Notes under the pieces: generated by a model
The model's input: only the letters and a program-made list of their open reading frames with translations
Database searches by the model: none
What the model was told of the DNA's origin: nothing
In this document: positions 1-50,368 of the stretch, piece by piece
Layout: every line of letters begins with the position of its first letter
How positions within the stretch are numbered: the stretch's first letter is position 1
Virus record (IMG/VR): IMGVR_UViG_3300043399_000833
Location: 1 to 50,368 of that record
DNA length: 50,368 nucleotides
DNA from: a virus
Reading direction: 5' to 3' (one strand)
Made by a program: the position numbers and the translations under genes

Positions 1-263
1 CGGGCCGTGCATCTCGAACGGTATCGAGCTCGCTCTCGTCCATCCAGCCCAGACCGACGATGCTCAGCGTCACGCGTCTCTTCGCCTTGGTCTCCGCCTT
101 CATGAGCGCATTGGCGAGCGCGTCGTCCCTGAGGTTGGCAATGCTCACGACGCCCGTGCTCTCGTCACTACGCCCATCGGGAGTCGTGGCGCGAGCGGTA
201 ACGATGTAGACATCCTCAATCCGCTCACGACCGGCAATGTTGATGCTGATCCCGTGAATTTTT
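1..263. repeat. Left copy of assembly end overlap
   Basis: Bases 1-263 are the same as 50106-50368 except at two positions (T at 126 and 136 here, C at 50231 and 50241). An open reading frame continues in phase from one copy into the other. The simplest reading is a circular or circularly permuted genome whose assembly was cut with an overlap. A true direct terminal repeat of 263 bp is less likely because the repeat sits inside a gene and its copies differ. Confidence 0.9.
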
Positions 264-487
264 CGAAGCTGATCCCCTGCGTCTTTTTTGGCGTACAGCA
301 CCAGCCGATTGTTCAGCGTCACGTACTCAAACGGACGACTGAGCGGGTTGAGCCCGAGGCTCTGGCACACCTCACCATAGTAACGCATGCGCTGCTCAGA
401 GCTCAACTTCGACAGATCGCCAATCACCGCCACCTGCTCGGCCAGCGTGGCCGATTGTGCACTCGCCTTTTCAATCGCGTTCGTCAT
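1..487 (-). CDS. Probable phage recombination (ssDNA-annealing-like) protein, N-terminal part
   Basis: This is the start of a gene that crosses the circular join; the rest is at 49855-50368, giving about 245 residues in all. ATG at 487 overlaps the stop of the RHH gene upstream (ATGA). The N-terminal half holds the segment SLGLNPLSRPFEYVTLNNRL, then DQLRKIHGISI and a KAETKAKRRVTLS helix. I know this pattern from many phage proteins encoded beside replication genes, where a role in single-strand annealing or recombination is usually suggested; the exact family is not certain from memory. Its place at the head of the helicase-primase operon supports a DNA-metabolism role. The two assembly copies differ here by two amino acids (N/D and D/G). 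Confidence 0.6.
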   Translation of the reverse strand, partial: MTNAIEKASAQSATLAEQVAVIGDLSKLSSEQRMRYYGEVCQSLGLNPLSRPFEYVTLNNRLVLYAKKDAGDQLRKIHGISINIAGRERIEDVYIVTARATTPDGRSDESTGVVSIANLRDDALANALMKAETKAKRRVTLSIVGLGWMDESELDTVRDARP

Positions 488-666
488 TGTGCGTTCTCCC
501 GCTTCTGCTGCTTGATCCACTGCTTCAGTACATTCCGTACCAACACTCCGACAGGCACATCCAACTCCCGAGCGTGCTGCTCAATCGCCTCACGCTCCGC
601 TCCACGTAGCCTGGCGTAAATAATCGCATCACGCCGCAACTCGTCAGGCAATCGTGTCCTACTCAT
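484..666 (-). CDS. Small ribbon-helix-helix-like DNA-binding protein (60 aa)
   Basis: A 60-residue basic protein, first gene of the leftward replication operon. It starts at ATG 666 with a strong Shine-Dalgarno (AAAGGAGGA) and lies 24 nt downstream of the -10 of the promoter at 690-718. The pattern LPDELRRDAIIYARLRGAEREAIEQHARELDVPVGVLVRNVLKQW looks like an RHH/Arc-type fold with a predicted helix-turn-helix tail, so it may autoregulate the divergent promoters. Its stop overlaps the start of the next gene. The function is inferred from size, composition and position; no specific homologue is recognised. Confidence 0.55.
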   Translation of the reverse strand: MSRTRLPDELRRDAIIYARLRGAEREAIEQHARELDVPVGVLVRNVLKQWIKQQKRENAQ

Positions 667-689
667 GGTGTCCTCCTTTCATGTGCGTC

Positions 690-718
690 AGTATAGCGCA
701 CGATCCTATATTTGTCAA
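690..718 (-). promoter_or_regulatory. Sigma70-type promoter PL for the replication operon
   Basis: On the minus strand TTGACA (718-713) and TATACT (695-690) are separated by exactly 17 bp, an almost perfect sigma70 promoter. It reads into the RHH gene. A partial dyad, CAGTATA at 689-695 and TATACTG at 724-730, frames the promoter and may be an operator. Confidence 0.85.
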
Positions 719-730
719 ACGCATATACTG

Positions 731-759
731 TTGCCATACGCGCTATTGTCAGGTATACT
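731..759 (+). promoter_or_regulatory. Sigma70-type promoter PR for the rightward early operon
   Basis: TTGCCA (731-736), a 17-bp spacer and TATACT (754-759) form a good promoter 32 bp before the ATG of the gene at 792, which is preceded by the ribosome binding site GGAGGT. It is back-to-back with the leftward promoter at 690-718, only 12 bp between the two -35 boxes, so both would share regulators. Confidence 0.8.
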
Positions 760-791
760 ACCATCATACGATATCACAACGGAGGTAACAC

Positions 792-1004
792 ATGGGCTAT
801 TTAACGGCAGATGAGGCAATCGCACTGCTGGAGGAGGCGGTCGAACAGGCCGGTTCGCAGCGGCGTTACGCCATGCGGCATCAGCTCAACGCCAACTTGA
901 TCGGGTCTATCCTGAAGCGCCACGTACCGCTGTCTGCTCCGTCGGTGCTGCGGGCTATGGGGCTCAGACGCATTGTACTGTACGAGCGAGAGGAGACACA
1001 ATGA
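792..1004 (+). CDS. Small Cro/XRE-like helix-turn-helix protein (70 aa)
   Basis: First gene of the rightward early operon, with ATG at 792 after GGAGGTAACAC. The middle of the protein (about residues 21-60) has the order Q-RRYAMRHQLNANLIGSILKRHVPLSAPSVLRAMGLRRI, the layout of short phage HTH proteins in which an 'A-x-x-x-x-L-x-x-x-x-I' helix pair is followed by a loop and 'VLRAMGL'. It probably binds DNA at the divergent promoters. It overlaps the next start by ATGA. The fold is an inference; no named homologue. Confidence 0.55.
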   Translation: MGYLTADEAIALLEEAVEQAGSQRRYAMRHQLNANLIGSILKRHVPLSAPSVLRAMGLRRIVLYEREETQ

Positions 1005-1207
1005 CGGACATCCCGTACCTGAAACTGCCCTACGTGGGCTCATCGTCCATTGAGAACATCGACGGCGTCACGATTGCCGAGTGCATCACACCCGACATCG
1101 CCGAGGCGCTGGTGAACGTCGTGAACACCGCGTTGTTCTTGGCGTCGCAGGGCAAGGCGCCAGCGCTGCGGCTCCCCGCGGACTTGCTTCGGGAGGTGAC
1201 GTCGTGA
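1001..1207 (+). CDS. Hypothetical early protein (68 aa)
   Basis: Translationally coupled gene: its ATG at 1001 overlaps the previous stop (ATGA) and its own stop overlaps the GTG of the next gene. The protein (MTDIPYLKLPYVGSSSIENIDGVTIAECITPD, then a hydrophobic helix ALVNVVNTALFLASQ) is soluble-looking with one amphipathic helix. No family recognised. Confidence 0.6.
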   Translation: MTDIPYLKLPYVGSSSIENIDGVTIAECITPDIAEALVNVVNTALFLASQGKAPALRLPADLLREVTS

Positions 1208-1350
1208 CACACCTGATTGATCGCATCTACGAGCTGGAGGTGTACCGCGAGGGCCTCCGCCGGATCGGCAAACTTACCAACGAAAGGCAGCAGCAGATCG
1301 CTGCCGAGCTGGCCGAGCTGCGCCAGCGATTGCACGGAGCCACCAAATGA
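1204..1350 (+). CDS. Hypothetical small coiled-coil protein (48 aa), GTG start
   Basis: GTG at 1204 overlaps the stop of the gene before (GTGA) and its stop TGA at 1348-1350 overlaps the ATG of dnaN (ATGA). The 48 residues are nearly all helical and charged, with heptad-like leucines (LIDRIYELEVYREGLRRI and IAAELAELRQRL). The tight coupling on both sides is the main evidence that it is a gene. It could be a clamp-associated peptide, but nothing shows that. Confidence 0.55.
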   Translation: MTHLIDRIYELEVYREGLRRIGKLTNERQQQIAAELAELRQRLHGATK

Positions 1351-2471
1351 CAGCCATTACGCTACCCACTGCTACCCTCGCCCAGGCGCTCAAAGTGGTG
1401 CTCCCTGCCATTCCCGGTAAGAGCAGCTTGCCCGTGCTGTCCAACGTCCTGATGCGCGTGGACGGCACGACGCTCACGCTCACCGCTACCGATCTCGCCA
1501 TTGGCATTGCCCACCGCGTACCGCTCGCGGCCGACGGTGGTCGCTGGGCGCTCACCGTGCCTGCGAAGACGCTGACGGAGATCGTTGCCAAGCTCCCGGG
1601 CGGAGACGTGACGCTAGAGCCCAGTCTTGAGCGCTGCACCTTGCGCCTGGGCGGTATCAATTTCCGCACGACCATCAACGGTATCGACGCGAACGAGTTC
1701 CCGAGCGTTCCGACCGCCCGCGACGTTGTCGATGAGTTCGTGTCCATTCCCATGGGGCAATTCCAGGCCGGTATTCGGAGCGTCGCCTTCTGCGCAGCGA
1801 CGGATGACGCTAGGCCGGTGTTGCAGGCCGTTCGGTTCTCGTTGGAGCAGGACGGCTACTCGCTCACCGCAGCCGACGGCTATCGATTGGCGCAATACCA
1901 CGCCGTTAGGACGCCGATTGTCATTCCTCAGTACCTCACCACACCACTTCTCATCCCCGGCGCTACACTCAAAGAGATCGCCAAGTTGCGTGGAGACACG
2001 ATCCGTCTGGGCCTGACGCCTGGGCGCAACCAGCTGGTGGCCCTGACCGAAGACACGGCGCTCTCAAGCAGGATGATCGAAGGCCAATACCCGGACGTCA
2101 CGCGCATCATCCCCGCACAGGACGACACGCGCGTTGATCTCAACGATCCCGGAGCGCTGCGTCGGGCTGCCGAAGTGGTCAAGGTTTTCATGGCCAATGA
2201 GCAGGGCACACCGATGCGCCTCCAGATCGACGGCACCAACGTCACGGTGTCTACGGCCAAGAGCGAGATAGGGGAAGGAGAGGTTGTGGTGAAGGGCTAC
2301 GGCCACGCAGGGCCGTCGGTTACTACCGCCGTCAACGTTGGGTATCTCCTGGAGCTGTTGCCGACCCTCCCGCAGCAATACACGCTCGGTACCAACGGCG
2401 TCAGTTCGCCCGTGGTGTTCCGGGCGTCCGGGTTGATCCACATCATCATGCCCATGAGCGTTCGCAAGTAG
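1347..2471 (+). CDS. dnaN: DNA polymerase III beta subunit-like sliding clamp
   Basis: 374 residues, the normal length for a bacterial beta clamp, which forms a ring around DNA and tethers polymerase. Family landmarks are visible: LPVLSNVLMRVDG near residues 28-40, LTATDLAIGI, a central EFPSVP segment, LTAADGYRLAQ, LLIPGATLKEIAKL, EGQYPDVTRIIPAQ, and a C-terminal IIMPMSVRK corresponding to the conserved 'MPMR' end. It is coupled to the small gene upstream. No DNA polymerase is found in this genome, so the clamp presumably serves or redirects the host polymerase III. The rest of the replication set is in the divergent leftward operon. Confidence 0.95.
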   Translation: MTAITLPTATLAQALKVVLPAIPGKSSLPVLSNVLMRVDGTTLTLTATDLAIGIAHRVPLAADGGRWALTVPAKTLTEIVAKLPGGDVTLEPSLERCTLRLGGINFRTTINGIDANEFPSVPTARDVVDEFVSIPMGQFQAGIRSVAFCAATDDARPVLQAVRFSLEQDGYSLTAADGYRLAQYHAVRTPIVIPQYLTTPLLIPGATLKEIAKLRGDTIRLGLTPGRNQLVALTEDTALSSRMIEGQYPDVTRIIPAQDDTRVDLNDPGALRRAAEVVKVFMANEQGTPMRLQIDGTNVTVSTAKSEIGEGEVVVKGYGHAGPSVTTAVNVGYLLELLPTLPQQYTLGTNGVSSPVVFRASGLIHIIMPMSVRK

Positions 2472-2479
2472 GAGGGGCT

Positions 2480-3079
2480 ATGCCGGGGAGACACTGGACA
2501 CCACTCGAAGACAGCACCCTGATCGCCATGTGCGATCGGGGTGCGCCCCTCACCCAGATCATGCGCACCCTGGGCAGGCCGCGCAATGGCATCAATCGGC
2601 GAATGAAGGTGCTTCGCATCCGCAGGGTGCACAAACCGCAGGGCGTACACACCGCAAACGGCATAGCTCGGCTCGTTGGAAAATCGCAGGAGACGGTCAA
2701 TCGCTGGATGCTCAAATGCAACCTGCCGCATCGGCGCGTCGTGGACAAGATAGCCAAATACATCCACTACCGCGTGAACCGTCTTGATCTCATCGACTGG
2801 CTTTCCGATCCACTCAACTGGCATCGCTACGACGTGGAGGAGATCACCGATCCACTTCTTCGGGACTACTTACGGGACGTGCAGCGCACCGCCCATAACC
2901 CGTATCTGACGATTGAGCAGATCGCCGAACGCTACATGGTCGCAGTGGACACCGCTCAAAATTGGATGACGCAACGTCGGCTGACAAATTGTAATCCGAT
3001 GCATGGACGCGCACTGGTACATGAAGATGAGCTTGCAAACTTTACCCCACCCCACATCAGCCCCAAGCGTCGCTCGTAG
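2480..3079 (+). CDS. DNA-binding protein with Myb-like and excisionase-like HTH segments (199 aa)
   Basis: ATG at 2480 follows AGGAGGGGCT 9 bp after dnaN. The N-terminus, HWTPLEDSTLIAMCDRGAPLTQIMRTLGRPRNGINRRMKVLRI, is a SANT/Myb-like or GcrA-like HTH. It is followed by a MerR/Xis-type HTH (TANGIARLVGKSQETVNRWMLKCNLPHRRV, with an RLDLIDWL wing) and a third HTH-like unit (LTIEQIAERYMVAVDTAQNWM). The next gene has the same order of modules, so the two are paralogues from a tandem duplication. It is probably a regulator or origin-binding protein. Confidence 0.7.
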   Translation: MPGRHWTPLEDSTLIAMCDRGAPLTQIMRTLGRPRNGINRRMKVLRIRRVHKPQGVHTANGIARLVGKSQETVNRWMLKCNLPHRRVVDKIAKYIHYRVNRLDLIDWLSDPLNWHRYDVEEITDPLLRDYLRDVQRTAHNPYLTIEQIAERYMVAVDTAQNWMTQRRLTNCNPMHGRALVHEDELANFTPPHISPKRRS

Positions 3080-3833
3080 GCGACGCGAGTGGACAGCCGA
3101 AGAGCTTGAGATCATCAACGCCATGCGCCGCAAACGATGCAGCATCGCAGAGATTGCCGAGCGCCTGGGTCGGACGCGATCGTCAGTCAACTCCTATATT
3201 ACGCGCAACATGGATAGCGTGACGCAATATCCGCGGCGCCACCAGAACGAGCGCCAGCCCTGGACTGAGCGGGACGACACGCTCATTATCGAACTGGCCG
3301 AGAGCTGCGTAGGTCTCAGAAGGATGCGCCAGATTCTCAAGCGCAGCAATAAGAGTATCCGTGATCGACTACGCAATCTCCGCGGCAACGGATCGGTTAT
3401 TCGTCGTGCAAGCCCTGAGCTCCAGACGGCGCGGGAAGTGGCGCTACTCCTGGGCGTGGGCGATCAAACCGTGCGCAACTGGGTGCGCTACATGGCGCTC
3501 CCGGCGATTATCCACGAGACGCGGAGCCGCCGGTTCCACGTCATCCACAGTACCGATCTCTGGCATTGGTTGGCACGCCCTGAGCATCAGCATCTCGTGA
3601 GCCTGGCCACCGTCACCGATCCTGAGCTCGTCGCCTACCTGCGCGAGCAGTGGAGCCGCGAGGAGTGGCTGAACATGGCGCAGGTGGCCGATCGGTTGTG
3701 CATCGGCATGTCGTCGGCGTTCACGTGGAGGGCCCGTGGTTGGATCACCTGCTACTACCCCTACCGCAACTACTGCGTCGTTCGCAGAGACGAGCTCGAA
3801 CGAGCTATCAAGGAGCAACGCCCCTATGGATAG
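3003..3833 (+). CDS. DNA-binding protein, paralogue of the preceding gene (up to 276 aa)
   Basis: Modules: two Myb-like repeats (REWTAEELEIINAMRRKRCSIAEIAERLGRTRSSVNSYI and PWTERDDTLIIELAESCVGLRRM), then an excisionase-like HTH (ELQTAREVALLLGVGDQTVRNWVRYMALP) and a second one (LNMAQVADRLCIGMSSAFTWRARGW). The stretch 'TDPELVAYLREQW' matches 'TDPLLRDYLRDVQ' of the upstream protein, showing common descent. The start is uncertain: ATG at 3003, 3021 and 3027 all lie inside the upstream gene and none has a clear ribosome binding site. A regulatory or DNA-organising role is inferred. Confidence 0.7.
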   Translation: MDAHWYMKMSLQTLPHPTSAPSVARRRREWTAEELEIINAMRRKRCSIAEIAERLGRTRSSVNSYITRNMDSVTQYPRRHQNERQPWTERDDTLIIELAESCVGLRRMRQILKRSNKSIRDRLRNLRGNGSVIRRASPELQTAREVALLLGVGDQTVRNWVRYMALPAIIHETRSRRFHVIHSTDLWHWLARPEHQHLVSLATVTDPELVAYLREQWSREEWLNMAQVADRLCIGMSSAFTWRARGWITCYYPYRNYCVVRRDELERAIKEQRPYG

Positions 3834-4035
3834 AGACAAACCCGCCCTGCGCCTTCTGGGCGCCTTGCGCCACGCGACGGGGCGCGCAACCATCGAAACG
3901 ATGTCCGACGATCATTGGGCCGAAGCGGAGCGCCTGGCGGCGTCGTTGCATCGGCTGATTAAGGCTCGCCGCGATCAGGCGAAGGCGGAACGGTATCAGC
4001 GTATGATGCGGAGGCCGTCACAGGAGGGAGTATGA
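3826..4035 (+). CDS. Hypothetical small basic protein (69 aa)
   Basis: ATG at 3826 overlaps the end of the gene before by 8 bp and has AGGAG at 3811-3815. The protein is helical and rich in Arg/Ala (HWAEAERLAASLHRLIKARRDQAKAERYQRMMRR). Its stop overlaps the start of the nuclease gene (ATGA). No family recognised; coupling on both sides supports it as real. Confidence 0.6.
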   Translation: MDRDKPALRLLGALRHATGRATIETMSDDHWAEAERLAASLHRLIKARRDQAKAERYQRMMRRPSQEGV

Positions 4036-4994
4036 TCGGCACAGGCAAAGGTTGGAGTAAAGGGAAGGCGTTCGTGCCCAGGCAGACGTGCCAGCAATGT
4101 GCAAAAGAATTCTACGCCCCGCCTGTGCTTATTCGACGCGGTGGCGGAAAGTTTTGCTCGCGAAAATGCGCAGTCGCAAGTAGGGCTTTGCGTGAAAAAG
4201 TGCGCGTAGTAAAAATATGCGCCGGATGTGGCAATGAATACTTGTGCTATCCATCGCATGTCAAGCGTTCGCGTTTTTGCAGCAAGAAATGCGTGCATCA
4301 TATAAAAGAAGGGTACATAAAAGAAGGACACATAAAAGAAGGGCATATAAAGGAAAGATACACAAAGGAAAAGCATTGCGCGGCATGCGGGAAGTTGCTT
4401 GTAAATCGCTTGCGTAAGTATTGCTCGCGCACGTGTTACGCTGCGTCCAATACCGGATCGAATAATTGGAACTGGAGGGGAGGCAACCAGATGATCACGT
4501 GTTCTATTTGTGGTGTTGAGTTTGAGGCAAAACGAGGGCAAATTACAGCTGGCTATGCCAAATTTTGCTCGCGAGCATGCCACGGGATCTTCAAAGGGCA
4601 GAACGCGGAAAAAACCCATACGCGTGCCAGAGGCGGACGACGCGAAGATCTTGGAAATCGTTATTTTCGATCTTCTTGGGAGGCGAACTGGGCACGGTAT
4701 TTGAACTGGCTCATTCAAATTGGCGAGATCAGGAGTTGGGAATACGAGATTGACACGTTTGAGTTTTCTCGCATCAAACGCGGCAATCGGACATATACAC
4801 CAGACTTCAAAATCACAAATAGCAATGGGAGCACAGAGTATCACGAAGTCAAAGGGTACATGGACAAGTCAAGCAAGACAAAGCTCGATAGGATGGCTCG
4901 TTATTATCCGAATATCAGGGTAATTTTAATTGACGAACCGGCATACAAAGCCATTGCGAGTCAATTCAAAAGAAGCCTGCCAGGATGGGAATAA
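4032..4994 (+). CDS. Zinc-finger PD-(D/E)XK endonuclease, probably a free-standing homing-type nuclease
   Basis: 320 residues. Four treble-clef-like zinc fingers have paired cysteines at 20/23 and 42/46, 63/66 and 83/87, 116/119 and 131/135, 157/160 and 179/183. A nuclease domain follows, with SSWEANWARYLNW (214-226), then YTPDF (D258) and HEVKGY (E272, K274), the PD...ExK catalytic arrangement. Between fingers 2 and 3 lies a run of five pentapeptides (I/T-K-E-G/R/K-Y/H). The gene is visibly richer in A/T and AAA/AAG codons than its neighbours, which suggests recent acquisition, as is common for mobile endonucleases. It is inserted in the early operon with an ATGA overlap. Confidence 0.8.
   Translation: MIGTGKGWSKGKAFVPRQTCQQCAKEFYAPPVLIRRGGGKFCSRKCAVASRALREKVRVVKICAGCGNEYLCYPSHVKRSRFCSKKCVHHIKEGYIKEGHIKEGHIKERYTKEKHCAACGKLLVNRLRKYCSRTCYAASNTGSNNWNWRGGNQMITCSICGVEFEAKRGQITAGYAKFCSRACHGIFKGQNAEKTHTRARGGRREDLGNRYFRSSWEANWARYLNWLIQIGEIRSWEYEIDTFEFSRIKRGNRTYTPDFKITNSNGSTEYHEVKGYMDKSSKTKLDRMARYYPNIRVILIDEPAYKAIASQFKRSLPGWE
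4302..4376 (+). repeat. Five 15-bp tandem repeats inside the nuclease gene
   Basis: Positions 4302-4376 encode residues 91-115 as five consecutive pentapeptides of the form IKEGY/IKEGH/IKERY/TKEKH. The 15-bp units are still near-identical at DNA level, so the expansion is recent and could vary in copy number. Confidence 0.85.
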
Positions 4995-5680
4995 GAATGG
5001 CACTCATAATCAACGACCACGCCACGCCATCGGCGGCACAGTGGCGCATTGCCATTGATGGGATGAGGAATAGCTGGGAGAGCTGGGAAAATGGCGATAG
5101 TTACATCTCGCTCTATGGTGATTGGGTGTTCGGTGCCAAAGACCGGCAACTGCTCAAGCAGCTGCTCAAGGCGGGGCCGGATCACGCAAAGGCAGCGCGG
5201 CAGTTTTTTCTGATTGCTACCGTCACCGCACCGGATTACTGGTGGCGACAACTGGATCAGTACCGCGTTGGCGTAGACAAAAACAGGCCAAACGAGATCC
5301 TCTCCATTGGCCCGGACGATCTGTCTACCAACAGCACGTCCCAGATGCACACGCTCGGACGCCAACCAATCACGGAGGAGCACATCGACCTAGACGACGT
5401 GCCCGAGGACGAGCGCGAACAGTACCTCGCGCTCGTTAACAGGCAGCGCGAACGGTGGATCGAAGCGGGCAAGCGCAAGGGGCCGCAGTCCACCGAATGG
5501 CGCGGGCTGCTCCAGCTCGTTCCAGCCGGTTGGATCTACCGGCGCACCATTGCCACCAACTATCAGGCCGCGCGAGCCATGTACCACGCACGGAAGAGCC
5601 ACCGCGAGGGCGAGTGGAGGGACTTTTGCAAGTGGCTTGAAACGATTGAGCACAGTTGGATTATCACGGAGGAGTTCTGA
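4985..5680 (+). CDS. Phage protein of unknown function with conserved C-terminal RxxxxxxNYxxxxxMYHARKxHxxxEWxxFCxW motif
   Basis: 231 residues from ATG 4985, or 227 from ATG 4997, which has the better spacing to GGATGGGA. Visible signatures are PDYWWRQLDQYRVGVDKN, TSQMHTLGRQPIT and the C-terminal LQLVPAGWIYRRTIATNYQAARAMYHARKSHREGEWRDFCKWLETIEHS. I have seen the same order (WW..D.YRVG, STMHT, LLP..Y..RRT...NY....MY..RK.HK..EW..FC.WI..LP) in many uncharacterised proteins of Firmicute phages. A distant thymidylate-synthase-X-like fold has crossed my mind, but the ThyX signature RHRxxxxxxxS is not present. Function unknown. Confidence 0.7.
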   Translation: MGIRMALIINDHATPSAAQWRIAIDGMRNSWESWENGDSYISLYGDWVFGAKDRQLLKQLLKAGPDHAKAARQFFLIATVTAPDYWWRQLDQYRVGVDKNRPNEILSIGPDDLSTNSTSQMHTLGRQPITEEHIDLDDVPEDEREQYLALVNRQRERWIEAGKRKGPQSTEWRGLLQLVPAGWIYRRTIATNYQAARAMYHARKSHREGEWRDFCKWLETIEHSWIITEEF

Positions 5681-6393
5681 TGAAGTATGTTTACCTAGTC
5701 CGTGCTATCGGCACGGACTACTACAAAATCGGCTCAACGAAGAGCGTGGGATCTCGTATGGATCAGCTGCGCAACACGTCGCCGTTCGATCTGACATTGA
5801 TCGACAGCGCACCGAGCGAGCGAGCGCAACACATTGAGCGAAGCCTTCACAACCAGTTGATACACCATCGTCATAATGGCGAGTGGTTCGAGTTGGACGG
5901 AGAATTGGTTCGAAGCGTGGTCAACACGATTAGAAGCGCCGAGGAGGAAGCGATAAACGGCGTTGATGCGCTTCCTCAAGATATTCCGCGGCGATTGATA
6001 ACAACACAGGATATTGTCAGGCTCAAGCATCAACCTGACACCCCGCAGGGGCGCCGTGACACGCTAATGTTGTGCCTGATGCTCGACATGGGCATACAGA
6101 TCGGCATCCTCCCACACATTGCATCAGGCGAGCTTGAGCAGATGGGTACAATTCCAGCTGATACGCGCATCGCACTGGAAGCCTATCAGGAACACGATGG
6201 GCTGCCGTTCGGCAGATTGCTGCGCGGCTCTCGGAAGAACGGGGAACTATGGGGCTACATGTCCACACGCGCAATTGCCGAACGCATCGCGATACTGGGT
6301 GACGATATTGGAATTGACAGGCTCAGTAGTCGCGATCTCCTGCACGCTTACAAAACGTACGGCCCAGTGCATTGCCTACAGGAGTTTAAGTAA
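5680..6393 (+). CDS. GIY-YIG (T5orf172-like) domain fused to a degenerate tyrosine-recombinase-like domain
   Basis: 237 residues. ATG at 5680 shares its A with the upstream stop and has GGAGGAG in front. Residues 1-75 are a T5orf172/GIY-YIG domain: YVYLVRA, DYYKIGSTKSVGSRMDQLRN (R26) and GEWFEL (E68). Residues 108-230 read like the catalytic half of a phage/XerC-type integrase (TPQGRRDTLMLCLMLDMGIQIG, LLRGSRKNGELWGYMSTRAIAERI, IDRLSSRDLLHAYKT). The box I Arg expected in 'GLRxGE' is Gln (GIQIGI), the 'HDxRH' box II is RDLLH, and the C-terminal Tyr region is absent. It is therefore not an active recombinase but may keep DNA binding. Domain identity of the second half is from memory of integrase patterns. 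Confidence 0.65.
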   Translation: MKYVYLVRAIGTDYYKIGSTKSVGSRMDQLRNTSPFDLTLIDSAPSERAQHIERSLHNQLIHHRHNGEWFELDGELVRSVVNTIRSAEEEAINGVDALPQDIPRRLITTQDIVRLKHQPDTPQGRRDTLMLCLMLDMGIQIGILPHIASGELEQMGTIPADTRIALEAYQEHDGLPFGRLLRGSRKNGELWGYMSTRAIAERIAILGDDIGIDRLSSRDLLHAYKTYGPVHCLQEFK

Positions 6394-6394
6394 A

Positions 6395-6979
6395 ATGCTT
6401 GCCACATCCGCCATCCGCGCCGCATTCGACGACGGTGCGATTATCTGCGTGCCGCCACCGCCCCGTATCGAAGGTGCTCATATCGACATCACCCTGGGCA
6501 ACCACGCCTGGCTGTTCGATCCCGCACGCGAGGAGCAGGGTGAAGAGCTCTCCGAGCTCGACATCGGCACCGCCGATCCTGCCGATTGGTTTGAGTCGTG
6601 GGACGCCGTGGACGGCTGTATCTGGATCCCTGCGCAGTCCACGATCCTCGCCCACACCCGGGAGTATATCGGCACGGCACCCGGCTCCGGCCTTGTACCG
6701 ATGCTCCACACGCGCTCTACCCTGGCCCGTTGGGGCCTGTCCGTCTGCACCGCGAACGCAGGGCAGGGCGACGAGGGCTACTGCACGCGGTGGACGCTGG
6801 AGATTGTCAACCCGCACCAGCGCACCATCCTGATCCCCGTGGGTGCGCGTGTCGGTGCGATCTCGTTTCACGGTGCCGAGGGCACGGCGCAGCGCTACCA
6901 GATCGACACGCGCTACAACGCGACCATTGCCCAGTGGCAGCCGTCGCACATGCTGCCGCGGAGAGGTAATCTCCTATGA
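6395..6979 (+). CDS. dcd: dCTP deaminase-like protein
   Basis: 194 residues, ATG at 6395 after AGGAG at 6380. It belongs to the dCTP deaminase/dUTPase superfamily: HIDITLGNHAWLFDP near residue 29, HTRSTLARWGLSVCTANAGQGDEGY (106-129; the S-x-x-x-R motif) and WTLEIVNP (133-140, with E136 at the place of the catalytic Glu of dCTP deaminases), then IPVGARVGAISFHGAEG. It would convert dCTP to dUTP (or on to dUMP in bifunctional types) to feed thymidylate synthesis. It fits with the ribonucleotide reductase at 43061-44980. No separate dUTPase or thymidylate synthase is recognised. Confidence 0.85.
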   Translation: MLATSAIRAAFDDGAIICVPPPPRIEGAHIDITLGNHAWLFDPAREEQGEELSELDIGTADPADWFESWDAVDGCIWIPAQSTILAHTREYIGTAPGSGLVPMLHTRSTLARWGLSVCTANAGQGDEGYCTRWTLEIVNPHQRTILIPVGARVGAISFHGAEGTAQRYQIDTRYNATIAQWQPSHMLPRRGNLL

Positions 6980-7173
6980 ACGAACGTATCTCCGAGCATC
7001 TGCTCAACGCGCAACAGCGCCTCCAGGAGCGCTACGACAACTCGCACCCGTTCCCGAACCGACGTGGCTGGCTGTATCAGCACGAGGACGGCACGAAGCG
7101 CTTGCGCCGCGTACCACTCAGCCGGTTGCGGTGGCTTCAGGACTGCCTGCTCTTCGAGCACACCGACGATTAG
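6976..7173 (+). CDS. Hypothetical protein (65 aa), last gene of the early operon
   Basis: ATG at 6976 overlaps the dcd stop (ATGA). A soluble, charged protein with two aromatic-rich segments (NRRGWLYQHEDGTKRLRRV and LRWLQDCLLFEHTDD). It is followed by the terminator at 7191-7219. No family recognised. Confidence 0.6.
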   Translation: MNERISEHLLNAQQRLQERYDNSHPFPNRRGWLYQHEDGTKRLRRVPLSRLRWLQDCLLFEHTDD

Positions 7174-7190
7174 GCTAGGCCCGCGCACCC

Positions 7191-7219
7191 AACGCGCCTT
7201 CAATCGAGGGCGCGTTTTT
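7191..7219 (+). terminator. Rho-independent terminator of the rightward early operon
   Basis: AACGCGCC (7191-7198) pairs with GGCGCGTT (7209-7216), followed by further T residues to 7219. It lies 18 bp after the last stop of the operon. Confidence 0.85.
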
Positions 7220-7225
7220 CGTCGC

Positions 7226-7288
7226 CAAAAATTGCTTCAAAATTGGCCATCTCACCCACTAGACAATGTTTAATTGCTATGCTATATT
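7226..7288 (+). promoter_or_regulatory. Accessory operon promoter 1 with upstream direct-repeat operator
   Basis: TAGACA (7260-7265), a 17-bp spacer and TATATT (7283-7288) with an upstream TGC (extended -10). The predicted transcript starts with GTGAGGGGCAA, the same start as at 35793 and 41258. Upstream at 7226-7248 is a pair of CAAAATTGC-like direct repeats that recurs at 35729-35750 in the same position relative to the promoter, so a common regulator is likely. Confidence 0.8.
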
Positions 7289-7332
7289 TAATCACGTGAG
7301 GGGCAACGCTAGTAGCAACAGGAGACACCACG

Positions 7333-7629
7333 ATGAGCACTACCAAGCCTAACACCAAGACGGTCAACGGACTGATGTCTGTGTTCTTCGGCGGAGCCGC
7401 CGAGAGAAAGGCAGTTACGAATATCACAACCGCCAGCGGTGCGCTGGCGGTGCAGTTCACCCTGACGGCGAGGCAATTCCAGTGGCTGTGCGACGTCGCG
7501 CAGCGCGAGGATGGGTTTGTGCCCACCTCACGCACCGGACGCGCCAGTGTGCAGGGCGAGATTGACGGCGCATCGTTCGAGGCCAACGAGCAGAAGGGCG
7601 GAAGCGCCCTGGTGCTCGTGCGCTACTAG
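7333..7629 (+). CDS. Hypothetical protein, first gene of accessory operon 1 (98 aa)
   Basis: ATG at 7333 with AGGAGA 8-13 bp upstream, 45 bp after the promoter -10. The C-terminal part is a predicted beta-rich domain (LAVQFTLTARQFQWLCDVAQREDGFVPTSRTGRASVQGEIDGASFEANEQKGGSALVLVRY). No family recognised. Its stop is followed at once by the three-hairpin RNA element at 7633-7717, as is the first gene of the operon at 35830. Confidence 0.65.
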   Translation: MSTTKPNTKTVNGLMSVFFGGAAERKAVTNITTASGALAVQFTLTARQFQWLCDVAQREDGFVPTSRTGRASVQGEIDGASFEANEQKGGSALVLVRY

Positions 7630-7632
7630 GCT

Positions 7633-7717
7633 CCAGTCGTGCGGGAGGGGCTACGGCCCCTCCACTACCGTAGCAGTCGGTAGCGCCGCCAACGTGGCGG
7701 TGGGCGTGGAGGAGGAG
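7633..7717 (+). ncRNA. Three-stem intercistronic RNA element, copy A
   Basis: The box CCAGTCGTGC (7633-7642) is followed by P1 (GGAGGGGC/GCCCCTCC, 7644-7663, UACG tetraloop closed by C-G), P2 (CTACCG/CGGTAG, 7665-7683, loop TAGCAGT) and P3 (CCGCCA/TGGCGG, 7686-7700, loop ACG). It ends in GGGCGTGGAGGAGGAG, the ribosome binding site of the gene at 7726. Copies at 8113 and 36175 keep the same order and loops, but the stems have different, compensating bases, which is strong evidence that the RNA structure is selected. Probably a cis-acting element for mRNA processing, stability or translation. Confidence 0.8.
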
Positions 7718-7725
7718 AAAACACC

Positions 7726-8106
7726 ATGGCACACTTCATTGTTTCGTTTCACGCACGGCAGGCCGATGAGCGGATCGAGCTCGACGCGAATGGCACGTTC
7801 GACAGCATTTCTGAGCACCCCATTTACGGCGAGGTGCATAACTACCGTTACAACGTCTCAAACCGTGAGGCCGACGAGTTTGAGTTGGCGTGCGAGCGGC
7901 TGGACGCGGTGGCGGCGTATCAGTACGTTGAGCCGGAGCCGTTGAACACCAATCGCATGAAGCGCATTGCACGTCTGGCCGGTGTCTCCACGGCCACCGT
8001 CAACGAGTTTGCTCACGCCGATTGGAGCGAAGCCGATCACCGCGAGGTTCTTGCACAGTCGTCTGACGCGGAAATTGCATCGTGGATTCGCTCTTGCATG
8101 CGCTAG
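7726..8106 (+). CDS. Hypothetical protein (126 aa), second gene of accessory operon 1
   Basis: ATG at 7726 behind GGAGGAGGAG of RNA element copy A. N-terminal half is beta-like (MAHFIVSFHARQADERIELDANGTFDSISEHPIYGEVHNYRYNVSNREADEF). The C-terminal half has an HTH-like run (NTNRMKRIARLAGVSTATVNEFAHADWSEADHREVLAQ). A DNA-binding role is possible but unproven. RNA element copy B follows directly. Confidence 0.65.
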   Translation: MAHFIVSFHARQADERIELDANGTFDSISEHPIYGEVHNYRYNVSNREADEFELACERLDAVAAYQYVEPEPLNTNRMKRIARLAGVSTATVNEFAHADWSEADHREVLAQSSDAEIASWIRSCMR

Positions 8107-8112
8107 CGCCTT

Positions 8113-8194
8113 CAGTCGTGCAGCGGGCGCAAGCCCGCCCCAGGGTAGAGTCCCTGGCCCGTGGCACCTGGCCGCGGTGGGCGTGGAGGAGGAG
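8113..8194 (+). ncRNA. Three-stem intercistronic RNA element, copy B
   Basis: Box CAGTCGTGC (8113-8121); P1 GCGGGC/GCCCGC (8123-8138) with a GCAA (GNRA) tetraloop; P2 CCAGGG/CCCTGG (8140-8157) with loop TAGAGT; P3 CCGTGGC/GCCGCGG (8159-8177, one G-U); then GGGCGTGGAGGAGGAG as ribosome binding site. It begins 6 bp after the stop of the gene at 7726. Stem sequences differ from copies A and C while pairing is kept. Confidence 0.8.
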
Positions 8195-8198
8195 TACG

Positions 8199-8408
8199 AT
8201 GCACCACATCACCCCAGAGAACGTTCGAACGGCCAGCCCCGAGCTGCTGGCGGCCATTTGCGCCGTCGTCAACGCGGCCATCGACCATGACGGCGCGTTC
8301 AACAAGGCGCATGCGCACCTCGCCCATATCGTGGTGCCCGAGTGGTACCACTACGGCGTCGCCGAGGCGCTTTTCGATCTGGCCCGCGTGCAGCAGGAGG
8401 ATGTATGA
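8199..8408 (+). CDS. Hypothetical protein (69 aa)
   Basis: ATG at 8199 after GGAGGAGGAG. A short helical protein (LLAAICAVVNAAIDHDGAFNKAHAHLAHIVVPEWYHYGVAEALFDLARV) that is histidine-rich for its size. It ends with an ATGA overlap into the next gene. No family recognised. Confidence 0.6.
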   Translation: MHHITPENVRTASPELLAAICAVVNAAIDHDGAFNKAHAHLAHIVVPEWYHYGVAEALFDLARVQQEDV

Positions 8409-8608
8409 ACTACCGCGTATGGCTGGCTGACGACGGCGACCCCAACCACGAAACGCTTCGGGACATCATGTTCGGCGAGTGCGAAGAGCCCGTCTTTGTC
8501 GAGCGTGACAACGACCTCGTCGTCTGGGACTTCGAGGTCTCAGACAGCATCTTCGAGCACTGGCTACAGCAATTCGGGCCGGTGATGGCCTGGGAGCGTC
8601 TGTCATGA
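8405..8608 (+). CDS. Hypothetical acidic protein (67 aa)
   Basis: ATG at 8405 overlaps the previous stop (ATGA), with AGGAGG just before. Strongly acidic throughout (DDGDPNHETLRDIMFGECEEPVFVERDNDLVVWDFEVSDSIFEHW). Small acidic phage proteins sometimes mimic DNA, but nothing here shows that. Its stop overlaps the next start. Confidence 0.6.
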   Translation: MNYRVWLADDGDPNHETLRDIMFGECEEPVFVERDNDLVVWDFEVSDSIFEHWLQQFGPVMAWERLS

Positions 8609-8871
8609 CGCTCGACGACCGCCTACGGCGCGTGGGCTACCACCTCACGCGCCGCACCCTGGGCGACGGTACCATGGCGTGGTTCGTCGTCGCTGACTCG
8701 CCCTCCGGGGCGAAGGGGTACCACTGCAGGACATTGGCCGAGGTGCGCGAGCTGTGCCAGGCTCTCACCGAGTGCCACGGCAGACGCGGGGCCGTGACCA
8801 ACTACGGCGGCGCGTGGCGCTGCCACGAGATCGACGAGGAGTATCAACACCGTGACAACGAGCGGCTCTAA
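8605..8871 (+). CDS. Hypothetical protein (88 aa)
   Basis: ATG at 8605 overlaps the stop of the acidic protein gene. Contains RRVGYHLTRRTLGDGTMAWFVVADSPSGAKGYHCRTLAEVRELCQALTE, a small alpha/beta layout reminiscent of single-domain phage accessory proteins. It overlaps the next gene by 20 bp. No family recognised. Confidence 0.6.
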   Translation: MTLDDRLRRVGYHLTRRTLGDGTMAWFVVADSPSGAKGYHCRTLAEVRELCQALTECHGRRGAVTNYGGAWRCHEIDEEYQHRDNERL

Positions 8872-9034
8872 ACGCGGTCGCCCGCCCTACGCCGAGGGCC
8901 AACTCCGGCGCGTGGGCGTCAACCTGTCGATCCGTCAGGATCTCCTAGAGCAGATTGATCGACTGGCCGCCGAGCAGGGTGTCACCCGCTCGGCACTCAT
9001 CGGCGAGTTGCTCCAAAAGGTCCTCTCACAGTAG
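8852..9034 (+). CDS. Ribbon-helix-helix (CopG/Arc-like) protein, GTG start (60 aa)
   Basis: GTG at 8852. The sequence RVGVNLSIRQDLLEQIDRLAAEQGVTRSALIGELLQKVL is a textbook RHH pattern: a beta strand (VNLSI), helix A, turn with GVTRS, helix B. The basic N-terminus (SGSKRGRPPYAEG) contains an AT-hook-like RGRP. Probably a DNA-binding regulator closing accessory operon 1, possibly acting on the shared promoters. Confidence 0.75.
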   Translation: MTTSGSKRGRPPYAEGQLRRVGVNLSIRQDLLEQIDRLAAEQGVTRSALIGELLQKVLSQ

Positions 9035-9052
9035 GGCATGAACGCGCAAAAC

Positions 9053-9080
9053 AGCCCCTGGGAGCGTTCCCAGGGGCTTC
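9053..9080. terminator. Bidirectional terminator between accessory operon 1 and the tail genes
   Basis: AGCCCCTGGG (9053-9062) pairs perfectly with CCCAGGGGCT (9069-9078). On the minus strand a GTTTTG tract follows, so it best serves the leftward late operon ending at 9089. Rightward transcripts also end here. Confidence 0.8.
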
Positions 9081-9088
9081 GTCGTGTC

Positions 9089-9250
9089 TCAGTATCCCTG
9101 TGGTTCTTGCGGTGGCTCTAGATCGTTCAAGAGCTTTTCAAGCTCGGCGGCTGCGGTGATCAACGCGGTGATCTGCATCTCGGCGCTGCGCTTCGTCTCC
9201 TCGGCCTGGCGTCGCAGCTCCGCCGCTCGCTGTGCAATACGCTCACGCAT
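9089..9250 (-). CDS. Small coiled-coil protein at the end of the tail operon (53 aa)
   Basis: ATG at 9250 lies 8 bp inside the end of the preceding fibre gene. The protein (MRERIAQRAAELRRQAEETKRSAEMQ, then ITALITAAAELEKLLNDLEPP) is a continuous helix with heptad spacing. Probably an accessory of the tail fibre, but no family is recognised. The evidence is gene coupling and the terminator directly after it. Confidence 0.55.
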   Translation of the reverse strand: MRERIAQRAAELRRQAEETKRSAEMQITALITAAAELEKLLNDLEPPQEPQGY

Positions 9251-9749
9251 TGATTGCCGCCTCTAGCGCATCAATGCGATCAAGCGCTTCTTGCAACGCC
9301 TTGACGAGTGGCGCAATCAACTGCTCGTAGCGCAGCGCCTGTATAGCGTTGGGATCCGTGGGATCGACAGAGATCCAACCGCCAAAATCTGCGCCTTGCA
9401 GCGCGAGATGCACCTGTTGCGCGGAAAATCCACAGTGCGTACGCTGCCCCGGGCGATTCACCACGACTGTTTCGTCATTCTCCAGGGCGATCGCGTTGGC
9501 GCCAATAACAAACTGATACGATATTGGACGCAGCGCACGAATAAACGACGTCCCCAGATGACAATCTTGCACGTTTGCCAGCTGCGACTGGTCGGCGCTC
9601 GTGATGGGGTGGGTCTCTGTCCAGATACCTGCCCATCGGGCATCAGATGTGCCGAGAGAGTACGCATTGTCGAGTGACGGTGCTACGTGGCCCTGCTCGT
9701 TCACGGTGATTGAGTTCGGATAGAGCAGAGGAGACGATTCTTCTTCCAT
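9243..9749 (-). CDS. Tail fibre protein with intramolecular chaperone (peptidase S74-like) domain
   Basis: 168 residues, ATG at 9749 with GGAGG. The order SLDNAYSLGTSDARWAGIWTETHPITSADQSQLANVQDCHLGTSFIRALRPISYQF ... RTHCGFSAQQV ... LVKALQEALDRIDALEAAINA is that of S74-type C-terminal chaperone domains: S at the start of 'TSDxRW', the 'RPISYQF' strand, 'HCGFSAQQV', and a C-terminal coiled coil. These domains trimerise fibres and cut themselves off. Here it is a nearly stand-alone module following the two larger fibre genes. Confidence 0.8.
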   Translation of the reverse strand: MEEESSPLLYPNSITVNEQGHVAPSLDNAYSLGTSDARWAGIWTETHPITSADQSQLANVQDCHLGTSFIRALRPISYQFVIGANAIALENDETVVVNRPGQRTHCGFSAQQVHLALQGADFGGWISVDPTDPNAIQALRYEQLIAPLVKALQEALDRIDALEAAINA

Positions 9750-9757
9750 GATGCCTC

Positions 9758-10537
9758 CTAATTCAGCACAATATTGTTAAAATCCACCACCTCGGAAAAC
9801 GCCATGCCGATCTTCTGGATATAGAGCGCAATACCGTCCGAGAGCGTACTGGCGGTGTATCCTGCCGTAAAATTGATGCGAAGATCCATGCCGCTCGTTG
9901 TCACGCTGGAGTAGTTCCCGTAGCCGTTGTAGGCCGTAGGAGAGCCCAGTGTAGCCTGCGAGCTGAACATCACATCGACGCCAAACGCCCTGGGCGACGT
10001 GGTGTTCACCTCTCCGCTCACGCCACGAATAATCAGGAGCGTGCGCTCGTTGTAGGATGACTGGGAAATAATCGGGATCGTCAAAATGGTTCCCAGCGAA
10101 ACCGTCGGGATGAACTTCACAAAGTGCACCATGCCCGTGCGGTTCGAGCTACTCGTGGTGGTATCACGATGCGTGAATCCGTTTTGCGTAATCGTGAATG
10201 AGCCGGTGAAACTACTGGTACCGCTGTACGTATTGTTGCCACTGAGCGTGTTGTTGCCACTGAGCGTGTTGTTGCCACTGAGCGTGTTGTTTCCGCTGAA
10301 CGTCTGGCTGGCGTTCAGCCTGGCCGCCGTGCCTGTTCCGTCCACGGTGAGCGTCCAGCTGCCCGTAGCAGGCGACGTGGCAATTTTGATGCTGCCGCCC
10401 CCGCCCTTCACCGTTGCGATGTCACCGTTCGTGTCGGCGTAGAGCTGAATGAAGTTTGACGCCGGTTCGGTTGGCGCACTGCTCTGATCCGCGAGCCTGA
10501 TGCTCGTGATGTTCGCCGCGTTGATGTTTACCGTCAT
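9758..10537 (-). CDS. Tail fibre / receptor-binding protein with LSGNNT repeats
   Basis: 259 residues, ATG at 10537 with AGGAGG. The N-terminal part is a beta-rich fibre. The middle has four tandem SGNNT-type hexapeptides (TLSGNNTLSGNNT) followed by a degenerate copy, the kind of repeat that forms a triple-stranded shaft. The C-terminal part (from about residue 120) is a predicted beta-sandwich, probably the receptor-binding head. The exact 18-bp DNA repeats may allow shaft length variation. Confidence 0.7.
   Translation of the reverse strand: MTVNINAANITSIRLADQSSAPTEPASNFIQLYADTNGDIATVKGGGGSIKIATSPATGSWTLTVDGTGTAARLNASQTFSGNNTLSGNNTLSGNNTLSGNNTYSGTSSFTGSFTITQNGFTHRDTTTSSSNRTGMVHFVKFIPTVSLGTILTIPIISQSSYNERTLLIIRGVSGEVNTTSPRAFGVDVMFSSQATLGSPTAYNGYGNYSSVTTSGMDLRINFTAGYTASTLSDGIALYIQKIGMAFSEVVDFNNIVLN
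10217..10306 (-). repeat. 18-bp tandem repeats in a fibre gene
   Basis: Three exact copies of an 18-bp unit at 10235-10288 flanked by degenerate copies at 10217-10234 and 10289-10306. Each encodes a hexapeptide of the SGNNT shaft. Confidence 0.85.
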
Positions 10538-10548
10538 ATGCGTGCCTC

Positions 10549-13380
10549 CTAGTTGTTGATGAGCCCGTGCGTCCGCAGATCGTCGATGAGCGCTTTGACG
10601 CGCTCGGCCAGTTGCACGAGCGTCACTGTGCCAGTGGCAAACGTCGTTCGTGTCGCCGTGCCTGATGGAGCGCCCCAGCCGGTGATACGAGCGCCCACCA
10701 CCTGCGTGCCGTTCACGCGGTAGACGCTGCCACTGCTGATATTAACACTGCCACCAACAGATAAATACGAATTGACATCTGGAAATAGCGTCCCAATTCC
10801 AACTTTTTGAGAGTTTGCAATGATGTATGTATCGTCGATAGAGCTTATTGATAATGTACCTTCCGATCCTACGTACAGTGTTTCTGAGGGGGCCGAATAC
10901 GCGGCAGAAATCGATCCTAGCAGTACGGTGTCTGAATTATCGTAAAAGAATATGCGATTAGATCCAGTATTTGTGTTGCCTACCAATCGCATGCCACTGT
11001 TGTTCAATCGAATAGCGCCCGCACCCGCACGAAGCTCGCCGTCATTTGCGGTCGCAGCCGATATTTGCAGTACGTTACTGGAACTGTATGTCTCTAGCCC
11101 TCCAGCGTTGATGACGACACGAGCGCCAGTTGCCGACGTCTGAATAGTGCCGCCAGTGATGACGCTGCTGCTTCCCGCGGTGATATTACCGACAATATTC
11201 GCACTCGTTGCCGTCAAATTGCCGAATTGATCGACGCGAAACGGGGCGTTCGCGGCAATCGCGTTGCCGGCGTAGATCCGAAACGTCTCTTCGGCGATCG
11301 GCACCCCATCGGCGTCAGTCAGTGCGTTGGTGCCGTCGGTGAGCGCTCGAACGGGTGCTCCGTTCAGCACCGCCACCTGATCTCCCGTGCCCGACGTCAC
11401 CGTTCCAGCGATCGTTGCGTTGGTGGCAACGAGTGCGCCGGTTTGGCTCACGCGGAACGGAGCGTCCAGCGGAGTGGAGTCGCCCGCGTAGATGCGCCAG
11501 GTTGCGTCAGCCCCATCAAGCACGCCGACGTTGTCGCCTGTGCCCGCGGTGATCGTCGTGGCTGATGAGATGCGATCACCCGTAATGGTGCCTGCGGCAA
11601 TGTTGATCGCGAGGATGCTCTCGGCCTGGATGTCGTCCGACTGCACCAGACGCCGTGGATAGAACTCGTAGAGAATGTAGTTGCTGCCCGTATTGCGGTG
11701 ATAGAGCCGAATGTTCACTGACTCTTCGATACTCGGCAACTCCCACCTAGTACGCGTCGGGTAGGTGTTGACATCCACGGCAGCACTCTGTGCTGCCGCT
11801 TCGCTCGCCACGTTGGTCAGCGTTGCCGTGTCTCCGGAGACGGTAACCGGCCCGCTGAACCACTTGGTGTTGGTGCCGTCAAACGTACGTACGTAGAACG
11901 TCGTTCCACTCGTGACGCTGAACCGTCCAATCGTGAGTGTCTTATACCGATCCTCCAGGCTACGCGCCATCTCCGTCCAGCGATACGTGGCGTTTGAGTT
12001 GTACGTAACACCGCCTGACGTCGTGTTGTTGTCCTTGAGCGCGTCCAGTGTGGCAACGGTGTTACCAACACTGTCGCTGTAGATCGCGTTGGCGCGTAGC
12101 TCGTCGATCGACAGACTGACAAGCGTCGTGGTGCTGCTGCTAGCTTCTGCGCTGATCTGTCCGAACACGTCTTCGGTATATACCCAGAGCTGATACTCAC
12201 CGCTACTGGTCACGGAGGCCGTGAAGAACTGCACCGTGGTGAACGCCGTCACCAGATCGACGCCACCGCGTGTCAATCGACAGCGGTAGCGCCGAAACGT
12301 ACGCGTTGGGGAGTGCGTCCAGGTTCCTGTGAGCGTGGAGAAGAAGCCATTGAGTGTAACACTACTCGGTGCCACCGGAAGCGGGGTCACGGCGGACGCG
12401 CTCGCCGGAGACGCCGATACCTGGCCCAGCGCGTCGATCGCCCATACCTTCACGGCGACGGTCGTTGCGGGACTGCCATTGTCTGCCGCGTTCTGCGCGA
12501 ACGAGTAGGTGAACGTGTTGGTGAAGCCAATGTCGCGGATCGTCGCGGTGCCGAATTGGATCTCGTAGCCTGCGACGCTGTTTGACGCCGTCCAGGTTGC
12601 CACCAGATCGGGAGACGTGAAGTCCGTTGTCAGTCCGCTCGGCGTCGCCGGTGCGCTGAGTGTTGTGGTCAGCGTCGCCGACGTGGCGCTATAGACGTTG
12701 TTATAGTTGCGTGCACGGAAGTCAATGTAGAGACTCGGATCGGGATTGTTCGTCGTGTCCTGGTTGTTCTGCGCCAGGGTATAGACGTAGCGGCCCGTGG
12801 TTGAGTAGACGGTGCGTCTCAGCGTTCCGCCACTGTTCGCATAGATCCGTACCTCTACGTCCTTGAAGTTGGCACTGGTGGGGTTCGTCCAAGTAAGGGT
12901 AAGATCTCCCGTCACTGGCGACCAGTTGCCCGCTGGGCTCGTTGGTGCAGCCGGAGGCGTGGTATCGACGGGCATGGTGGCGCTCGCCGACGCCGACCAC
13001 GCGCCCTGTGCAGAGCGCCACACGGCAGCAACGCGAAAATAGACCGTGCTGCCAGGCGGCAGGCCGTCCACCGCTGCCGTCGTCTGAGCGCGTGCCGTGG
13101 GCATGGTTGTGGGGCTGCTGAAATCACTCGCCAGTGACCACTGCACGAGATAGCTCTCAGGTTCCGGCGCGTCGATCGGACGCCAACGCAGGTTGGCGAC
13201 GGCCTGGGGCGCAATTGAAGTGTAGGCGAGGAACGTGCTGACGACGGCGAGGCCAGTCACCTGTTGCGGTGTGGGTACTGCCCCGGGAACCGTCTCAGTG
13301 TCGAGGGTAATCAGCGTTCCGTTGCCGGTGCGTGGCAATCGCTCGTCGATGCGTCGGGTTCGGCGCTCTGTTGTTGGCAT
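10549..13380 (-). CDS. Large tail protein with fibronectin type III-like repeats (central fibre / host-specificity)
   Basis: 943 residues. After the N-terminus there are repeated FN3-like units, seen as 'NLRWRPIDAPEPESYLVQWSLASDFSS', 'PPAAPTSPAGNWSPVTGDLTLTWTNP', 'APATPSGLTTDFTSPDLVATWTASNSVAGYEIQFG' and 'APSSVTLNGFFSTLTGTW'. The C-terminal half is a long beta-helical or shaft region (ITAGTGDNVGVLDGADATWRIYAGDSTPLDAPFRVSQTGALVATNATIAG, repeated in variant form) and ends in a helical tail (LVQLAERVKALIDDLRTHGLI). The position after the hub and before the fibres fits a central tail fibre of a siphovirus. Confidence 0.75.
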   Translation of the reverse strand: MPTTERRTRRIDERLPRTGNGTLITLDTETVPGAVPTPQQVTGLAVVSTFLAYTSIAPQAVANLRWRPIDAPEPESYLVQWSLASDFSSPTTMPTARAQTTAAVDGLPPGSTVYFRVAAVWRSAQGAWSASASATMPVDTTPPAAPTSPAGNWSPVTGDLTLTWTNPTSANFKDVEVRIYANSGGTLRRTVYSTTGRYVYTLAQNNQDTTNNPDPSLYIDFRARNYNNVYSATSATLTTTLSAPATPSGLTTDFTSPDLVATWTASNSVAGYEIQFGTATIRDIGFTNTFTYSFAQNAADNGSPATTVAVKVWAIDALGQVSASPASASAVTPLPVAPSSVTLNGFFSTLTGTWTHSPTRTFRRYRCRLTRGGVDLVTAFTTVQFFTASVTSSGEYQLWVYTEDVFGQISAEASSSTTTLVSLSIDELRANAIYSDSVGNTVATLDALKDNNTTSGGVTYNSNATYRWTEMARSLEDRYKTLTIGRFSVTSGTTFYVRTFDGTNTKWFSGPVTVSGDTATLTNVASEAAAQSAAVDVNTYPTRTRWELPSIEESVNIRLYHRNTGSNYILYEFYPRRLVQSDDIQAESILAINIAAGTITGDRISSATTITAGTGDNVGVLDGADATWRIYAGDSTPLDAPFRVSQTGALVATNATIAGTVTSGTGDQVAVLNGAPVRALTDGTNALTDADGVPIAEETFRIYAGNAIAANAPFRVDQFGNLTATSANIVGNITAGSSSVITGGTIQTSATGARVVINAGGLETYSSSNVLQISAATANDGELRAGAGAIRLNNSGMRLVGNTNTGSNRIFFYDNSDTVLLGSISAAYSAPSETLYVGSEGTLSISSIDDTYIIANSQKVGIGTLFPDVNSYLSVGGSVNISSGSVYRVNGTQVVGARITGWGAPSGTATRTTFATGTVTLVQLAERVKALIDDLRTHGLINN

Positions 13381-13381
13381 A

Positions 13382-14827
13382 CTACACCACCGTCTTCAGC
13401 CGCTCGGCGGCATAGAACAGATCGACACCACGCAGATTATACGGTGCTCCTGATGGCAACGCAGGTGCGTTGTCCAGAAACCAGAGCACCGACTGCGTTT
13501 CGTCGCCAGGAATGATCGACGTCGAACGTGTATTCCGGAACTCGTAGAATCCCACTTCGTTGGTGCGTTCGAACTCTGCGCCACCCACACCAATCGAGAT
13601 GCCACGCCCACGAATAGCAATTGCGTCGCCCGCTCGTCGCTGCCGCAGCGCCACGCCACCAGGCTCGAACCATGCCTGCTGATCGAGCCGTCCGTAGCGT
13701 GCGCGATACGCGATCTGGCGCTTCCACGCTGGGTAGTTGGCCTCAATGCGCGTGTACGTCGCACTCACAATTGCAGCGAGACTATTAAGCCATGATTGCA
13801 GCGACGAGAACGAGGGGCGTGTACGCGCTACCTGTGGCACGAGCGTCGCTGGTGCGTCGGTCGCTGACGAGGTGTAGATCTCGTTGACGGTCCAACGATT
13901 GATGTTGCGCAATCCACCGCCATCCTCGTCAGGGTTGGTACGGTCGTACTGCACAATCACTGGGATCACCGTATCGGTAGCCTGTGTCAACGTGTGGATG
14001 AACGTCCACTCGTGCTGTCCTACGGCAGCTGGCACGGTATACGTGGCAACGGTGGAACCGCTTACCAGCAGGCTGATTGACTCAGTGGCCCCAGCATACT
14101 CGCGCTGCACGTAGCCTGTGGCAATGAGCGTGCCGTGCGCAGGCGATCGACGCACCGTCGCACGAAACTGCACATCACCCTGTTGAACGTATGGTCCGAA
14201 CCGGCGTACCACGCCCTGAAATAGCGGATCATAGCGCGTGCCCATACGCAGCGTCAGATAGTCGATCGCATTGGCGAGTTGATTGAGGTTCGCCGCGGTG
14301 ATCGCGCCAAAGGTGGGCACACCAGGCCATGAGTCGCTAATATCAATGTTGGTTAGTGATACTTCATAGATCTCAATCGCACCCCAATCTTCGGTGTCGC
14401 CACCTCCAGGGTTGAAGAGATCAATCTCCACCAACACAATCTGACCGTTGCTGTAGTTCTCGCCCGTGATGTCGATCGTAAACGTCTCCGGTTGTGGGTT
14501 GCTTGAATTCAGTGTAATTGTATCGGTGACGGTCGCGCTACCCGTCTGATGCACGCGCATAAATGCGCCAGAGAACGATGTGGAGACGACGATCGTGAGC
14601 GTGGTAGCGCCACTGACCATCGTAAATCCGCCACGCCAGATAATCGTGGGGTTCTGATCGTCATTCTGCGGCGGATTGCCGTAGCTCGAACAAAACGCTA
14701 CACCGCCCAGGCGCGATGCCTCGGCCTGCGCCAACGCGGCGTCACGCATCATGTTGAGCTTCGCCGCGCTCAGCAGCTCGTCCGTGCGAAACAGCGGCAT
14801 GTTGGCGGCGAGCGAGAGAATGGCCAT
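13382..14827 (-). CDS. Minor tail / baseplate protein (481 aa)
   Basis: ATG at 14827 overlaps the stop of the hub gene upstream. The N-terminus (MAILSLAANMPLFRTDELLSAAKLNMMRDAALAQAEASRLGG) is helical. The remainder is beta-rich with a carbohydrate-binding-like sandwich (GGFTMVSGATTLTIVVSTSFSGAFMRVH, and TGYVQREYAGATESISLLVSGSTVATYTVPAAVGQHEW). The order tape measure, distal tail, hub, this gene, central fibre indicates a baseplate-periphery role. No specific family is recognised. Confidence 0.65.
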   Translation of the reverse strand: MAILSLAANMPLFRTDELLSAAKLNMMRDAALAQAEASRLGGVAFCSSYGNPPQNDDQNPTIIWRGGFTMVSGATTLTIVVSTSFSGAFMRVHQTGSATVTDTITLNSSNPQPETFTIDITGENYSNGQIVLVEIDLFNPGGGDTEDWGAIEIYEVSLTNIDISDSWPGVPTFGAITAANLNQLANAIDYLTLRMGTRYDPLFQGVVRRFGPYVQQGDVQFRATVRRSPAHGTLIATGYVQREYAGATESISLLVSGSTVATYTVPAAVGQHEWTFIHTLTQATDTVIPVIVQYDRTNPDEDGGGLRNINRWTVNEIYTSSATDAPATLVPQVARTRPSFSSLQSWLNSLAAIVSATYTRIEANYPAWKRQIAYRARYGRLDQQAWFEPGGVALRQRRAGDAIAIRGRGISIGVGGAEFERTNEVGFYEFRNTRSTSIIPGDETQSVLWFLDNAPALPSGAPYNLRGVDLFYAAERLKTVV

Positions 14828-16440
14828 TAGTAGCTGATCTCCAATGTCTGATTGGCCGTGTACGTTTGACCAACCACGTAGGTTTCGCTCACCGTAGGCA
14901 GCAATCCGAGAACTGGTGTGAGATCAATGCTCATCCAAGCCCCGTTTTCGGGCCTGATGCCCACAATGATATGCGGCTGTGTCGTAATGTTCCACAAACT
15001 GCACGTCAGGTCCACCAACTCGCCCACGTTCCTATCAGGATCATACGGCACACCAGCAAGCGTGCGAATAGCACCAGTCCCAGAATAGAAGTCCCACACC
15101 ATTTGACACAACTGCTCGGCGTGTCGCCTACTCTGCACCCACGGGTTGTCTTCAATCTGAAGCGTGCGATCGCTTGCCAGGCCCGCAACACTCTGCGCGT
15201 AACTTGCCGAGCCCTCCTCGCCTGGTTCAACCGGATTGCCCACCACGCGAATCGCTTCGATCTGCACCGGCTCTGTAATGCCGATATTGCTGATCGTGAC
15301 GGTCACGCGCTGCGCCGAACTGCTGTTCAGCACCACTGCTACACCCGTTCCTGGTGCTGTTGCCGTGCGAATGACGACGGCATCAATCTCAACCTGGCTC
15401 ACCGATGCAATGGGATACTGCGTGTCCAGGTTGAGCGTAATCCCCGAATTGGCTTGTCCCACCGCAGCCAAGTAGCGTGGTTCTTTGTCTTCGTAGATCA
15501 CCTGCACCCCTGCTACGCGCCGGGTAACGAACTGGCAGCCGACGGCACTCAGGGCCTCCTGAATGGACGCTCGCTCACTGATCGCCTGGAACGGTACCAC
15601 GCTATTGCTCACGCGCTGCGCTGCCGTCTGGACGGTATCGGAGAACGTAATCGACGCGGTGCCAGATACCAGACTCACCGGGTTCTTGTAGCGGATCACA
15701 CCCAGGCTGTCTTGGTACAACTGCCCACCCGCAGCACGCACCAGACGAAGCAGCGCTTCCCACGCGTTCTCGCTGGCAATCCAGGTGAACGCAGGGGCAA
15801 TGAGCGCGGTATCACAGGAGTAGTAGAAGACGGCGTTGAGATACGAACCGGCCTGTTCATACGGCCTTCCGCCGCATTGCCACAGGGTGTAGTTGACAAT
15901 GCCACCGGCGTAGCCTGTCTGTGCAGGATCGTCATTTCCGCCGCTCTCCGTTTTGGTGGCAATGGGCCGATCCATGATCAGCGGGCTGCGAATGTCCGTG
16001 CTCGCAATCACCGCACTCCAGCCTTCACACCCCCACGTGCCGCCCGACGCATCGCGGCTGCGCTCGGTAATCACGCCACTGAAGCGCGTGAGTTGTGCTG
16101 ACGTGCTGAAGCCGTGCTTAATCCTGATGGGTGTCAGTGCCCAGGCGTAGTCGATCGCGTTGGTCTGCACCGTAATCAGCACGTTTGTACCGTCAGTCAA
16201 GATGTTCGTGCCGTCCGTGAGTTGCAGGAGTGATTGATCTGCCGTGAACGCGACGGTTGCCCTCGGCTCTACCGTGGAGCCAAATGCCAATCCTGACACG
16301 CCGTTCGATGATTGCACATCAATCGATACCGACGTTACGGAGCTACTGACGTCGATCCAGACGCCGCCCAGGCGTATCTCCACCTGCGTCGTAGGAGAGG
16401 TGACGTCCGCGCTGATCTGCGTTCGCGTCGGATCGCTCAT
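14827..16440 (-). CDS. Tail hub-like protein (537 aa)
   Basis: Lies directly after the small distal tail protein gene (overlap at 16437-16440). Visible hub-like signatures: VEIRLGGVWIDVSSSVTSVSIDVQSSNG at the N-terminus, RFSGVITERSRDASGGTWGCEGWSAVIASTDI, WEALLRLVRAAGGQLYQDSLGVIRYKNP and QSRRHAEQLCQMVWDFYSG. These resemble gp27/Tal-type phage hub proteins that close the tail tube. A short duplicated 'LTDGTNILTDGTNVLI' occurs near residue 75. Fold assignment is inferred from order and motifs. Confidence 0.7.
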   Translation of the reverse strand: MSDPTRTQISADVTSPTTQVEIRLGGVWIDVSSSVTSVSIDVQSSNGVSGLAFGSTVEPRATVAFTADQSLLQLTDGTNILTDGTNVLITVQTNAIDYAWALTPIRIKHGFSTSAQLTRFSGVITERSRDASGGTWGCEGWSAVIASTDIRSPLIMDRPIATKTESGGNDDPAQTGYAGGIVNYTLWQCGGRPYEQAGSYLNAVFYYSCDTALIAPAFTWIASENAWEALLRLVRAAGGQLYQDSLGVIRYKNPVSLVSGTASITFSDTVQTAAQRVSNSVVPFQAISERASIQEALSAVGCQFVTRRVAGVQVIYEDKEPRYLAAVGQANSGITLNLDTQYPIASVSQVEIDAVVIRTATAPGTGVAVVLNSSSAQRVTVTISNIGITEPVQIEAIRVVGNPVEPGEEGSASYAQSVAGLASDRTLQIEDNPWVQSRRHAEQLCQMVWDFYSGTGAIRTLAGVPYDPDRNVGELVDLTCSLWNITTQPHIIVGIRPENGAWMSIDLTPVLGLLPTVSETYVVGQTYTANQTLEISY

Positions 16441-16784
16441 ACCTCCTCAACCTCCACCTGGACAGCGTAGAACGACGCATTGGACGCTACCAGGGTCTCT
16501 TCAAGCACCTCGTCACGCCGTATCGTCATCACCGTGCGCGAAACGCCCAACTCATCGACGTGCGTGAACGACGTGCTGAACGGGTGCGCTGATACCCAAC
16601 TCGTGCGCTCCGCTTCGCTCAGCCCGCCACGCCGATAGCTCAAACGCATCTTCTCGGCACGGTACGATCGGCGCAGTTGGCCGTTCACCATACGCCGATC
16701 TTCGGCGACAAGCACAGGGGTGCGATCGATGGGCAGTTCCGGGTAGATGGTCGTGCCATTTGAGACAATCGCCAGCGTTGCCAT
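16437..16784 (-). CDS. Small distal tail-type protein (115 aa)
   Basis: ATG at 16784 immediately follows the tape measure stop. Compact beta-rich protein (ATLAIVSNGTTIYPELPIDRTPVLVAEDRRMVNGQLRRSYRAEKMRLSYRRGGLSEAERTSWVSAHPFSTSFTHVDELG) typical of short distal tail or tail-ring proteins between the tape measure and hub genes. Identification rests mainly on position. Confidence 0.6.
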   Translation of the reverse strand: MATLAIVSNGTTIYPELPIDRTPVLVAEDRRMVNGQLRRSYRAEKMRLSYRRGGLSEAERTSWVSAHPFSTSFTHVDELGVSRTVMTIRRDEVLEETLVASNASFYAVQVEVEEV

Positions 16785-19148
16785 TTACCCACCTCCCACC
16801 GCTGAGCGCGTCGGTATCCTACTCACCGCCCGCTCCACCGCGTTCACCGCGTCACGCACCGCTACGAGCGCTTGTGCTACCACTGCATCATACACCGCAA
16901 TGCCCGTGGTGCCAACTGCGGCCCCAGTGGCAAGTGGTGCTGCATCAGCGGTCGCTGTGGTCGTTGTAGTTGCAGTTCCTGCCGTCGTCGTGGTTGGCTT
17001 GCCACCAATCTGGCCCAACAGATCCACTTGCTTCTGGAGTGATTCGTTTGTCGTGCCAATCGCCGTGTTAGCATCCTGTTGCGCCTTGAGTAGCGCCTTA
17101 CCCGCGTCGTCTGCCGCGTTCTTGATGTCCTGCTGGAGCTGTACTGCGGCTTCTTGCTTGTCTTCCTCTTCCTGTGACGCAATCGACGCTTCGCCGCTCC
17201 CGGCCCGCTTCAGTCGCCGATCTTCAACCTCACGCTCCATCTTGTCAAGCGCAATCAGATACTCTAAGTTCTTGTCGCCATCTTGCCGCGCCTTGCGGAT
17301 CTCATCGGCTCGCTGTGCACGAGCTGATGCAACCCGGCCTGCTTCGGCGAGATATTCCGCTGCGACGTCGGCACCCAGCGCATCGCGGATCTGCGTTGCC
17401 TCTAGGGCCAGCGCCTCATACTCCGCACTCGCCTGTTCGCGGATCGCCTGGTCTTCGATGTTCATGAGACTGCGGTAAAACCCGGCCCGATCCTCAAACT
17501 GCTGATCGCTGTAGTCCTGGTTGGCTTGTCGCCTTCGCTTCGCGTAGTCCTCGGTGATGCGTAGCAGCCGCGCCTGGTACGTCTCCTCGGCACGGAGCAT
17601 GCTCTCCTGATGGCGCTCCGCAATGCGCTGTAACTCTTCTGCCTGATCGCGTGCGGCACTTGTCCTGCTGCCACCACCTCCGCCGCCACCTGTAGTCACG
17701 ACGGTGCGTGGTGCAACAACTGGCGTGCTTGGCCCAATCAAGCCAAGCTCCATACCTGCCACCACGGACGCATTGCGTGCGGACTGCGCCGCCACGGCTA
17801 GGTTGTAGTAGCGGGCAATGAGCTTGTCGATGTTGCTGGTACTGTCGCCTAGCTTCAGCGCCGCCAATCGTCCCGCTTCGCCCGCACCAAGTAGGGCTAG
17901 GGCCGCCTGTTGTGCTTGCTCATCAAGGCTGAGATTGGCGTTCGCCGCCTCAAACATCGCTTTCGTGGCATCGGCCAGGGCGTCGTCAAGCGCTTTGGTG
18001 GCAAGCGTGCTCGTGTCGATGGTGCCGACTGCATCGGCTTGAGCCGCAGCCTGTTCTCGACTCTGGATTGCTGCGTTGCGCGTAGCTTCGGCTAAGAGCG
18101 CCTGCGCCTCGGCAAGGGCGTTTGACTGATCCTCGTAGTATCCTGCGCCATCCGTCAGTTCAACCCATACTCTGCCATAGAGCCGCGCTTGCTCCATGGC
18201 GCTTTCCATCGAAACGCCCGTCATCACGAGCGCCTGCATGTAGGTGAACTGCGCTTCATTAAGCTTCATGTTCTGAAGCTCGATGCGCTTTCCTGCGTCT
18301 TCTGTCGCTGCTGCCGCCTCGTCGATCGCTGCGCTGTATTGCTCGTAGGTTCGCGCTGCCGTGGCGGCAGCAACGTTGGTTTCAGTGGCTAGAATCTCGT
18401 TTAATCCGAGCATCACGCTCAGGAGGTTTGCCACCGGCTCAAACGCAGCTGCCGCCGACTGCCCAATCTGGGCAAACGTGTTGCCAGCTAGTGTGCCAAG
18501 CGTCTGATACGTCTGGGCTACCGTATCGGTGCGTGCGGCCAACGTCTCAGCCGTAATGCCCTGCTCAGCTAAAAGTGCAGTAAGTCCTGCGATAATCTCT
18601 GATGCGTCAGAGCTTTCGTTGAGTAGGTCGCGCACCGCCTGCCGTGGAAGGTTGAATCGCTCCACAATCGACGTGATGTCACCGCCAAACAACTCGCTCA
18701 GCGCAAACCCGGCACCCTCGAAGCCCTCGAATGGATTAACCACCGAGAGCAGTTGTGCCACATCATTAAGTTCGCCCAGATCGGCACCCGTGCGGTTCGC
18801 AACAAACGCTAATTGCTGCATCACGCCAAGGTTTTGCTCGAGCGAACCACCAAAGAGTTGTTGGTTTGACGTGGCCACCTGAACGATACGATCATACGCT
18901 TCTTGCGAGCCTGCGACCGCCCGCAACGTCGCCTGCATCGTCGTGAGTGCGTTACCTGCTTGTATCGCCTGTCCACCCAACTGCACGAGCGAGTTGATAC
19001 TAAAGCCCACGCCAAGCAGGCCAAACGATGTCCCAGTAATCGCGTTCAGCTTGTTCAGCCGAGCCTGAATACCGGCAAGGGCCGCATCAAGAGCGCTCGT
19101 ATTGGCGCCAAATACGACGTTGGCTTTTGAGACACGCGAATCCGTCAT
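16785..19148 (-). CDS. Tape measure protein
   Basis: 787 residues, ATG at 19148 overlapping the stop of the chaperone frame (ATGA). N-terminal VVFGANTSALDAALAGIQARLNKLNAITGTSFGLLGVGFSINSLVQLGGQAIQAG is the usual start of TMPs, with a hydrophobic stretch. Long alanine-rich helical and coiled-coil regions follow, then a charged central coiled coil (DQAEELQRIAERHQESMLRAEETYQARLLRITEDYAKRRRQ). It sets tail length and is ejected with the DNA. Genes directly before it are the tail assembly chaperones, as in other siphoviruses. Confidence 0.9.
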   Translation of the reverse strand: MTDSRVSKANVVFGANTSALDAALAGIQARLNKLNAITGTSFGLLGVGFSINSLVQLGGQAIQAGNALTTMQATLRAVAGSQEAYDRIVQVATSNQQLFGGSLEQNLGVMQQLAFVANRTGADLGELNDVAQLLSVVNPFEGFEGAGFALSELFGGDITSIVERFNLPRQAVRDLLNESSDASEIIAGLTALLAEQGITAETLAARTDTVAQTYQTLGTLAGNTFAQIGQSAAAAFEPVANLLSVMLGLNEILATETNVAAATAARTYEQYSAAIDEAAAATEDAGKRIELQNMKLNEAQFTYMQALVMTGVSMESAMEQARLYGRVWVELTDGAGYYEDQSNALAEAQALLAEATRNAAIQSREQAAAQADAVGTIDTSTLATKALDDALADATKAMFEAANANLSLDEQAQQAALALLGAGEAGRLAALKLGDSTSNIDKLIARYYNLAVAAQSARNASVVAGMELGLIGPSTPVVAPRTVVTTGGGGGGGSRTSAARDQAEELQRIAERHQESMLRAEETYQARLLRITEDYAKRRRQANQDYSDQQFEDRAGFYRSLMNIEDQAIREQASAEYEALALEATQIRDALGADVAAEYLAEAGRVASARAQRADEIRKARQDGDKNLEYLIALDKMEREVEDRRLKRAGSGEASIASQEEEDKQEAAVQLQQDIKNAADDAGKALLKAQQDANTAIGTTNESLQKQVDLLGQIGGKPTTTTAGTATTTTTATADAAPLATGAAVGTTGIAVYDAVVAQALVAVRDAVNAVERAVSRIPTRSAVGGG

Positions 19149-19354
19149 TGCTCATGCTCCCACCGATCCGCGAGCAGCACCGCGTATCGATCGACATCAC
19201 TGAGACTGCTGGCAAGGCGCCGTCGCATCACGTGGTACTCGCCTTTGTCCTTCTGACGCGACAGACTGCTGAGGTGCCGCGCACTCTCTACGATGAGGTC
19301 GTAGTGGTACCGTGCGACTTCTGCCGCCACTTGATGATCATTGAGCCCATACAT
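19145..19354 (-). CDS. Tail assembly chaperone, second frame (possible frameshift extension)
   Basis: Directly before the tape measure. From ATG 19354, preceded by a fair ribosome binding site (AGGAGCGAAAC), it encodes 69 residues: MYGLNDHQVAAEVARYHYDLIVESARHLSSLSRQKDKGEYHVMRRRLASSLSDVDRYAVLLADRWEHEQ. The open frame continues upstream past the end of the first chaperone gene with protein-like sequence (EWIKRCGLLSLVQTRSVHQLLRARQWQERN), so a +1 (or -2) frameshift near 19444-19460 would give a gpG-GT type fusion. Both internal start and frameshift are possible. Confidence 0.6.
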   Translation of the reverse strand: MYGLNDHQVAAEVARYHYDLIVESARHLSSLSRQKDKGEYHVMRRRLASSLSDVDRYAVLLADRWEHEQ

Positions 19355-19442
19355 GTTTCGCTCCTGCCATTGCCGAGCTCGGAGCAACTGATGCACCGAG
19401 CGCGTTTGCACGAGACTCAACAAGCCACAGCGCTTTATCCAC

Positions 19443-19913
19443 TCACGTGGGCTCGGGAGGGGCACTACCGACGAGGGCAGCAAGCTCGGCACGAAGGAGG
19501 TCGGGAGGGACTGGGCCCAGCCGCTCAATCTGCTGGTGGAGGTATTTGACGACGTCGTAGCCCCACGCCTCCACCACGCTGCTCGGGAGATCGGGAGGGT
19601 TGATGATGCCAAGGCGTACCTCCTCGACGACACGACGCCAATCGTCGATCGTCTGCTGTGGCTGCGGGCCGGGTCGCGGTGGGATCGTTGCCGCCTGCTC
19701 CGCCTGACGGCGCTGAGCATAGCTCCACGCTCGCACCACCACCCCGCGGTGCAGAAGTGTCCCGTCGGGTTGCATGATCGTCCACTGGGGCACGGGGATA
19801 GTCGCCGTCGCACGACTGTCTACGACGAGGGCTTGCTCGGACGTAATCAGCGTTGGCTGGGACTGGCCAGCCAACGCTGTCACGATCTGACTGAGAGCGA
19901 GATGGAGATCCAT
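19443..19913 (-). CDS. Tail assembly chaperone, first frame (gpG-like)
   Basis: 156 residues between the tail tube gene and the tape measure, the place of lambda G-type chaperones that coat the tape measure during tail assembly. The sequence (MDLHLALSQIVTALAGQSQPTLITSEQALVVDSRATATIPVPQWTIMQPDG, RVVEEVRLGIINPPDLPSSVVEAWGYDVVKYLHQQIERLGPVPPDLLRAELAAL) has the proline-rich, helical layout of these proteins. Its last codons (CCT CCC GAG CCC ACG TGA) include CCC-rich codons that could slip. Assignment depends mostly on gene order. Confidence 0.65.
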   Translation of the reverse strand: MDLHLALSQIVTALAGQSQPTLITSEQALVVDSRATATIPVPQWTIMQPDGTLLHRGVVVRAWSYAQRRQAEQAATIPPRPGPQPQQTIDDWRRVVEEVRLGIINPPDLPSSVVEAWGYDVVKYLHQQIERLGPVPPDLLRAELAALVGSAPPEPT

Positions 19914-19915
19914 GC

Positions 19916-20374
19916 TTAGGCGTACTTCGTATAGGTGAGGGTATCAGCTGTCCAGTTGATCGTGTAGTTCGCCGTGGTCGCCGGATCAACGGTGCCGTCT
20001 TGCGAGCAAATGCACTGATCCCAGACGTATTTTTCGGCTGCCGTGGCCGTCCCCGTTTGTGCGCCAATCACCAGAGTGAACTTGAGCCTGGTACCCGCGT
20101 TCACCGCATCAACAATCGTTCCACGTGCCGCGCTCACGGCCTGATGCAAATCAATCGTGAACGATCCGGTGTACGCCACACCGCCCACGCTGTTTGTCAA
20201 CGCCTGCTTGTTGATGTGTGGCCCACGAGCCGTCACGGTGCGGGTCGTGCTCCAGCTAAACGTTGTTCCGTAGGGCACCTCGTCGCCCGTCCCTGGCGTC
20301 GCGGTTGCGCCCGCGGCCTGCACGTACAGGTTGCTCTTCCACCCGTCGATAAGCGTTGCCGTTGTCCAAGACAT
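19916..20374 (-). CDS. Major tail (tube) protein
   Basis: 152 residues from ATG 20374, chosen because GGAGG lies 5 bp before it. The in-frame ATG at 20386 has no such site. Beta-rich with SWTTATLIDGWKSNLYVQ, GGVAYTGSFTIDLHQAVSAARGTIVDAVNAGTRLKFTLVIG and TANYTINWTADTLTYTKYA, in keeping with tube proteins. Its 5' end lies inside the 3' end of the glycosyltransferase gene (119-bp overlap). It precedes the tail chaperones. Confidence 0.7.
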   Translation of the reverse strand: MSWTTATLIDGWKSNLYVQAAGATATPGTGDEVPYGTTFSWSTTRTVTARGPHINKQALTNSVGGVAYTGSFTIDLHQAVSAARGTIVDAVNAGTRLKFTLVIGAQTGTATAAEKYVWDQCICSQDGTVDPATTANYTINWTADTLTYTKYA

Positions 20375-21359
20375 GATTGCCTCCATACGCCTGACGGATA
20401 GTGTCCGCGTGGCGTGCTACATCTCTCGTGGTCACGATATGCCGTTGCAGCGCCGTGGCGTCTGCGGTGATCTGATTGGGATGATCCAGGTAGTATCCGA
20501 TACGTTCCGTCCAGTGCCGTTCGAACACGGCAACATTCTCGTTTTGCCCTGCTTCCCGCAGCACCGGCCCGTACTGGGTGAGACTACCAATCACGGCACA
20601 CCCAGCGAGTGCGGTTTCGTACAACTTAATCGGGCTCTTGCACGTGTTGAACGCGGTATGGGGAAGCGGGCACAAGGCTAGGTGGGCACCTACGAGTGCT
20701 GGTGGATAGCTCTTCAGATCTGGTATCCAATCCACGCGCTCGGTGACGAACGGCTCAAGATAGCCCGGCATGTAGCCAACCACACGCAGCCGGTACCGGC
20801 CCTGGTGAGTCTTCAAGGCAGACACCACCATCTGCCAATCGTGGTAGTGCGACGCGCCGCCCGTCATCAAAATGATCGGTTTGTCGGTGACCGGTTGTGG
20901 TGCGGCAATTGGCCATCGCGCCATGTCGAGGTAGTTGGGGATAATCGTCACGTTGGGATTGTACGAGCGAAGCCGTCCGGCAAGCGTCGTGTTCGTGCAT
21001 ACCACGCCGTCTGCGTAGCGAAGCATTGCCTCAAGGCGCACCTTCTGCTCATGATTCCACGGACTCAGATCGTCATCCTGATCGACCAGTACGCGCCGTC
21101 GTCCGCCTTCGCGGATCATGTCAAGCAGGCGCTTCGTCTGGCTGATCGGCTCGTTATCGTGCGTCTGGAGTCGTGACGTGACGACGAGCCTGGCTGCGTC
21201 GCGCTGCTCCTGCGTCGTCTCGCTATACGCCGTGACCGCCACGTTCGCAGCTCCGAACGCCGCCTTGAGGGGGACACTCAGCCGATAGTAGGCTTGTGCA
21301 TACTCCTCCACGTAGAGGCCAAGCACGGGCGCAGGATGGGTGTCACGCTCGATGTACAT
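20256..21359 (-). CDS. GT4-family-like glycosyltransferase inserted in the tail operon
   Basis: 367 residues, ATG at 21359 overlapping the stop of the tail completion gene (TAATG). GT-B fold signs: VLVDQDDDLSPWNHEQKVRLEAMLRYADGVVCTNTTLAGRL, IPNYLDMARWP, IILMTGGASHYHDW and KSPIKLYETALAGCAVIGS, the 'SPxKxYExxAxGxxVI' donor-site motif of GT4 enzymes with its conserved Glu. It probably glycosylates a virion or host surface component. The last 40 residues, arginine-rich and unlike the domain, are read across the tail tube gene, so the original stop seems to have been lost. Confidence 0.8.
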   Translation of the reverse strand: MYIERDTHPAPVLGLYVEEYAQAYYRLSVPLKAAFGAANVAVTAYSETTQEQRDAARLVVTSRLQTHDNEPISQTKRLLDMIREGGRRRVLVDQDDDLSPWNHEQKVRLEAMLRYADGVVCTNTTLAGRLRSYNPNVTIIPNYLDMARWPIAAPQPVTDKPIILMTGGASHYHDWQMVVSALKTHQGRYRLRVVGYMPGYLEPFVTERVDWIPDLKSYPPALVGAHLALCPLPHTAFNTCKSPIKLYETALAGCAVIGSLTQYGPVLREAGQNENVAVFERHWTERIGYYLDHPNQITADATALQRHIVTTRDVARHADTIRQAYGGNHVLDNGNAYRRVEEQPVRAGRGRNRDARDGRRGALRNNV

Positions 21360-21793
21360 TATGGTCGAATGATATTGTCAGACACGATGGTGTAGATGTC
21401 AGCAATGCGGTATTCGGTGCCGTCAATCAACGCAAAGCCCGTGCGGATCTCTTCGACGAACGCTTCACCCTGCGGTATCACCCCGTTTAATCGCCGATTA
21501 CTCAGGTTCTCAAGCAGGTTCGCAATGGTGTCTGCGTACACTCGGAGATCACGCTCTGCCGTCTCGGTGTCCTGCCATTGTAGCACAAGACGGCTCATAA
21601 ATCGCCAGTTGTACACCACGAACCGCCCGTTCATCGTCGCTTGTCCGACGTCCCGCGTCATGCTGTCGAGCAGGGTGTACATGATCGGTGTCGCGTGAAT
21701 AGCGCGTGGTTCGTACGGCAGCGTGTCCACAAGGCCATGCACTTGGCCGTAGATGTTGTGGAGTGCTACGAGAATGTCGTCTGCGGTGCTCAC
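21359..21793 (-). CDS. Tail terminator/completion-like protein (144 aa)
   Basis: Starts at ATG 21793, overlapping the gp10-like gene stop. The sequence (STADDILVALHNIYGQVHGLVDTLPYEPRAIHATPIMYTLLDSM, WRFMSRLVLQWQDTETAERDLRVYADTIANLLE, IDGTEYRIADIYTIVSDN) has the alpha/beta layout of tail terminators, and its place after the gp10-like and connector genes agrees. Inferred by order. Confidence 0.6.
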   Translation of the reverse strand: MSTADDILVALHNIYGQVHGLVDTLPYEPRAIHATPIMYTLLDSMTRDVGQATMNGRFVVYNWRFMSRLVLQWQDTETAERDLRVYADTIANLLENLSNRRLNGVIPQGEAFVEEIRTGFALIDGTEYRIADIYTIVSDNIIRP

Positions 21794-22152
21794 GGATTGA
21801 TCACCTTCTCAAGTGCCGCGTCAATCTCTCGACTGATCAACTCACGCGATTGATCAAGCCCGCGGCGTAGGTAGGGGTTGGCACGTCTGCCGCGTGCACC
21901 TTCGTGCACGATCCTGGCATACTCAACCTTCGTACCCACCGCTACGAGATCGTATCCCAGTTGCACCGTCGTAATGGAGCGCTTCAAGTTGCCCGTGCGA
22001 ACTGGCGTCGTCTTTTTGCTGTTGCGCTCGACAATCAGGCCGATGCGCTTCAGCGTGCGAGCAATGATCGTTCGTGCACGCAGTGGATCGGTGAGCCTGT
22101 AGAGCTCATTGATGCCATCGATGCGGACAACTTCGATCGTGGGATCGCTCAT
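21790..22152 (-). CDS. HK97 gp10-like head-tail joining protein (120 aa)
   Basis: ATG at 22152. Contains the family hallmark TPVRTGNLKRSITTVQLGYDLVAVGTKVEYARIVHEGARGRRANPYLRRGLDQ (the 'PvdTGnLrrS...YA..vE.G....pf' pattern). Such proteins sit at the neck joining head and tail. It overlaps neighbours by 4 bp on both sides (ATGA). Confidence 0.85.
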   Translation of the reverse strand: MSDPTIEVVRIDGINELYRLTDPLRARTIIARTLKRIGLIVERNSKKTTPVRTGNLKRSITTVQLGYDLVAVGTKVEYARIVHEGARGRRANPYLRRGLDQSRELISREIDAALEKVINP

Positions 22153-23018
22153 TGCACGATCTCCTTGTAGCGCCGCGTGATGTTCAGTACCATCATGCGC
22201 TGGGTCGTCGTCAGGCCACCGATGTAGCGCACGCTCCCACCATCTTCGGCACCCTGGATCTCGCTGTACAAGCCCCTGTCCTTGCTGCGCCAGATATTGA
22301 CTGCCACTTCGAGCGCGAGCTGCTGAGCCGCTGCCGGGGCCGGGCCGTAGCCGTAGACTGCCGTGATCCGGTACCACTGTCGCCCTGCCCACATGGAGCC
22401 GAGGATCAGGTATCCATCACGCTGCGTCCACTCATCGACCGTCTCTTCGTCTGCCGCGGGAACACCTGGGCGCGGAATGGCCTTGACTGCCGTGACGCTG
22501 CCCGCCTGGTGGATTGGTGGCTTGAGATATAGACTTGGTTGTGCCTGCGAGAGCACATCCACACTCGTTGCCGTGCCGTATGATGCAAACGCCACCGGGG
22601 CCAGCGCGTCTTCGACAATCGCTTCTGCCCGCTCCAACACGTCACCGAGTATGGCGTCCAGTGCCGGGGCGACTGTCACGCTGGGTGTGGTTCCGCCCGT
22701 CAGGTTGTTCGCACTTAACGCAAACGCGCTCGCTGTCTTGCCGCTGCGAGCGCTGAACACCACGAGATATGGGCCGCCAGCCTTGCCGTAGACGAGGAGT
22801 GGTGCGGCGTCATTCACCGTTGCCGCGACGGCAACGAGTGCGGTTTGCACTGTTGCCGCCGTCGCATTATACGCAATTGCCGCCGTGGTGGAACTTGCAT
22901 ACGCCAGGGTATACGTGCCGCCACTCGGACTGCCAGTGACCGTGATGCGCTGTGCAGCGATGTCCGGTACCTGGTCGAGGTAGGCGCGGAGATCCGCGGT
23001 TGACAGTCCGAGTGACAT
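22149..23018 (-). CDS. Head-tail connector (gp6-like) with an inserted beta-sandwich domain
   Basis: 289 residues, much longer than the 100-190 usual for connectors. The helical connector core is residues 1-21 plus about 115-289 (SLGLSTADLRAYLDQVPDIA, then ILGDVLERAEAIVEDAL, EWTQRDGYLILGSMWAGRQWYRITAVYGYGPAPAAAQQLALEVAVNIWRSKDRG). Between them lies a beta-rich insert (QRITVTGSPSGGTYTLAY ... NATAATVQTALVAVA ... GGPYLVVFSA ... LTGGTTPSVTVA) of a type otherwise seen in surface-exposed phage decoration domains. Confidence 0.7.
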   Translation of the reverse strand: MSLGLSTADLRAYLDQVPDIAAQRITVTGSPSGGTYTLAYASSTTAAIAYNATAATVQTALVAVAATVNDAAPLLVYGKAGGPYLVVFSARSGKTASAFALSANNLTGGTTPSVTVAPALDAILGDVLERAEAIVEDALAPVAFASYGTATSVDVLSQAQPSLYLKPPIHQAGSVTAVKAIPRPGVPAADEETVDEWTQRDGYLILGSMWAGRQWYRITAVYGYGPAPAAAQQLALEVAVNIWRSKDRGLYSEIQGAEDGGSVRYIGGLTTTQRMMVLNITRRYKEIVQ

Positions 23019-23019
23019 G

Positions 23020-23286
23020 CTAGAACTCCACTACCGTGACGTGCAGCGTTTTGGACGACGAGGCCATGATACCATAGAGCTCGTCGCCCGGCGGAATGTC
23101 GATCGTCACTTCCGTCTTCTTGCTGGCGGGAATGACGTAGCCCGTACCGGCCACCACGGATGCCGGTCCAATCGTCACATCACCACCCGTATCAGCGCTG
23201 TAGATGTAGATCTTACAGCCGTTCGTGGCGGCCTTGTGAATGAGCGTTGCCGCGTCGGTAATTGTGACGTTTTTGGAGACGATCAC
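23020..23286 (-). CDS. Hypothetical structural protein (88 aa)
   Basis: Between decoration-like genes and the connector. Beta-rich (MIVSKNVTITDAATLIHKAATNGCKIYIYSADTGGDVTIGPASVVAGTGYVIPASKKTEVTIDIPPGDELYGIMASSSKTLHVTVVEF), which looks like a small capsid-associated or fibre-like sandwich. ATG at 23286 just after GGAGGTGTGACGTG. No family recognised. Confidence 0.6.
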   Translation of the reverse strand: MIVSKNVTITDAATLIHKAATNGCKIYIYSADTGGDVTIGPASVVAGTGYVIPASKKTEVTIDIPPGDELYGIMASSSKTLHVTVVEF

Positions 23287-23296
23287 GTCACACCTC

Positions 23297-23755
23297 CTAC
23301 GCCAGACTCCACGTGATGTACGCTGAGCCTACGAGGCCTGCGACCGCTCCACTGGCCTGCGACGCCGTCACGAACTCGGTGCTTGCAACCTTGCGGCTCA
23401 TGCGTCCGTTCGTCCCGGCGTGCGTCGCCGAGTTGAACACGCCAGCCGTCGCAGCGCTCACACCGTCAATCAGGGTATCTGAGAGCGTTGTGCCGTTGGC
23501 GGCCACGCCCACGTCAATCGTTGAGGCGACTGACGAACCCGTGGTGATGTCGATGGCGATGTTGTGCACGATGATCGACGCGCCCGCCGGGTTAGCCCAC
23601 GACAGCACGCCGCCCGCCGCGGTGCCAGCGGCCAGGGCAACTTTCGTTACCCTGGGCAGTCCGCTAACTACCGCTCCGTTCTGAATGGTGAGGGTGCCGC
23701 CGATCACCCACTCACTGCCGCCCTGTACCTGGTAATTGTCGGTGTTGTACGACAT
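23297..23755 (-). CDS. Capsid decoration-like protein (152 aa)
   Basis: ATG at 23755, immediately after the previous stop. Beta-rich and hydrophobic (WVIGGTLTIQNGAVVSGLPRVTKVALAAGTAAGGVLSWANPAGASIIVHNIAIDITTGSSVASTIDVGVAANGTTLSDTLIDGVSAATAGVF). In other phages proteins with 'GGTLTIESGGxVT' and a jelly-roll-like body in this place decorate the capsid. Inference. Confidence 0.6.
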   Translation of the reverse strand: MSYNTDNYQVQGGSEWVIGGTLTIQNGAVVSGLPRVTKVALAAGTAAGGVLSWANPAGASIIVHNIAIDITTGSSVASTIDVGVAANGTTLSDTLIDGVSAATAGVFNSATHAGTNGRMSRKVASTEFVTASQASGAVAGLVGSAYITWSLA

Positions 23756-24202
23756 TTAGGCCTCCGCCGGGCTCACGGTGTCCGCTGATGCTGCGGTCGT
23801 GCTGGCTGCCGCAGTTGGTGCCGTCCGGGGGCCGTAGAGAATGGCGAACACTTCACCAAACGCGCTGTTCGCCGTCGCACTGGTGCGCACCGCCTGAACG
23901 TAGCGCTCGCGTGGCTGGTGCACGCTCACCACGAGGGTCTTGCCGTTGAGGTCACCAGTCACCGCACAGGTGGCCGATGCCGACGCTCCGCTCAGTGCCG
24001 CCATGCCGCTGTCGCTGTTGGCGGTGTTCTGCTCGGCCTTCAAGGTCACGACGCTCGTAGCGGTAGAGGCAGTCACGGTGGTCACGAAAATGACACCGTC
24101 CCAGTTGGCCATGTCGATGATGGTGCTGTTGCTGTCGGTGTTGTTGGCCGCGGCCACTGCGGCCCCGACGTAGCGCACCTCAGAATTCTTCGCGAGTTGC
24201 AT
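23756..24202 (-). CDS. Capsid-associated (decoration/stabilisation) protein (148 aa)
   Basis: First gene after the major capsid protein, separated from it by the palindrome at 24228-24277. ATG at 24202 with GGAG eight bases before. MQLAKNSEVRYVGAAVAAANNTDSNSTIIDMANWDGVIFVTTVTASTATSVVTLKAEQ, then LNGKTLVVSVHQPRERYVQAVRTSATANSAFGEVFAILYGPRTAP, is the pattern of a beta-sandwich found after capsid genes in many siphoviruses. Confidence 0.65.
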   Translation of the reverse strand: MQLAKNSEVRYVGAAVAAANNTDSNSTIIDMANWDGVIFVTTVTASTATSVVTLKAEQNTANSDSGMAALSGASASATCAVTGDLNGKTLVVSVHQPRERYVQAVRTSATANSAFGEVFAILYGPRTAPTAAASTTAASADTVSPAEA

Positions 24203-24227
24203 CTCAGATTCTCCAATCTCAGGAGGG

Positions 24228-24277
24228 GAATATTGATCTTCAACCTCTATATATATTAAGATTGAAGATCAATATTC
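24228..24277. other. Perfect 16-bp palindrome with AT-rich loop after the capsid gene
   Basis: GAATATTGATCTTCAA (24228-24243) and its exact complement TTGAAGATCAATATTC (24262-24277) enclose an 18-base A/T-rich loop. It begins 7 bp past the capsid stop on the minus strand. There is no T-tract, so it is not a classical terminator. Related in design to 45009-45061 and 47847-47905. Confidence 0.85.
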
Positions 24278-24284
24278 GCTCCGA

Positions 24285-25529
24285 CTAGGCGAGCTTCAGA
24301 CGGGCGAACGCCTCGGCCAGAACCGGCATACCATCACACTCCGCACGGCTGATGTAGCCGACCTGGCTGGTCTTGGCGTACAGCTCGTAGAGCACCTGGA
24401 TCTCAAGGCGCATCGCGTCGGCAATCCAGTAGTAGCTGAGATCACCAATCAGCGCCACGTACAGGCCCGTGGTGAACGTGTTTGGCGCGTACTCAGACAC
24501 GACGTACGGCACATCGACGATGGTTGCGGGCAGGCCGCTGCTGACACCACCACCCGGGCCAAGGCCTGGCGACCACAGATAGTTGCCGTTGCCGTCCTTG
24601 AGCTTGCGGATGCGAGCCACGGTGTCGCGGTGCATGATCCAGCGCGTGTTGGGGCGCCCCCAGTAGGCGGCCTTCAGGCTGTGCTTGGTGTCCATCAGGT
24701 TATCGGCCGTGAAGGACGTTGCGGCACTGGATGTGGTGTCGCGTGCCGTGGTGATGCCCTGAGCTGAGGCGGTGAACAGGCCCAGCGGCTGCTGTGCGCC
24801 GTTGCCCGTCATGAACGCCTTCTCCTCGGCGATCGCGGTCTTGTAGGCGAGACGGTCGCGGATCACCTGCTCGATGTTGATGCGGCTCTGGTTGATGAGA
24901 CGCCGGGAGATCAACAGCTCCTTGGCGAGCATGTTGGGCTTGAGCGAGCGCTGCCCGGTGCGAGCGGCGGTATCACGGCTGATCGACTGCACCTCGGCTG
25001 TCCAGTCCGCATCACTCGGATCGACGTCCCAGCTGGGAGCGACGAGCTCCGTGCCAACGTCCAACGGCCACACGGTGGCAAGGCGGCGGATCGCAACCTC
25101 GTCATCGACGAACTTGATGAACTGGTTGAGCACCGTAGCTGGTGCGACCAGGTAGCCGCCTTCGGCGTCCGTGGTTGCGCTCAAATCCTTGAGCTCGGCA
25201 GCACTCAGCGAGCGGGTGCCGTTGCTGATCGCCTTGACGTACGCATTATACGCACGAGTCTCCGCGTTGGCATCGGCCTGGGTGCTCTGACGAGGGGTGC
25301 CTAGACGGTTACTGGGCTCTGCCATGCCATCCACACGAGCGCGTAACTCAGCCGCTCGTTCGGCCAACTTCTCCTGCTTCTGTGCCTCTGCCGTCTTCGC
25401 GTCGAACGCAGCGAACAGCTTCTCAAGCTGCGCCTCCTGCTCTGCGTTGACAGTCTCCAGATCAAGGATGCCCTTAATCTGCCCGTAGATCTCGGTTGCC
25501 TCGTTGTAGAGGCGCTGTGCCACGCTCAT
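24285..25529 (-). CDS. Major capsid protein, HK97 family
   Basis: 414 residues from ATG 25529, which overlaps the protease stop (ATGA) and has GGAGGAACGA in front. Residues 1-75 form the helical, charged delta/scaffold region (EIYGQIKGILDLETVNAEQEAQLEKLFAAFDAKTAEAQKQEKLAERAAELRARVDGM). The HK97 fold follows, with GGYLVAPATVLNQFIKFVDDEVAIRRLATVWPL, RSLKPNMLAKELLISRRLINQSRINIEQVIRDRLAYKTAIAEEKAFMTGNGAQQPLGLF and RWIMHRDTVARIRKLKDGNGNYLWSPGL. It is probably cut near residue 75-90 by the upstream protease. Confidence 0.95.
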   Translation of the reverse strand: MSVAQRLYNEATEIYGQIKGILDLETVNAEQEAQLEKLFAAFDAKTAEAQKQEKLAERAAELRARVDGMAEPSNRLGTPRQSTQADANAETRAYNAYVKAISNGTRSLSAAELKDLSATTDAEGGYLVAPATVLNQFIKFVDDEVAIRRLATVWPLDVGTELVAPSWDVDPSDADWTAEVQSISRDTAARTGQRSLKPNMLAKELLISRRLINQSRINIEQVIRDRLAYKTAIAEEKAFMTGNGAQQPLGLFTASAQGITTARDTTSSAATSFTADNLMDTKHSLKAAYWGRPNTRWIMHRDTVARIRKLKDGNGNYLWSPGLGPGGGVSSGLPATIVDVPYVVSEYAPNTFTTGLYVALIGDLSYYWIADAMRLEIQVLYELYAKTSQVGYISRAECDGMPVLAEAFARLKLA

Positions 25530-27022
25530 TTCGTTCCTCCACGCAGCAGGGCGAGGGCCGCTGCTGCTGCACGTTGTCGATATTCCAGACGATGCTTGTC
25601 CGCCATCTTGGGTGCCAGTTCGGCGGCCCATTCCTGCGATACTGCATCGGTTGTCGCGTCCGTCTTGAGCATCACGTTGGTAGCTCCCAGCTCCAACGCA
25701 GCCTCCGCAATGTTGTTAATCAGCTGCACGTCCCGGGTACTGTGCCGCGCTCCGGCCTTCACCGCGATCTTGACTGCTTCAAGCAGCGTGGTAATCGGTA
25801 GACTGCGCCGTGCGACCGTCGCACTGTTGGCCCCAAAGAGCACGTCGCTGGTTTCGAGTAGCCGGATCTCCCGCAGGTTGCGCACCACGCCGAGTGGCGC
25901 GTCTGCCCGCTCCTGGTAATCGTAGGTAATCGCATTGAAGGCAAACGACATCTCTAGGGGAGAGCCACCACGAATGGCGGTCAGTACCTCGTTTGCCCTG
26001 GGCGTATCGAGATAGCGCCGGGTGACTTCGGCCCCACCCGTGGCGTCAGGAGCGCGTACGAGCGTTTCCGCCGGGAGCTGGTTTCGGCTCACTTCGCGGA
26101 TGCTCTCGATGACCGCGATGGGCGGCTGCTCCATGTCGTGCTGCCAGAGGTGTAGGATACGGTCGCCACGCTCGCGCATGGTTTTGCTCATCGCACCCGG
26201 GTAGATGACGTCTGAGTAGCTATCGATGTTGCCGAACACTGAGAAGATGCCCGTCACGGTGCGCTCTTCAATCATGCTTGGCATCAGCAGACTGTTCTTG
26301 TACTCGCGTCCAGGGCTCACACGGCGCTCCTCATTCCCGCTGTTGCGCTCGGCCCAGGCCATGGCGCGTTCGCTCTCGCGTCGGCTACCACCACCCCACA
26401 AGGCGTGGGCCACGACGCCAGGACTAGGGTAGTCTGGGTGATCGGGGTTGGCAGCCGGGGCATCCAGATCCACCATGTGCCTGGCAAACCATGCGGCCAT
26501 GCGACGCGCCTTGTCGTCGCTTACCTGCCCGCGGGCCATCGCCCGCGCTTCGTTCACCGTCTGCTCTGTCACACCGTCGCCCGCCTTGCCGTCGGCGTAC
26601 CACTCCAGGCCGCGCCGTGCGTTGGCCTGCATCCACGCGGGAGCGTCCAGTTTGCTCTCGGCAGCTACCGCGCCCGCCTTGTTCATGCGTGCGACGATGC
26701 GATCCAGCGCCTGGCGTGCCCGCTCTTGTACTGCTTCAGGTACGTCGGTTTGTGGGATGCGTGAGGCTGCGGCACGCATGCCCGCGGGCATGGCCATCAA
26801 CTCCCCATCGACGACGTCTGCGAAGCCGAGCTTGTAGCTCCCGCGCAGCTCGGGGCGCTCCGCGTCGTACACCAGAAACGCTCGGCGAGCGTAGGCGACG
26901 TCTGGATTGTCGCCGCCGAAACCGGCCCGCTCGAACACGCGACGAGCTGCCGCGTCGCCCTCCCAGGGTTGGTCGGGGCCTATCGGCAGATCCGTATCAG
27001 CGCCAACTGTCCAACGTGCCAT
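25526..27022 (-). CDS. Prohead protease with an extra N-terminal domain
   Basis: 498 residues from ATG 27022 (GGAGG 7 bases upstream). The HK97-type protease occupies about residues 245-440: LLMPSMIEERTVTGIFSVFGNIDSYSDVIYPGAMSKTM, GDRILHLWQHDMEQPPIAVIESI (catalytic His) and GGSPLEMSFAFNAI (catalytic Ser). The N-terminal 230 residues carry two further modules (FLVYDAERPELRGSYKLGFADVVDGELMAMPAGMRAAASRIP and NEARAMARGQVSDDKARRMAAWFARHMVDLDAPAANPDHPDYPSPGVVAHALWGG), known from fused proteases in other phages. It matures the capsid and is coupled to the capsid gene. Confidence 0.85.
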   Translation of the reverse strand: MARWTVGADTDLPIGPDQPWEGDAAARRVFERAGFGGDNPDVAYARRAFLVYDAERPELRGSYKLGFADVVDGELMAMPAGMRAAASRIPQTDVPEAVQERARQALDRIVARMNKAGAVAAESKLDAPAWMQANARRGLEWYADGKAGDGVTEQTVNEARAMARGQVSDDKARRMAAWFARHMVDLDAPAANPDHPDYPSPGVVAHALWGGGSRRESERAMAWAERNSGNEERRVSPGREYKNSLLMPSMIEERTVTGIFSVFGNIDSYSDVIYPGAMSKTMRERGDRILHLWQHDMEQPPIAVIESIREVSRNQLPAETLVRAPDATGGAEVTRRYLDTPRANEVLTAIRGGSPLEMSFAFNAITYDYQERADAPLGVVRNLREIRLLETSDVLFGANSATVARRSLPITTLLEAVKIAVKAGARHSTRDVQLINNIAEAALELGATNVMLKTDATTDAVSQEWAAELAPKMADKHRLEYRQRAAAAALALLRGGTK

Positions 27023-27079
27023 AATCGCCTCCAGCAAAACGCCCACCGTAGCAGCGGGTTCGGTGCTAGGCGGGCGGCG

Positions 27080-27131
27080 GGCTCAATGAGCCAGTGTAGG
27101 TGGTGTGACGCGGCAGATTACCCGCTGCCGC
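27080..27131 (-). promoter_or_regulatory. Structured leader of the protease-capsid operon
   Basis: Between the promoter at 27165-27193 and the protease ATG (27022) about 140 bp are non-coding on the minus strand. Two clear hairpins are GGCTC/GAGCC (27080-27092, 3-base loop) and GCGGCAG/CTGCCGC (27110-27131, 8-base loop). A leader this long and structured is unusual here, as most genes overlap. It could be a regulatory leader. Confidence 0.45.
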
Positions 27132-27164
27132 TCCGGGTGGATCAAGCCTCAGGAGCTTGCGCAA

Positions 27165-27193
27165 ACTATAGCACATTATCGCGTCGGCTGCAA
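27165..27193 (-). promoter_or_regulatory. Promoter for the protease-capsid operon
   Basis: Minus strand TTGCAG (27193-27188), 17-bp spacer, TATAGT (27170-27165) preceded by TGTGC (extended -10). The -10 region GTGCTATAGTTT is identical to that of the terS promoter at 31118-31146, pointing to coordinated late expression. Confidence 0.7.
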
Positions 27194-27358
27194 CAGCGCC
27201 TGGCGCTCGCGCTTACCGCGGCGCTCCTGCCATTGAGCCAAGCACACCGCAAAGCGCTGCGTGCGATCGGGATACTCGGTCTGCATGGTCGCATCCTCCA
27301 TGCAGCGCTCCATGTAGCTGATACGATCATCCCCGCTCTGTGGTGTGGGAATTGGCAT
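27176..27358 (-). CDS. Small head protein of the 'MPxPxxxEsxxdFMxRCM' type (60 aa)
   Basis: From ATG 27358: MPIPTPQSGDDRISYMERCMEDATMQTEYPDRTQRFAVCLAQWQERRGKRERQALLQPTR. This short module with RCM, EYPD and AVC-xxxW is common beside or fused to phage portal/protease genes, where it usually lacks an assigned function. Cys residues in RCM and AVC could bind metal. It overlaps the preceding small gene by 32 bp. Confidence 0.7.
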   Translation of the reverse strand: MPIPTPQSGDDRISYMERCMEDATMQTEYPDRTQRFAVCLAQWQERRGKRERQALLQPTR

Positions 27359-27524
27359 GGCTCTCTCCTCGTGCAATTCTCCGGATCATGCCGCGTGCGT
27401 TCGCCATGGCGCGGTCGTGCGTTACGTGCTGCTCGTCGCGCACCCGACGCGCCTGGAGCTCCAAGAGCCTGGCGGCTCGGTGGAGCGTCTCGGCAGCCCT
27501 GAGAAGTTCGCTGCGACTAGGCAT
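27327..27524 (-). CDS. Hypothetical helical protein between portal and protease (65 aa)
   Basis: ATG at 27524 overlaps the portal stop by 8 bp. Arg/Ala-rich helix (MPSRSELLRAAETLHRAARLLELQARRVRDEQHVTHDRAMANARGMIRRIARGE). It may be an internal head or scaffold-like peptide. No family recognised, and coding status is judged on coupling. Confidence 0.5.
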   Translation of the reverse strand: MPSRSELLRAAETLHRAARLLELQARRVRDEQHVTHDRAMANARGMIRRIARGESHANSHTTERG

Positions 27525-29604
27525 CTGTCAACACCGGAAGCAGTGCACACCGACAATTCGGGTGTGCGGGTGGCATCAGGCCCTGGAATGGCGTGCCCAG
27601 TGGCACGACGGTGCCATTCACCGTTCGACAGATTGGGCAGCAGTCCGGCTCAGCACTCCACTCCATGCGATCCACTTCTCCACTCTCCGTCCACGCCAGG
27701 ATGCTGCCCTGCGTCCAGGCTCTTGCCGACTCGGTGACGGCAATCGTTCGAGCGCGCGCCTCGCTGTGGATACCGGCCAACTGGACGATCTCTAGCGCTG
27801 CGGCGTCGTAGCTGATGCCCTCCGAAGCCATGCGACCGACGATGCTACGGATCTCCTCGCGTGTCGTGTCCGAGATGCCGCGCACCTCCAGAGCCAACAG
27901 GTGCAGCGTCTCCTGCACCTTCGGGTTCTCTAGGTCGAACGCAAGGTCAACGCCGATCTGCGTGACGGCGTTGTCCCAGGAGCGCTCAATCAGGAGCGGG
28001 TAGAACTGACGCATGATCTCGGCGATGCTCTCGCCGAAGTCGAGTGGGAGTTGGTCTTCGAGTGCGCGAGTTGCCATCTCTGGCTCAAGCGCCCGAAGGG
28101 CATCAGCAGCACGCCGATACTGCTCACTCAGATAGCGCCGGATGCGCCGTGAGATCGACATGGCGACGTCGTCGATCTGGGGTGGCACATACTCCCGCGC
28201 CGGGGTGATCGACGAAGCCGGGGCAGCACGCTGCTCCGGCTCTTCAAGCTCATCTTCGTCGTCAGGGCTATCGTCCGGCTCATCTGGGTTGTCGTCTGGG
28301 TCGTCTTCCATCTCATCTTCGAGCTCGTCCTCTGGCATCTGCTCTTCTTCGGGCTCTTCCGGCTCTTCTGGCTCAGGAGCTTCGAACGACTGTGGGATCA
28401 GTACCAGGTTGGCGGGCATCGCGTAGACATTGCCGTAGGGATCTTCGGGTAGGCCAAGCATGCGCCGTGCTTCGTTGCGCGTCATCAGTCCGGTTGTCCA
28501 CTGGTTGATGGTGCGTTCGCTCAGCGCGTTCTGGTTCTCACGCATCGCGGCGACCTTCGAGAGATCGTACGCAACCTTGAGCCCCACCGGCTGGGCGAGT
28601 GCCTCATCAATCTCTTCACTCCACGCGGCCCAGAGGGGTGTGAGTGTCTGCTGCGTATACGCCTGGCGTGCCTCCGCGTAGTTGCTGTAGGTCGAAGCGT
28701 CCAGGCCAGCACCGATCCCCGCGATAATCGGAGGGATCCGGAAGGCTGCCGCAATATGCGTTTCGGGAACGCGCATCAGTGCTTCAAACGCCATTTCCGA
28801 CATATCGAGCGAGAGCCGCTGGAGCGTGACACCCTCCTCAAGCACGGCCACGCTCCCGCGCTGGTCGCCGCCGTAGCGCTCGCCCCACTGCTCTTTCATA
28901 CGAGCGACCGTCTCATCACTTAAGAACGCGCCGGTTGGTGTGGTCAACACCACACGCGGGGTAGCGTCGTTCTTGAGCAGCGCACGAATGTAGCGGATCG
29001 CTTCATTGCCCGCATCCACATCCGCAGCGACGGCGGCCAGTGGTGGAAGCGCGTGCCAGGGCTGCGACAGATCAACAGACGGCCAACGCAGGTGAATGAC
29101 GTCCTGCACGGGTACAGGGTAAAGCCGTGACGTGCCGTCGTCATAGTCGTACCGCTCGATCCACATGGGCGCGTTGGGATCGGTGTTCGGAATCGGGATC
29201 ATCTGCCCTGCGTGGTAGGGCCAGAGTTCGATGGGCTGACCACGCCGGTCGCGCACCACGTGGAGGTATGCGTTGCCGCCAACGGCAGCGTACACCGTGA
29301 CGATCTGCATCAACTCCCGCTGGCTCATCATGCCATTAGGACGTCGCAGCAGCCGGGCGAGTTGCCCCTGCTCGATCATCTCGCCCTGGGGTGTGTAGAG
29401 ACACAAGGGCGGCTCGGCCATATCAAACGAGAGCACCGACACACACGCGAAGACCGATGCGTTGCGCTGGTATCCGTCGCGGCTCAGCGCCCGCCACGAG
29501 GGTTCGAGAACCGTCGTGTCCACCCACCGTGGCACAATCGCCAAGCCACCCGCTTTGTAGAGCAGGCGGGCGAGTGCGAACCTGGCGCGATCGACAATAC
29601 CCAT
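27517..29604 (-). CDS. Portal protein fused to a Mu gpF/SPP1 gp7-like head morphogenesis domain
   Basis: 695 residues. Residues 1-400 are an HK97-type portal (LSRDGYQRNASVFACVSVLSFDMAEPPLCLYTP, YAAVGGNAYLHVVRDRRGQPIELWPYHAGQM, AAFRIPPIIAGIGAGLDASTYSNYAEARQAYTQQTLTPLW, TTGLMTRNEARRMLGLPEDPYGN). A run of about 60 mostly Glu/Asp/Pro residues follows. The last 220 residues are a gpF-like minor head domain ending in the Cys/His cluster CCPICRTVNG...PPAHPNCRCALLPV. In most phages these are two proteins; here the acidic segment acts as linker. It forms the DNA entry vertex. Confidence 0.9.
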   Translation of the reverse strand: MGIVDRARFALARLLYKAGGLAIVPRWVDTTVLEPSWRALSRDGYQRNASVFACVSVLSFDMAEPPLCLYTPQGEMIEQGQLARLLRRPNGMMSQRELMQIVTVYAAVGGNAYLHVVRDRRGQPIELWPYHAGQMIPIPNTDPNAPMWIERYDYDDGTSRLYPVPVQDVIHLRWPSVDLSQPWHALPPLAAVAADVDAGNEAIRYIRALLKNDATPRVVLTTPTGAFLSDETVARMKEQWGERYGGDQRGSVAVLEEGVTLQRLSLDMSEMAFEALMRVPETHIAAAFRIPPIIAGIGAGLDASTYSNYAEARQAYTQQTLTPLWAAWSEEIDEALAQPVGLKVAYDLSKVAAMRENQNALSERTINQWTTGLMTRNEARRMLGLPEDPYGNVYAMPANLVLIPQSFEAPEPEEPEEPEEEQMPEDELEDEMEDDPDDNPDEPDDSPDDEDELEEPEQRAAPASSITPAREYVPPQIDDVAMSISRRIRRYLSEQYRRAADALRALEPEMATRALEDQLPLDFGESIAEIMRQFYPLLIERSWDNAVTQIGVDLAFDLENPKVQETLHLLALEVRGISDTTREEIRSIVGRMASEGISYDAAALEIVQLAGIHSEARARTIAVTESARAWTQGSILAWTESGEVDRMEWSAEPDCCPICRTVNGTVVPLGTPFQGLMPPAHPNCRCALLPVLTDA

Positions 29605-30834
29605 TCAACGCACTCCTGCAAACCGCGTACGGCCCAGACCATCATACGCCATGGCCAGGCTCATCACACAGTCATCATGCCCGCCCGGCGGTGCACCGTA
29701 TCGCGTGCTGCCGCTTGGCGTGCGATCAATCTCATAGGCTTCGAGCTCATCGAGCAACGGCTCGAACTGGAGCAACTGAAGCTCTCCACGTTCTAGTGCC
29801 AATGCCAACGCATCAATGATAACACTTTTGCTGGCGTTTGTCGTCACGAATGGCTTGACAGGAAGCCCATCGCGAATCAACATCTCCACGATCGGCTGCC
29901 CCATCGCGTTCACTTCGGCGACCACCATGCTGGCCCGCCATTGCTGCACCAGGTTCTTCAGTCGCCCGCGTTGCACCGCGTACTCTACCTGATTGCTGCG
30001 ATCGACAGCCACGACCTGCCGTGTGGTTGCGTCGACGACCGTGAACACCGTATAGTCGTTCGAGCGGCCCCAGTCTGCGCCGATGACGTAGGTGTGACCA
30101 TCGACACGCTGGGTGCCAGGTGCAACGGTCGCCGCTGCGCGTACACCTCTGAACACCCCTCCGCCGTCTTCGACGAACTCCGCAAGCCACTCCTGGCGAA
30201 ACGTGCGATTGCTCACACGCTCACGTGCCAACTCAGCGGCTTGCTTAATCGACGGGATCGGGTTGGCGCTGGTGGGCGCTTGAAACGATGCGTAGCCGGG
30301 TTGTCCCGCTTTACCGCGCTGCCACTCGCGCCAAAACCAGTTGCGGCCCTTCGGTGTCGAGATCAACAACACACGCCCCGAGCGATCGGCAAGCGTTGGG
30401 AGAATGACGTCGGTGTACGTCTCTTCGCGCACCATGGCGGCCTCGTCGACAATCACGAGGTCGAACGCTTCGCCACGGATCGACACGTCGTTGTCGGCTG
30501 AATAGATCGACAGGCGGCCCGCGCCCAACGTCACGACGCGCTCGGAGCGTCTGACGTCGCCGTGATTGCCCACGTGCATCTCAGCGAAGCGCCAGGGGCT
30601 ACGTGCGTTCTTGTAGGTGGGCACAATCCACGCGACGGCTCCGCCATGCGCAGCGCGATGCAGCGCCAGGGTGCCGCCCATCAGGGTTTTGCCCCAACGA
30701 CGTCCACACGCTACGACAACGGTGCTACTCGTGCTCAGGCTTGTCACGATCTGTACTTGGTCGTGCCGCAAGCCCGGCAGCCGCAGCGGCGTAGTCGTAG
30801 GTTTGGATCTGGATTGGCCCGTTGTTCGGCCCAC
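29605..30834 (-). CDS. terL: Terminase large subunit
   Basis: 409 residues. ATPase: Walker A CGRRWGKT (residues 43-50), Walker B LVIVDEAAMV, coupling motif LLISTPKGRNWFW. RNase H-like nuclease: VIGADWGRSNDYTVFTVVD (first catalytic Asp), VVAEVNAMGQPIVEML and a C-terminal GGHDDCVMSLAMAYDGL with the acidic pair. It packages DNA into the prohead. The start at 30834 lies 110 bp inside terS and has no clear ribosome binding site. Residues before the P-loop are needed by the fold, so a later start is unlikely. Confidence 0.95.
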   Translation of the reverse strand: MGRTTGQSRSKPTTTPLRLPGLRHDQVQIVTSLSTSSTVVVACGRRWGKTLMGGTLALHRAAHGGAVAWIVPTYKNARSPWRFAEMHVGNHGDVRRSERVVTLGAGRLSIYSADNDVSIRGEAFDLVIVDEAAMVREETYTDVILPTLADRSGRVLLISTPKGRNWFWREWQRGKAGQPGYASFQAPTSANPIPSIKQAAELARERVSNRTFRQEWLAEFVEDGGGVFRGVRAAATVAPGTQRVDGHTYVIGADWGRSNDYTVFTVVDATTRQVVAVDRSNQVEYAVQRGRLKNLVQQWRASMVVAEVNAMGQPIVEMLIRDGLPVKPFVTTNASKSVIIDALALALERGELQLLQFEPLLDELEAYEIDRTPSGSTRYGAPPGGHDDCVMSLAMAYDGLGRTRFAGVR

Positions 30835-31111
30835 TGATCTGCGTCTCCACCGTTTCGCGTTGGTTGAGATACACCTTGCCTAGCCAGATGAGCATGGTAT
30901 CCGAGCCCTGATCGGCGCGTTCGAGTTGCTTGCGCCGAACGCGAACGCGCAGGTTGGCCCGGCCATTTTTTAATTGGGTATCAAAACTGCGACGAAGAGC
31001 CATCTCACTGATCTGACACAGCGCCGCGATCTCGCTATCCGCGCAGCCGATAGCGGCGAGTTGCTCGATCTGCTCAGCAGTCAAGGTGGCTGTTTTCTGT
31101 GGTCGTGCCAT
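30725..31111 (-). CDS. terS: Terminase small subunit
   Basis: 128 residues from ATG 31111. HTH-containing N-terminus (KTATLTAEQIEQLAAIGCADSEIAALCQISEMALRRSFDTQLKNGRANLRVRVRRKQLERA), then DTMLIWLGKVYLNQRE, the small-terminase pattern in which 'l..yGcs..eIA..lgis...l......G' binds the pac/cos site and 'mliwLGKq.LGqke' oligomerises. No ribosome binding site precedes the ATG. Promoter geometry predicts a leaderless mRNA. The iteron field at 31152-31331 directly upstream is a candidate binding site. Confidence 0.85.
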   Translation of the reverse strand: MARPQKTATLTAEQIEQLAAIGCADSEIAALCQISEMALRRSFDTQLKNGRANLRVRVRRKQLERADQGSDTMLIWLGKVYLNQRETVETQISGPNNGPIQIQTYDYAAAAAGLAARPSTDRDKPEHE

Positions 31112-31117
31112 ACCCAA

Positions 31118-31146
31118 ACTATAGCACGTCCGTCGAGCGAGTGCAA
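31118..31146 (-). promoter_or_regulatory. terS promoter, predicted leaderless
   Basis: Minus strand TTGCAC (31146-31141), 17-bp spacer, TATAGT (31123-31118) with extended TGC. Only 6 bp separate the -10 from the ATG at 31111, so transcription should start on or next to the start codon. Confidence 0.75.
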
Positions 31147-31151
31147 CACAA

Positions 31152-31331
31152 GCGCAACACGTTTGTTGCGCTTGTTGCGCTCGTGTTGCACAAAAATGTT
31201 GTTGCGCTTGTTGCGCTTGGGGTTTAGGGCATTAGGACGCGGAATATAAGCGCAACACGAGCGCAACACGTTGTTGCGCGCAACAAGCGCAACAAGCGCA
31301 ACAAGCGCAACAAGCGCAACAAGCGCAACAA
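31152..31331. repeat. Field of 9-bp GCGCAACAA iterons in both orientations upstream of terS
   Basis: Six head-to-tail copies of GCGCAACAA fill 31278-31331. The reverse form TTGTTGCGC occurs at 31163, 31172, 31199, 31208 and 31271 (the last forming the palindrome TTGTTGCGCGCAACAA, 31271-31286). GCGCAACAC variants lie at 31152, 31250 and 31261. The two arms flank a short unique centre around 31217-31248. Such iterons are expected for a packaging site bound by the small terminase or for a replication origin. Not CRISPR: units are 9 bp with no spacers. Confidence 0.85.
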
Positions 31332-31663
31332 GAAATATGTGCAGAGTAGAGAGTATATAAGGGGTTTTAGAGATATAGGTAGAGTACCTATAAGAACGTT
31401 ATGGTAACTTGCGCTCTTTCCTCAACCTGGTACAATACCTGCGGCTGGATCGTATCCAGCTGCATGGTTGACAGGATAGGCAAGTGGACATCCAGGCGAA
31501 GTCGGGCGCGGAGGGACGGCACACCCTCCGCGTTCGCATTTGTAGGCAACAAAAAAACCCACCGTTGCCCGGGTGGGTGCGGGAGCCGTCGGAGGGGAGG
31601 AGTGGAGAACACCACCAGCTCATGAACACACGCTGACAGTATAGGACTAGGTGGGGAGTGGTG
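31332..31663. other. Gene-free interval with hairpins and a possible small RNA
   Basis: No convincing gene is seen. An A/T-rich stretch (31332-31395) leads into a plus-strand promoter-like site (TTGCGC at 31409, TACAAT at 31432). It is followed by a hairpin (GCGGCTGGAT/ATCCAGCTGC, 31440-31462) and another (GCGGAGGG/CCCTCCGC, about 31509-31532). At 31590-31612 a GGAGGAGTGGAGAACACC leader like those of real genes has no ATG after it, perhaps a decayed gene start. Confidence 0.4.
31550..31583 (-). terminator. Rho-independent terminator of the 32416-31664 genes
   Basis: On the minus strand ACCCACC and GGTGGGT form a stem (about 31559-31580), immediately followed by seven T (AAAAAAA at 31550-31557 on the plus strand). 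It lies about 80 bp after the stop at 31664. Confidence 0.85.
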
Positions 31664-32176
31664 TCAAGCGGCGTGAACGATTAGGCGCTTCCACTGGCGC
31701 AGGAGATCTTCGACAGGTAGTGTTTCTTCAGGATAGATATAACTCCCATTCTTCTGATCCCAAGACAAACCCGTCACATAGCCATAAATTATAACGTTCT
31801 CTTGCGGCTTCAGATCGGCCAGTATGTGGTAATCCTGTCCAACCTTCTTTCTCATGACTGTCCACCGAAGAATGTTTACACCCACTTGAGCTGATGCCAC
31901 ATCAATAGAAATCATGCCACCAGGAAGATGAACACGAAAATCATCAGAAGCACGATTACTGGGTCGTCCATAATTTGACGCATGGACGAACAGGCTGGGC
32001 ACTTTGTTCTTGAAGAACTCCGTTACGTGGTGCTGTGTAATGAAGCCTTTTATGGCACGCCACGAAGATAATTCTCCATGAAGATGATTTGTTGTGTCGA
32101 TGTACGGCATTCGTAGCTGTAGGTCATGTAGTGCCATGGCTTCAATGTCTTTGTCGTATGCTAGCATTATTGGCAT
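31664..32176 (-). CDS. Hypothetical protein, possibly an inactivated PD-(D/E)XK-fold enzyme (170 aa)
   Basis: ATG 32176 chosen for the leader GAGGAGGAGAAGT. Richer in A/T than neighbours. Segments SNRASDDFRVHLPGGMISIDVASAQVGVNILRW and DYHILADLKPQENVIIYGYVTGLSW resemble the core strands of PD-(D/E)XK proteins ('DD...IDVKss' and 'YhilaDl..e..i.GyvtG'). The lysine expected after IDV is Ala, so catalysis is doubtful. With the zinc-ribbon gene before it, it forms a small island between lysis and packaging genes. Function not established. Confidence 0.55.
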   Translation of the reverse strand: MPIMLAYDKDIEAMALHDLQLRMPYIDTTNHLHGELSSWRAIKGFITQHHVTEFFKNKVPSLFVHASNYGRPSNRASDDFRVHLPGGMISIDVASAQVGVNILRWTVMRKKVGQDYHILADLKPQENVIIYGYVTGLSWDQKNGSYIYPEETLPVEDLLRQWKRLIVHAA

Positions 32177-32194
32177 ACTTCTCCTCCTCACATT

Positions 32195-32416
32195 TTACGA
32201 ATTGAAACTGAGACTAATAAGCCGGTTGCACTTTGGACAGGCGTGTCCGCTAACCTCGTCATAGATTGACACGCCAGGATCAGCTCCCGCATCCTCGTCA
32301 ACCATGCGCCACATATCAGGTGCGACAACTAATACTGTCCTTGCGTCGCATTTTGGACAGGTTCCTTCTTCTGTCCCGACCGACCATGTAAGTTGAATTG
32401 ATGCAAATCTTGGCAT
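32195..32416 (-). CDS. Zinc-ribbon protein (73 aa)
   Basis: ATG 32416 with the same GGAGGAGGAGAAGT leader as the next gene. Two CxxC knuckles (CPKCD near residue 20 and CPKCN near residue 62) separated by an acidic middle make a zinc ribbon. Such small ribbons often bind nucleic acids or partner proteins. Expressed with 31664-32176. Confidence 0.7.
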   Translation of the reverse strand: MPRFASIQLTWSVGTEEGTCPKCDARTVLVVAPDMWRMVDEDAGADPGVSIYDEVSGHACPKCNRLISLSFNS

Positions 32417-32526
32417 ACTTCTCCTCCTCCACGAAACAACAACGCCCGACGTCAGGGCGACGCGGGCGACAAGCACAAGCCAGGTTGTGGTACAATACGT
32501 GCATTGCAACTCCTGATTGCAATCGA

Positions 32527-32568
32527 GCCCTGGGCCGCTGCGAACGGCGCTAGGGCATTATTATACCA
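32527..32568 (-). promoter_or_regulatory. Possible extended -10 promoter and leader hairpin for the zinc-ribbon gene
   Basis: Minus strand TGGTATAAT (32568-32560) is a perfect extended -10, although no good -35 is seen. It overlaps the stop of the methyltransferase gene. Directly downstream GCCCT...AGGGC with inner GCCG/CGGC (32527-32556) can fold into a hairpin in a leader of about 140 bases. Confidence 0.45.
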
Positions 32569-32571
32569 TAT

Positions 32572-33159
32572 TCACGCAGGTATCCGATACACCCAGACGA
32601 TGTCGTCGTATCTTCCCTTCACGTGTCGCAGATCGTACGTTTGGACAAACCCACGCTCGCGCTCGGGCAGTGTTGCGGTAAGTATGTCCAGGTGGCTGAT
32701 GTCTTGCACGTCTTCGATGACGAGGATACCGCCGGGGGCGAGCAGCTGGCGGTAGGTGCGTACCACAAACTGTTGACTCTGGAGCGTATGCGGCCCGTCG
32801 TCAATGATGATGTCGAATGGTGTCTCCGCTTCACGCTCCAGATGTTCGAGCATCGCCACGGTGTAGGCGTCGCCGATGAAGAGTTGTCCCGGGTTCGAGC
32901 GAAGCCGCTCGCGGTTTTCGTGTGTGACGGCATAGTGCCGATCGATGCCGTAGATCGTGGCGTCACGTAGATAGTGCTGCCAGAGTACCAACGAACCACC
33001 AGACTGCACGCCAATCTCTAGGAGTGTGCACGGGGCGAAGCGAAACGGCGCGAGCAGATCGGGGTAGATCTGCTCGTAGCTGTGGTCGGTGGTTTTATCG
33101 GTACCATGGGGAAACCCGTTGATACCGAACGCCTGGATAACGGCAAGGAAGTCGTTCAT
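32572..33159 (-). CDS. Class I SAM-dependent methyltransferase
   Basis: 195 residues. FPHGTDKTTDHSYEQIYPDLLAPFRFAPCTLLEIGVQSGGSLVLWQHYL (motif I LLEIGVQSGGS, 46-56), YGIDRHY (71-76, acidic loop), IIIDDGPHTLQSQQ and APGGILVIEDVQDIS place it with methyltransferases of the Methyltransf_24/cephalosporin-hydroxylase-like type that often act on sugars. With the glycosyltransferase at 20256-21359 it may modify virion or host glycans. It is the last gene of the leftward lysis operon. Confidence 0.8.
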   Translation of the reverse strand: MNDFLAVIQAFGINGFPHGTDKTTDHSYEQIYPDLLAPFRFAPCTLLEIGVQSGGSLVLWQHYLRDATIYGIDRHYAVTHENRERLRSNPGQLFIGDAYTVAMLEHLEREAETPFDIIIDDGPHTLQSQQFVVRTYRQLLAPGGILVIEDVQDISHLDILTATLPERERGFVQTYDLRHVKGRYDDIVWVYRIPA

Positions 33160-33161
33160 AA

Positions 33162-33581
33162 CTACTGCTGCCGGAAGATGCGCTCTTCGAGACGTGCAAT
33201 ACGATCGTCCATGGCCGAGATGCGTCGATCTAGCTCGCTGTGTGACTCAGCGATGGCCTCCCCGATATCCCTGCCAATGTCTTGCGCCAGCTTGGCGAGC
33301 CGCTTGTCAAGTTCAGTGTTCAAGCCTTGATTGATACTCTGGGTCTCGCCGGAAATGGTTTTACGAATATCGGTAAGGATATCGGTGGCTAACTTGTGCA
33401 GTCGCTTATCTAGTTCGCCGTTGAGACTGTGGTTGATGTTTTCTGTTTTGCTCGTGTTGTCCTTGATGTCGCGTCGTAGGCGCTCCAGATAGGGGAAGAG
33501 TGCGCCCAGAGCTGCAATGGCAATCGCATAGGCCAGCTGCTGCCAGCTGGCGTCCGGTGGAATGACGGTCACGGGATCCAT
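33162..33581 (-). CDS. Membrane-anchored coiled-coil protein, candidate holin or spanin-like protein (139 aa)
   Basis: One hydrophobic segment near the N-terminus (LAYAIAIAALGALFPYL, about residues 16-32), then a long charged coiled coil (LRRDIKDNTSKTENINHSLNGELDKRLHKLATDILTDIRK) with a repeated 'LN(G/T)ELDKRL(H/A)KLA' unit, ending in DRRISAMDDRIARLEERIF. It lies after the amidase and phosphoesterase genes, so a lysis or envelope role is plausible; single-span holins exist. Not proven. Confidence 0.6.
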   Translation of the reverse strand: MDPVTVIPPDASWQQLAYAIAIAALGALFPYLERLRRDIKDNTSKTENINHSLNGELDKRLHKLATDILTDIRKTISGETQSINQGLNTELDKRLAKLAQDIGRDIGEAIAESHSELDRRISAMDDRIARLEERIFRQQ

Positions 33582-33587
33582 TGCGAA

Positions 33588-34604
33588 TTAGTCCTTTCGT
33601 AAATAGGCGAGAAATGAAGAGGCTTCAGACAATTTGTCAAACCACCACTGGCGACCGTCAGGATGCAGTACCATGGCTCCCGAGCCGGAGCCGTGCGACG
33701 GGGCGAAGCCAAGTTCGGCGGCGTAGTGATCGGCCAGTTTATACGTGCCGATGAGAATGGCGTGGCGGAGGATGCCGTGGCGGAGGAACGGACGGCAGAC
33801 GGTGGCAATGTGGGTGTGGCCGCCGATCGACCAGTCGTAGTCGAGCCCCATGCGCTCCCACGATACCTCAAGGCCGTGTGTGACGTTAAACACGCTGCTC
33901 CCACGCCAGCGGTGCCGCACGCAGACGGTGCGCGTCGTCTCGCCAATCTGGAGCGCGAACACCACCTGCTGGGCGTGGTAGAGCACGGTGAGTGGCTGTA
34001 CCAGATCGCGGAGCCTATCGATGCCCGCCAGTTTGGTTGTCCAGTTGTCGTGGTTTCCAGCTACCACGACGAGTAGCTTCGACGACACGAGACGCAGCCA
34101 CGCTTCGAGTAAGCGCCACTCGTCGTCAAAAGCGACCGCCTGACCACGCTGAAGCCCTGCGAGTTTGCCGATAATCCAGTTGTCAATCCCGTCACCGACG
34201 AACGCGGCGTACATGCCCTCGGTCGATGCGACGATCTCCGCGTCCCGGCGAATGGCGGCGTAGTCCGTACCCGCGTTGCCGATGTGCAGGTCGCTTAAGA
34301 ACGCCACGGCGCAGGGTGCGGATGGCAGAATGACGCGCTGGAGCGTCGGTTGCCGTAGGCGCTGTTGCTGCTCGTCAATCAGCCGTTGCCAGACCGCGTG
34401 GGTGTCGTCGTCTGTCGCATCCTCTCCGAACGACGCGCCAATGAGTGTCACGGCGTCGCCGCTCGTGATGCTGCGGGCCGCATCCTCCGCGTCCGAGCGC
34501 GTGGCGTACACACCCACGGCTCTTCGCGTGCCGTCCTCGTAGACCGCTCTCACACGCCACTGGCCGTCACGTCGTTGTTCGATGGCCAGGCGTCGGAGCG
34601 TCAT
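33588..34604 (-). CDS. Calcineurin-like metallophosphoesterase
   Basis: 338 residues. All five metal-binding blocks are present: DLH (105-107), GDGIDN (137-142), GNHD (183-186), His231 in VRHRW and GGHTH (261-265). The first 90 residues are an added domain (RDGQWRVRAVYEDGTRRAVGVYATRSDAEDAARSI). Substrate unknown; relatives include DNA and phosphoester nucleases. ATG at 34604 overlaps the amidase stop. Confidence 0.85.
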   Translation of the reverse strand: MTLRRLAIEQRRDGQWRVRAVYEDGTRRAVGVYATRSDAEDAARSITSGDAVTLIGASFGEDATDDDTHAVWQRLIDEQQQRLRQPTLQRVILPSAPCAVAFLSDLHIGNAGTDYAAIRRDAEIVASTEGMYAAFVGDGIDNWIIGKLAGLQRGQAVAFDDEWRLLEAWLRLVSSKLLVVVAGNHDNWTTKLAGIDRLRDLVQPLTVLYHAQQVVFALQIGETTRTVCVRHRWRGSSVFNVTHGLEVSWERMGLDYDWSIGGHTHIATVCRPFLRHGILRHAILIGTYKLADHYAAELGFAPSHGSGSGAMVLHPDGRQWWFDKLSEASSFLAYLRKD

Positions 34605-35695
34605 AAGGCCCTCATCCTGTTAGCGAGGCCCGCGATCGACTGCCCGTAGCTCGTCCCGGGTACCGCCCACCTGCCGTTGAGCGCTCCCAGGGTTGGAGCG
34701 ATGCCACGCAGGTTGTTGGGGAGCGGGCGAACGCTCAGCGCGTAGCTGATGCGACGGCGCTGCACGTCATTGGCCTGCTCGTCAGTCAGCGCGTAGGCGA
34801 GCAGCCGGCCCAGGTGGGCAGCGACCGAGAGGTCATCCCACTGGGCGAACGAAGCCCCTTCGTACCACCGACCATCGCGATACGCCCAGTTGCGCCCTGG
34901 CGACATACTCGGGGTGCCAGGGATGCTGCGCCCAGTGACACCAATGCCCGCCGGATTGCGCCGCGGTCGGTCACACCACCAGCTGGTGAGGCTGCCTGTC
35001 TCGTGGGCACACTGGGCGAGGGCGAGGAACCAATCAATGCCGACCTCTTCGCCTACGCGCTGGTACGCACTGACGATCTCTTCAATGGCCCAACGGGAGT
35101 AGAGCGTGGAGCGTGCTGTGAACCAACTGACGGCCTGTTCGTACGTGCCGAGGGGTTGGCCGATCAGGGGAGCGTCGGCGGTGTAGCGCGGTTCGTTCGT
35201 CTGGTAGACCGCGTTCACAAAATCACTCCAGCGGAACCCGTGTGGGTCGGTCTTCCGCCCCGGGCTAATGTCGAGGTGGCGCACCAGTTGCGTGCGTGGG
35301 ATGCCGTAGCGGCGCACGATGTCACGCGCCAGTTCGACCGTGGCGTCAAATTGCGCCTGTGGGTAGGGATCGACACCGTTGTTTCGGTTACTGAGCTCGA
35401 TACCGATTGACCACGGGTTGAGGTTCTCGCGCTTAACACCGTCGATTGTCCACGCACTCTTGCCCGCGTGCCACGCGGTATCACTCTCACGGACAAACTG
35501 ATACCCAGCGCCGGTTTTGTCAATGAGGTAGTGGCACGAGACCGGGTTGAGCAGCGAACCGCCACGCTGCAACCAATCGCGATCACCCGGGAACGTGCCC
35601 GCCGTTGCGTGAATGACGAGCACGCGGATCGGCAGCGCCGTCCGGCCAGGCGCAAACGAATTACGTGTCATTCCTGTCCACGAAATGTTGCTCAT
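34601..35695 (-). CDS. Endolysin: N-acetylmuramoyl-L-alanine amidase with C-terminal glucosaminidase-like domain
   Basis: 364 residues from ATG 35695. Residues 20-170 are an Amidase_2/PGRP domain: VLVIHATAG (zinc His29), VSCHYLIDKTGAGYQFV, AWHAG, WSIGIELSNRN, LVRHLDISPGRKTDPHGF (zinc ligands). The C-terminal half (GIDWFLALAQCAHETGSLTSWWCDRPRRNPAGIGVTGRS) looks like a glucosaminidase/muramidase of the FlgJ type with its catalytic-Glu 'AQ-AHETG' motif. It cuts peptidoglycan for release. The mRNA is predicted to be leaderless and no ribosome binding site precedes the ATG. Confidence 0.9.
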   Translation of the reverse strand: MSNISWTGMTRNSFAPGRTALPIRVLVIHATAGTFPGDRDWLQRGGSLLNPVSCHYLIDKTGAGYQFVRESDTAWHAGKSAWTIDGVKRENLNPWSIGIELSNRNNGVDPYPQAQFDATVELARDIVRRYGIPRTQLVRHLDISPGRKTDPHGFRWSDFVNAVYQTNEPRYTADAPLIGQPLGTYEQAVSWFTARSTLYSRWAIEEIVSAYQRVGEEVGIDWFLALAQCAHETGSLTSWWCDRPRRNPAGIGVTGRSIPGTPSMSPGRNWAYRDGRWYEGASFAQWDDLSVAAHLGRLLAYALTDEQANDVQRRRISYALSVRPLPNNLRGIAPTLGALNGRWAVPGTSYGQSIAGLANRMRAL

Positions 35696-35701
35696 AGAGC
35701 A

Positions 35702-35731
35702 ATTGTAGCATGTGGTGCAAGAGCGCGTCAA
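35702..35731 (-). promoter_or_regulatory. Lysis operon promoter, predicted leaderless
   Basis: Minus strand TTGACG (35731-35726), 18-bp spacer, TACAAT (35707-35702), then 6 bp to the ATG at 35695. The CAAAATTGC direct repeats at 35729-35750 touch its -35 box and lie between it and the divergent promoter at 35762. Confidence 0.65.
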
Positions 35732-35790
35732 AATTGCTCCAAAATTGCCCGTTTTGCCTACTTCACAAGCTCTATTTATCGTGCTATAAT
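35729..35790 (+). promoter_or_regulatory. Accessory operon promoter 2 with upstream direct-repeat operator
   Basis: TTCACA (35762-35767), 17-bp spacer, TATAAT (35785-35790), preceded by TGC. Transcript start region carries GAGAGGGGCAA as at 7293 and 41258. Direct repeats CAAAATTGC (35729-35750) match those at 7226-7248 in sequence and spacing to the -35. Confidence 0.85.
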
Positions 35791-35829
35791 AATTCCATTG
35801 AGAGGGGCAATTACTGAGGAGACATCACC

Positions 35830-36171
35830 ATGAACTACACAATGACCACCGCCGAAACCGCCCGCGAGAGTCTTTTCAATCAGTCGTGGATGGACTTCTG
35901 CGCGTGGGAGGATGGCGAGTGCCTCTTCTGGCTCGATAGCAACGACGAGGTCATCGCCTATGCTCGGTTCGCGGACGGTGACCAGAGCCACACCTACCTG
36001 ACCTTCTTCGAGGTTCGGGATCGCGGCGAGGGCATCGGCAGCCGCATCATCCGCGACTACCAGCGCATCAATCCAGAGCTGGACGTGGTGGGCGACATCG
36101 ACAGCCGCGCGGCACGCCGGTTCTGGGCCGCGCTCGGATTTGATGTCGAGGGCGTGGAGACGATCCGCTAA
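35830..36171 (+). CDS. GNAT-family acetyltransferase-like protein (113 aa)
   Basis: ATG 35830 with GAGGAGACATCACC. Contains EVIAYARFADGDQSHTYLTFFEVRDRGEGIGSRIIRDYQRINPELDVVGDIDSRAARRFWAALGFDVEGV: strand b4, the acetyl-CoA loop R65-G-E-G-I-G70, and the 'A..FW..LGF' C-terminal motif of GNAT enzymes. Shorter than most GNATs (about 140-170), so the N-terminal acceptor part is reduced. Substrate unknown. First gene of accessory operon 2; RNA element copy C follows. Confidence 0.75.
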   Translation: MNYTMTTAETARESLFNQSWMDFCAWEDGECLFWLDSNDEVIAYARFADGDQSHTYLTFFEVRDRGEGIGSRIIRDYQRINPELDVVGDIDSRAARRFWAALGFDVEGVETIR

Positions 36172-36174
36172 TCT

Positions 36175-36257
36175 CCAGTCGTGCAGCGGCCCGCAGGCCG
36201 CCCCACCGTAGCAGTCGGTGGCCGTCAGCAACGTGCTGACGAGGGCGTGGAGGAGGA
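36175..36257 (+). ncRNA. Three-stem intercistronic RNA element, copy C
   Basis: Box CCAGTCGTGC (36175-36184); P1 GCGGCC/GGCCGC (36186-36201, loop CGCA); P2 CCACCG/CGGTGG (36203-36221, loop TAGCAGT as in copy A); P3 CGTCAGCA/TGCTGACG (36223-36241, loop ACG as in copy A); then GGGCGTGGAGGAGGAG. P2 and P3 stems differ from copy A at paired positions, keeping base pairing. It starts 4 bp after the GNAT stop. Confidence 0.8.
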
Positions 36258-36261
36258 GAAC

Positions 36262-36660
36262 ATGGATCAGGAGCAGCAGTTCATCAGCCAGTTGCGCTTC
36301 CGTCTGGTGGACGTTGTCAAGCGCATGGGTAGCGGGCGGGCATTTGCCCATAGCGGCAACCCGTCGTTGTACGTCGTGACGTGGTCGGTGGATTGGGCAG
36401 AGAGTGCCTGGGACGCCAACAACTGGGCGTTCGCCCAGGGCCTGTTTCGCGGTCGTGAGTTCTACGTCTCGCCCGAGGCGATGGTTCCCGCCGTCGACGA
36501 TCGGAATAACGGATGGAGTCAGTTGTACCGTATCGCCGACGGACTGACCCTAGCCGACGTGTTTGCCGGTCAGTATCAGCCAGGAACGTCGCAGCTCGAT
36601 CCTGTACTGGCTGCCGAGGACGCCGCCAAGTGGCGGCGTCAGGTCGGGATGGACGCTTAA
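36262..36660 (+). CDS. Hypothetical protein (132 aa), second gene of accessory operon 2
   Basis: ATG 36262 after GGAGGAGGAG. Aromatic-rich (LYVVTWSVDWAESAWDANNWAFAQGLFRGREFYVSPEAMVPAVDDRNNGWSQLYRIADGLTLADVFAG). No family recognised. Followed by a strong hairpin and a further gene. Confidence 0.65.
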   Translation: MDQEQQFISQLRFRLVDVVKRMGSGRAFAHSGNPSLYVVTWSVDWAESAWDANNWAFAQGLFRGREFYVSPEAMVPAVDDRNNGWSQLYRIADGLTLADVFAGQYQPGTSQLDPVLAAEDAAKWRRQVGMDA

Positions 36661-36670
36661 TCGGATAGGC

Positions 36671-36716
36671 TGGTTGCCGGTCGCCCCGCTCGGCGACCGG
36701 CCAGTTGAGGAGGAGG
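36671..36716 (+). promoter_or_regulatory. Intercistronic hairpin with ribosome binding site
   Basis: GCCGGTCGCC (36676-36685) pairs with GGCGACCGGC (36692-36701), with outer CTGG/CCAG, followed by TTGAGGAGGAGGAG. It resembles a one-stem version of the three-stem elements but lacks the CAGTCGTGC box. Confidence 0.6.
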
Positions 36717-36722
36717 AGACAC

Positions 36723-37001
36723 ATGAGCACCGAGCGAAACTTCTACATTCGGCAGGACACCTACAAGGGAATTCCCGACGGCGAGCCCTGGATCTCGTCC
36801 GCTGTTCCTGGCAGTGAAGACGACAAGGCGCTGTCGTCCGGGTGGTTCACCCGTGACGACGGCACCCAGGTGAAGCTCGATGGATGCAGTCCCATCCGGG
36901 TGTGTGCGGAAACGGCCCGCGCGGTGGAGGATCGGCTGCCGGAGTGGCACTGTTTTTGTGCCATCTGTGGCGACAACGCATCATGGCGCGATCCTTCGTA
37001 A
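36723..37001 (+). CDS. Hypothetical protein with C-terminal Cys cluster (92 aa)
   Basis: ATG 36723 with GGAGGAGGAG. Predicted small alpha/beta protein (FYIRQDTYKGIPDGEPWISSAVPGSEDDKALSSGWFTRDDGTQVKLDGCSPIRVCAETARAVEDRLPEWHCFCAICGDNASWRDPS). The terminal HCFCAICG may bind a metal. No family recognised. Confidence 0.65.
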   Translation: MSTERNFYIRQDTYKGIPDGEPWISSAVPGSEDDKALSSGWFTRDDGTQVKLDGCSPIRVCAETARAVEDRLPEWHCFCAICGDNASWRDPS

Positions 37002-37029
37002 AGAGATGCAGGTTGAGGAGGAGAACACC

Positions 37030-37503
37030 ATGGACACGGATAAGACGGGGCTTGAGATTGTACGCCTGTTCGATGGCAACGCGATGAGCGGGTTGTCCAT
37101 CGAGGAGCAGCGGCTCATCGCGGCGCTGCTCAAGCAGCTCTGCGAGGCGCTAGAGGAGCGCCGGGCCGAGTGGCGCGGCAAGAAGTTGGTTCCGAACCGC
37201 AACCGCGTACCGGCGACCGAGGACGCGGAGATTTTGCAGCAAATCGCTTCGCAGATTATCTTCCGCGACGCCGTCGCCGCGTTTCCTGAGCGCGTTGAGG
37301 CGGTCAAGGCAAGCGCCCTGGGTCGGCTACTGGCCCAGGCGGTTCTCGATACCAACCGCATGGCGCCGAACTACGACGACACGGACACTTGGTGGTTTCG
37401 CCAGCGGCTTCAGGCGATCCACTGGGGCATCACCAGCGAAACCTGGATGTATGCCAAGGGTGAGTCTCGCCTACCGCACGACTGGCTCACGAGTTGCCGG
37501 TAG
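37030..37503 (+). CDS. Hypothetical helical protein (157 aa)
   Basis: ATG 37030 preceded by TTGAGGAGGAGAACACC. Mostly helical (LSIEEQRLIAALLKQLCEALEERRAEWRGKKLVPNRNRVP, ILQQIASQIIFRDAVAAFPERVEAVKASALGRLLAQAVLDTNRMAPN, TDTWWFRQRLQAIHWG). No family recognised. A hairpin terminator-like structure follows its stop. Confidence 0.65.
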   Translation: MDTDKTGLEIVRLFDGNAMSGLSIEEQRLIAALLKQLCEALEERRAEWRGKKLVPNRNRVPATEDAEILQQIASQIIFRDAVAAFPERVEAVKASALGRLLAQAVLDTNRMAPNYDDTDTWWFRQRLQAIHWGITSETWMYAKGESRLPHDWLTSCR

Positions 37504-37518
37504 GAAGCAGTCATACGC

Positions 37519-37549
37519 AGCGCCCTGGGCACGACACCCAGGGCGCTTG
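37519..37549 (+). terminator. Weak terminator-like hairpin
   Basis: AGCGCCCTGGG (37519-37529) pairs with CCCAGGGCGCT (37537-37547). Only TTGT follows, so read-through into the gene at 37562 is likely. The loop region GCACGAC is the exact complement of GTCGTGC in the upstream RNA element box. Confidence 0.6.
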
Positions 37550-37561
37550 TAGGATAGAACC

Positions 37562-38296
37562 ATGTTCAATATCTTGTCATACGGGGGGGGCATACAGACC
37601 ATCGCGATGTGCGTGCTCGTGGCACAAGACCGCCTAGAGCGTCCTGACGCGATCATCGTCGCGGACACGGGCCGCGAGATGCCCACGACGTGGGAGTATC
37701 TGGACGGCTACGCTAGGCCGCTGATGGCATCAGTTGGCCTAGCAATCCATCGCGCAGGGCATGAGCTCGCCACCGTGGATGTGTACGCGAAGAACGGCGA
37801 CCTGCTCATGCCCGTTTATACCGGAACCGGCAAACTGCCCACGTTTTGTTCTGGGGAGTGGAAGGCCCGCGTCGTGGAGCGCTACGCTTCGCGCATACTA
37901 GGCGCAGCGCCGAAGACTCACCTCAACTGGATCGGCTTCTCGCTTGAAGAGAAGCGCCGCGTGAAGTCGCACGACGGCAAGCGCTACCCGCTCCTGGAGT
38001 TGGCGTTGACACGCTCCGATTGTGAGCAGATCATCAGAGCCGCCGGGTTGCCGATCCCGAGCAAGTCGCGCTGTTGGATGTGCCCGCATCAGCGGAATGA
38101 TGAGTGGCGTGAGGTGCGCGAGCGGCCCGAGCTGTGGCAGCAGGCGATTGCGCTTGAGCAGGAGATCCACGACGCCGACGAGCGTGGTGGCGTATGGCTG
38201 CACGGCTCGCGTGTGCCGCTCAGCCAAGCGCCGATCGACGACGATGGCACGCCAGAGATGGTGCGTCAGTGCGGCCTGGGGCTGTGCTACGTCTAG
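37562..38296 (+). CDS. PAPS reductase/ATP-pyrophosphatase (PP-loop) family protein
   Basis: 244 residues. PP-loop SYGGGIQTIA (6-15), IIVADTGREMPTTWEYLDGYARPLM, TFCSGEWKARVVERYAS, THLNWIGFSLEEKRRVKSHDGKRYPLLELALTRSDCEQIIRAAGLPIPSKSRCWMCPHQRNDEWREVRE. This is the phage-type PAPS reductase-like family with a CxxC pair. These enzymes activate a substrate with ATP. Links with DNA sulfur or base modification are discussed for relatives (such as DndC), but no dnd partners occur here. Possibly counter-defence or nucleotide modification. Confidence 0.8.
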   Translation: MFNILSYGGGIQTIAMCVLVAQDRLERPDAIIVADTGREMPTTWEYLDGYARPLMASVGLAIHRAGHELATVDVYAKNGDLLMPVYTGTGKLPTFCSGEWKARVVERYASRILGAAPKTHLNWIGFSLEEKRRVKSHDGKRYPLLELALTRSDCEQIIRAAGLPIPSKSRCWMCPHQRNDEWREVRERPELWQQAIALEQEIHDADERGGVWLHGSRVPLSQAPIDDDGTPEMVRQCGLGLCYV

Positions 38297-38308
38297 TCGA
38301 TCCAACAC

Positions 38309-38337
38309 AAAGCGCCCTCCCAGCGGAGGGCGCTTTT
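38309..38337. terminator. Strong bidirectional terminator between convergent operons
   Basis: AAAGCGCCCTCC (38309-38320), loop CAGC, GGAGGGCGC and TTTTT (to 38337). On the minus strand a shorter T-run follows the same stem, so it also ends the leftward operon at 38352. Confidence 0.9.
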
Positions 38338-38351
38338 TCGTGCGCTCATGC

Positions 38352-38978
38352 CTATTGCGTATCGCCCATATCGCGCAGCCTGCGGCTCAGCGTGCTGGGA
38401 GAGATATCGAGCGCACGCGCCAGACCGCGTAGGCTGATGCGCCGCTCGGACACCTCCAGCAACACGTCGTCCGGCACCTGCGTCAGTTGTTTCAGCGCGT
38501 CTGAAGCCTGTGCCTCAGCGTGAAACGCTCGTTGCTCGGCCTGTGCCAATGCCTGACGCAGCCGCGCCACCTCTGGTTGAACCTGTGGCACACTATCCGG
38601 TACGCGGTGCAACAGCAGATCGGCGACCAGGAACGCGACCCAGGCGAGTGGCGCGCCGTGCAACAGCGCCAGGGCGATGTTCGCCCAGAGTGGTGCGGCG
38701 TCGAGTAGCGCCGGTTCGCGGTGAAACAGCCCCGCCAGGGTGTTATAGCAGATCGACACGACGACCGCCCCGAGGCTGATCCACCTGGCGCGGATGCGCT
38801 GGTCGCTCTGGAGTTGTACGACGGCTAGGCTGATATAGGTTGTCTCAAACGCAGCAGCCTGTACCAGTGCCACCCATTGTGGCACAAATAACCGGCTGAA
38901 CTCGTACACACCGTAGGATGCTGCCAAGGCGAGCATCGGGAGTGGTAACACCGCGAGAACGCTTCTCCACGGCTTCAT
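38352..38978 (-). CDS. Four-helix membrane protein with C-terminal helix-turn-helix (208 aa)
   Basis: Four hydrophobic segments (about residues 8-28, 38-56, 66-86, 95-122: LAVLPLPMLALAASYGVYEF, WVALVQAAAFETTYISLAVV, WISLGAVVVSICYNTLAGLF, LWANIALALLHGAPLAWVAFLVADLLL) are followed by a coiled coil (EVARLRQALAQAEQRAFHAEAQASDALKQL) and a clear HTH (SLRGLARALDISPSTLSRRLRDM). A DNA-binding domain on a membrane anchor is unusual in a phage. It could tether DNA or sense the membrane. Last gene of the repressor-headed operon. Confidence 0.75.
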   Translation of the reverse strand: MKPWRSVLAVLPLPMLALAASYGVYEFSRLFVPQWVALVQAAAFETTYISLAVVQLQSDQRIRARWISLGAVVVSICYNTLAGLFHREPALLDAAPLWANIALALLHGAPLAWVAFLVADLLLHRVPDSVPQVQPEVARLRQALAQAEQRAFHAEAQASDALKQLTQVPDDVLLEVSERRISLRGLARALDISPSTLSRRLRDMGDTQ

Positions 38979-39373
38979 ATGACCTCCGGATGCTCGAACT
39001 CCCCATCAACCCCTACGCCATTAAACAGCGCCAGGCTCACAATCTTCGAATCAAGCCACGCAACGCGCATGGCGTTGCGAATGTATCGATCGAGCGGCCA
39101 TATCGCACGACCGCCCCAGGTGTGCTGCGTGTTAATCGTTGGCGGCAGCAATTCGGGCACGCGACGCTTCTCGGTGGAGCGCGACACAAACACGCTTGCG
39201 CTTGGTGGTTCCTGCGACGTGTCAAACGTGACGCGCATCAGCTCGTCGTGCCATTGGACGAAAAATGCGTTCATTGGGGCATACCAGATCTGGAGCATGC
39301 CGCCCAGCTGGCCCAGCAGTGGCAGCAGATGGCTCGCGTAGAGCGGATGATCCTCGGCTCTCGGTAGTCTCAC
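38975..39373 (-). CDS. Hypothetical protein (132 aa), GTG start
   Basis: GTG at 39373 overlaps the stop of the gene before and follows GAGGAGG. The pattern LQIWYAPMNAFFVQWHDELMRVTFDTSQEPPSASVFVSRSTEKRRVPELLP...WPLDRYIRNAMRVAWLDSKIVSLALF parallels its upstream neighbour (GAVYFADWEGEPIHIFLADT...VFISKTFARA...VMRKTWNFEANL...AYLNDEEVQL), so the two may be old paralogues. Function unknown. Confidence 0.6.
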   Translation of the reverse strand: MRLPRAEDHPLYASHLLPLLGQLGGMLQIWYAPMNAFFVQWHDELMRVTFDTSQEPPSASVFVSRSTEKRRVPELLPPTINTQHTWGGRAIWPLDRYIRNAMRVAWLDSKIVSLALFNGVGVDGEFEHPEVI

Positions 39374-39732
39374 AACTGCACCTCCTCGTCGTTGAGATAT
39401 GCACATCGAACGATGCCCGGGAGATTGGCCTCAAAGTTCCAGGTCTTACGCATGACACCCTTAATATAGTCCGAAACAATTACGTCGTGATGCATATTTG
39501 GAACGTACGCCGTCGCCCGCGCAAAGGTCTTTGAGATAAACACTTTGACGTCAGGATAACCCTGAATGCCAGTGTCGGCGAGGAATATGTGGATCGGCTC
39601 CCCTTCCCAGTCGGCGAAGTACACTGCACCGTCCAGCAGTTTTTTGCTCCACACAGTAGATTTTCCGGTAAGATTTTCCAGAAATCGACGGATATGCGAT
39701 TCAAATAGCGTATTGAGAATGTCATCGCTCAC
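39370..39732 (-). CDS. Hypothetical protein (120 aa)
   Basis: ATG 39732 overlaps the membrane protein stop (ATGA). Somewhat richer in A/T than neighbours. Alpha/beta protein with SDDILNTLFESHIRRFLENLTGKSTVWSKKLLDGAVYFADWEGEPIHIFLADTGIQGYPDVKVFISKTF. Possibly a distant paralogue of the next gene. Function unknown. Confidence 0.6.
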   Translation of the reverse strand: MSDDILNTLFESHIRRFLENLTGKSTVWSKKLLDGAVYFADWEGEPIHIFLADTGIQGYPDVKVFISKTFARATAYVPNMHHDVIVSDYIKGVMRKTWNFEANLPGIVRCAYLNDEEVQL

Positions 39733-40172
39733 AGCTCCACCTCCTGCACGGGTTCGCCGTGTCTGCTAATCGTAAACGTCCTGGGCGTCGCTGGCAGCCC
39801 CAGGCGCTCCCTGGCGGCTGCCACCTCGGCGCTGATGACGCCGTTGTCGCCCTTGAGCACCCCGCGAATCTGTCCCACGCCCCACTCGTTCGTCACGAGC
39901 GCCTCGACGAGTGCCCCGCGATCTCCTGCCGGTATCGCACGTTCTGTCAAGTTGTTGGGCGCTTCGGGCGTCTCAACAACAGCAGACGGGCTGTCTGGCC
40001 TGTCTGTCTGTGCCATCTGGGCTGTCTGGGGCTGGGGCTTGTCGTAAAACGCGCTCGATAGCGGTGCGTCGATGCCAAACGCTTCGAGCAGGGGGACTAC
40101 GACGCGGGCGTAGACAATCGCGCCTACGCCGAGAGCGGCGAGCGCAGCGTAGGCGTAGGCGAGAGCATCCAT
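39729..40172 (-). CDS. Single-span membrane protein with soluble C-terminal domain (147 aa)
   Basis: ATG 40172 with AGGAGGTACCTA. N-terminal transmembrane helix (LAYAYAALAALGVGAIVYARVVVPLL, residues 4-30), a linker rich in Pro/Thr/Gln, and a C-terminal HTH-like unit (RGALVEALVTNEWGVGQIRGVLKGDNGVISAEVAAARERLG). Like the 38352 protein it may join membrane and DNA binding. No family recognised. Confidence 0.65.
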   Translation of the reverse strand: MDALAYAYAALAALGVGAIVYARVVVPLLEAFGIDAPLSSAFYDKPQPQTAQMAQTDRPDSPSAVVETPEAPNNLTERAIPAGDRGALVEALVTNEWGVGQIRGVLKGDNGVISAEVAAARERLGLPATPRTFTISRHGEPVQEVEL

Positions 40173-40182
40173 TAGGTACCTC

Positions 40183-40632
40183 CTACTTCTTGAGCAGCCA
40201 CTCAGGGGCAACGTCGCCGCCAACCACCAACACGACGGCGATCAGCCAGGGCAACCCGGCGATCACCACCAACGGCTCCCAGTAGGCCGCGACGTTGAGT
40301 GCGACTGATGCCAACAGCGCGCCGACGTACACGATCCACCAGCGCCGATCTTCGCGTGCGAGCTCGATACCGCCCCACTGTCCCAGGGTTAGGCCGAGTT
40401 GAAGCGCCAGCGCCAACGCTGCCTGGGCCGGTTGCGCAACCACGTCGCCGATGATCCGCCAGGGCTGCCAGAGTGGTACAGCCTGGCCGAGCACGCCGTA
40501 GAGTGTGCCAACAGCGCTCAGGGCGATGAGACACCACATTGCCGAGCGCAGCACGATGGTCAGCGCCTGTGCCGCCTGTGCGCCGTCGATGTGCGCGGTA
40601 CGCAATGGCCGTGAAACAGTGCGGTTGTTCAT
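40183..40632 (-). CDS. Polytopic membrane protein (149 aa)
   Basis: ATG 40632 overlaps the stop of the 32-residue peptide gene. Hydrophobic segments IVLRSAMWCLIALSAVGTLYGVLG, PAQAALALALQLGLTLGQWGG, WWIVYVGALLASVALNVAAYW and LVVIAGLPWLIAVVLVVGG suggest four spans. It could be a holin, an exclusion protein or an effector. No family recognised. Confidence 0.65.
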   Translation of the reverse strand: MNNRTVSRPLRTAHIDGAQAAQALTIVLRSAMWCLIALSAVGTLYGVLGQAVPLWQPWRIIGDVVAQPAQAALALALQLGLTLGQWGGIELAREDRRWWIVYVGALLASVALNVAAYWEPLVVIAGLPWLIAVVLVVGGDVAPEWLLKK

Positions 40633-40727
40633 GGTGCCACCTGTACCACAATCTGGATTCGCTCCATGGCCCAGGCGATCACGAGCGGCAACAGAATGAT
40701 GAACGCGAGCAACTGTCCGATGCTCAT
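40629..40727 (-). CDS. Tiny single-span membrane peptide (32 aa)
   Basis: ATG 40727 preceded by GGAGGAGAGAGCACCA. The peptide MSIGQLLAFIILLPLVIAWA + MERIQIVVQVAP is one transmembrane helix with a short tail. The stop overlaps the next ATG (ATGA). Size, ribosome binding site and coupling support a real gene. Confidence 0.6.
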   Translation of the reverse strand: MSIGQLLAFIILLPLVIAWAMERIQIVVQVAP

Positions 40728-40758
40728 TGGTGCTCTCTCCTCCATAGTCCCCTCCTCC

Positions 40759-40833
40759 TTAGTCATTCGTGATCTGCCACGCGACGTAGCAGATGATCAC
40801 GGTAGCAATCGCCACGATTAGTAGCCAGTCCAC
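40759..40833 (-). CDS. Tiny single-span membrane peptide (24 aa), GTG start
   Basis: GTG 40833 shares its G with the previous stop, with GAGGAGGA just before. VDWLLIVAIATVIICYVAWQ + ITND is almost all membrane helix. A separate strong AAGGAGGAGG follows the stop. Small, but the start signals and hydrophobic pattern are convincing. Confidence 0.5.
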   Translation of the reverse strand: MDWLLIVAIATVIICYVAWQITND

Positions 40834-40928
40834 TACTCCTCCTCGGCGAACTGTTCGAGTAGCTTCAAAAACCCCAGTACCGCCATGCCCACGATCAGAA
40901 TTGAGCCGACCGCGTACCACTCCTCCAT
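40833..40928 (-). CDS. Tiny single-span membrane peptide (31 aa)
   Basis: ATG 40928 lies 2 bp after the repressor stop, with GGAGGAG at the end of the repressor gene as ribosome binding site. MEEWYAVGSILIVGMAVLGF + LKLLEQFAEEE has one transmembrane helix and an acidic tail. First of three consecutive tiny membrane peptides. Confidence 0.55.
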   Translation of the reverse strand: MEEWYAVGSILIVGMAVLGFLKLLEQFAEEE

Positions 40929-40930
40929 AT

Positions 40931-41158
40931 CTACTCCTCCTCCAACTTGAGCAAGTCGCCCGGCTCACACCCAAGCCAGACGCAGAGCCGTGCGAGATCT
41001 TCCATCGGCAACCGGCGCAGCTCGTTGCGCATCAGTCGATCCACCACGGTGCGAGATGCGCCACTCTCGCGTGCAATTTGACGCACGCCGTAGTAGCGAA
41101 GATCGGCTGCACCACGTTCCATTGCCAACTGTTTCAGTCTGTTCCGTACGTGTTTCAT
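40931..41158 (-). CDS. XRE-family repressor-like protein (75 aa), leaderless
   Basis: ATG 41158. The sequence MKHVRNRLKQLAMERGAADLRYYGVRQIARESGASRTVVDRLMRNELRRLPMEDLARLCVWLGCEPGDLLKLEEE is a compact HTH_XRE domain (VRQIARESGASRTVVDRLM recognition pair, 'LaRLC.wLgCepGDLL' end). Its promoter ends 6 bp before the ATG and no ribosome binding site is present, as for lambda cI from PRM. It faces the promoter of accessory operon 3 and heads the membrane-protein cassette. Confidence 0.85.
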   Translation of the reverse strand: MKHVRNRLKQLAMERGAADLRYYGVRQIARESGASRTVVDRLMRNELRRLPMEDLARLCVWLGCEPGDLLKLEEE

Positions 41159-41164
41159 GACTGC

Positions 41165-41193
41165 ATTATACTGTCTCACGGGCGGTACGTCAA
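41165..41193 (-). promoter_or_regulatory. Repressor promoter, predicted leaderless, with operator-like inverted repeat
   Basis: Minus strand TTGACG (41193-41188), 17-bp spacer, TATAAT (41170-41165), then 6 bp to the ATG at 41158. Inverted GTCTCAC (41173-41179) and GTGAGAC (41199-41205) flank the -35 region and are good candidate operator half-sites. Confidence 0.8.
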
Positions 41194-41220
41194 ACCTAGT
41201 GAGACAATCGTATTGCCTAG

Positions 41221-41249
41221 TTGACACGACACAATAACTGTGCTATATT
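41221..41249 (+). promoter_or_regulatory. Accessory operon promoter 3
   Basis: TTGACA (41221-41226), 17-bp spacer, TATATT (41244-41249), preceded by TGTGC. The transcript start has GTGAGGGGCAA, as at 7297 and, with GAGAGGGGCAA, at 35799. Divergent from the repressor promoter 28 bp away. Confidence 0.9.
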
Positions 41250-41285
41250 TAATGGCGTGAGGGGCAATTGACTACGGAGGGCATC

Positions 41286-41900
41286 ATGAACCTGGCAATC
41301 ACCGGACGCAACCGCCGCAACGTCGAACTGGAGCAGGAGCACATCATCACCGCTGTCAACAACGCGCTGGAGCGCGTGGGCGACGATGGCCGCTGGCGCA
41401 GGGCTATCGAGAAGGCCGCGACGTGGCTGATGGCGCAGGAGGCGCTCGTGTTCGACGGCGATCACCAGGAGCTCATCGGTGTCAACAGCGCCACCGGCGA
41501 CCGCGTCTATACGCCGACGCCGCTGAGCTGTCAGTGCGAAGCGTTTGCCAAGAACGCCCCGTGTTGGCACCGAGCCGCCGCCCTGCTCGTGAAGCGTGCC
41601 GCCGAACTACAGGATAAAATGCACCTTGAGGACGTGGCGCTTCGCCTGGCCGCGTGGCAAGAGCGCGGCTGGGTGCCGCAGTCGATGGACATTGTCGAGG
41701 TTCGCGGCGAGCGGCTCGCCAACTGGCGTGACACGCAGGGCCGTACCTGGAGCGCCGACCTGGCCGCCAACGAGAACTACGTCGTGTTGCCGCTCCACTG
41801 CCGCGAGATCGGCCAGCTGGCCGCGGAGCGGTTGGTGCTCACGCCGCAGCGTCTGGGGCGGGCGAGGGTGTGGATCGCCGATATGCTCCAGTTTGTGTAG
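41286..41900 (+). CDS. SWIM-type zinc-finger protein (204 aa), first gene of accessory operon 3
   Basis: ATG 41286 with ACGGAGGGCATC. Zinc-binding SWIM motif C82-x-C84-x8-C93-x-H95 in TPTPLSCQCEAFAKNAPCWHRAAALLV. A helical N-terminus (NAVNNALERVGDDGRWRRAIEKAATWLMAQEALVF region) precedes it, and a C-terminal beta domain (IVEVRGERLANWRDTQGRTWSADLAANENYVVLPLHCREIGQLAAERL) follows. SWIM domains bind DNA or proteins. Specific role unknown. Confidence 0.75.
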   Translation: MNLAITGRNRRNVELEQEHIITAVNNALERVGDDGRWRRAIEKAATWLMAQEALVFDGDHQELIGVNSATGDRVYTPTPLSCQCEAFAKNAPCWHRAAALLVKRAAELQDKMHLEDVALRLAAWQERGWVPQSMDIVEVRGERLANWRDTQGRTWSADLAANENYVVLPLHCREIGQLAAERLVLTPQRLGRARVWIADMLQFV

Positions 41901-41901
41901 T

Positions 41902-41946
41902 CAGTCGATAGCCGGGCGGGGTGCTGAGCCCCGCCCCAGGAGGAGT
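41902..41946 (+). promoter_or_regulatory. Degenerate relative of the intercistronic RNA element
   Basis: Begins CAGTCGATAG directly after the SWIM gene stop, then one stem GGGCGGGG/CCCCGCCC (about 41915-41937, 7-base loop), then AGGAGGAGTGGAG as ribosome binding site. It keeps the position and the 5' CAGTCG of the three-stem elements but only one hairpin. Confidence 0.55.
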
Positions 41947-41950
41947 GGAG

Positions 41951-42466
41951 ATGCCAGTAACGACGTACCGCGTGGCGTTTCTCTTGGGCCACGAGCTACG
42001 CGCTCCAGGTGGTGGGGTTATCCGCAACGACGAGTGGGCCATTTGGGCCGTCAGCGGATTGTGCGGAACGTTCTACAGCTACGGGATCGATCCCATGACG
42101 CGCCGCGCCATTGCCGTGTGGACATTTTCCGTAGCGGACGCCAGACATCACGACTTTATCGCGCTGTGCCGCGGCCAACGCGGCATTGAGTGGGCGCACC
42201 GGCTGGGTGAAGGGCCAAATCAGCTGATGTGGATGCTCCGGCCAGGTTATCGTCCACCGCATCGTACGGATGACCTTCCGCCTCTGGAATGGCGCCATAC
42301 CATGATGATCGACGACGTGGTCACCAGTCCTGTCTGGCCCGGGCCGGGGTACGAACCGGCATGCAGGCTCGACTACTATCTCCGCGATTACGCGGCGCAG
42401 CTCACGGTGCAGCAGTGGTACGAGTGGGCCAATCAGTTGTCAAGATTGAAGAAGAGTGGAGTATGA
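41951..42466 (+). CDS. Hypothetical protein (171 aa)
   Basis: ATG 41951 after AGGAGGAGTGGAG. Trp/Tyr-rich, alpha/beta (TTYRVAFLLGHELRAPGGGVIRNDEWAIWAVSGLCGTFYSYGIDPMTRRAIAVWTFSVADARHHDFIALCRGQRGIEWAHRLG, LRDYAAQLTVQQWYEWANQLSRL). No family recognised. Confidence 0.65.
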   Translation: MPVTTYRVAFLLGHELRAPGGGVIRNDEWAIWAVSGLCGTFYSYGIDPMTRRAIAVWTFSVADARHHDFIALCRGQRGIEWAHRLGEGPNQLMWMLRPGYRPPHRTDDLPPLEWRHTMMIDDVVTSPVWPGPGYEPACRLDYYLRDYAAQLTVQQWYEWANQLSRLKKSGV

Positions 42467-42789
42467 TCACCTTGCTTTCAACCGTCGTTGCACCGAGCTT
42501 CTCGGCAGGTGCGTTGGTACTCACGCCCGTGTACGCCGACCAGCTGCCGGGCTTTCTTCGGGGTGTCACGCGCAACCTGCATACGTGTTGGCACACGGAG
42601 GATGTTTTGCGGATGCATTGTCCGACACTGCCTAAGGTCGAGCGTGGCGATGGGAAGTGGAACGGAGACACGGTGGCATTGGTCGTTCGATACAAAAAAG
42701 ATCTTGCTCGGGAGTTGTGGTTGAGCGTCGAATTAGATTGTTTGGAGGCGGTGGTGGTAGAGTGGAAGCCGGAGGCGATACAACCGTGA
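42463..42789 (+). CDS. Hypothetical protein (108 aa)
   Basis: ATG 42463 overlaps the previous stop (ATGA). MITLLSTVVAPSFSAGALVLTPVYADQLPGFLRGVTRNLHTCWHTEDVLRMHCPTLPKVERGDGKWNGDTVALVVRYKKDLARELWLSVELDCLEAVVVEWKPEAIQP. A small beta-rich protein; no family recognised. Coupled to the next gene by GTGA. Confidence 0.6.
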   Translation: MITLLSTVVAPSFSAGALVLTPVYADQLPGFLRGVTRNLHTCWHTEDVLRMHCPTLPKVERGDGKWNGDTVALVVRYKKDLARELWLSVELDCLEAVVVEWKPEAIQP

Positions 42790-43100
42790 ACGCAGCAGAG
42801 ATTATCATTCGCGCAGTCAAGCACGGTATCCGATTTCGGATGCAGCGCATTGTTCGGGCAGGAGAGCATTTGGAGGTCACGGTATGCGATGGAGATCTGG
42901 AGTGCTCTCGTAGGATGTTCATTGACGATTCGCCTGAGTACAATGACATGGTGCTCGCCACCATAAAGCCCCAGGGCAACCTGGGGCTTTTTGCTTGCCG
43001 TCCAATCACACCACCACGCCCATTCCCGTGCGTCCTAAGCCCGCCTAGCGCGTCACAGGCCTATATCTCGCACAGCCCTGCGACACAGGCGAGCTCCTGA
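42786..43100 (+). CDS. Small protein whose frame runs through the terminator without a stop
   Basis: GTG 42786 overlaps the previous stop. The credible part is VNAAEIIIRAVKHGIRFRMQRIVRAGEHLEVTVCDGDLECSRRMFIDDSPEYNDMVLATI (to about 42965). The frame then crosses the terminator stem at 42965-42992 and continues antisense to the ribonucleotide reductase 3' end to 43100. A terminated mRNA would lack a stop codon. A one-base change near ACCATAAAG would give TAA, so a frameshift or sequence error is possible. Confidence 0.5.
   Translation: MNAAEIIIRAVKHGIRFRMQRIVRAGEHLEVTVCDGDLECSRRMFIDDSPEYNDMVLATIKPQGNLGLFACRPITPPRPFPCVLSPPSASQAYISHSPATQASS
42965..42992. terminator. Bidirectional rho-independent terminator
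   Basis: AAGCCCCAGG (42966-42975), loop GCAA, CCTGGGGCTT (42980-42989) and T to 42992 on the plus strand. The minus strand also has a CTTTAT tail. It separates accessory operon 3 from the convergent replication operon. Confidence 0.9.
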
Positions 43101-44980
43101 GCTGCGTTAGTAAGATCCGTCAGCTCGTAGTGGTAAATGCGGGAGAAGTCAATCACCGGGAACGCGGCAGCGCGGCGCTCGTACTCCTCGCGGCTGATCT
43201 CCACGTAGGGCATGTTGTCGTACATGGCGTCCGAGGCAGGCAGGAACGACATGCCGCCGAGCACATGCCGATTGTCCCACACCCAGTCTTTGAGCTCCTC
43301 CACCTCGTGCGGTCGGTAGGTCACTGTGCAAGAAGCGTTATGTTCAGTCCAGGCCACTTTGTTTTGCAGCCAAATGTCACACTGCTCAATAGCGCTATGA
43401 TCATTCCGCGTAATCGCACCCTCCGGGGAGCGAACGGGGAATTGCACCACCCACGTGGTCGCGTTCTCCGCGGTCTGCCCGTTCTCGGGCACCATGGGGA
43501 CGTTGGCGTCACGCAACACCTGGTAGATGGGCGAGTGGGTAGCTACACGCACGTTGCGGATGTAGTAGGGCGCCCAGCGGGCGTGCAGACCTGACGAGCA
43601 GTTCACCAGCTGCGACGTGTTGCCACTGGGCTTGACGCAGGTGATCGACGCGGACGGGTTGATGCCGAGCAGCTGGGCGTAGTGCACGTTCGCCGACTGT
43701 GCAACGGCGAGCAACTCCCGCTGCAAACCAAGAATGTGGGGCGCATCCATCTGGCCGGTGATATCGACGCCAAGTAGGCGCTCCTCCTCACAGTTGCGCT
43801 GCCACTGCGGGCGCAAGCCGGGGAAGTGGGTTGCCATCGACTGAATGGTACCGATGATCGTCGCCACCTCCACCTTGTCTGCCATATCGTCGTAGGTGTC
43901 ACCGGCACGCGCAATGGCCGCGCTGAGGTTGCACAGTTGCATCGATCTGAGGCTTATTTCGGCGCAAGGATTACAACCGAACTCCGCCGGTTTGCGCCGC
44001 TCCGGTCGCCAGTCGTTCGCCGCCACGCGGCTGAAGAACCCAGGCTCCCCGCGCCCTGAGCGCACCATCTCGTCGAACTGCGCTTCGAACTGTTCCCACG
44101 TCGGTTCCTCGGCCCAGACGACGGAGTTGTTCGCGTTCCAGCGCTGCTCGTTGCCGATCAGGTTGTCGCCGCTCTTGCACTGGAGCATCTCGTTGTCGCC
44201 CTGAGAGAACAGACTGATGAGCGCCGTACGACGCACACCGCCGCTGACCGCCGCATTGCCCACGGCACACATGATGTCGTGCGCGTCGATCGGGCGCAGC
44301 TGGCTACCCTGCCGTGCCAGGATACGTGAACGAACGAACGCGAGCATCGCACGCAGCGGCTCGGGGCCGCTCGCACGACCGCCCTTGATGCGGAGTGGTG
44401 TGCCAGCTGGGCGAACCTGTGAGAGATCGAACTGCACGTCACCACCGGCGAACCACGTCTGGAGCCCCAAGCGCAGGGCCGCGGCCCAGCCCTCCGTCGT
44501 GTCTTCGACCACGTGCGTTTCGGCGAACAGTCCGCGCTGTGGCAACACCTGCGGCAACTTGGCGACGTAGTGGCGCTCCACCGAGTAGCCCACACCACAG
44601 CCGGACATAGAGATAATCAGCGCCTCGACGAACGCATCCAGGCTGTCCACGGCCATGTAGGCACAGTTGTAGATCGCCAGATTGTTGCGCCGTGCCGCTG
44701 GCCCAGCCATGGCAAGCAAGCGCATCGACGGCATCACGCGCATCTCGCGGATTGACTGCGCAATGCGCTCGTACGTAGTGTCTGGCAATCGGCTGCCAGA
44801 CAGTTCGCGGAGGTAATCTACGGCGCGATCCACCGTCTCAACCCAGGTTTCGCGCCGACCCAGATCGTAGTTGAAGCGCGAATACTTGTCGAAGAACTGG
44901 AACTGTTGCAGCGCCGTGGGGAAGAACTGGCTGGACTCGTGATAGGCGTACCGAACGTGGATGGGGATAGGGCGATCCAT
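43061..44980 (-). CDS. nrdJ: Adenosylcobalamin-dependent (class II) ribonucleoside-triphosphate reductase
   Basis: 639 residues. It makes deoxynucleotides for replication using vitamin B12. Key motifs: YNCAYMAVDSLDAFVEALIISMSGCGVGYSVE (Cys106, the active-site pair cysteine), FGCNPCAEISLRSMQLCNLS (NPCAE with the thiyl-radical Cys and the second pair Cys in LCNLS), SITCVKPSGNTSQLVNCSSGLHARWAPYYIRNVR, and a C-terminal ACVAGLCEI with the redox cysteines. It is about 100 residues shorter than the Lactobacillus RTPR, as in other phage forms. Last gene of the leftward replication operon. Confidence 0.95.
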   Translation of the reverse strand: MDRPIPIHVRYAYHESSQFFPTALQQFQFFDKYSRFNYDLGRRETWVETVDRAVDYLRELSGSRLPDTTYERIAQSIREMRVMPSMRLLAMAGPAARRNNLAIYNCAYMAVDSLDAFVEALIISMSGCGVGYSVERHYVAKLPQVLPQRGLFAETHVVEDTTEGWAAALRLGLQTWFAGGDVQFDLSQVRPAGTPLRIKGGRASGPEPLRAMLAFVRSRILARQGSQLRPIDAHDIMCAVGNAAVSGGVRRTALISLFSQGDNEMLQCKSGDNLIGNEQRWNANNSVVWAEEPTWEQFEAQFDEMVRSGRGEPGFFSRVAANDWRPERRKPAEFGCNPCAEISLRSMQLCNLSAAIARAGDTYDDMADKVEVATIIGTIQSMATHFPGLRPQWQRNCEEERLLGVDITGQMDAPHILGLQRELLAVAQSANVHYAQLLGINPSASITCVKPSGNTSQLVNCSSGLHARWAPYYIRNVRVATHSPIYQVLRDANVPMVPENGQTAENATTWVVQFPVRSPEGAITRNDHSAIEQCDIWLQNKVAWTEHNASCTVTYRPHEVEELKDWVWDNRHVLGGMSFLPASDAMYDNMPYVEISREEYERRAAAFPVIDFSRIYHYELTDLTNAAQELACVAGLCEI

Positions 44981-45008
44981 ACAATCCTCGTGATAGGGTT
45001 GACGCGGC

Positions 45009-45061
45009 GAATATGGATCAGACCCCTATAAATATAATATATTGGGGTCTGATCCATATTC
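45009..45061. other. Perfect 18-bp palindrome with AT-rich loop between primase and nrdJ
   Basis: GAATATGGATCAGACCCC (45009-45026) and its exact complement (45044-45061) enclose a 17-base loop of A/T only apart from none or one G. It starts 7 bp after the primase stop. The arm sequence is shared with 47847-47905. No T-tract, so not a typical terminator. Confidence 0.9.
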
Positions 45062-45068
45062 CTCAGGT

Positions 45069-46085
45069 TTAGCGGGCTCGGGTAGCGCGATAGTTCAGGA
45101 CGCGATCAACGTCATCGTCGATCGCCTGTTGTTCAATGGCCCAGCCCAGATCGGCCTTTGCAGGGGTACCATCAGGCCATTGATACGTGGTCACAGGTAG
45201 TCCGGCCTCAATGAGTGAAGCGGCAATCTGTGGGCCTCGCGGCCGTGGTGGAGAGGGCATCGTAGGGATGGTTTTTGCATCAACGCGCTGCTGCATCTCT
45301 GCTCTCCACGTCTGCATAAGTGTTTTCGTTGTCGATGCGTTGGGACATCCCACCAGATCGTTGTCGAGCCATACGACAATCTTCCGTGGTTGCACAGACG
45401 CGAGTTGCTCTGTCCACGCAGTGTTCCACGCCACGCCGCCGCCAGCAACGGCAACAACTGATGGTTCGAGTTGCTGTGCGAGGAGGCAGTCAACCATGTT
45501 TTCGCAGATGACCACGGCACAACCAGGAGTGAGTGAGTGCGCATTATACAACACGTCTTTACGACTGCCACCAGCCGTGAGCCATTTCGCGTCAGTATCC
45601 TGCGGTAAATAGGCCCGTCCGTGGAGTGCGACGCATGCCCCGTTTTCGAATACTGGGACAATGAGCCGAGGATGCGTGCACCGACTGGATGGCAGCACGC
45701 CAATGCCCAGGTTGTACCGGATAATCGTTTCGCGTGTGACCGGCTTATACATGCCCCAACGTAGAAACCGATCGGGGTGTGCAGTGTACTGAGCAATGAG
45801 TTTCGCAGGGTCAAACTGCCATGGACGAGGCGTGGGCGGAGGAGCCGCAGGGCGTGGAGTATATCGCTCCGCCTGACGCCACTCCTCGCCCAAGTGTTTG
45901 GCCAGGTTAATGAGCCCACCGTTGTTGCCACAGACGAAACAATAGTACCCGGAGGCGCAAAACGAAAAATGTGTCTGTCCTTTTCGTTGCTCCTTTCCAC
46001 AGAATGGGCAGTCCGTGTGATACCGACGGTCGCGCCGTTCGGTTGCCTGGAGTTTTCGGACAATCGTATCGAGGAGGTCACTCAT
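45069..46085 (-). CDS. DnaG-like primase (zinc finger + TOPRIM)
   Basis: 338 residues, ATG 46085 overlapping the helicase stop (ATGA). CHC2-like zinc finger: TDCPFCGKEQRKGQTHFSFCASGYYCFVCGNNGGLINLAKHLG (C26, C29, C49, C52). The core follows, with LGIGVLPSSRCTHPRLIVPVFENGACVALHGRAYL, and the TOPRIM metal site CAVVICENMVDCLLAQQ (Glu) and KIVVWLDNDLVG (DxD). It lays RNA primers at the phage fork. Shorter than bacterial DnaG (about 600); it lacks the C-terminal helicase-interaction domain. Confidence 0.85.
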   Translation of the reverse strand: MSDLLDTIVRKLQATERRDRRYHTDCPFCGKEQRKGQTHFSFCASGYYCFVCGNNGGLINLAKHLGEEWRQAERYTPRPAAPPPTPRPWQFDPAKLIAQYTAHPDRFLRWGMYKPVTRETIIRYNLGIGVLPSSRCTHPRLIVPVFENGACVALHGRAYLPQDTDAKWLTAGGSRKDVLYNAHSLTPGCAVVICENMVDCLLAQQLEPSVVAVAGGGVAWNTAWTEQLASVQPRKIVVWLDNDLVGCPNASTTKTLMQTWRAEMQQRVDAKTIPTMPSPPRPRGPQIAASLIEAGLPVTTYQWPDGTPAKADLGWAIEQQAIDDDVDRVLNYRATRAR

Positions 46086-47755
46086 GCCGCCACCTCCTCA
46101 CGGATCGATGCAATGGCATTGAGTGCTTGGTAGTGCGTGATGAGGTTCGCCGCCGTGCCGCTACTGAGCGCTGCGATCTCGTTGCGCGTCATATGGCGAC
46201 CTGCGAGCGTTTTGAGATAACGAGCCTGGGCGTCGGTGCAGGCTCGTGTGTGCCATCCGCTGCCCTTCGCGGCCAATGTCTTGGACGCATGTTTTGCGGC
46301 AAGCTGCTCTCCGCGCCCAAACGCATCGTCACAGGCAATCTGCCGCGCTACCCACGGCCCGCCAGCCGTGCGCCAGATGGCGTAGAGCTGATTGTCCTGA
46401 ATAGCCAGGATGCGCTCGATATTGTCGTTGCCACGACCACAGCCGAGCGTAAGGAGCCCATCGCGCCGATGCCAGACAAATGGCGACTGCTCCAGATATT
46501 GTAACTCGCGAGCGACAATCTGGAGGTCAAGCCCATCGGCGTGAAAATCGTCGCCGTCGAACGTAAAGCCTACCTGCGTAACCCCTGGCTCTTTCGATCC
46601 GCCAAACTTTTTGAGCAACTCCTCGCGCGGGATAGGGCAGCCGAGGATATCGCCGAGCATTGCCACGTTTCGCGCGTCCGCCGGCAAGTAGTCCAGAATG
46701 AGACAATCGGTTTTACTGGTAGTTGGCCGCAGCCCGCGACCAACCATCTGGATGTACAGCCCGTCAGAGCGCGTAGGACGTGCGAGATGGATGCAGGCAA
46801 TTTCCGGCACGTCCAGCCCCTCCGTCCACAGCCCACAATTGACGAGCACCTCGTATTTGCCATTGCGAAAATCGTCGAGAATACCGCGCCGAATAGCCTT
46901 GTCCGTTGTGCCGTCAGCCGATGCCGCAGGAAACCCGGCAGCCGTGAACGCATCGGCGAGCTCGTGAGCGCCTTTGACCGACGCAGTGAATGCAATCGCT
47001 GGCCGTCCTGCACCATACTCACGATGCGCCGCAATCACCAGTGCGCGGCATGCAGCGGTATCGAACCGCTCGGCCAGTTGTGCGCTCTGATAGTCACCGG
47101 CTGTACTCCGCACTCCAGTCAGATCGATCTGCGTACTAATCGCCAGCCACCGAGGCGCAACCAGATAGCCCTGGCGCACCAAATCAGCAATGCTAATCGT
47201 AAACGCGGTTGTACTAAACGCATTAGCAAGGCCCAGTTCATCTCCACGCATGGGCGTAGCCGTGACACCCAAATGACGCATCTCCGCATTTGCTGCACGT
47301 AGCCCGTCACGCACGCGCAGGTATGCCGGAGCAATCGCATGATGCGCCTCGTCGGTAATCAGATAGTCAATCGGCCCGTGCGCCAGTAATTTGTCGAGGT
47401 GCGGACAGCGATGGTCACGCTGATAGCCGAGCGTCTGAACGGTCGCAATGGTCAATTGCCGATCGTATTCTTTGCGCTCGCCCATCAGGATGCCGACCCT
47501 AGGCACCGACTGCCCAGGTGCTTCGAGCCAGTCACTCGCAACGACCCGAAGACGCTCCAGAGGCTGGGTAATCAACTCCTCACGGTGTGCCAGAATGACG
47601 GCGCGTCCACCACTCCTCAACACGTCGGTGAGTAGTTTGGTGAAAATGACCGTCTTGCCAGCACCCGTTGCCGCCACGCCCAGCACGTCGTGATGGTGCT
47701 GCCATGCCGCATGCACTGCGGCAATCGCGTCCTGTTGGTACTGTCGTAATTCCAT
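46082..47755 (-). CDS. DEAD/DEAH-box (SF2) helicase
   Basis: 557 residues from ATG 47755 (GAGGAGGAGGAT in front). ELRQYQQDAI at the N-terminus (Q-motif-like), Walker A ATGAGKTV (29-36), YLITDEAHHA (motif II DEAH), VTATPMRGD (motif III), VLVNCGLWTEGLDVPEIACIHLARPTRSDGLYIQMVGRGLRP (motifs V/VI). C-terminal part includes a repeat-like region ending in an HTH-like TDAQARYLKTLAGRHMTRNEIAALSSGTAANLI. Relatives are the UvsW/RadD/ResIII-type helicases. Probable role: fork or recombination unwinding. It lies between the ATPase and the primase. Confidence 0.9.
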   Translation of the reverse strand: MELRQYQQDAIAAVHAAWQHHHDVLGVAATGAGKTVIFTKLLTDVLRSGGRAVILAHREELITQPLERLRVVASDWLEAPGQSVPRVGILMGERKEYDRQLTIATVQTLGYQRDHRCPHLDKLLAHGPIDYLITDEAHHAIAPAYLRVRDGLRAANAEMRHLGVTATPMRGDELGLANAFSTTAFTISIADLVRQGYLVAPRWLAISTQIDLTGVRSTAGDYQSAQLAERFDTAACRALVIAAHREYGAGRPAIAFTASVKGAHELADAFTAAGFPAASADGTTDKAIRRGILDDFRNGKYEVLVNCGLWTEGLDVPEIACIHLARPTRSDGLYIQMVGRGLRPTTSKTDCLILDYLPADARNVAMLGDILGCPIPREELLKKFGGSKEPGVTQVGFTFDGDDFHADGLDLQIVARELQYLEQSPFVWHRRDGLLTLGCGRGNDNIERILAIQDNQLYAIWRTAGGPWVARQIACDDAFGRGEQLAAKHASKTLAAKGSGWHTRACTDAQARYLKTLAGRHMTRNEIAALSSGTAANLITHYQALNAIASIREEVAA

Positions 47756-47824
47756 ATCCTCCTCCTCATGTACTCCCATGCCCGTATTATATCATACGCG
47801 CCATATATACGTCAAACAACTACG

Positions 47825-49858
47825 CTATACGGGAGTGTCGGAAGTTGAGGAATATGGATCAGAGTCCAATATATTTAATTTATAGGGGTCTGATCCATAT
47901 TCCTCGGGTTGCCGAGTCGGTACGATAGCCGGGCCACATGCAAGCGCAGGTTTGCCGCGGCCCTTTACTGGCGGGTTGCCTAACGTCCATGCAAACGCAG
48001 CAGCGAGTGCTTCCAGGTAGCGACGGGCGGCAGGTCGTTTACAGACGCCAGCTCGCTCCAAATCGGCAGATGAGATATAGCCCTGTGCATCGACCTGCTG
48101 CATTGCGATGGTAACGACGTCGGGCCAACGATACACATCCACACCGGGCGGCGCATCGTACAGTTCGTGCAGTGAAACCAGTGTCACGGGGATGTTGGGC
48201 AGTGGTAGGTTCGTGAGGAGCCATACATCCACTGGCCTACGCAGTGGCCGTACGCGGTGTAGCGCTTGGATAAGCTCCGCCTCTCGGTGTTGTTCGAGGA
48301 GCAACTGGAGGTCAGGGTCATCCCAAAACCCAGAAACTGGATAGGCCCAGGGCTGACCAGCATAAGGCCGGTCGCGAGCTGTCCAGGTTGGTACAAATGG
48401 CGACGTACGGCGCGAATAGAGTTGTGTGGCAATATTGACCAGGTCATGCAGGGCCGGTTGTGGAGTACCCACGACAATCAGCGCATCGTGGCCCTGTAAT
48501 CGATTGGTGCCACGCGAGCCATGGAAATGGGCCGCGTTGTCGGCTCCGTAGCCAAGTCGGCCGATCATCTGCTGATAGGTCACGAGGGCTGGGTTTTGGT
48601 AGCCGTAGCGCTGCGCGATGTGCGCAACCTGTTTCCGGACGTGGCTACTCTTTGCCGTCTCGTCTTCCGTGACCAAATCGCGCTTGGTGTTGAGTGACGC
48701 CCAGACCTGGCGGATGCGACCCTGCAATTTGACGTCCGGTGCGACGAGCTGAACCGGCCTGCCAAAACAGACGCTATACAGATCGGGGCTGCCTGTCGCA
48801 TCCAGCCAGATAACGTGTGGCGGCATCTGTTGTGGTGTCCGTCTGAGTAGCAGCGTCAGCCCCTCGGGCCAACACTGCACCCGGCTGACACATGGACGAC
48901 CAGCCAGCGACTCCGCCGCCTCTGCACCCAGGAGCGAAAGCGTTTGTGCGACGTGTCCATAGGGGAGATCCTCCATGGTTTCGGGCGACCGAAGATCTGG
49001 GGCAGCAAACGCATCAGCCTGTACACTCGCTGTTGCCATGGCCACGAACTCAGCACCGCCCAGGTGTTGCATCAACTCGTCTCCACTGATTACGCGACCG
49101 ACGTGATCGCTCGCGTGCTTGAGTCGCTGCATCAGTACGCGCTGCGGGCCATCGTCCAATCCGTTGGGTACAATAAATGCCGTCGGAATCCGCCAGGTAT
49201 GCAACATGGCGCGTAACGGAAGCTCGTCGCCAATCATCAGTGTCATGCTGTCGCTGAGTGGGTGTGCAATCGCGTGCTCGTACTGACCAAAAATGATGGG
49301 TTTGGGCTGCCGTGCCTGGCGATGCCACACACAATCCTGATGCACATAGGCCCATCCACACACGCGATCGTTGGTGCAAAAATCGATAGCCTGATAGCCG
49401 CGCTGCATCCATGCCGATATTTGTGGCGCATAGCGACACGTCTGCCCTACACCCTGACCATTGCCCAGGGTGCGCGGCTGCCAGCGCTGCCACCACTCGC
49501 GCTGCTGCATCATCGGTGTAAGATCGTCCCAGAAATCGCGACGCGGCCCCAGGAACATCACCCGCCCACCCTGCGCTGCATGGCGCTCCGCCACCTCCAC
49601 GGCTAGCGTGGTTTTTCCGAGACCGGCAGGAGCCGCAATCAACAGCACATGGCCCGGGTTGGACGTGTTGAGGTACTCGGAAATGGCGTTGCGGATCACC
49701 TCCTGTCCCTGCTCAATCGTGAGCGTACCGTACGTCCTGGTGTCTGTGGGTGCAGCAATAAGCCCTCGTCTGGGAGGGCTATGGTCAGGCGGAGGTGTGA
49801 GGCGCGTAGTGGGCGTTCGCTGTTCCGTCTCAGCGAACGCCCGCGCAATAACATTCAT
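47825..49858 (-). CDS. P-loop NTPase / helicase-like replication protein (677 aa)
   Basis: ATG 49858 overlaps the stop of the annealing protein gene. Walker A HVLLIAAPAGLGKTTLAVEVAERHA (76-84 core). A Cys/His-containing segment (QTCRYAPQISAWMQRGYQAIDFCTNDRVCGWAYVHQDCVWHRQARQ) follows, then MTLMIGDELPL (Walker B/DExx) and, near the C-terminus, ELIQALHRVRPLRRPVDVWLLTNLPL, which looks like a motif VI arginine region. A helix-turn-helix-like tail (GYISSADLERAGVCKRPAARRYLEAL) precedes an end read through the palindrome at 47847-47905. Probably a DNA helicase or loader; the exact family is not recognised. Confidence 0.75.
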   Translation of the reverse strand: MNVIARAFAETEQRTPTTRLTPPPDHSPPRRGLIAAPTDTRTYGTLTIEQGQEVIRNAISEYLNTSNPGHVLLIAAPAGLGKTTLAVEVAERHAAQGGRVMFLGPRRDFWDDLTPMMQQREWWQRWQPRTLGNGQGVGQTCRYAPQISAWMQRGYQAIDFCTNDRVCGWAYVHQDCVWHRQARQPKPIIFGQYEHAIAHPLSDSMTLMIGDELPLRAMLHTWRIPTAFIVPNGLDDGPQRVLMQRLKHASDHVGRVISGDELMQHLGGAEFVAMATASVQADAFAAPDLRSPETMEDLPYGHVAQTLSLLGAEAAESLAGRPCVSRVQCWPEGLTLLLRRTPQQMPPHVIWLDATGSPDLYSVCFGRPVQLVAPDVKLQGRIRQVWASLNTKRDLVTEDETAKSSHVRKQVAHIAQRYGYQNPALVTYQQMIGRLGYGADNAAHFHGSRGTNRLQGHDALIVVGTPQPALHDLVNIATQLYSRRTSPFVPTWTARDRPYAGQPWAYPVSGFWDDPDLQLLLEQHREAELIQALHRVRPLRRPVDVWLLTNLPLPNIPVTLVSLHELYDAPPGVDVYRWPDVVTIAMQQVDAQGYISSADLERAGVCKRPAARRYLEALAAAFAWTLGNPPVKGRGKPALACGPAIVPTRQPEEYGSDPYKLNILDSDPYSSTSDTPV
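47847..47905. other. 17-bp palindrome with AT-rich loop at the 3' end of the ATPase gene
   Basis: GAGGAATATGGATCAGA (47847-47863) and its exact complement (47889-47905) enclose an A/T-rich loop with a few extra pairs. It lies inside the last 30 codons of the ATPase gene, contributing the non-homologous tail residues. Nearly the same arm as 45009-45061. Confidence 0.9.
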
Positions 49859-50368
49859 CCCTCGTTATCGGACACGTCGTTAGCATCGGCCGCACCAGCG
49901 GCATCCATGAACTCAATCGCCCCGCGCAACGTCGCATCGTCCCACGCCGCAATCTCCTCACGCGTCGGCGGCGACACATCTGCACCACGTCGCTTCGCCT
50001 CTTTGTACGCACGACGCAGATCATTCACCAGCGCATCACGGCCAGCCGGCGCAGCCAGGGCCTTGGGTGTATCGACGATCTCGCCCGTGGCATAGTCCAC
50101 ACGAGCGGGCCGTGCATCTCGAACGGTATCGAGCTCGCTCTCGTCCATCCAGCCCAGACCGACGATGCTCAGCGTCACGCGTCTCTTCGCCTTGGTCTCC
50201 GCCTTCATGAGCGCATTGGCGAGCGCGTCGCCCCTGAGGTCGGCAATGCTCACGACGCCCGTGCTCTCGTCACTACGCCCATCGGGAGTCGTGGCGCGAG
50301 CGGTAACGATGTAGACATCCTCAATCCGCTCACGACCGGCAATGTTGATGCTGATCCCGTGAATTTTT
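49855..50368 (-). CDS. Probable phage recombination (ssDNA-annealing-like) protein, C-terminal part
   Basis: Continuation across the circular join of the gene starting at 487. It ends at 49855 with ATGA overlap to the ATPase gene. This copy reads IADLRGDALANALMKAETKAKRRVTLSIVGLGWMDESELDTVRDARPARVDYATGEIVD, then a helical C-terminus with an acidic end. 'GLGWMDESELDTV' corresponds to the 'GLG.LDE.EV..I' that ends the conserved domain in similar phage proteins known to me. Acidic C-termini often recruit partner proteins in annealing or SSB-like proteins. Confidence 0.6.
   Translation of the reverse strand, partial: KIHGISINIAGRERIEDVYIVTARATTPDGRSDESTGVVSIADLRGDALANALMKAETKAKRRVTLSIVGLGWMDESELDTVRDARPARVDYATGEIVDTPKALAAPAGRDALVNDLRRAYKEAKRRGADVSPPTREEIAAWDDATLRGAIEFMDAAGAADANDVSDNEG
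50106..50368. repeat. Right copy of assembly end overlap
   Basis: Same as 1-263 apart from C at 50231 and 50241. See the entry at 1-263. Both differences change an amino acid in the gene crossing the join, so they look like population variants rather than a repeat fixed in one molecule. Confidence 0.9.

Follow-up and report, generated by a model that had tools for sequence, protein, structure and literature searches.

A phage gene joining a T5orf172 GIY-YIG nuclease domain to a predicted inactive fragment of a tyrosine recombinase

Introduction

Some phage T5orf172 nucleases are known to be directed against satellites by a replication-origin binder stolen from the satellite itself. In Odn and the Odn-like proteins, the T5orf172 domain is combined with one taken over from the element under attack (PMC8263062, PMC10448857), and Odn-like T5orf172/RepA_N nucleases are found independently in the coliphages Inny, Muut and Mt1B1_P17 (PMC10448857). 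Tyrosine recombinases that have lost their catalytic activity are likewise known from other systems. TnsF of Tn6022 and the Tsy transposon is a dead tyrosine recombinase that binds DNA, and its remaining catalytic fragment, which lost helix K, probably binds a protein (PMC10293859).

Here we describe a gene for a 237-residue protein in the virus record IMGVR_UViG_3300043399_000833, of which the whole stretch of 50,368 bases (GC 60%) was analysed and is called the window in the following. The two-domain architecture of the protein, the loss of its active site and the fact that related phages cleanly have or lack the gene are directly observed. Like those of Odn (ICP1 Gp88) and the Odn-like proteins, the gene is accessory, varies among related phages and couples T5orf172 to a domain sharing homology with a protein found in host-borne elements (PMC8263062, PMC10448857). 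Unlike in Odn, the captured domain is an inactivated tyrosine-recombinase fragment and not the RepA_N domain of a satellite replication initiator, and the nuclease is N-terminal, whereas in Odn the position of the catalytic residue, E180, points to a more C-terminal one. With the phage T5orf172 homing endonucleases carrying CapR, DUF723 or DUF4397 zinc fingers it shares the nuclease family and the insertion by nucleotide-metabolism genes (PMC10448857), but it has no zinc finger and its putative specificity part comes from a recombinase. TnsF is also an inactivated tyrosine recombinase, used there for target choice, and the Tsy operon has a separate GIY-YIG nuclease gene, whereas in our case the two are fused; moreover, TnsF serves transposition and keeps two core-binding domains while losing most of the catalytic domain, which is the reverse of the situation here, where the box II helix (K) that is absent from the partial domain of TnsF is kept (PMC10293859). 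Finally, MrpR (YopR) of SPbeta is also a phage protein of tyrosine-recombinase fold that is dead for catalysis and works as a DNA binder, but it is full-length with a core-binding domain, keeps the Lys and the Tyr and has no nuclease (PMC10516654).

Results

The fusion gene is an accessory insertion

The gene starts with an ATG at 5680, which overlaps with the TGA of the upstream gene as ATGA, and ends with a TAA at 6391-6393 (Table 1). No RNA element was matched in an Rfam search of the region. In the related phage IMGVR_UViG_3300034073_002788 the neighbours are the same, with 90% identity for the neighbouring protein, and the fusion gene is absent. Because this phage lacks exactly this gene between the same neighbours, the fusion gene is an accessory insertion. 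The insert has a GC content of 53.9% compared to 60% for the window, and the heptamer AGGAGTT is present at both of its ends (5670-5676 and 6380-6386), a repeat that may have arisen by chance, both copies being SD-like. That the gene is common to close viral relatives was dismissed, as 43 related records gave no match and the closest of them, of 46.8 kb, has an empty site.

Table 1 Features of the fusion gene and its surroundings (window coordinates; residues refer to the fusion protein).
Feature	Position	Strand	Basis
Upstream neighbour, PHROG 6721 (unknown function); adjoins the dCTP deaminase gene in the related phage	4985-5680	+	PHROG match
SD-like GGAGGAG of the fusion gene, inside the 3' end of the upstream gene	5668-5674	+	Sequence
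714-bp insertion relative to related phage IMGVR_UViG_3300034073_002788	5679-6392	+	DNA match runs on without a break in the relative between window 5678 and 6393
Complete gene, 237 aa: T5orf172 GIY-YIG nuclease plus predicted inactivated tyrosine-recombinase catalytic fragment	5680-6393	+	ORF, Pfam, alignments
T5orf172/MUG113 GIY-YIG domain, residues 3-84	5686-5931	+	Pfam; alignments
Linker and fusion junction, residues 85-105	5932-5994	+	Integrase BLAST alignments mostly start at residues 103-107
Tyrosine-recombinase catalytic-domain fragment, residues 106-226, predicted to be catalytically dead	5995-6357	+	tblastn, BLASTP, HMM, alignment, model
Box I catalytic Arg replaced by Gln140 (GLRVGE to GIQIGI); Glu lost too (Ile143)	6097-6099	+	Alignment
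Point of a 16-residue in-frame deletion (after residue 153) removing the beta2-beta3 hairpin with the catalytic Lys	6138-6139	+	Alignment
Counterpart of Cre helix J, residues 196-209, within WGYMSTRAIAERI; Arg197 at the Cre Arg259 position	6265-6306	+	Alignment, PDB profile search, model; PMC7438526
Box II helix, counterpart of Cre helix K, residues 217-227; HxxRH to RDLLH (His218 to Arg, Arg221 to Leu)	6328-6360	+	Alignment, model
Downstream neighbour, dCTP deaminase-like, ATG at 6395	6395-6979	+	Pfam DCD 8.5e-20

The N-terminal domain belongs to the T5orf172 nucleases

The N-terminal part of the protein was matched by the Pfam families MUG113 (3.5e-16, 60 bits, curated cut-off 22.3) and T5orf172 (6.2e-12, 46.4 bits, curated cut-off 20), as well as by several PHROGs containing a T5orf172/GIY-YIG domain. 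In alignments with viral and Chloroflexota relatives, Tyr5, K16-I17-G18, Arg26, Glu53 and GEWF (67-70) are kept, and the protein thus has the GIY-YIG set, with both catalytic residues (Arg and Glu) as well as those of the GIY/YIG strands. From the profile match and these conserved residues, we infer that the domain has nuclease activity. A PADLOC match to PDC-S57 (5.7e-9), covering the GIY-YIG domain alone, was set aside as evidence for a defence system.

The C-terminal half is related to tyrosine recombinases of Chloroflexales

The C-terminal part has no match of its own in Pfam, PHROG, NCBIfam or, when used as single sequence, in the PDB, and residues 114-237 matched neither Pfam PF00589 nor another curated integrase family up to an E-value of 10. 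A tblastn search of plasmids, in turn, yielded an intact tyrosine recombinase of Leptolinea sp. HRD-7 (40.8% identity, E 3e-18) and a tyrosine recombinase of Herpetosiphon pHAU01 (E 3e-3), and the alignment of these two with the window sequence led to 60 genome loci, nearly all of them in Chloroflexota, and to 11 loci in viral contigs. All but a few of the ORFs inspected among these loci are ordinary integrases, which have a SAM-like part at the N-terminus and the complete catalytic set, and a GIY-YIG domain was present in none of the inspected integrase-relative ORFs from the 60 genome and 11 viral-contig loci. BLASTP against Chloroflexota integrases gave a best E-value of 3e-36 with 46% identity over 138 columns, the identity to full-length Chloroflexales integrases being 45-48%, and a family HMM built without the window protein scored the latter with 92.9 bits, the best of 2000 shuffles reaching 7.8 bits. 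A chance likeness to integrases is ruled out by these tblastn, BLASTP and HMM results, which show that the C-terminal half is, as far as sequence comparison goes, homologous to the catalytic domain of tyrosine recombinases.

When the family alignment was used as a profile against the PDB, it found XerC-like proteins, XerA, XerD, XerH and Cre. When modelled by AlphaFold2 with 26 integrase fragments, most of residues 111-220 reached a pLDDT of about 93-98 (84 at the edges), compared to 38 for the whole protein modelled from its single sequence; since these input sequences are all integrases, the model has the fold to some extent built into it, and the independent proof is the sequence evidence. 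The N-terminal half was modelled without an alignment and is unreliable. In a Foldseek search of the PDB with this model, the first ten matches were Cre, Tre, XerD and lambda Int, the E-values being weak (best 0.011) because of the unreliable N-terminal half, and a search of viral models gave weak matches alone. Another fold for the C-terminal half is thus supported neither by the PDB profile search nor by AlphaFold2 or Foldseek.

In a maximum-likelihood tree, the C-terminal half is placed among Chloroflexales integrases (Ca. Chloroploca and others) with a support of 71, on a branch of 1.25 compared to a median of 0.15. Over residues 106-226, it is 41-48% identical to Chloroflexales XerC/D-like integrases (L107 of Ca. 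Chloroploca mongolica, L187, L188 and L189) and the Leptolinea plasmid protein BCY19499.1, and it shares the block LLRGSRKNGELWG[FY]MSTRAI with the closest Chloroflexales integrases. Unlike the fusion, these integrases are full-length and catalytically complete and lack a GIY-YIG domain. Tree and identities show a Chloroflexales source for the recombinase fragment, judged by its sequence.

The active site is lost and the helical core is retained

The active site was compared in an alignment with about 90 integrases. In addition to the changes in box I, the Lys hairpin and box II (Table 1), the protein ends about 11 residues past box II, with the box III His/Trp and the Tyr absent, and the set R-K-H/R-H/W-Y of an active tyrosine recombinase is therefore not found. 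Because every catalytic element is lost, recombinase activity is excluded and the fusion protein, by this comparison, cannot be a recombinase. The changes are not evenly distributed. At positions conserved in at least 90% of the family, 20 of 27 non-catalytic residues are identical versus none of five in the active-site region (Fisher p 0.004), and 25 of the 27 are kept versus none of five if conservative changes are counted (p 1e-4). The fusion has no core-binding domain and no Lys hairpin and lacks all that follows box II in the recombinases; it keeps the helical core and the main DNA-reading helices, i.e. the counterparts of J and K. The family profile can be aligned with Cre and XerD in the PDB profile search, and we take Arg197 to be in exact register with Cre Arg259, presumably by way of a shared STRA motif. 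In Cre, Arg259 makes a direct, bidentate base contact to a guanine (PMC7438526).

An earlier note on this DNA, made from its letters alone, had described ORF 5680-6393 as a T5orf172/GIY-YIG-like part followed by the pattern of a tyrosine-integrase catalytic domain with the box I Arg replaced (GIQIGI), an altered box II (RDLLH) and no catalytic Tyr region. This description holds throughout: the start and stop codons, the SD-like GGAGGAG and the ATGA overlap agree with the gene call, MUG113 and T5orf172 score above their curated cut-offs, BLASTP and HMM bear out the integrase pattern, both altered motifs are present in the alignment, and the protein ends before box III and the Tyr. The 16-residue deletion of the Lys-bearing beta-hairpin is an addition to this list of motifs. 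The note had also proposed comparison by Foldseek and profile search, with another fold counting against its reading, and these returned the recombinase fold. In that reading a nicking domain is joined to a recombinase fold that may only bind DNA; the sequence bears out the two parts, of which the first would nick and the second may bind. Another Chloroflexota integrase (L129 2557-3579) has altered catalytic motifs as well (YDCRNY and an altered Lys hairpin) and is possibly a further inactivated member.

In order to compare the C-terminal half with a decaying sequence, neutral decay was simulated from the clade consensus down to the identity observed for the fusion. More conserved sites were kept (p 0.05) and the substitutions were more conservative (p 0.02) than under simulated decay; stop codons were absent, compared to about two in the simulation (p 0.11), and all catalytic sites were lost, whereas the simulation keeps some (p 0.08). 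These values, which refer to one sequence with third positions near saturation and to a long branch that may in part predate the fusion, moderately suggest constraint on the C-terminal half and weakly reject neutral decay.

Distribution and likely host

The fusion is known from a single instance on a metagenomic contig. A second copy was found neither among related viral records, where records very near the window may be missing, nor in public phages, 400 sampled Chloroflexota and 82 Chloroflexales genomes, and no second fusion came up among T5orf172 genes taken from 10 viral contigs and from 22 Chloroflexota genomes. Two further Chloroflexales T5orf172 genes have other partners. The pairing of GIY-YIG with a dead tyrosine recombinase was not found in the literature and no Pfam, NCBIfam or PHROG family covers the C-terminal half, and an assignment to a known family was rejected on these grounds. 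The earlier note knew the combination from no described family and suggested looking for the same domain order in Chloroflexota; our searches of genomes, viral contigs, phages and literature agree with the former, and the order was absent from the 400 sampled and 82 Chloroflexales genomes.

Two of the loci are unusual in themselves. One Chloroflexales T5orf172 protein (L295 1183-2136) has a hydrophobic, membrane-like segment and a long proline-rich tail, which are strange surroundings for a nuclease domain. On an Anaerolineae contig resembling a mobile element (L224), a relative of the parent integrase occurs together with a separate T5orf172 gene that has zinc-ribbon repeats, along with a serine recombinase; the two ingredients (39-998 and 7899-8684) lie there 7 kb apart and unfused.

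The ribonucleotide reductase gene of the window (43061-44980) has about 70% DNA identity over 1.9 kb to Chloroflexales genomes, and one of these (G423) is among the best matches and also holds the closest integrase. Homologues of the tail and lysin genes of the window are found on a Chloroflexales contig (L291, G477:C330, 4054-11406), in what is probably a related prophage. Chloroflexales-like bacteria are thus the likely host by gene similarity, and the parent recombinases would therefore live in the likely host group; the fusion, in other words, combines T5orf172 with a domain whose homologues are encoded not by the phage but in its likely hosts. Several close parent recombinases look chromosomal and not obviously mobile. 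No footprint of a parent recombinase site was readable near their genes, as the conservation of flanks within genera was too high or too patchy, and no target site or target element of the fusion was identified.

Discussion

Our tentative reading, to which we give not quite an even chance, is that the gene encodes a chimeric accessory phage nuclease with an aiming domain from a Chloroflexales-type recombinase and that it cuts in a site-directed manner. The GIY-YIG domain would be the cutter and the dead recombinase fragment would aim it through the retained core fold and DNA-reading helices. The protein would bind at sites resembling those of the parent recombinase, for example where a plasmid, a satellite, a prophage or the host chromosome has its attachment or resolution sites, and would nick or cut nearby, as ICP1 Odn does with its captured RepA_N at satellite origins. 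We infer DNA binding, cleavage, the identity of the target and the benefit to the phage; the intact frame, the SD of its own, the exact insertion of a single gene and its deviating GC content argue for this reading, as do the intact Arg26 and Glu53, the loss of active-site residues beside a conserved core, Arg197, the kept box II helix, the precedents Odn, MrpR and TnsF and the presence of parent recombinases in the likely host group. Against it stand the single copy, the long branch, a neutral decay that is weakly rejected, the target that was looked for and not found, and the chromosomal look of several close parent recombinases. The central point is DNA binding by the fragment alone, since the fragment of TnsF lost helix K, and here K is kept and the core-binding domain lost. 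As this domain, the Lys hairpin and the part following box II are missing, the affinity for DNA may be weak or absent. The narrower version of this reading, namely a counter-element weapon in which a stolen and disarmed integrase guides cutting at the attachment or resolution sites of its source recombinase, as the first Odn-type nuclease guided by an integrase, is in our view unlikely, albeit conceivable.

The same insertion could also represent a selfish, free-standing homing endonuclease whose recombinase fragment is specific for its own PHROG 6721/dCTP deaminase junction and which spreads by cutting empty alleles in co-infections. Phage T5orf172 genes are mostly regarded as homing endonucleases and are found beside nucleotide-metabolism and replication genes (PMC10448857), and here the insert (5679-6392) is exactly one gene, its neighbour is a dCTP deaminase gene and the allele of a relative is empty, as for a homing gene. 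Another low-GC nuclease gene is located immediately upstream of the PHROG 6721 gene, and at this place the relative carries a small nuclease of a different kind. In the same survey, however, 87% of the T5orf172 homing enzymes use related zinc fingers, and none with an integrase domain is described in the parts considered here (PMC10448857), and there is no evident reason for the parent recombinase to recognise this phage junction, which makes homing unlikely, although we take it seriously. A non-functional or decaying chimera from recombination of a T5orf172 gene with an integrase gene, leaving the C-terminal half idle and the protein at most a nuclease of low specificity, would agree with the single copy, the 3' truncation, the internal deletion and the long branch, with a simulation that does not strongly exclude neutral decay, and with the frequent frameshifts and deletions of phage homing genes (PMC10448857). 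On the other hand, about 120 diverged codons contain no stop or frameshift, the deletion is in frame, the changes are concentrated in the active site while the conserved core is kept, and the gene has its own SD and overlaps correctly with its neighbours; we therefore consider decay rather improbable.

Recombinases exchange their C-terminal helix between subunits, and the absence of this helix from the fusion, together with the retention of just the DNA-reading helices, speaks against a further role of the fragment as a protein-interaction or decoy module that, for example, binds or poisons a recombinase of the host or a satellite, with the nuclease attacking recombinase-bound DNA. In TnsF, the partial catalytic domain probably contacts a partner protein and not DNA (PMC10293859), which is a precedent for such a module, but we regard this role as very improbable.

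Supported at present is a T5orf172 chimeric nuclease with a partner that we did not find described and that is known from one gene. If the disarmed integrase serves in the way of the captured origin binders, the aiming domains of such nucleases would be more freely interchangeable than known, and phages would counter-attack mobile elements at their integration and resolution sites as well as at replication origins. Besides MrpR and TnsF, another dead tyrosine recombinase has apparently been reused, here as a small fragment, which offers a direct test of which part of the fold suffices to read DNA.

The upstream nuclease gene (4032-4994) encodes zinc-ribbon repeats and a VSR/TnsA-like endonuclease and has a GC content of 47.6% compared to 60% for the window, and the gene at its place in the related phage is a different, VSR-like one of 103 aa. 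Nucleases thus seem to be exchangeable within 4018-6392, which has the look of a slot for them. Elsewhere in the window, three short sequences (7178-7336, 35730-35795 and 36173-36258) have more than one match to the same places of the related phage, suggesting repeated intergenic elements.
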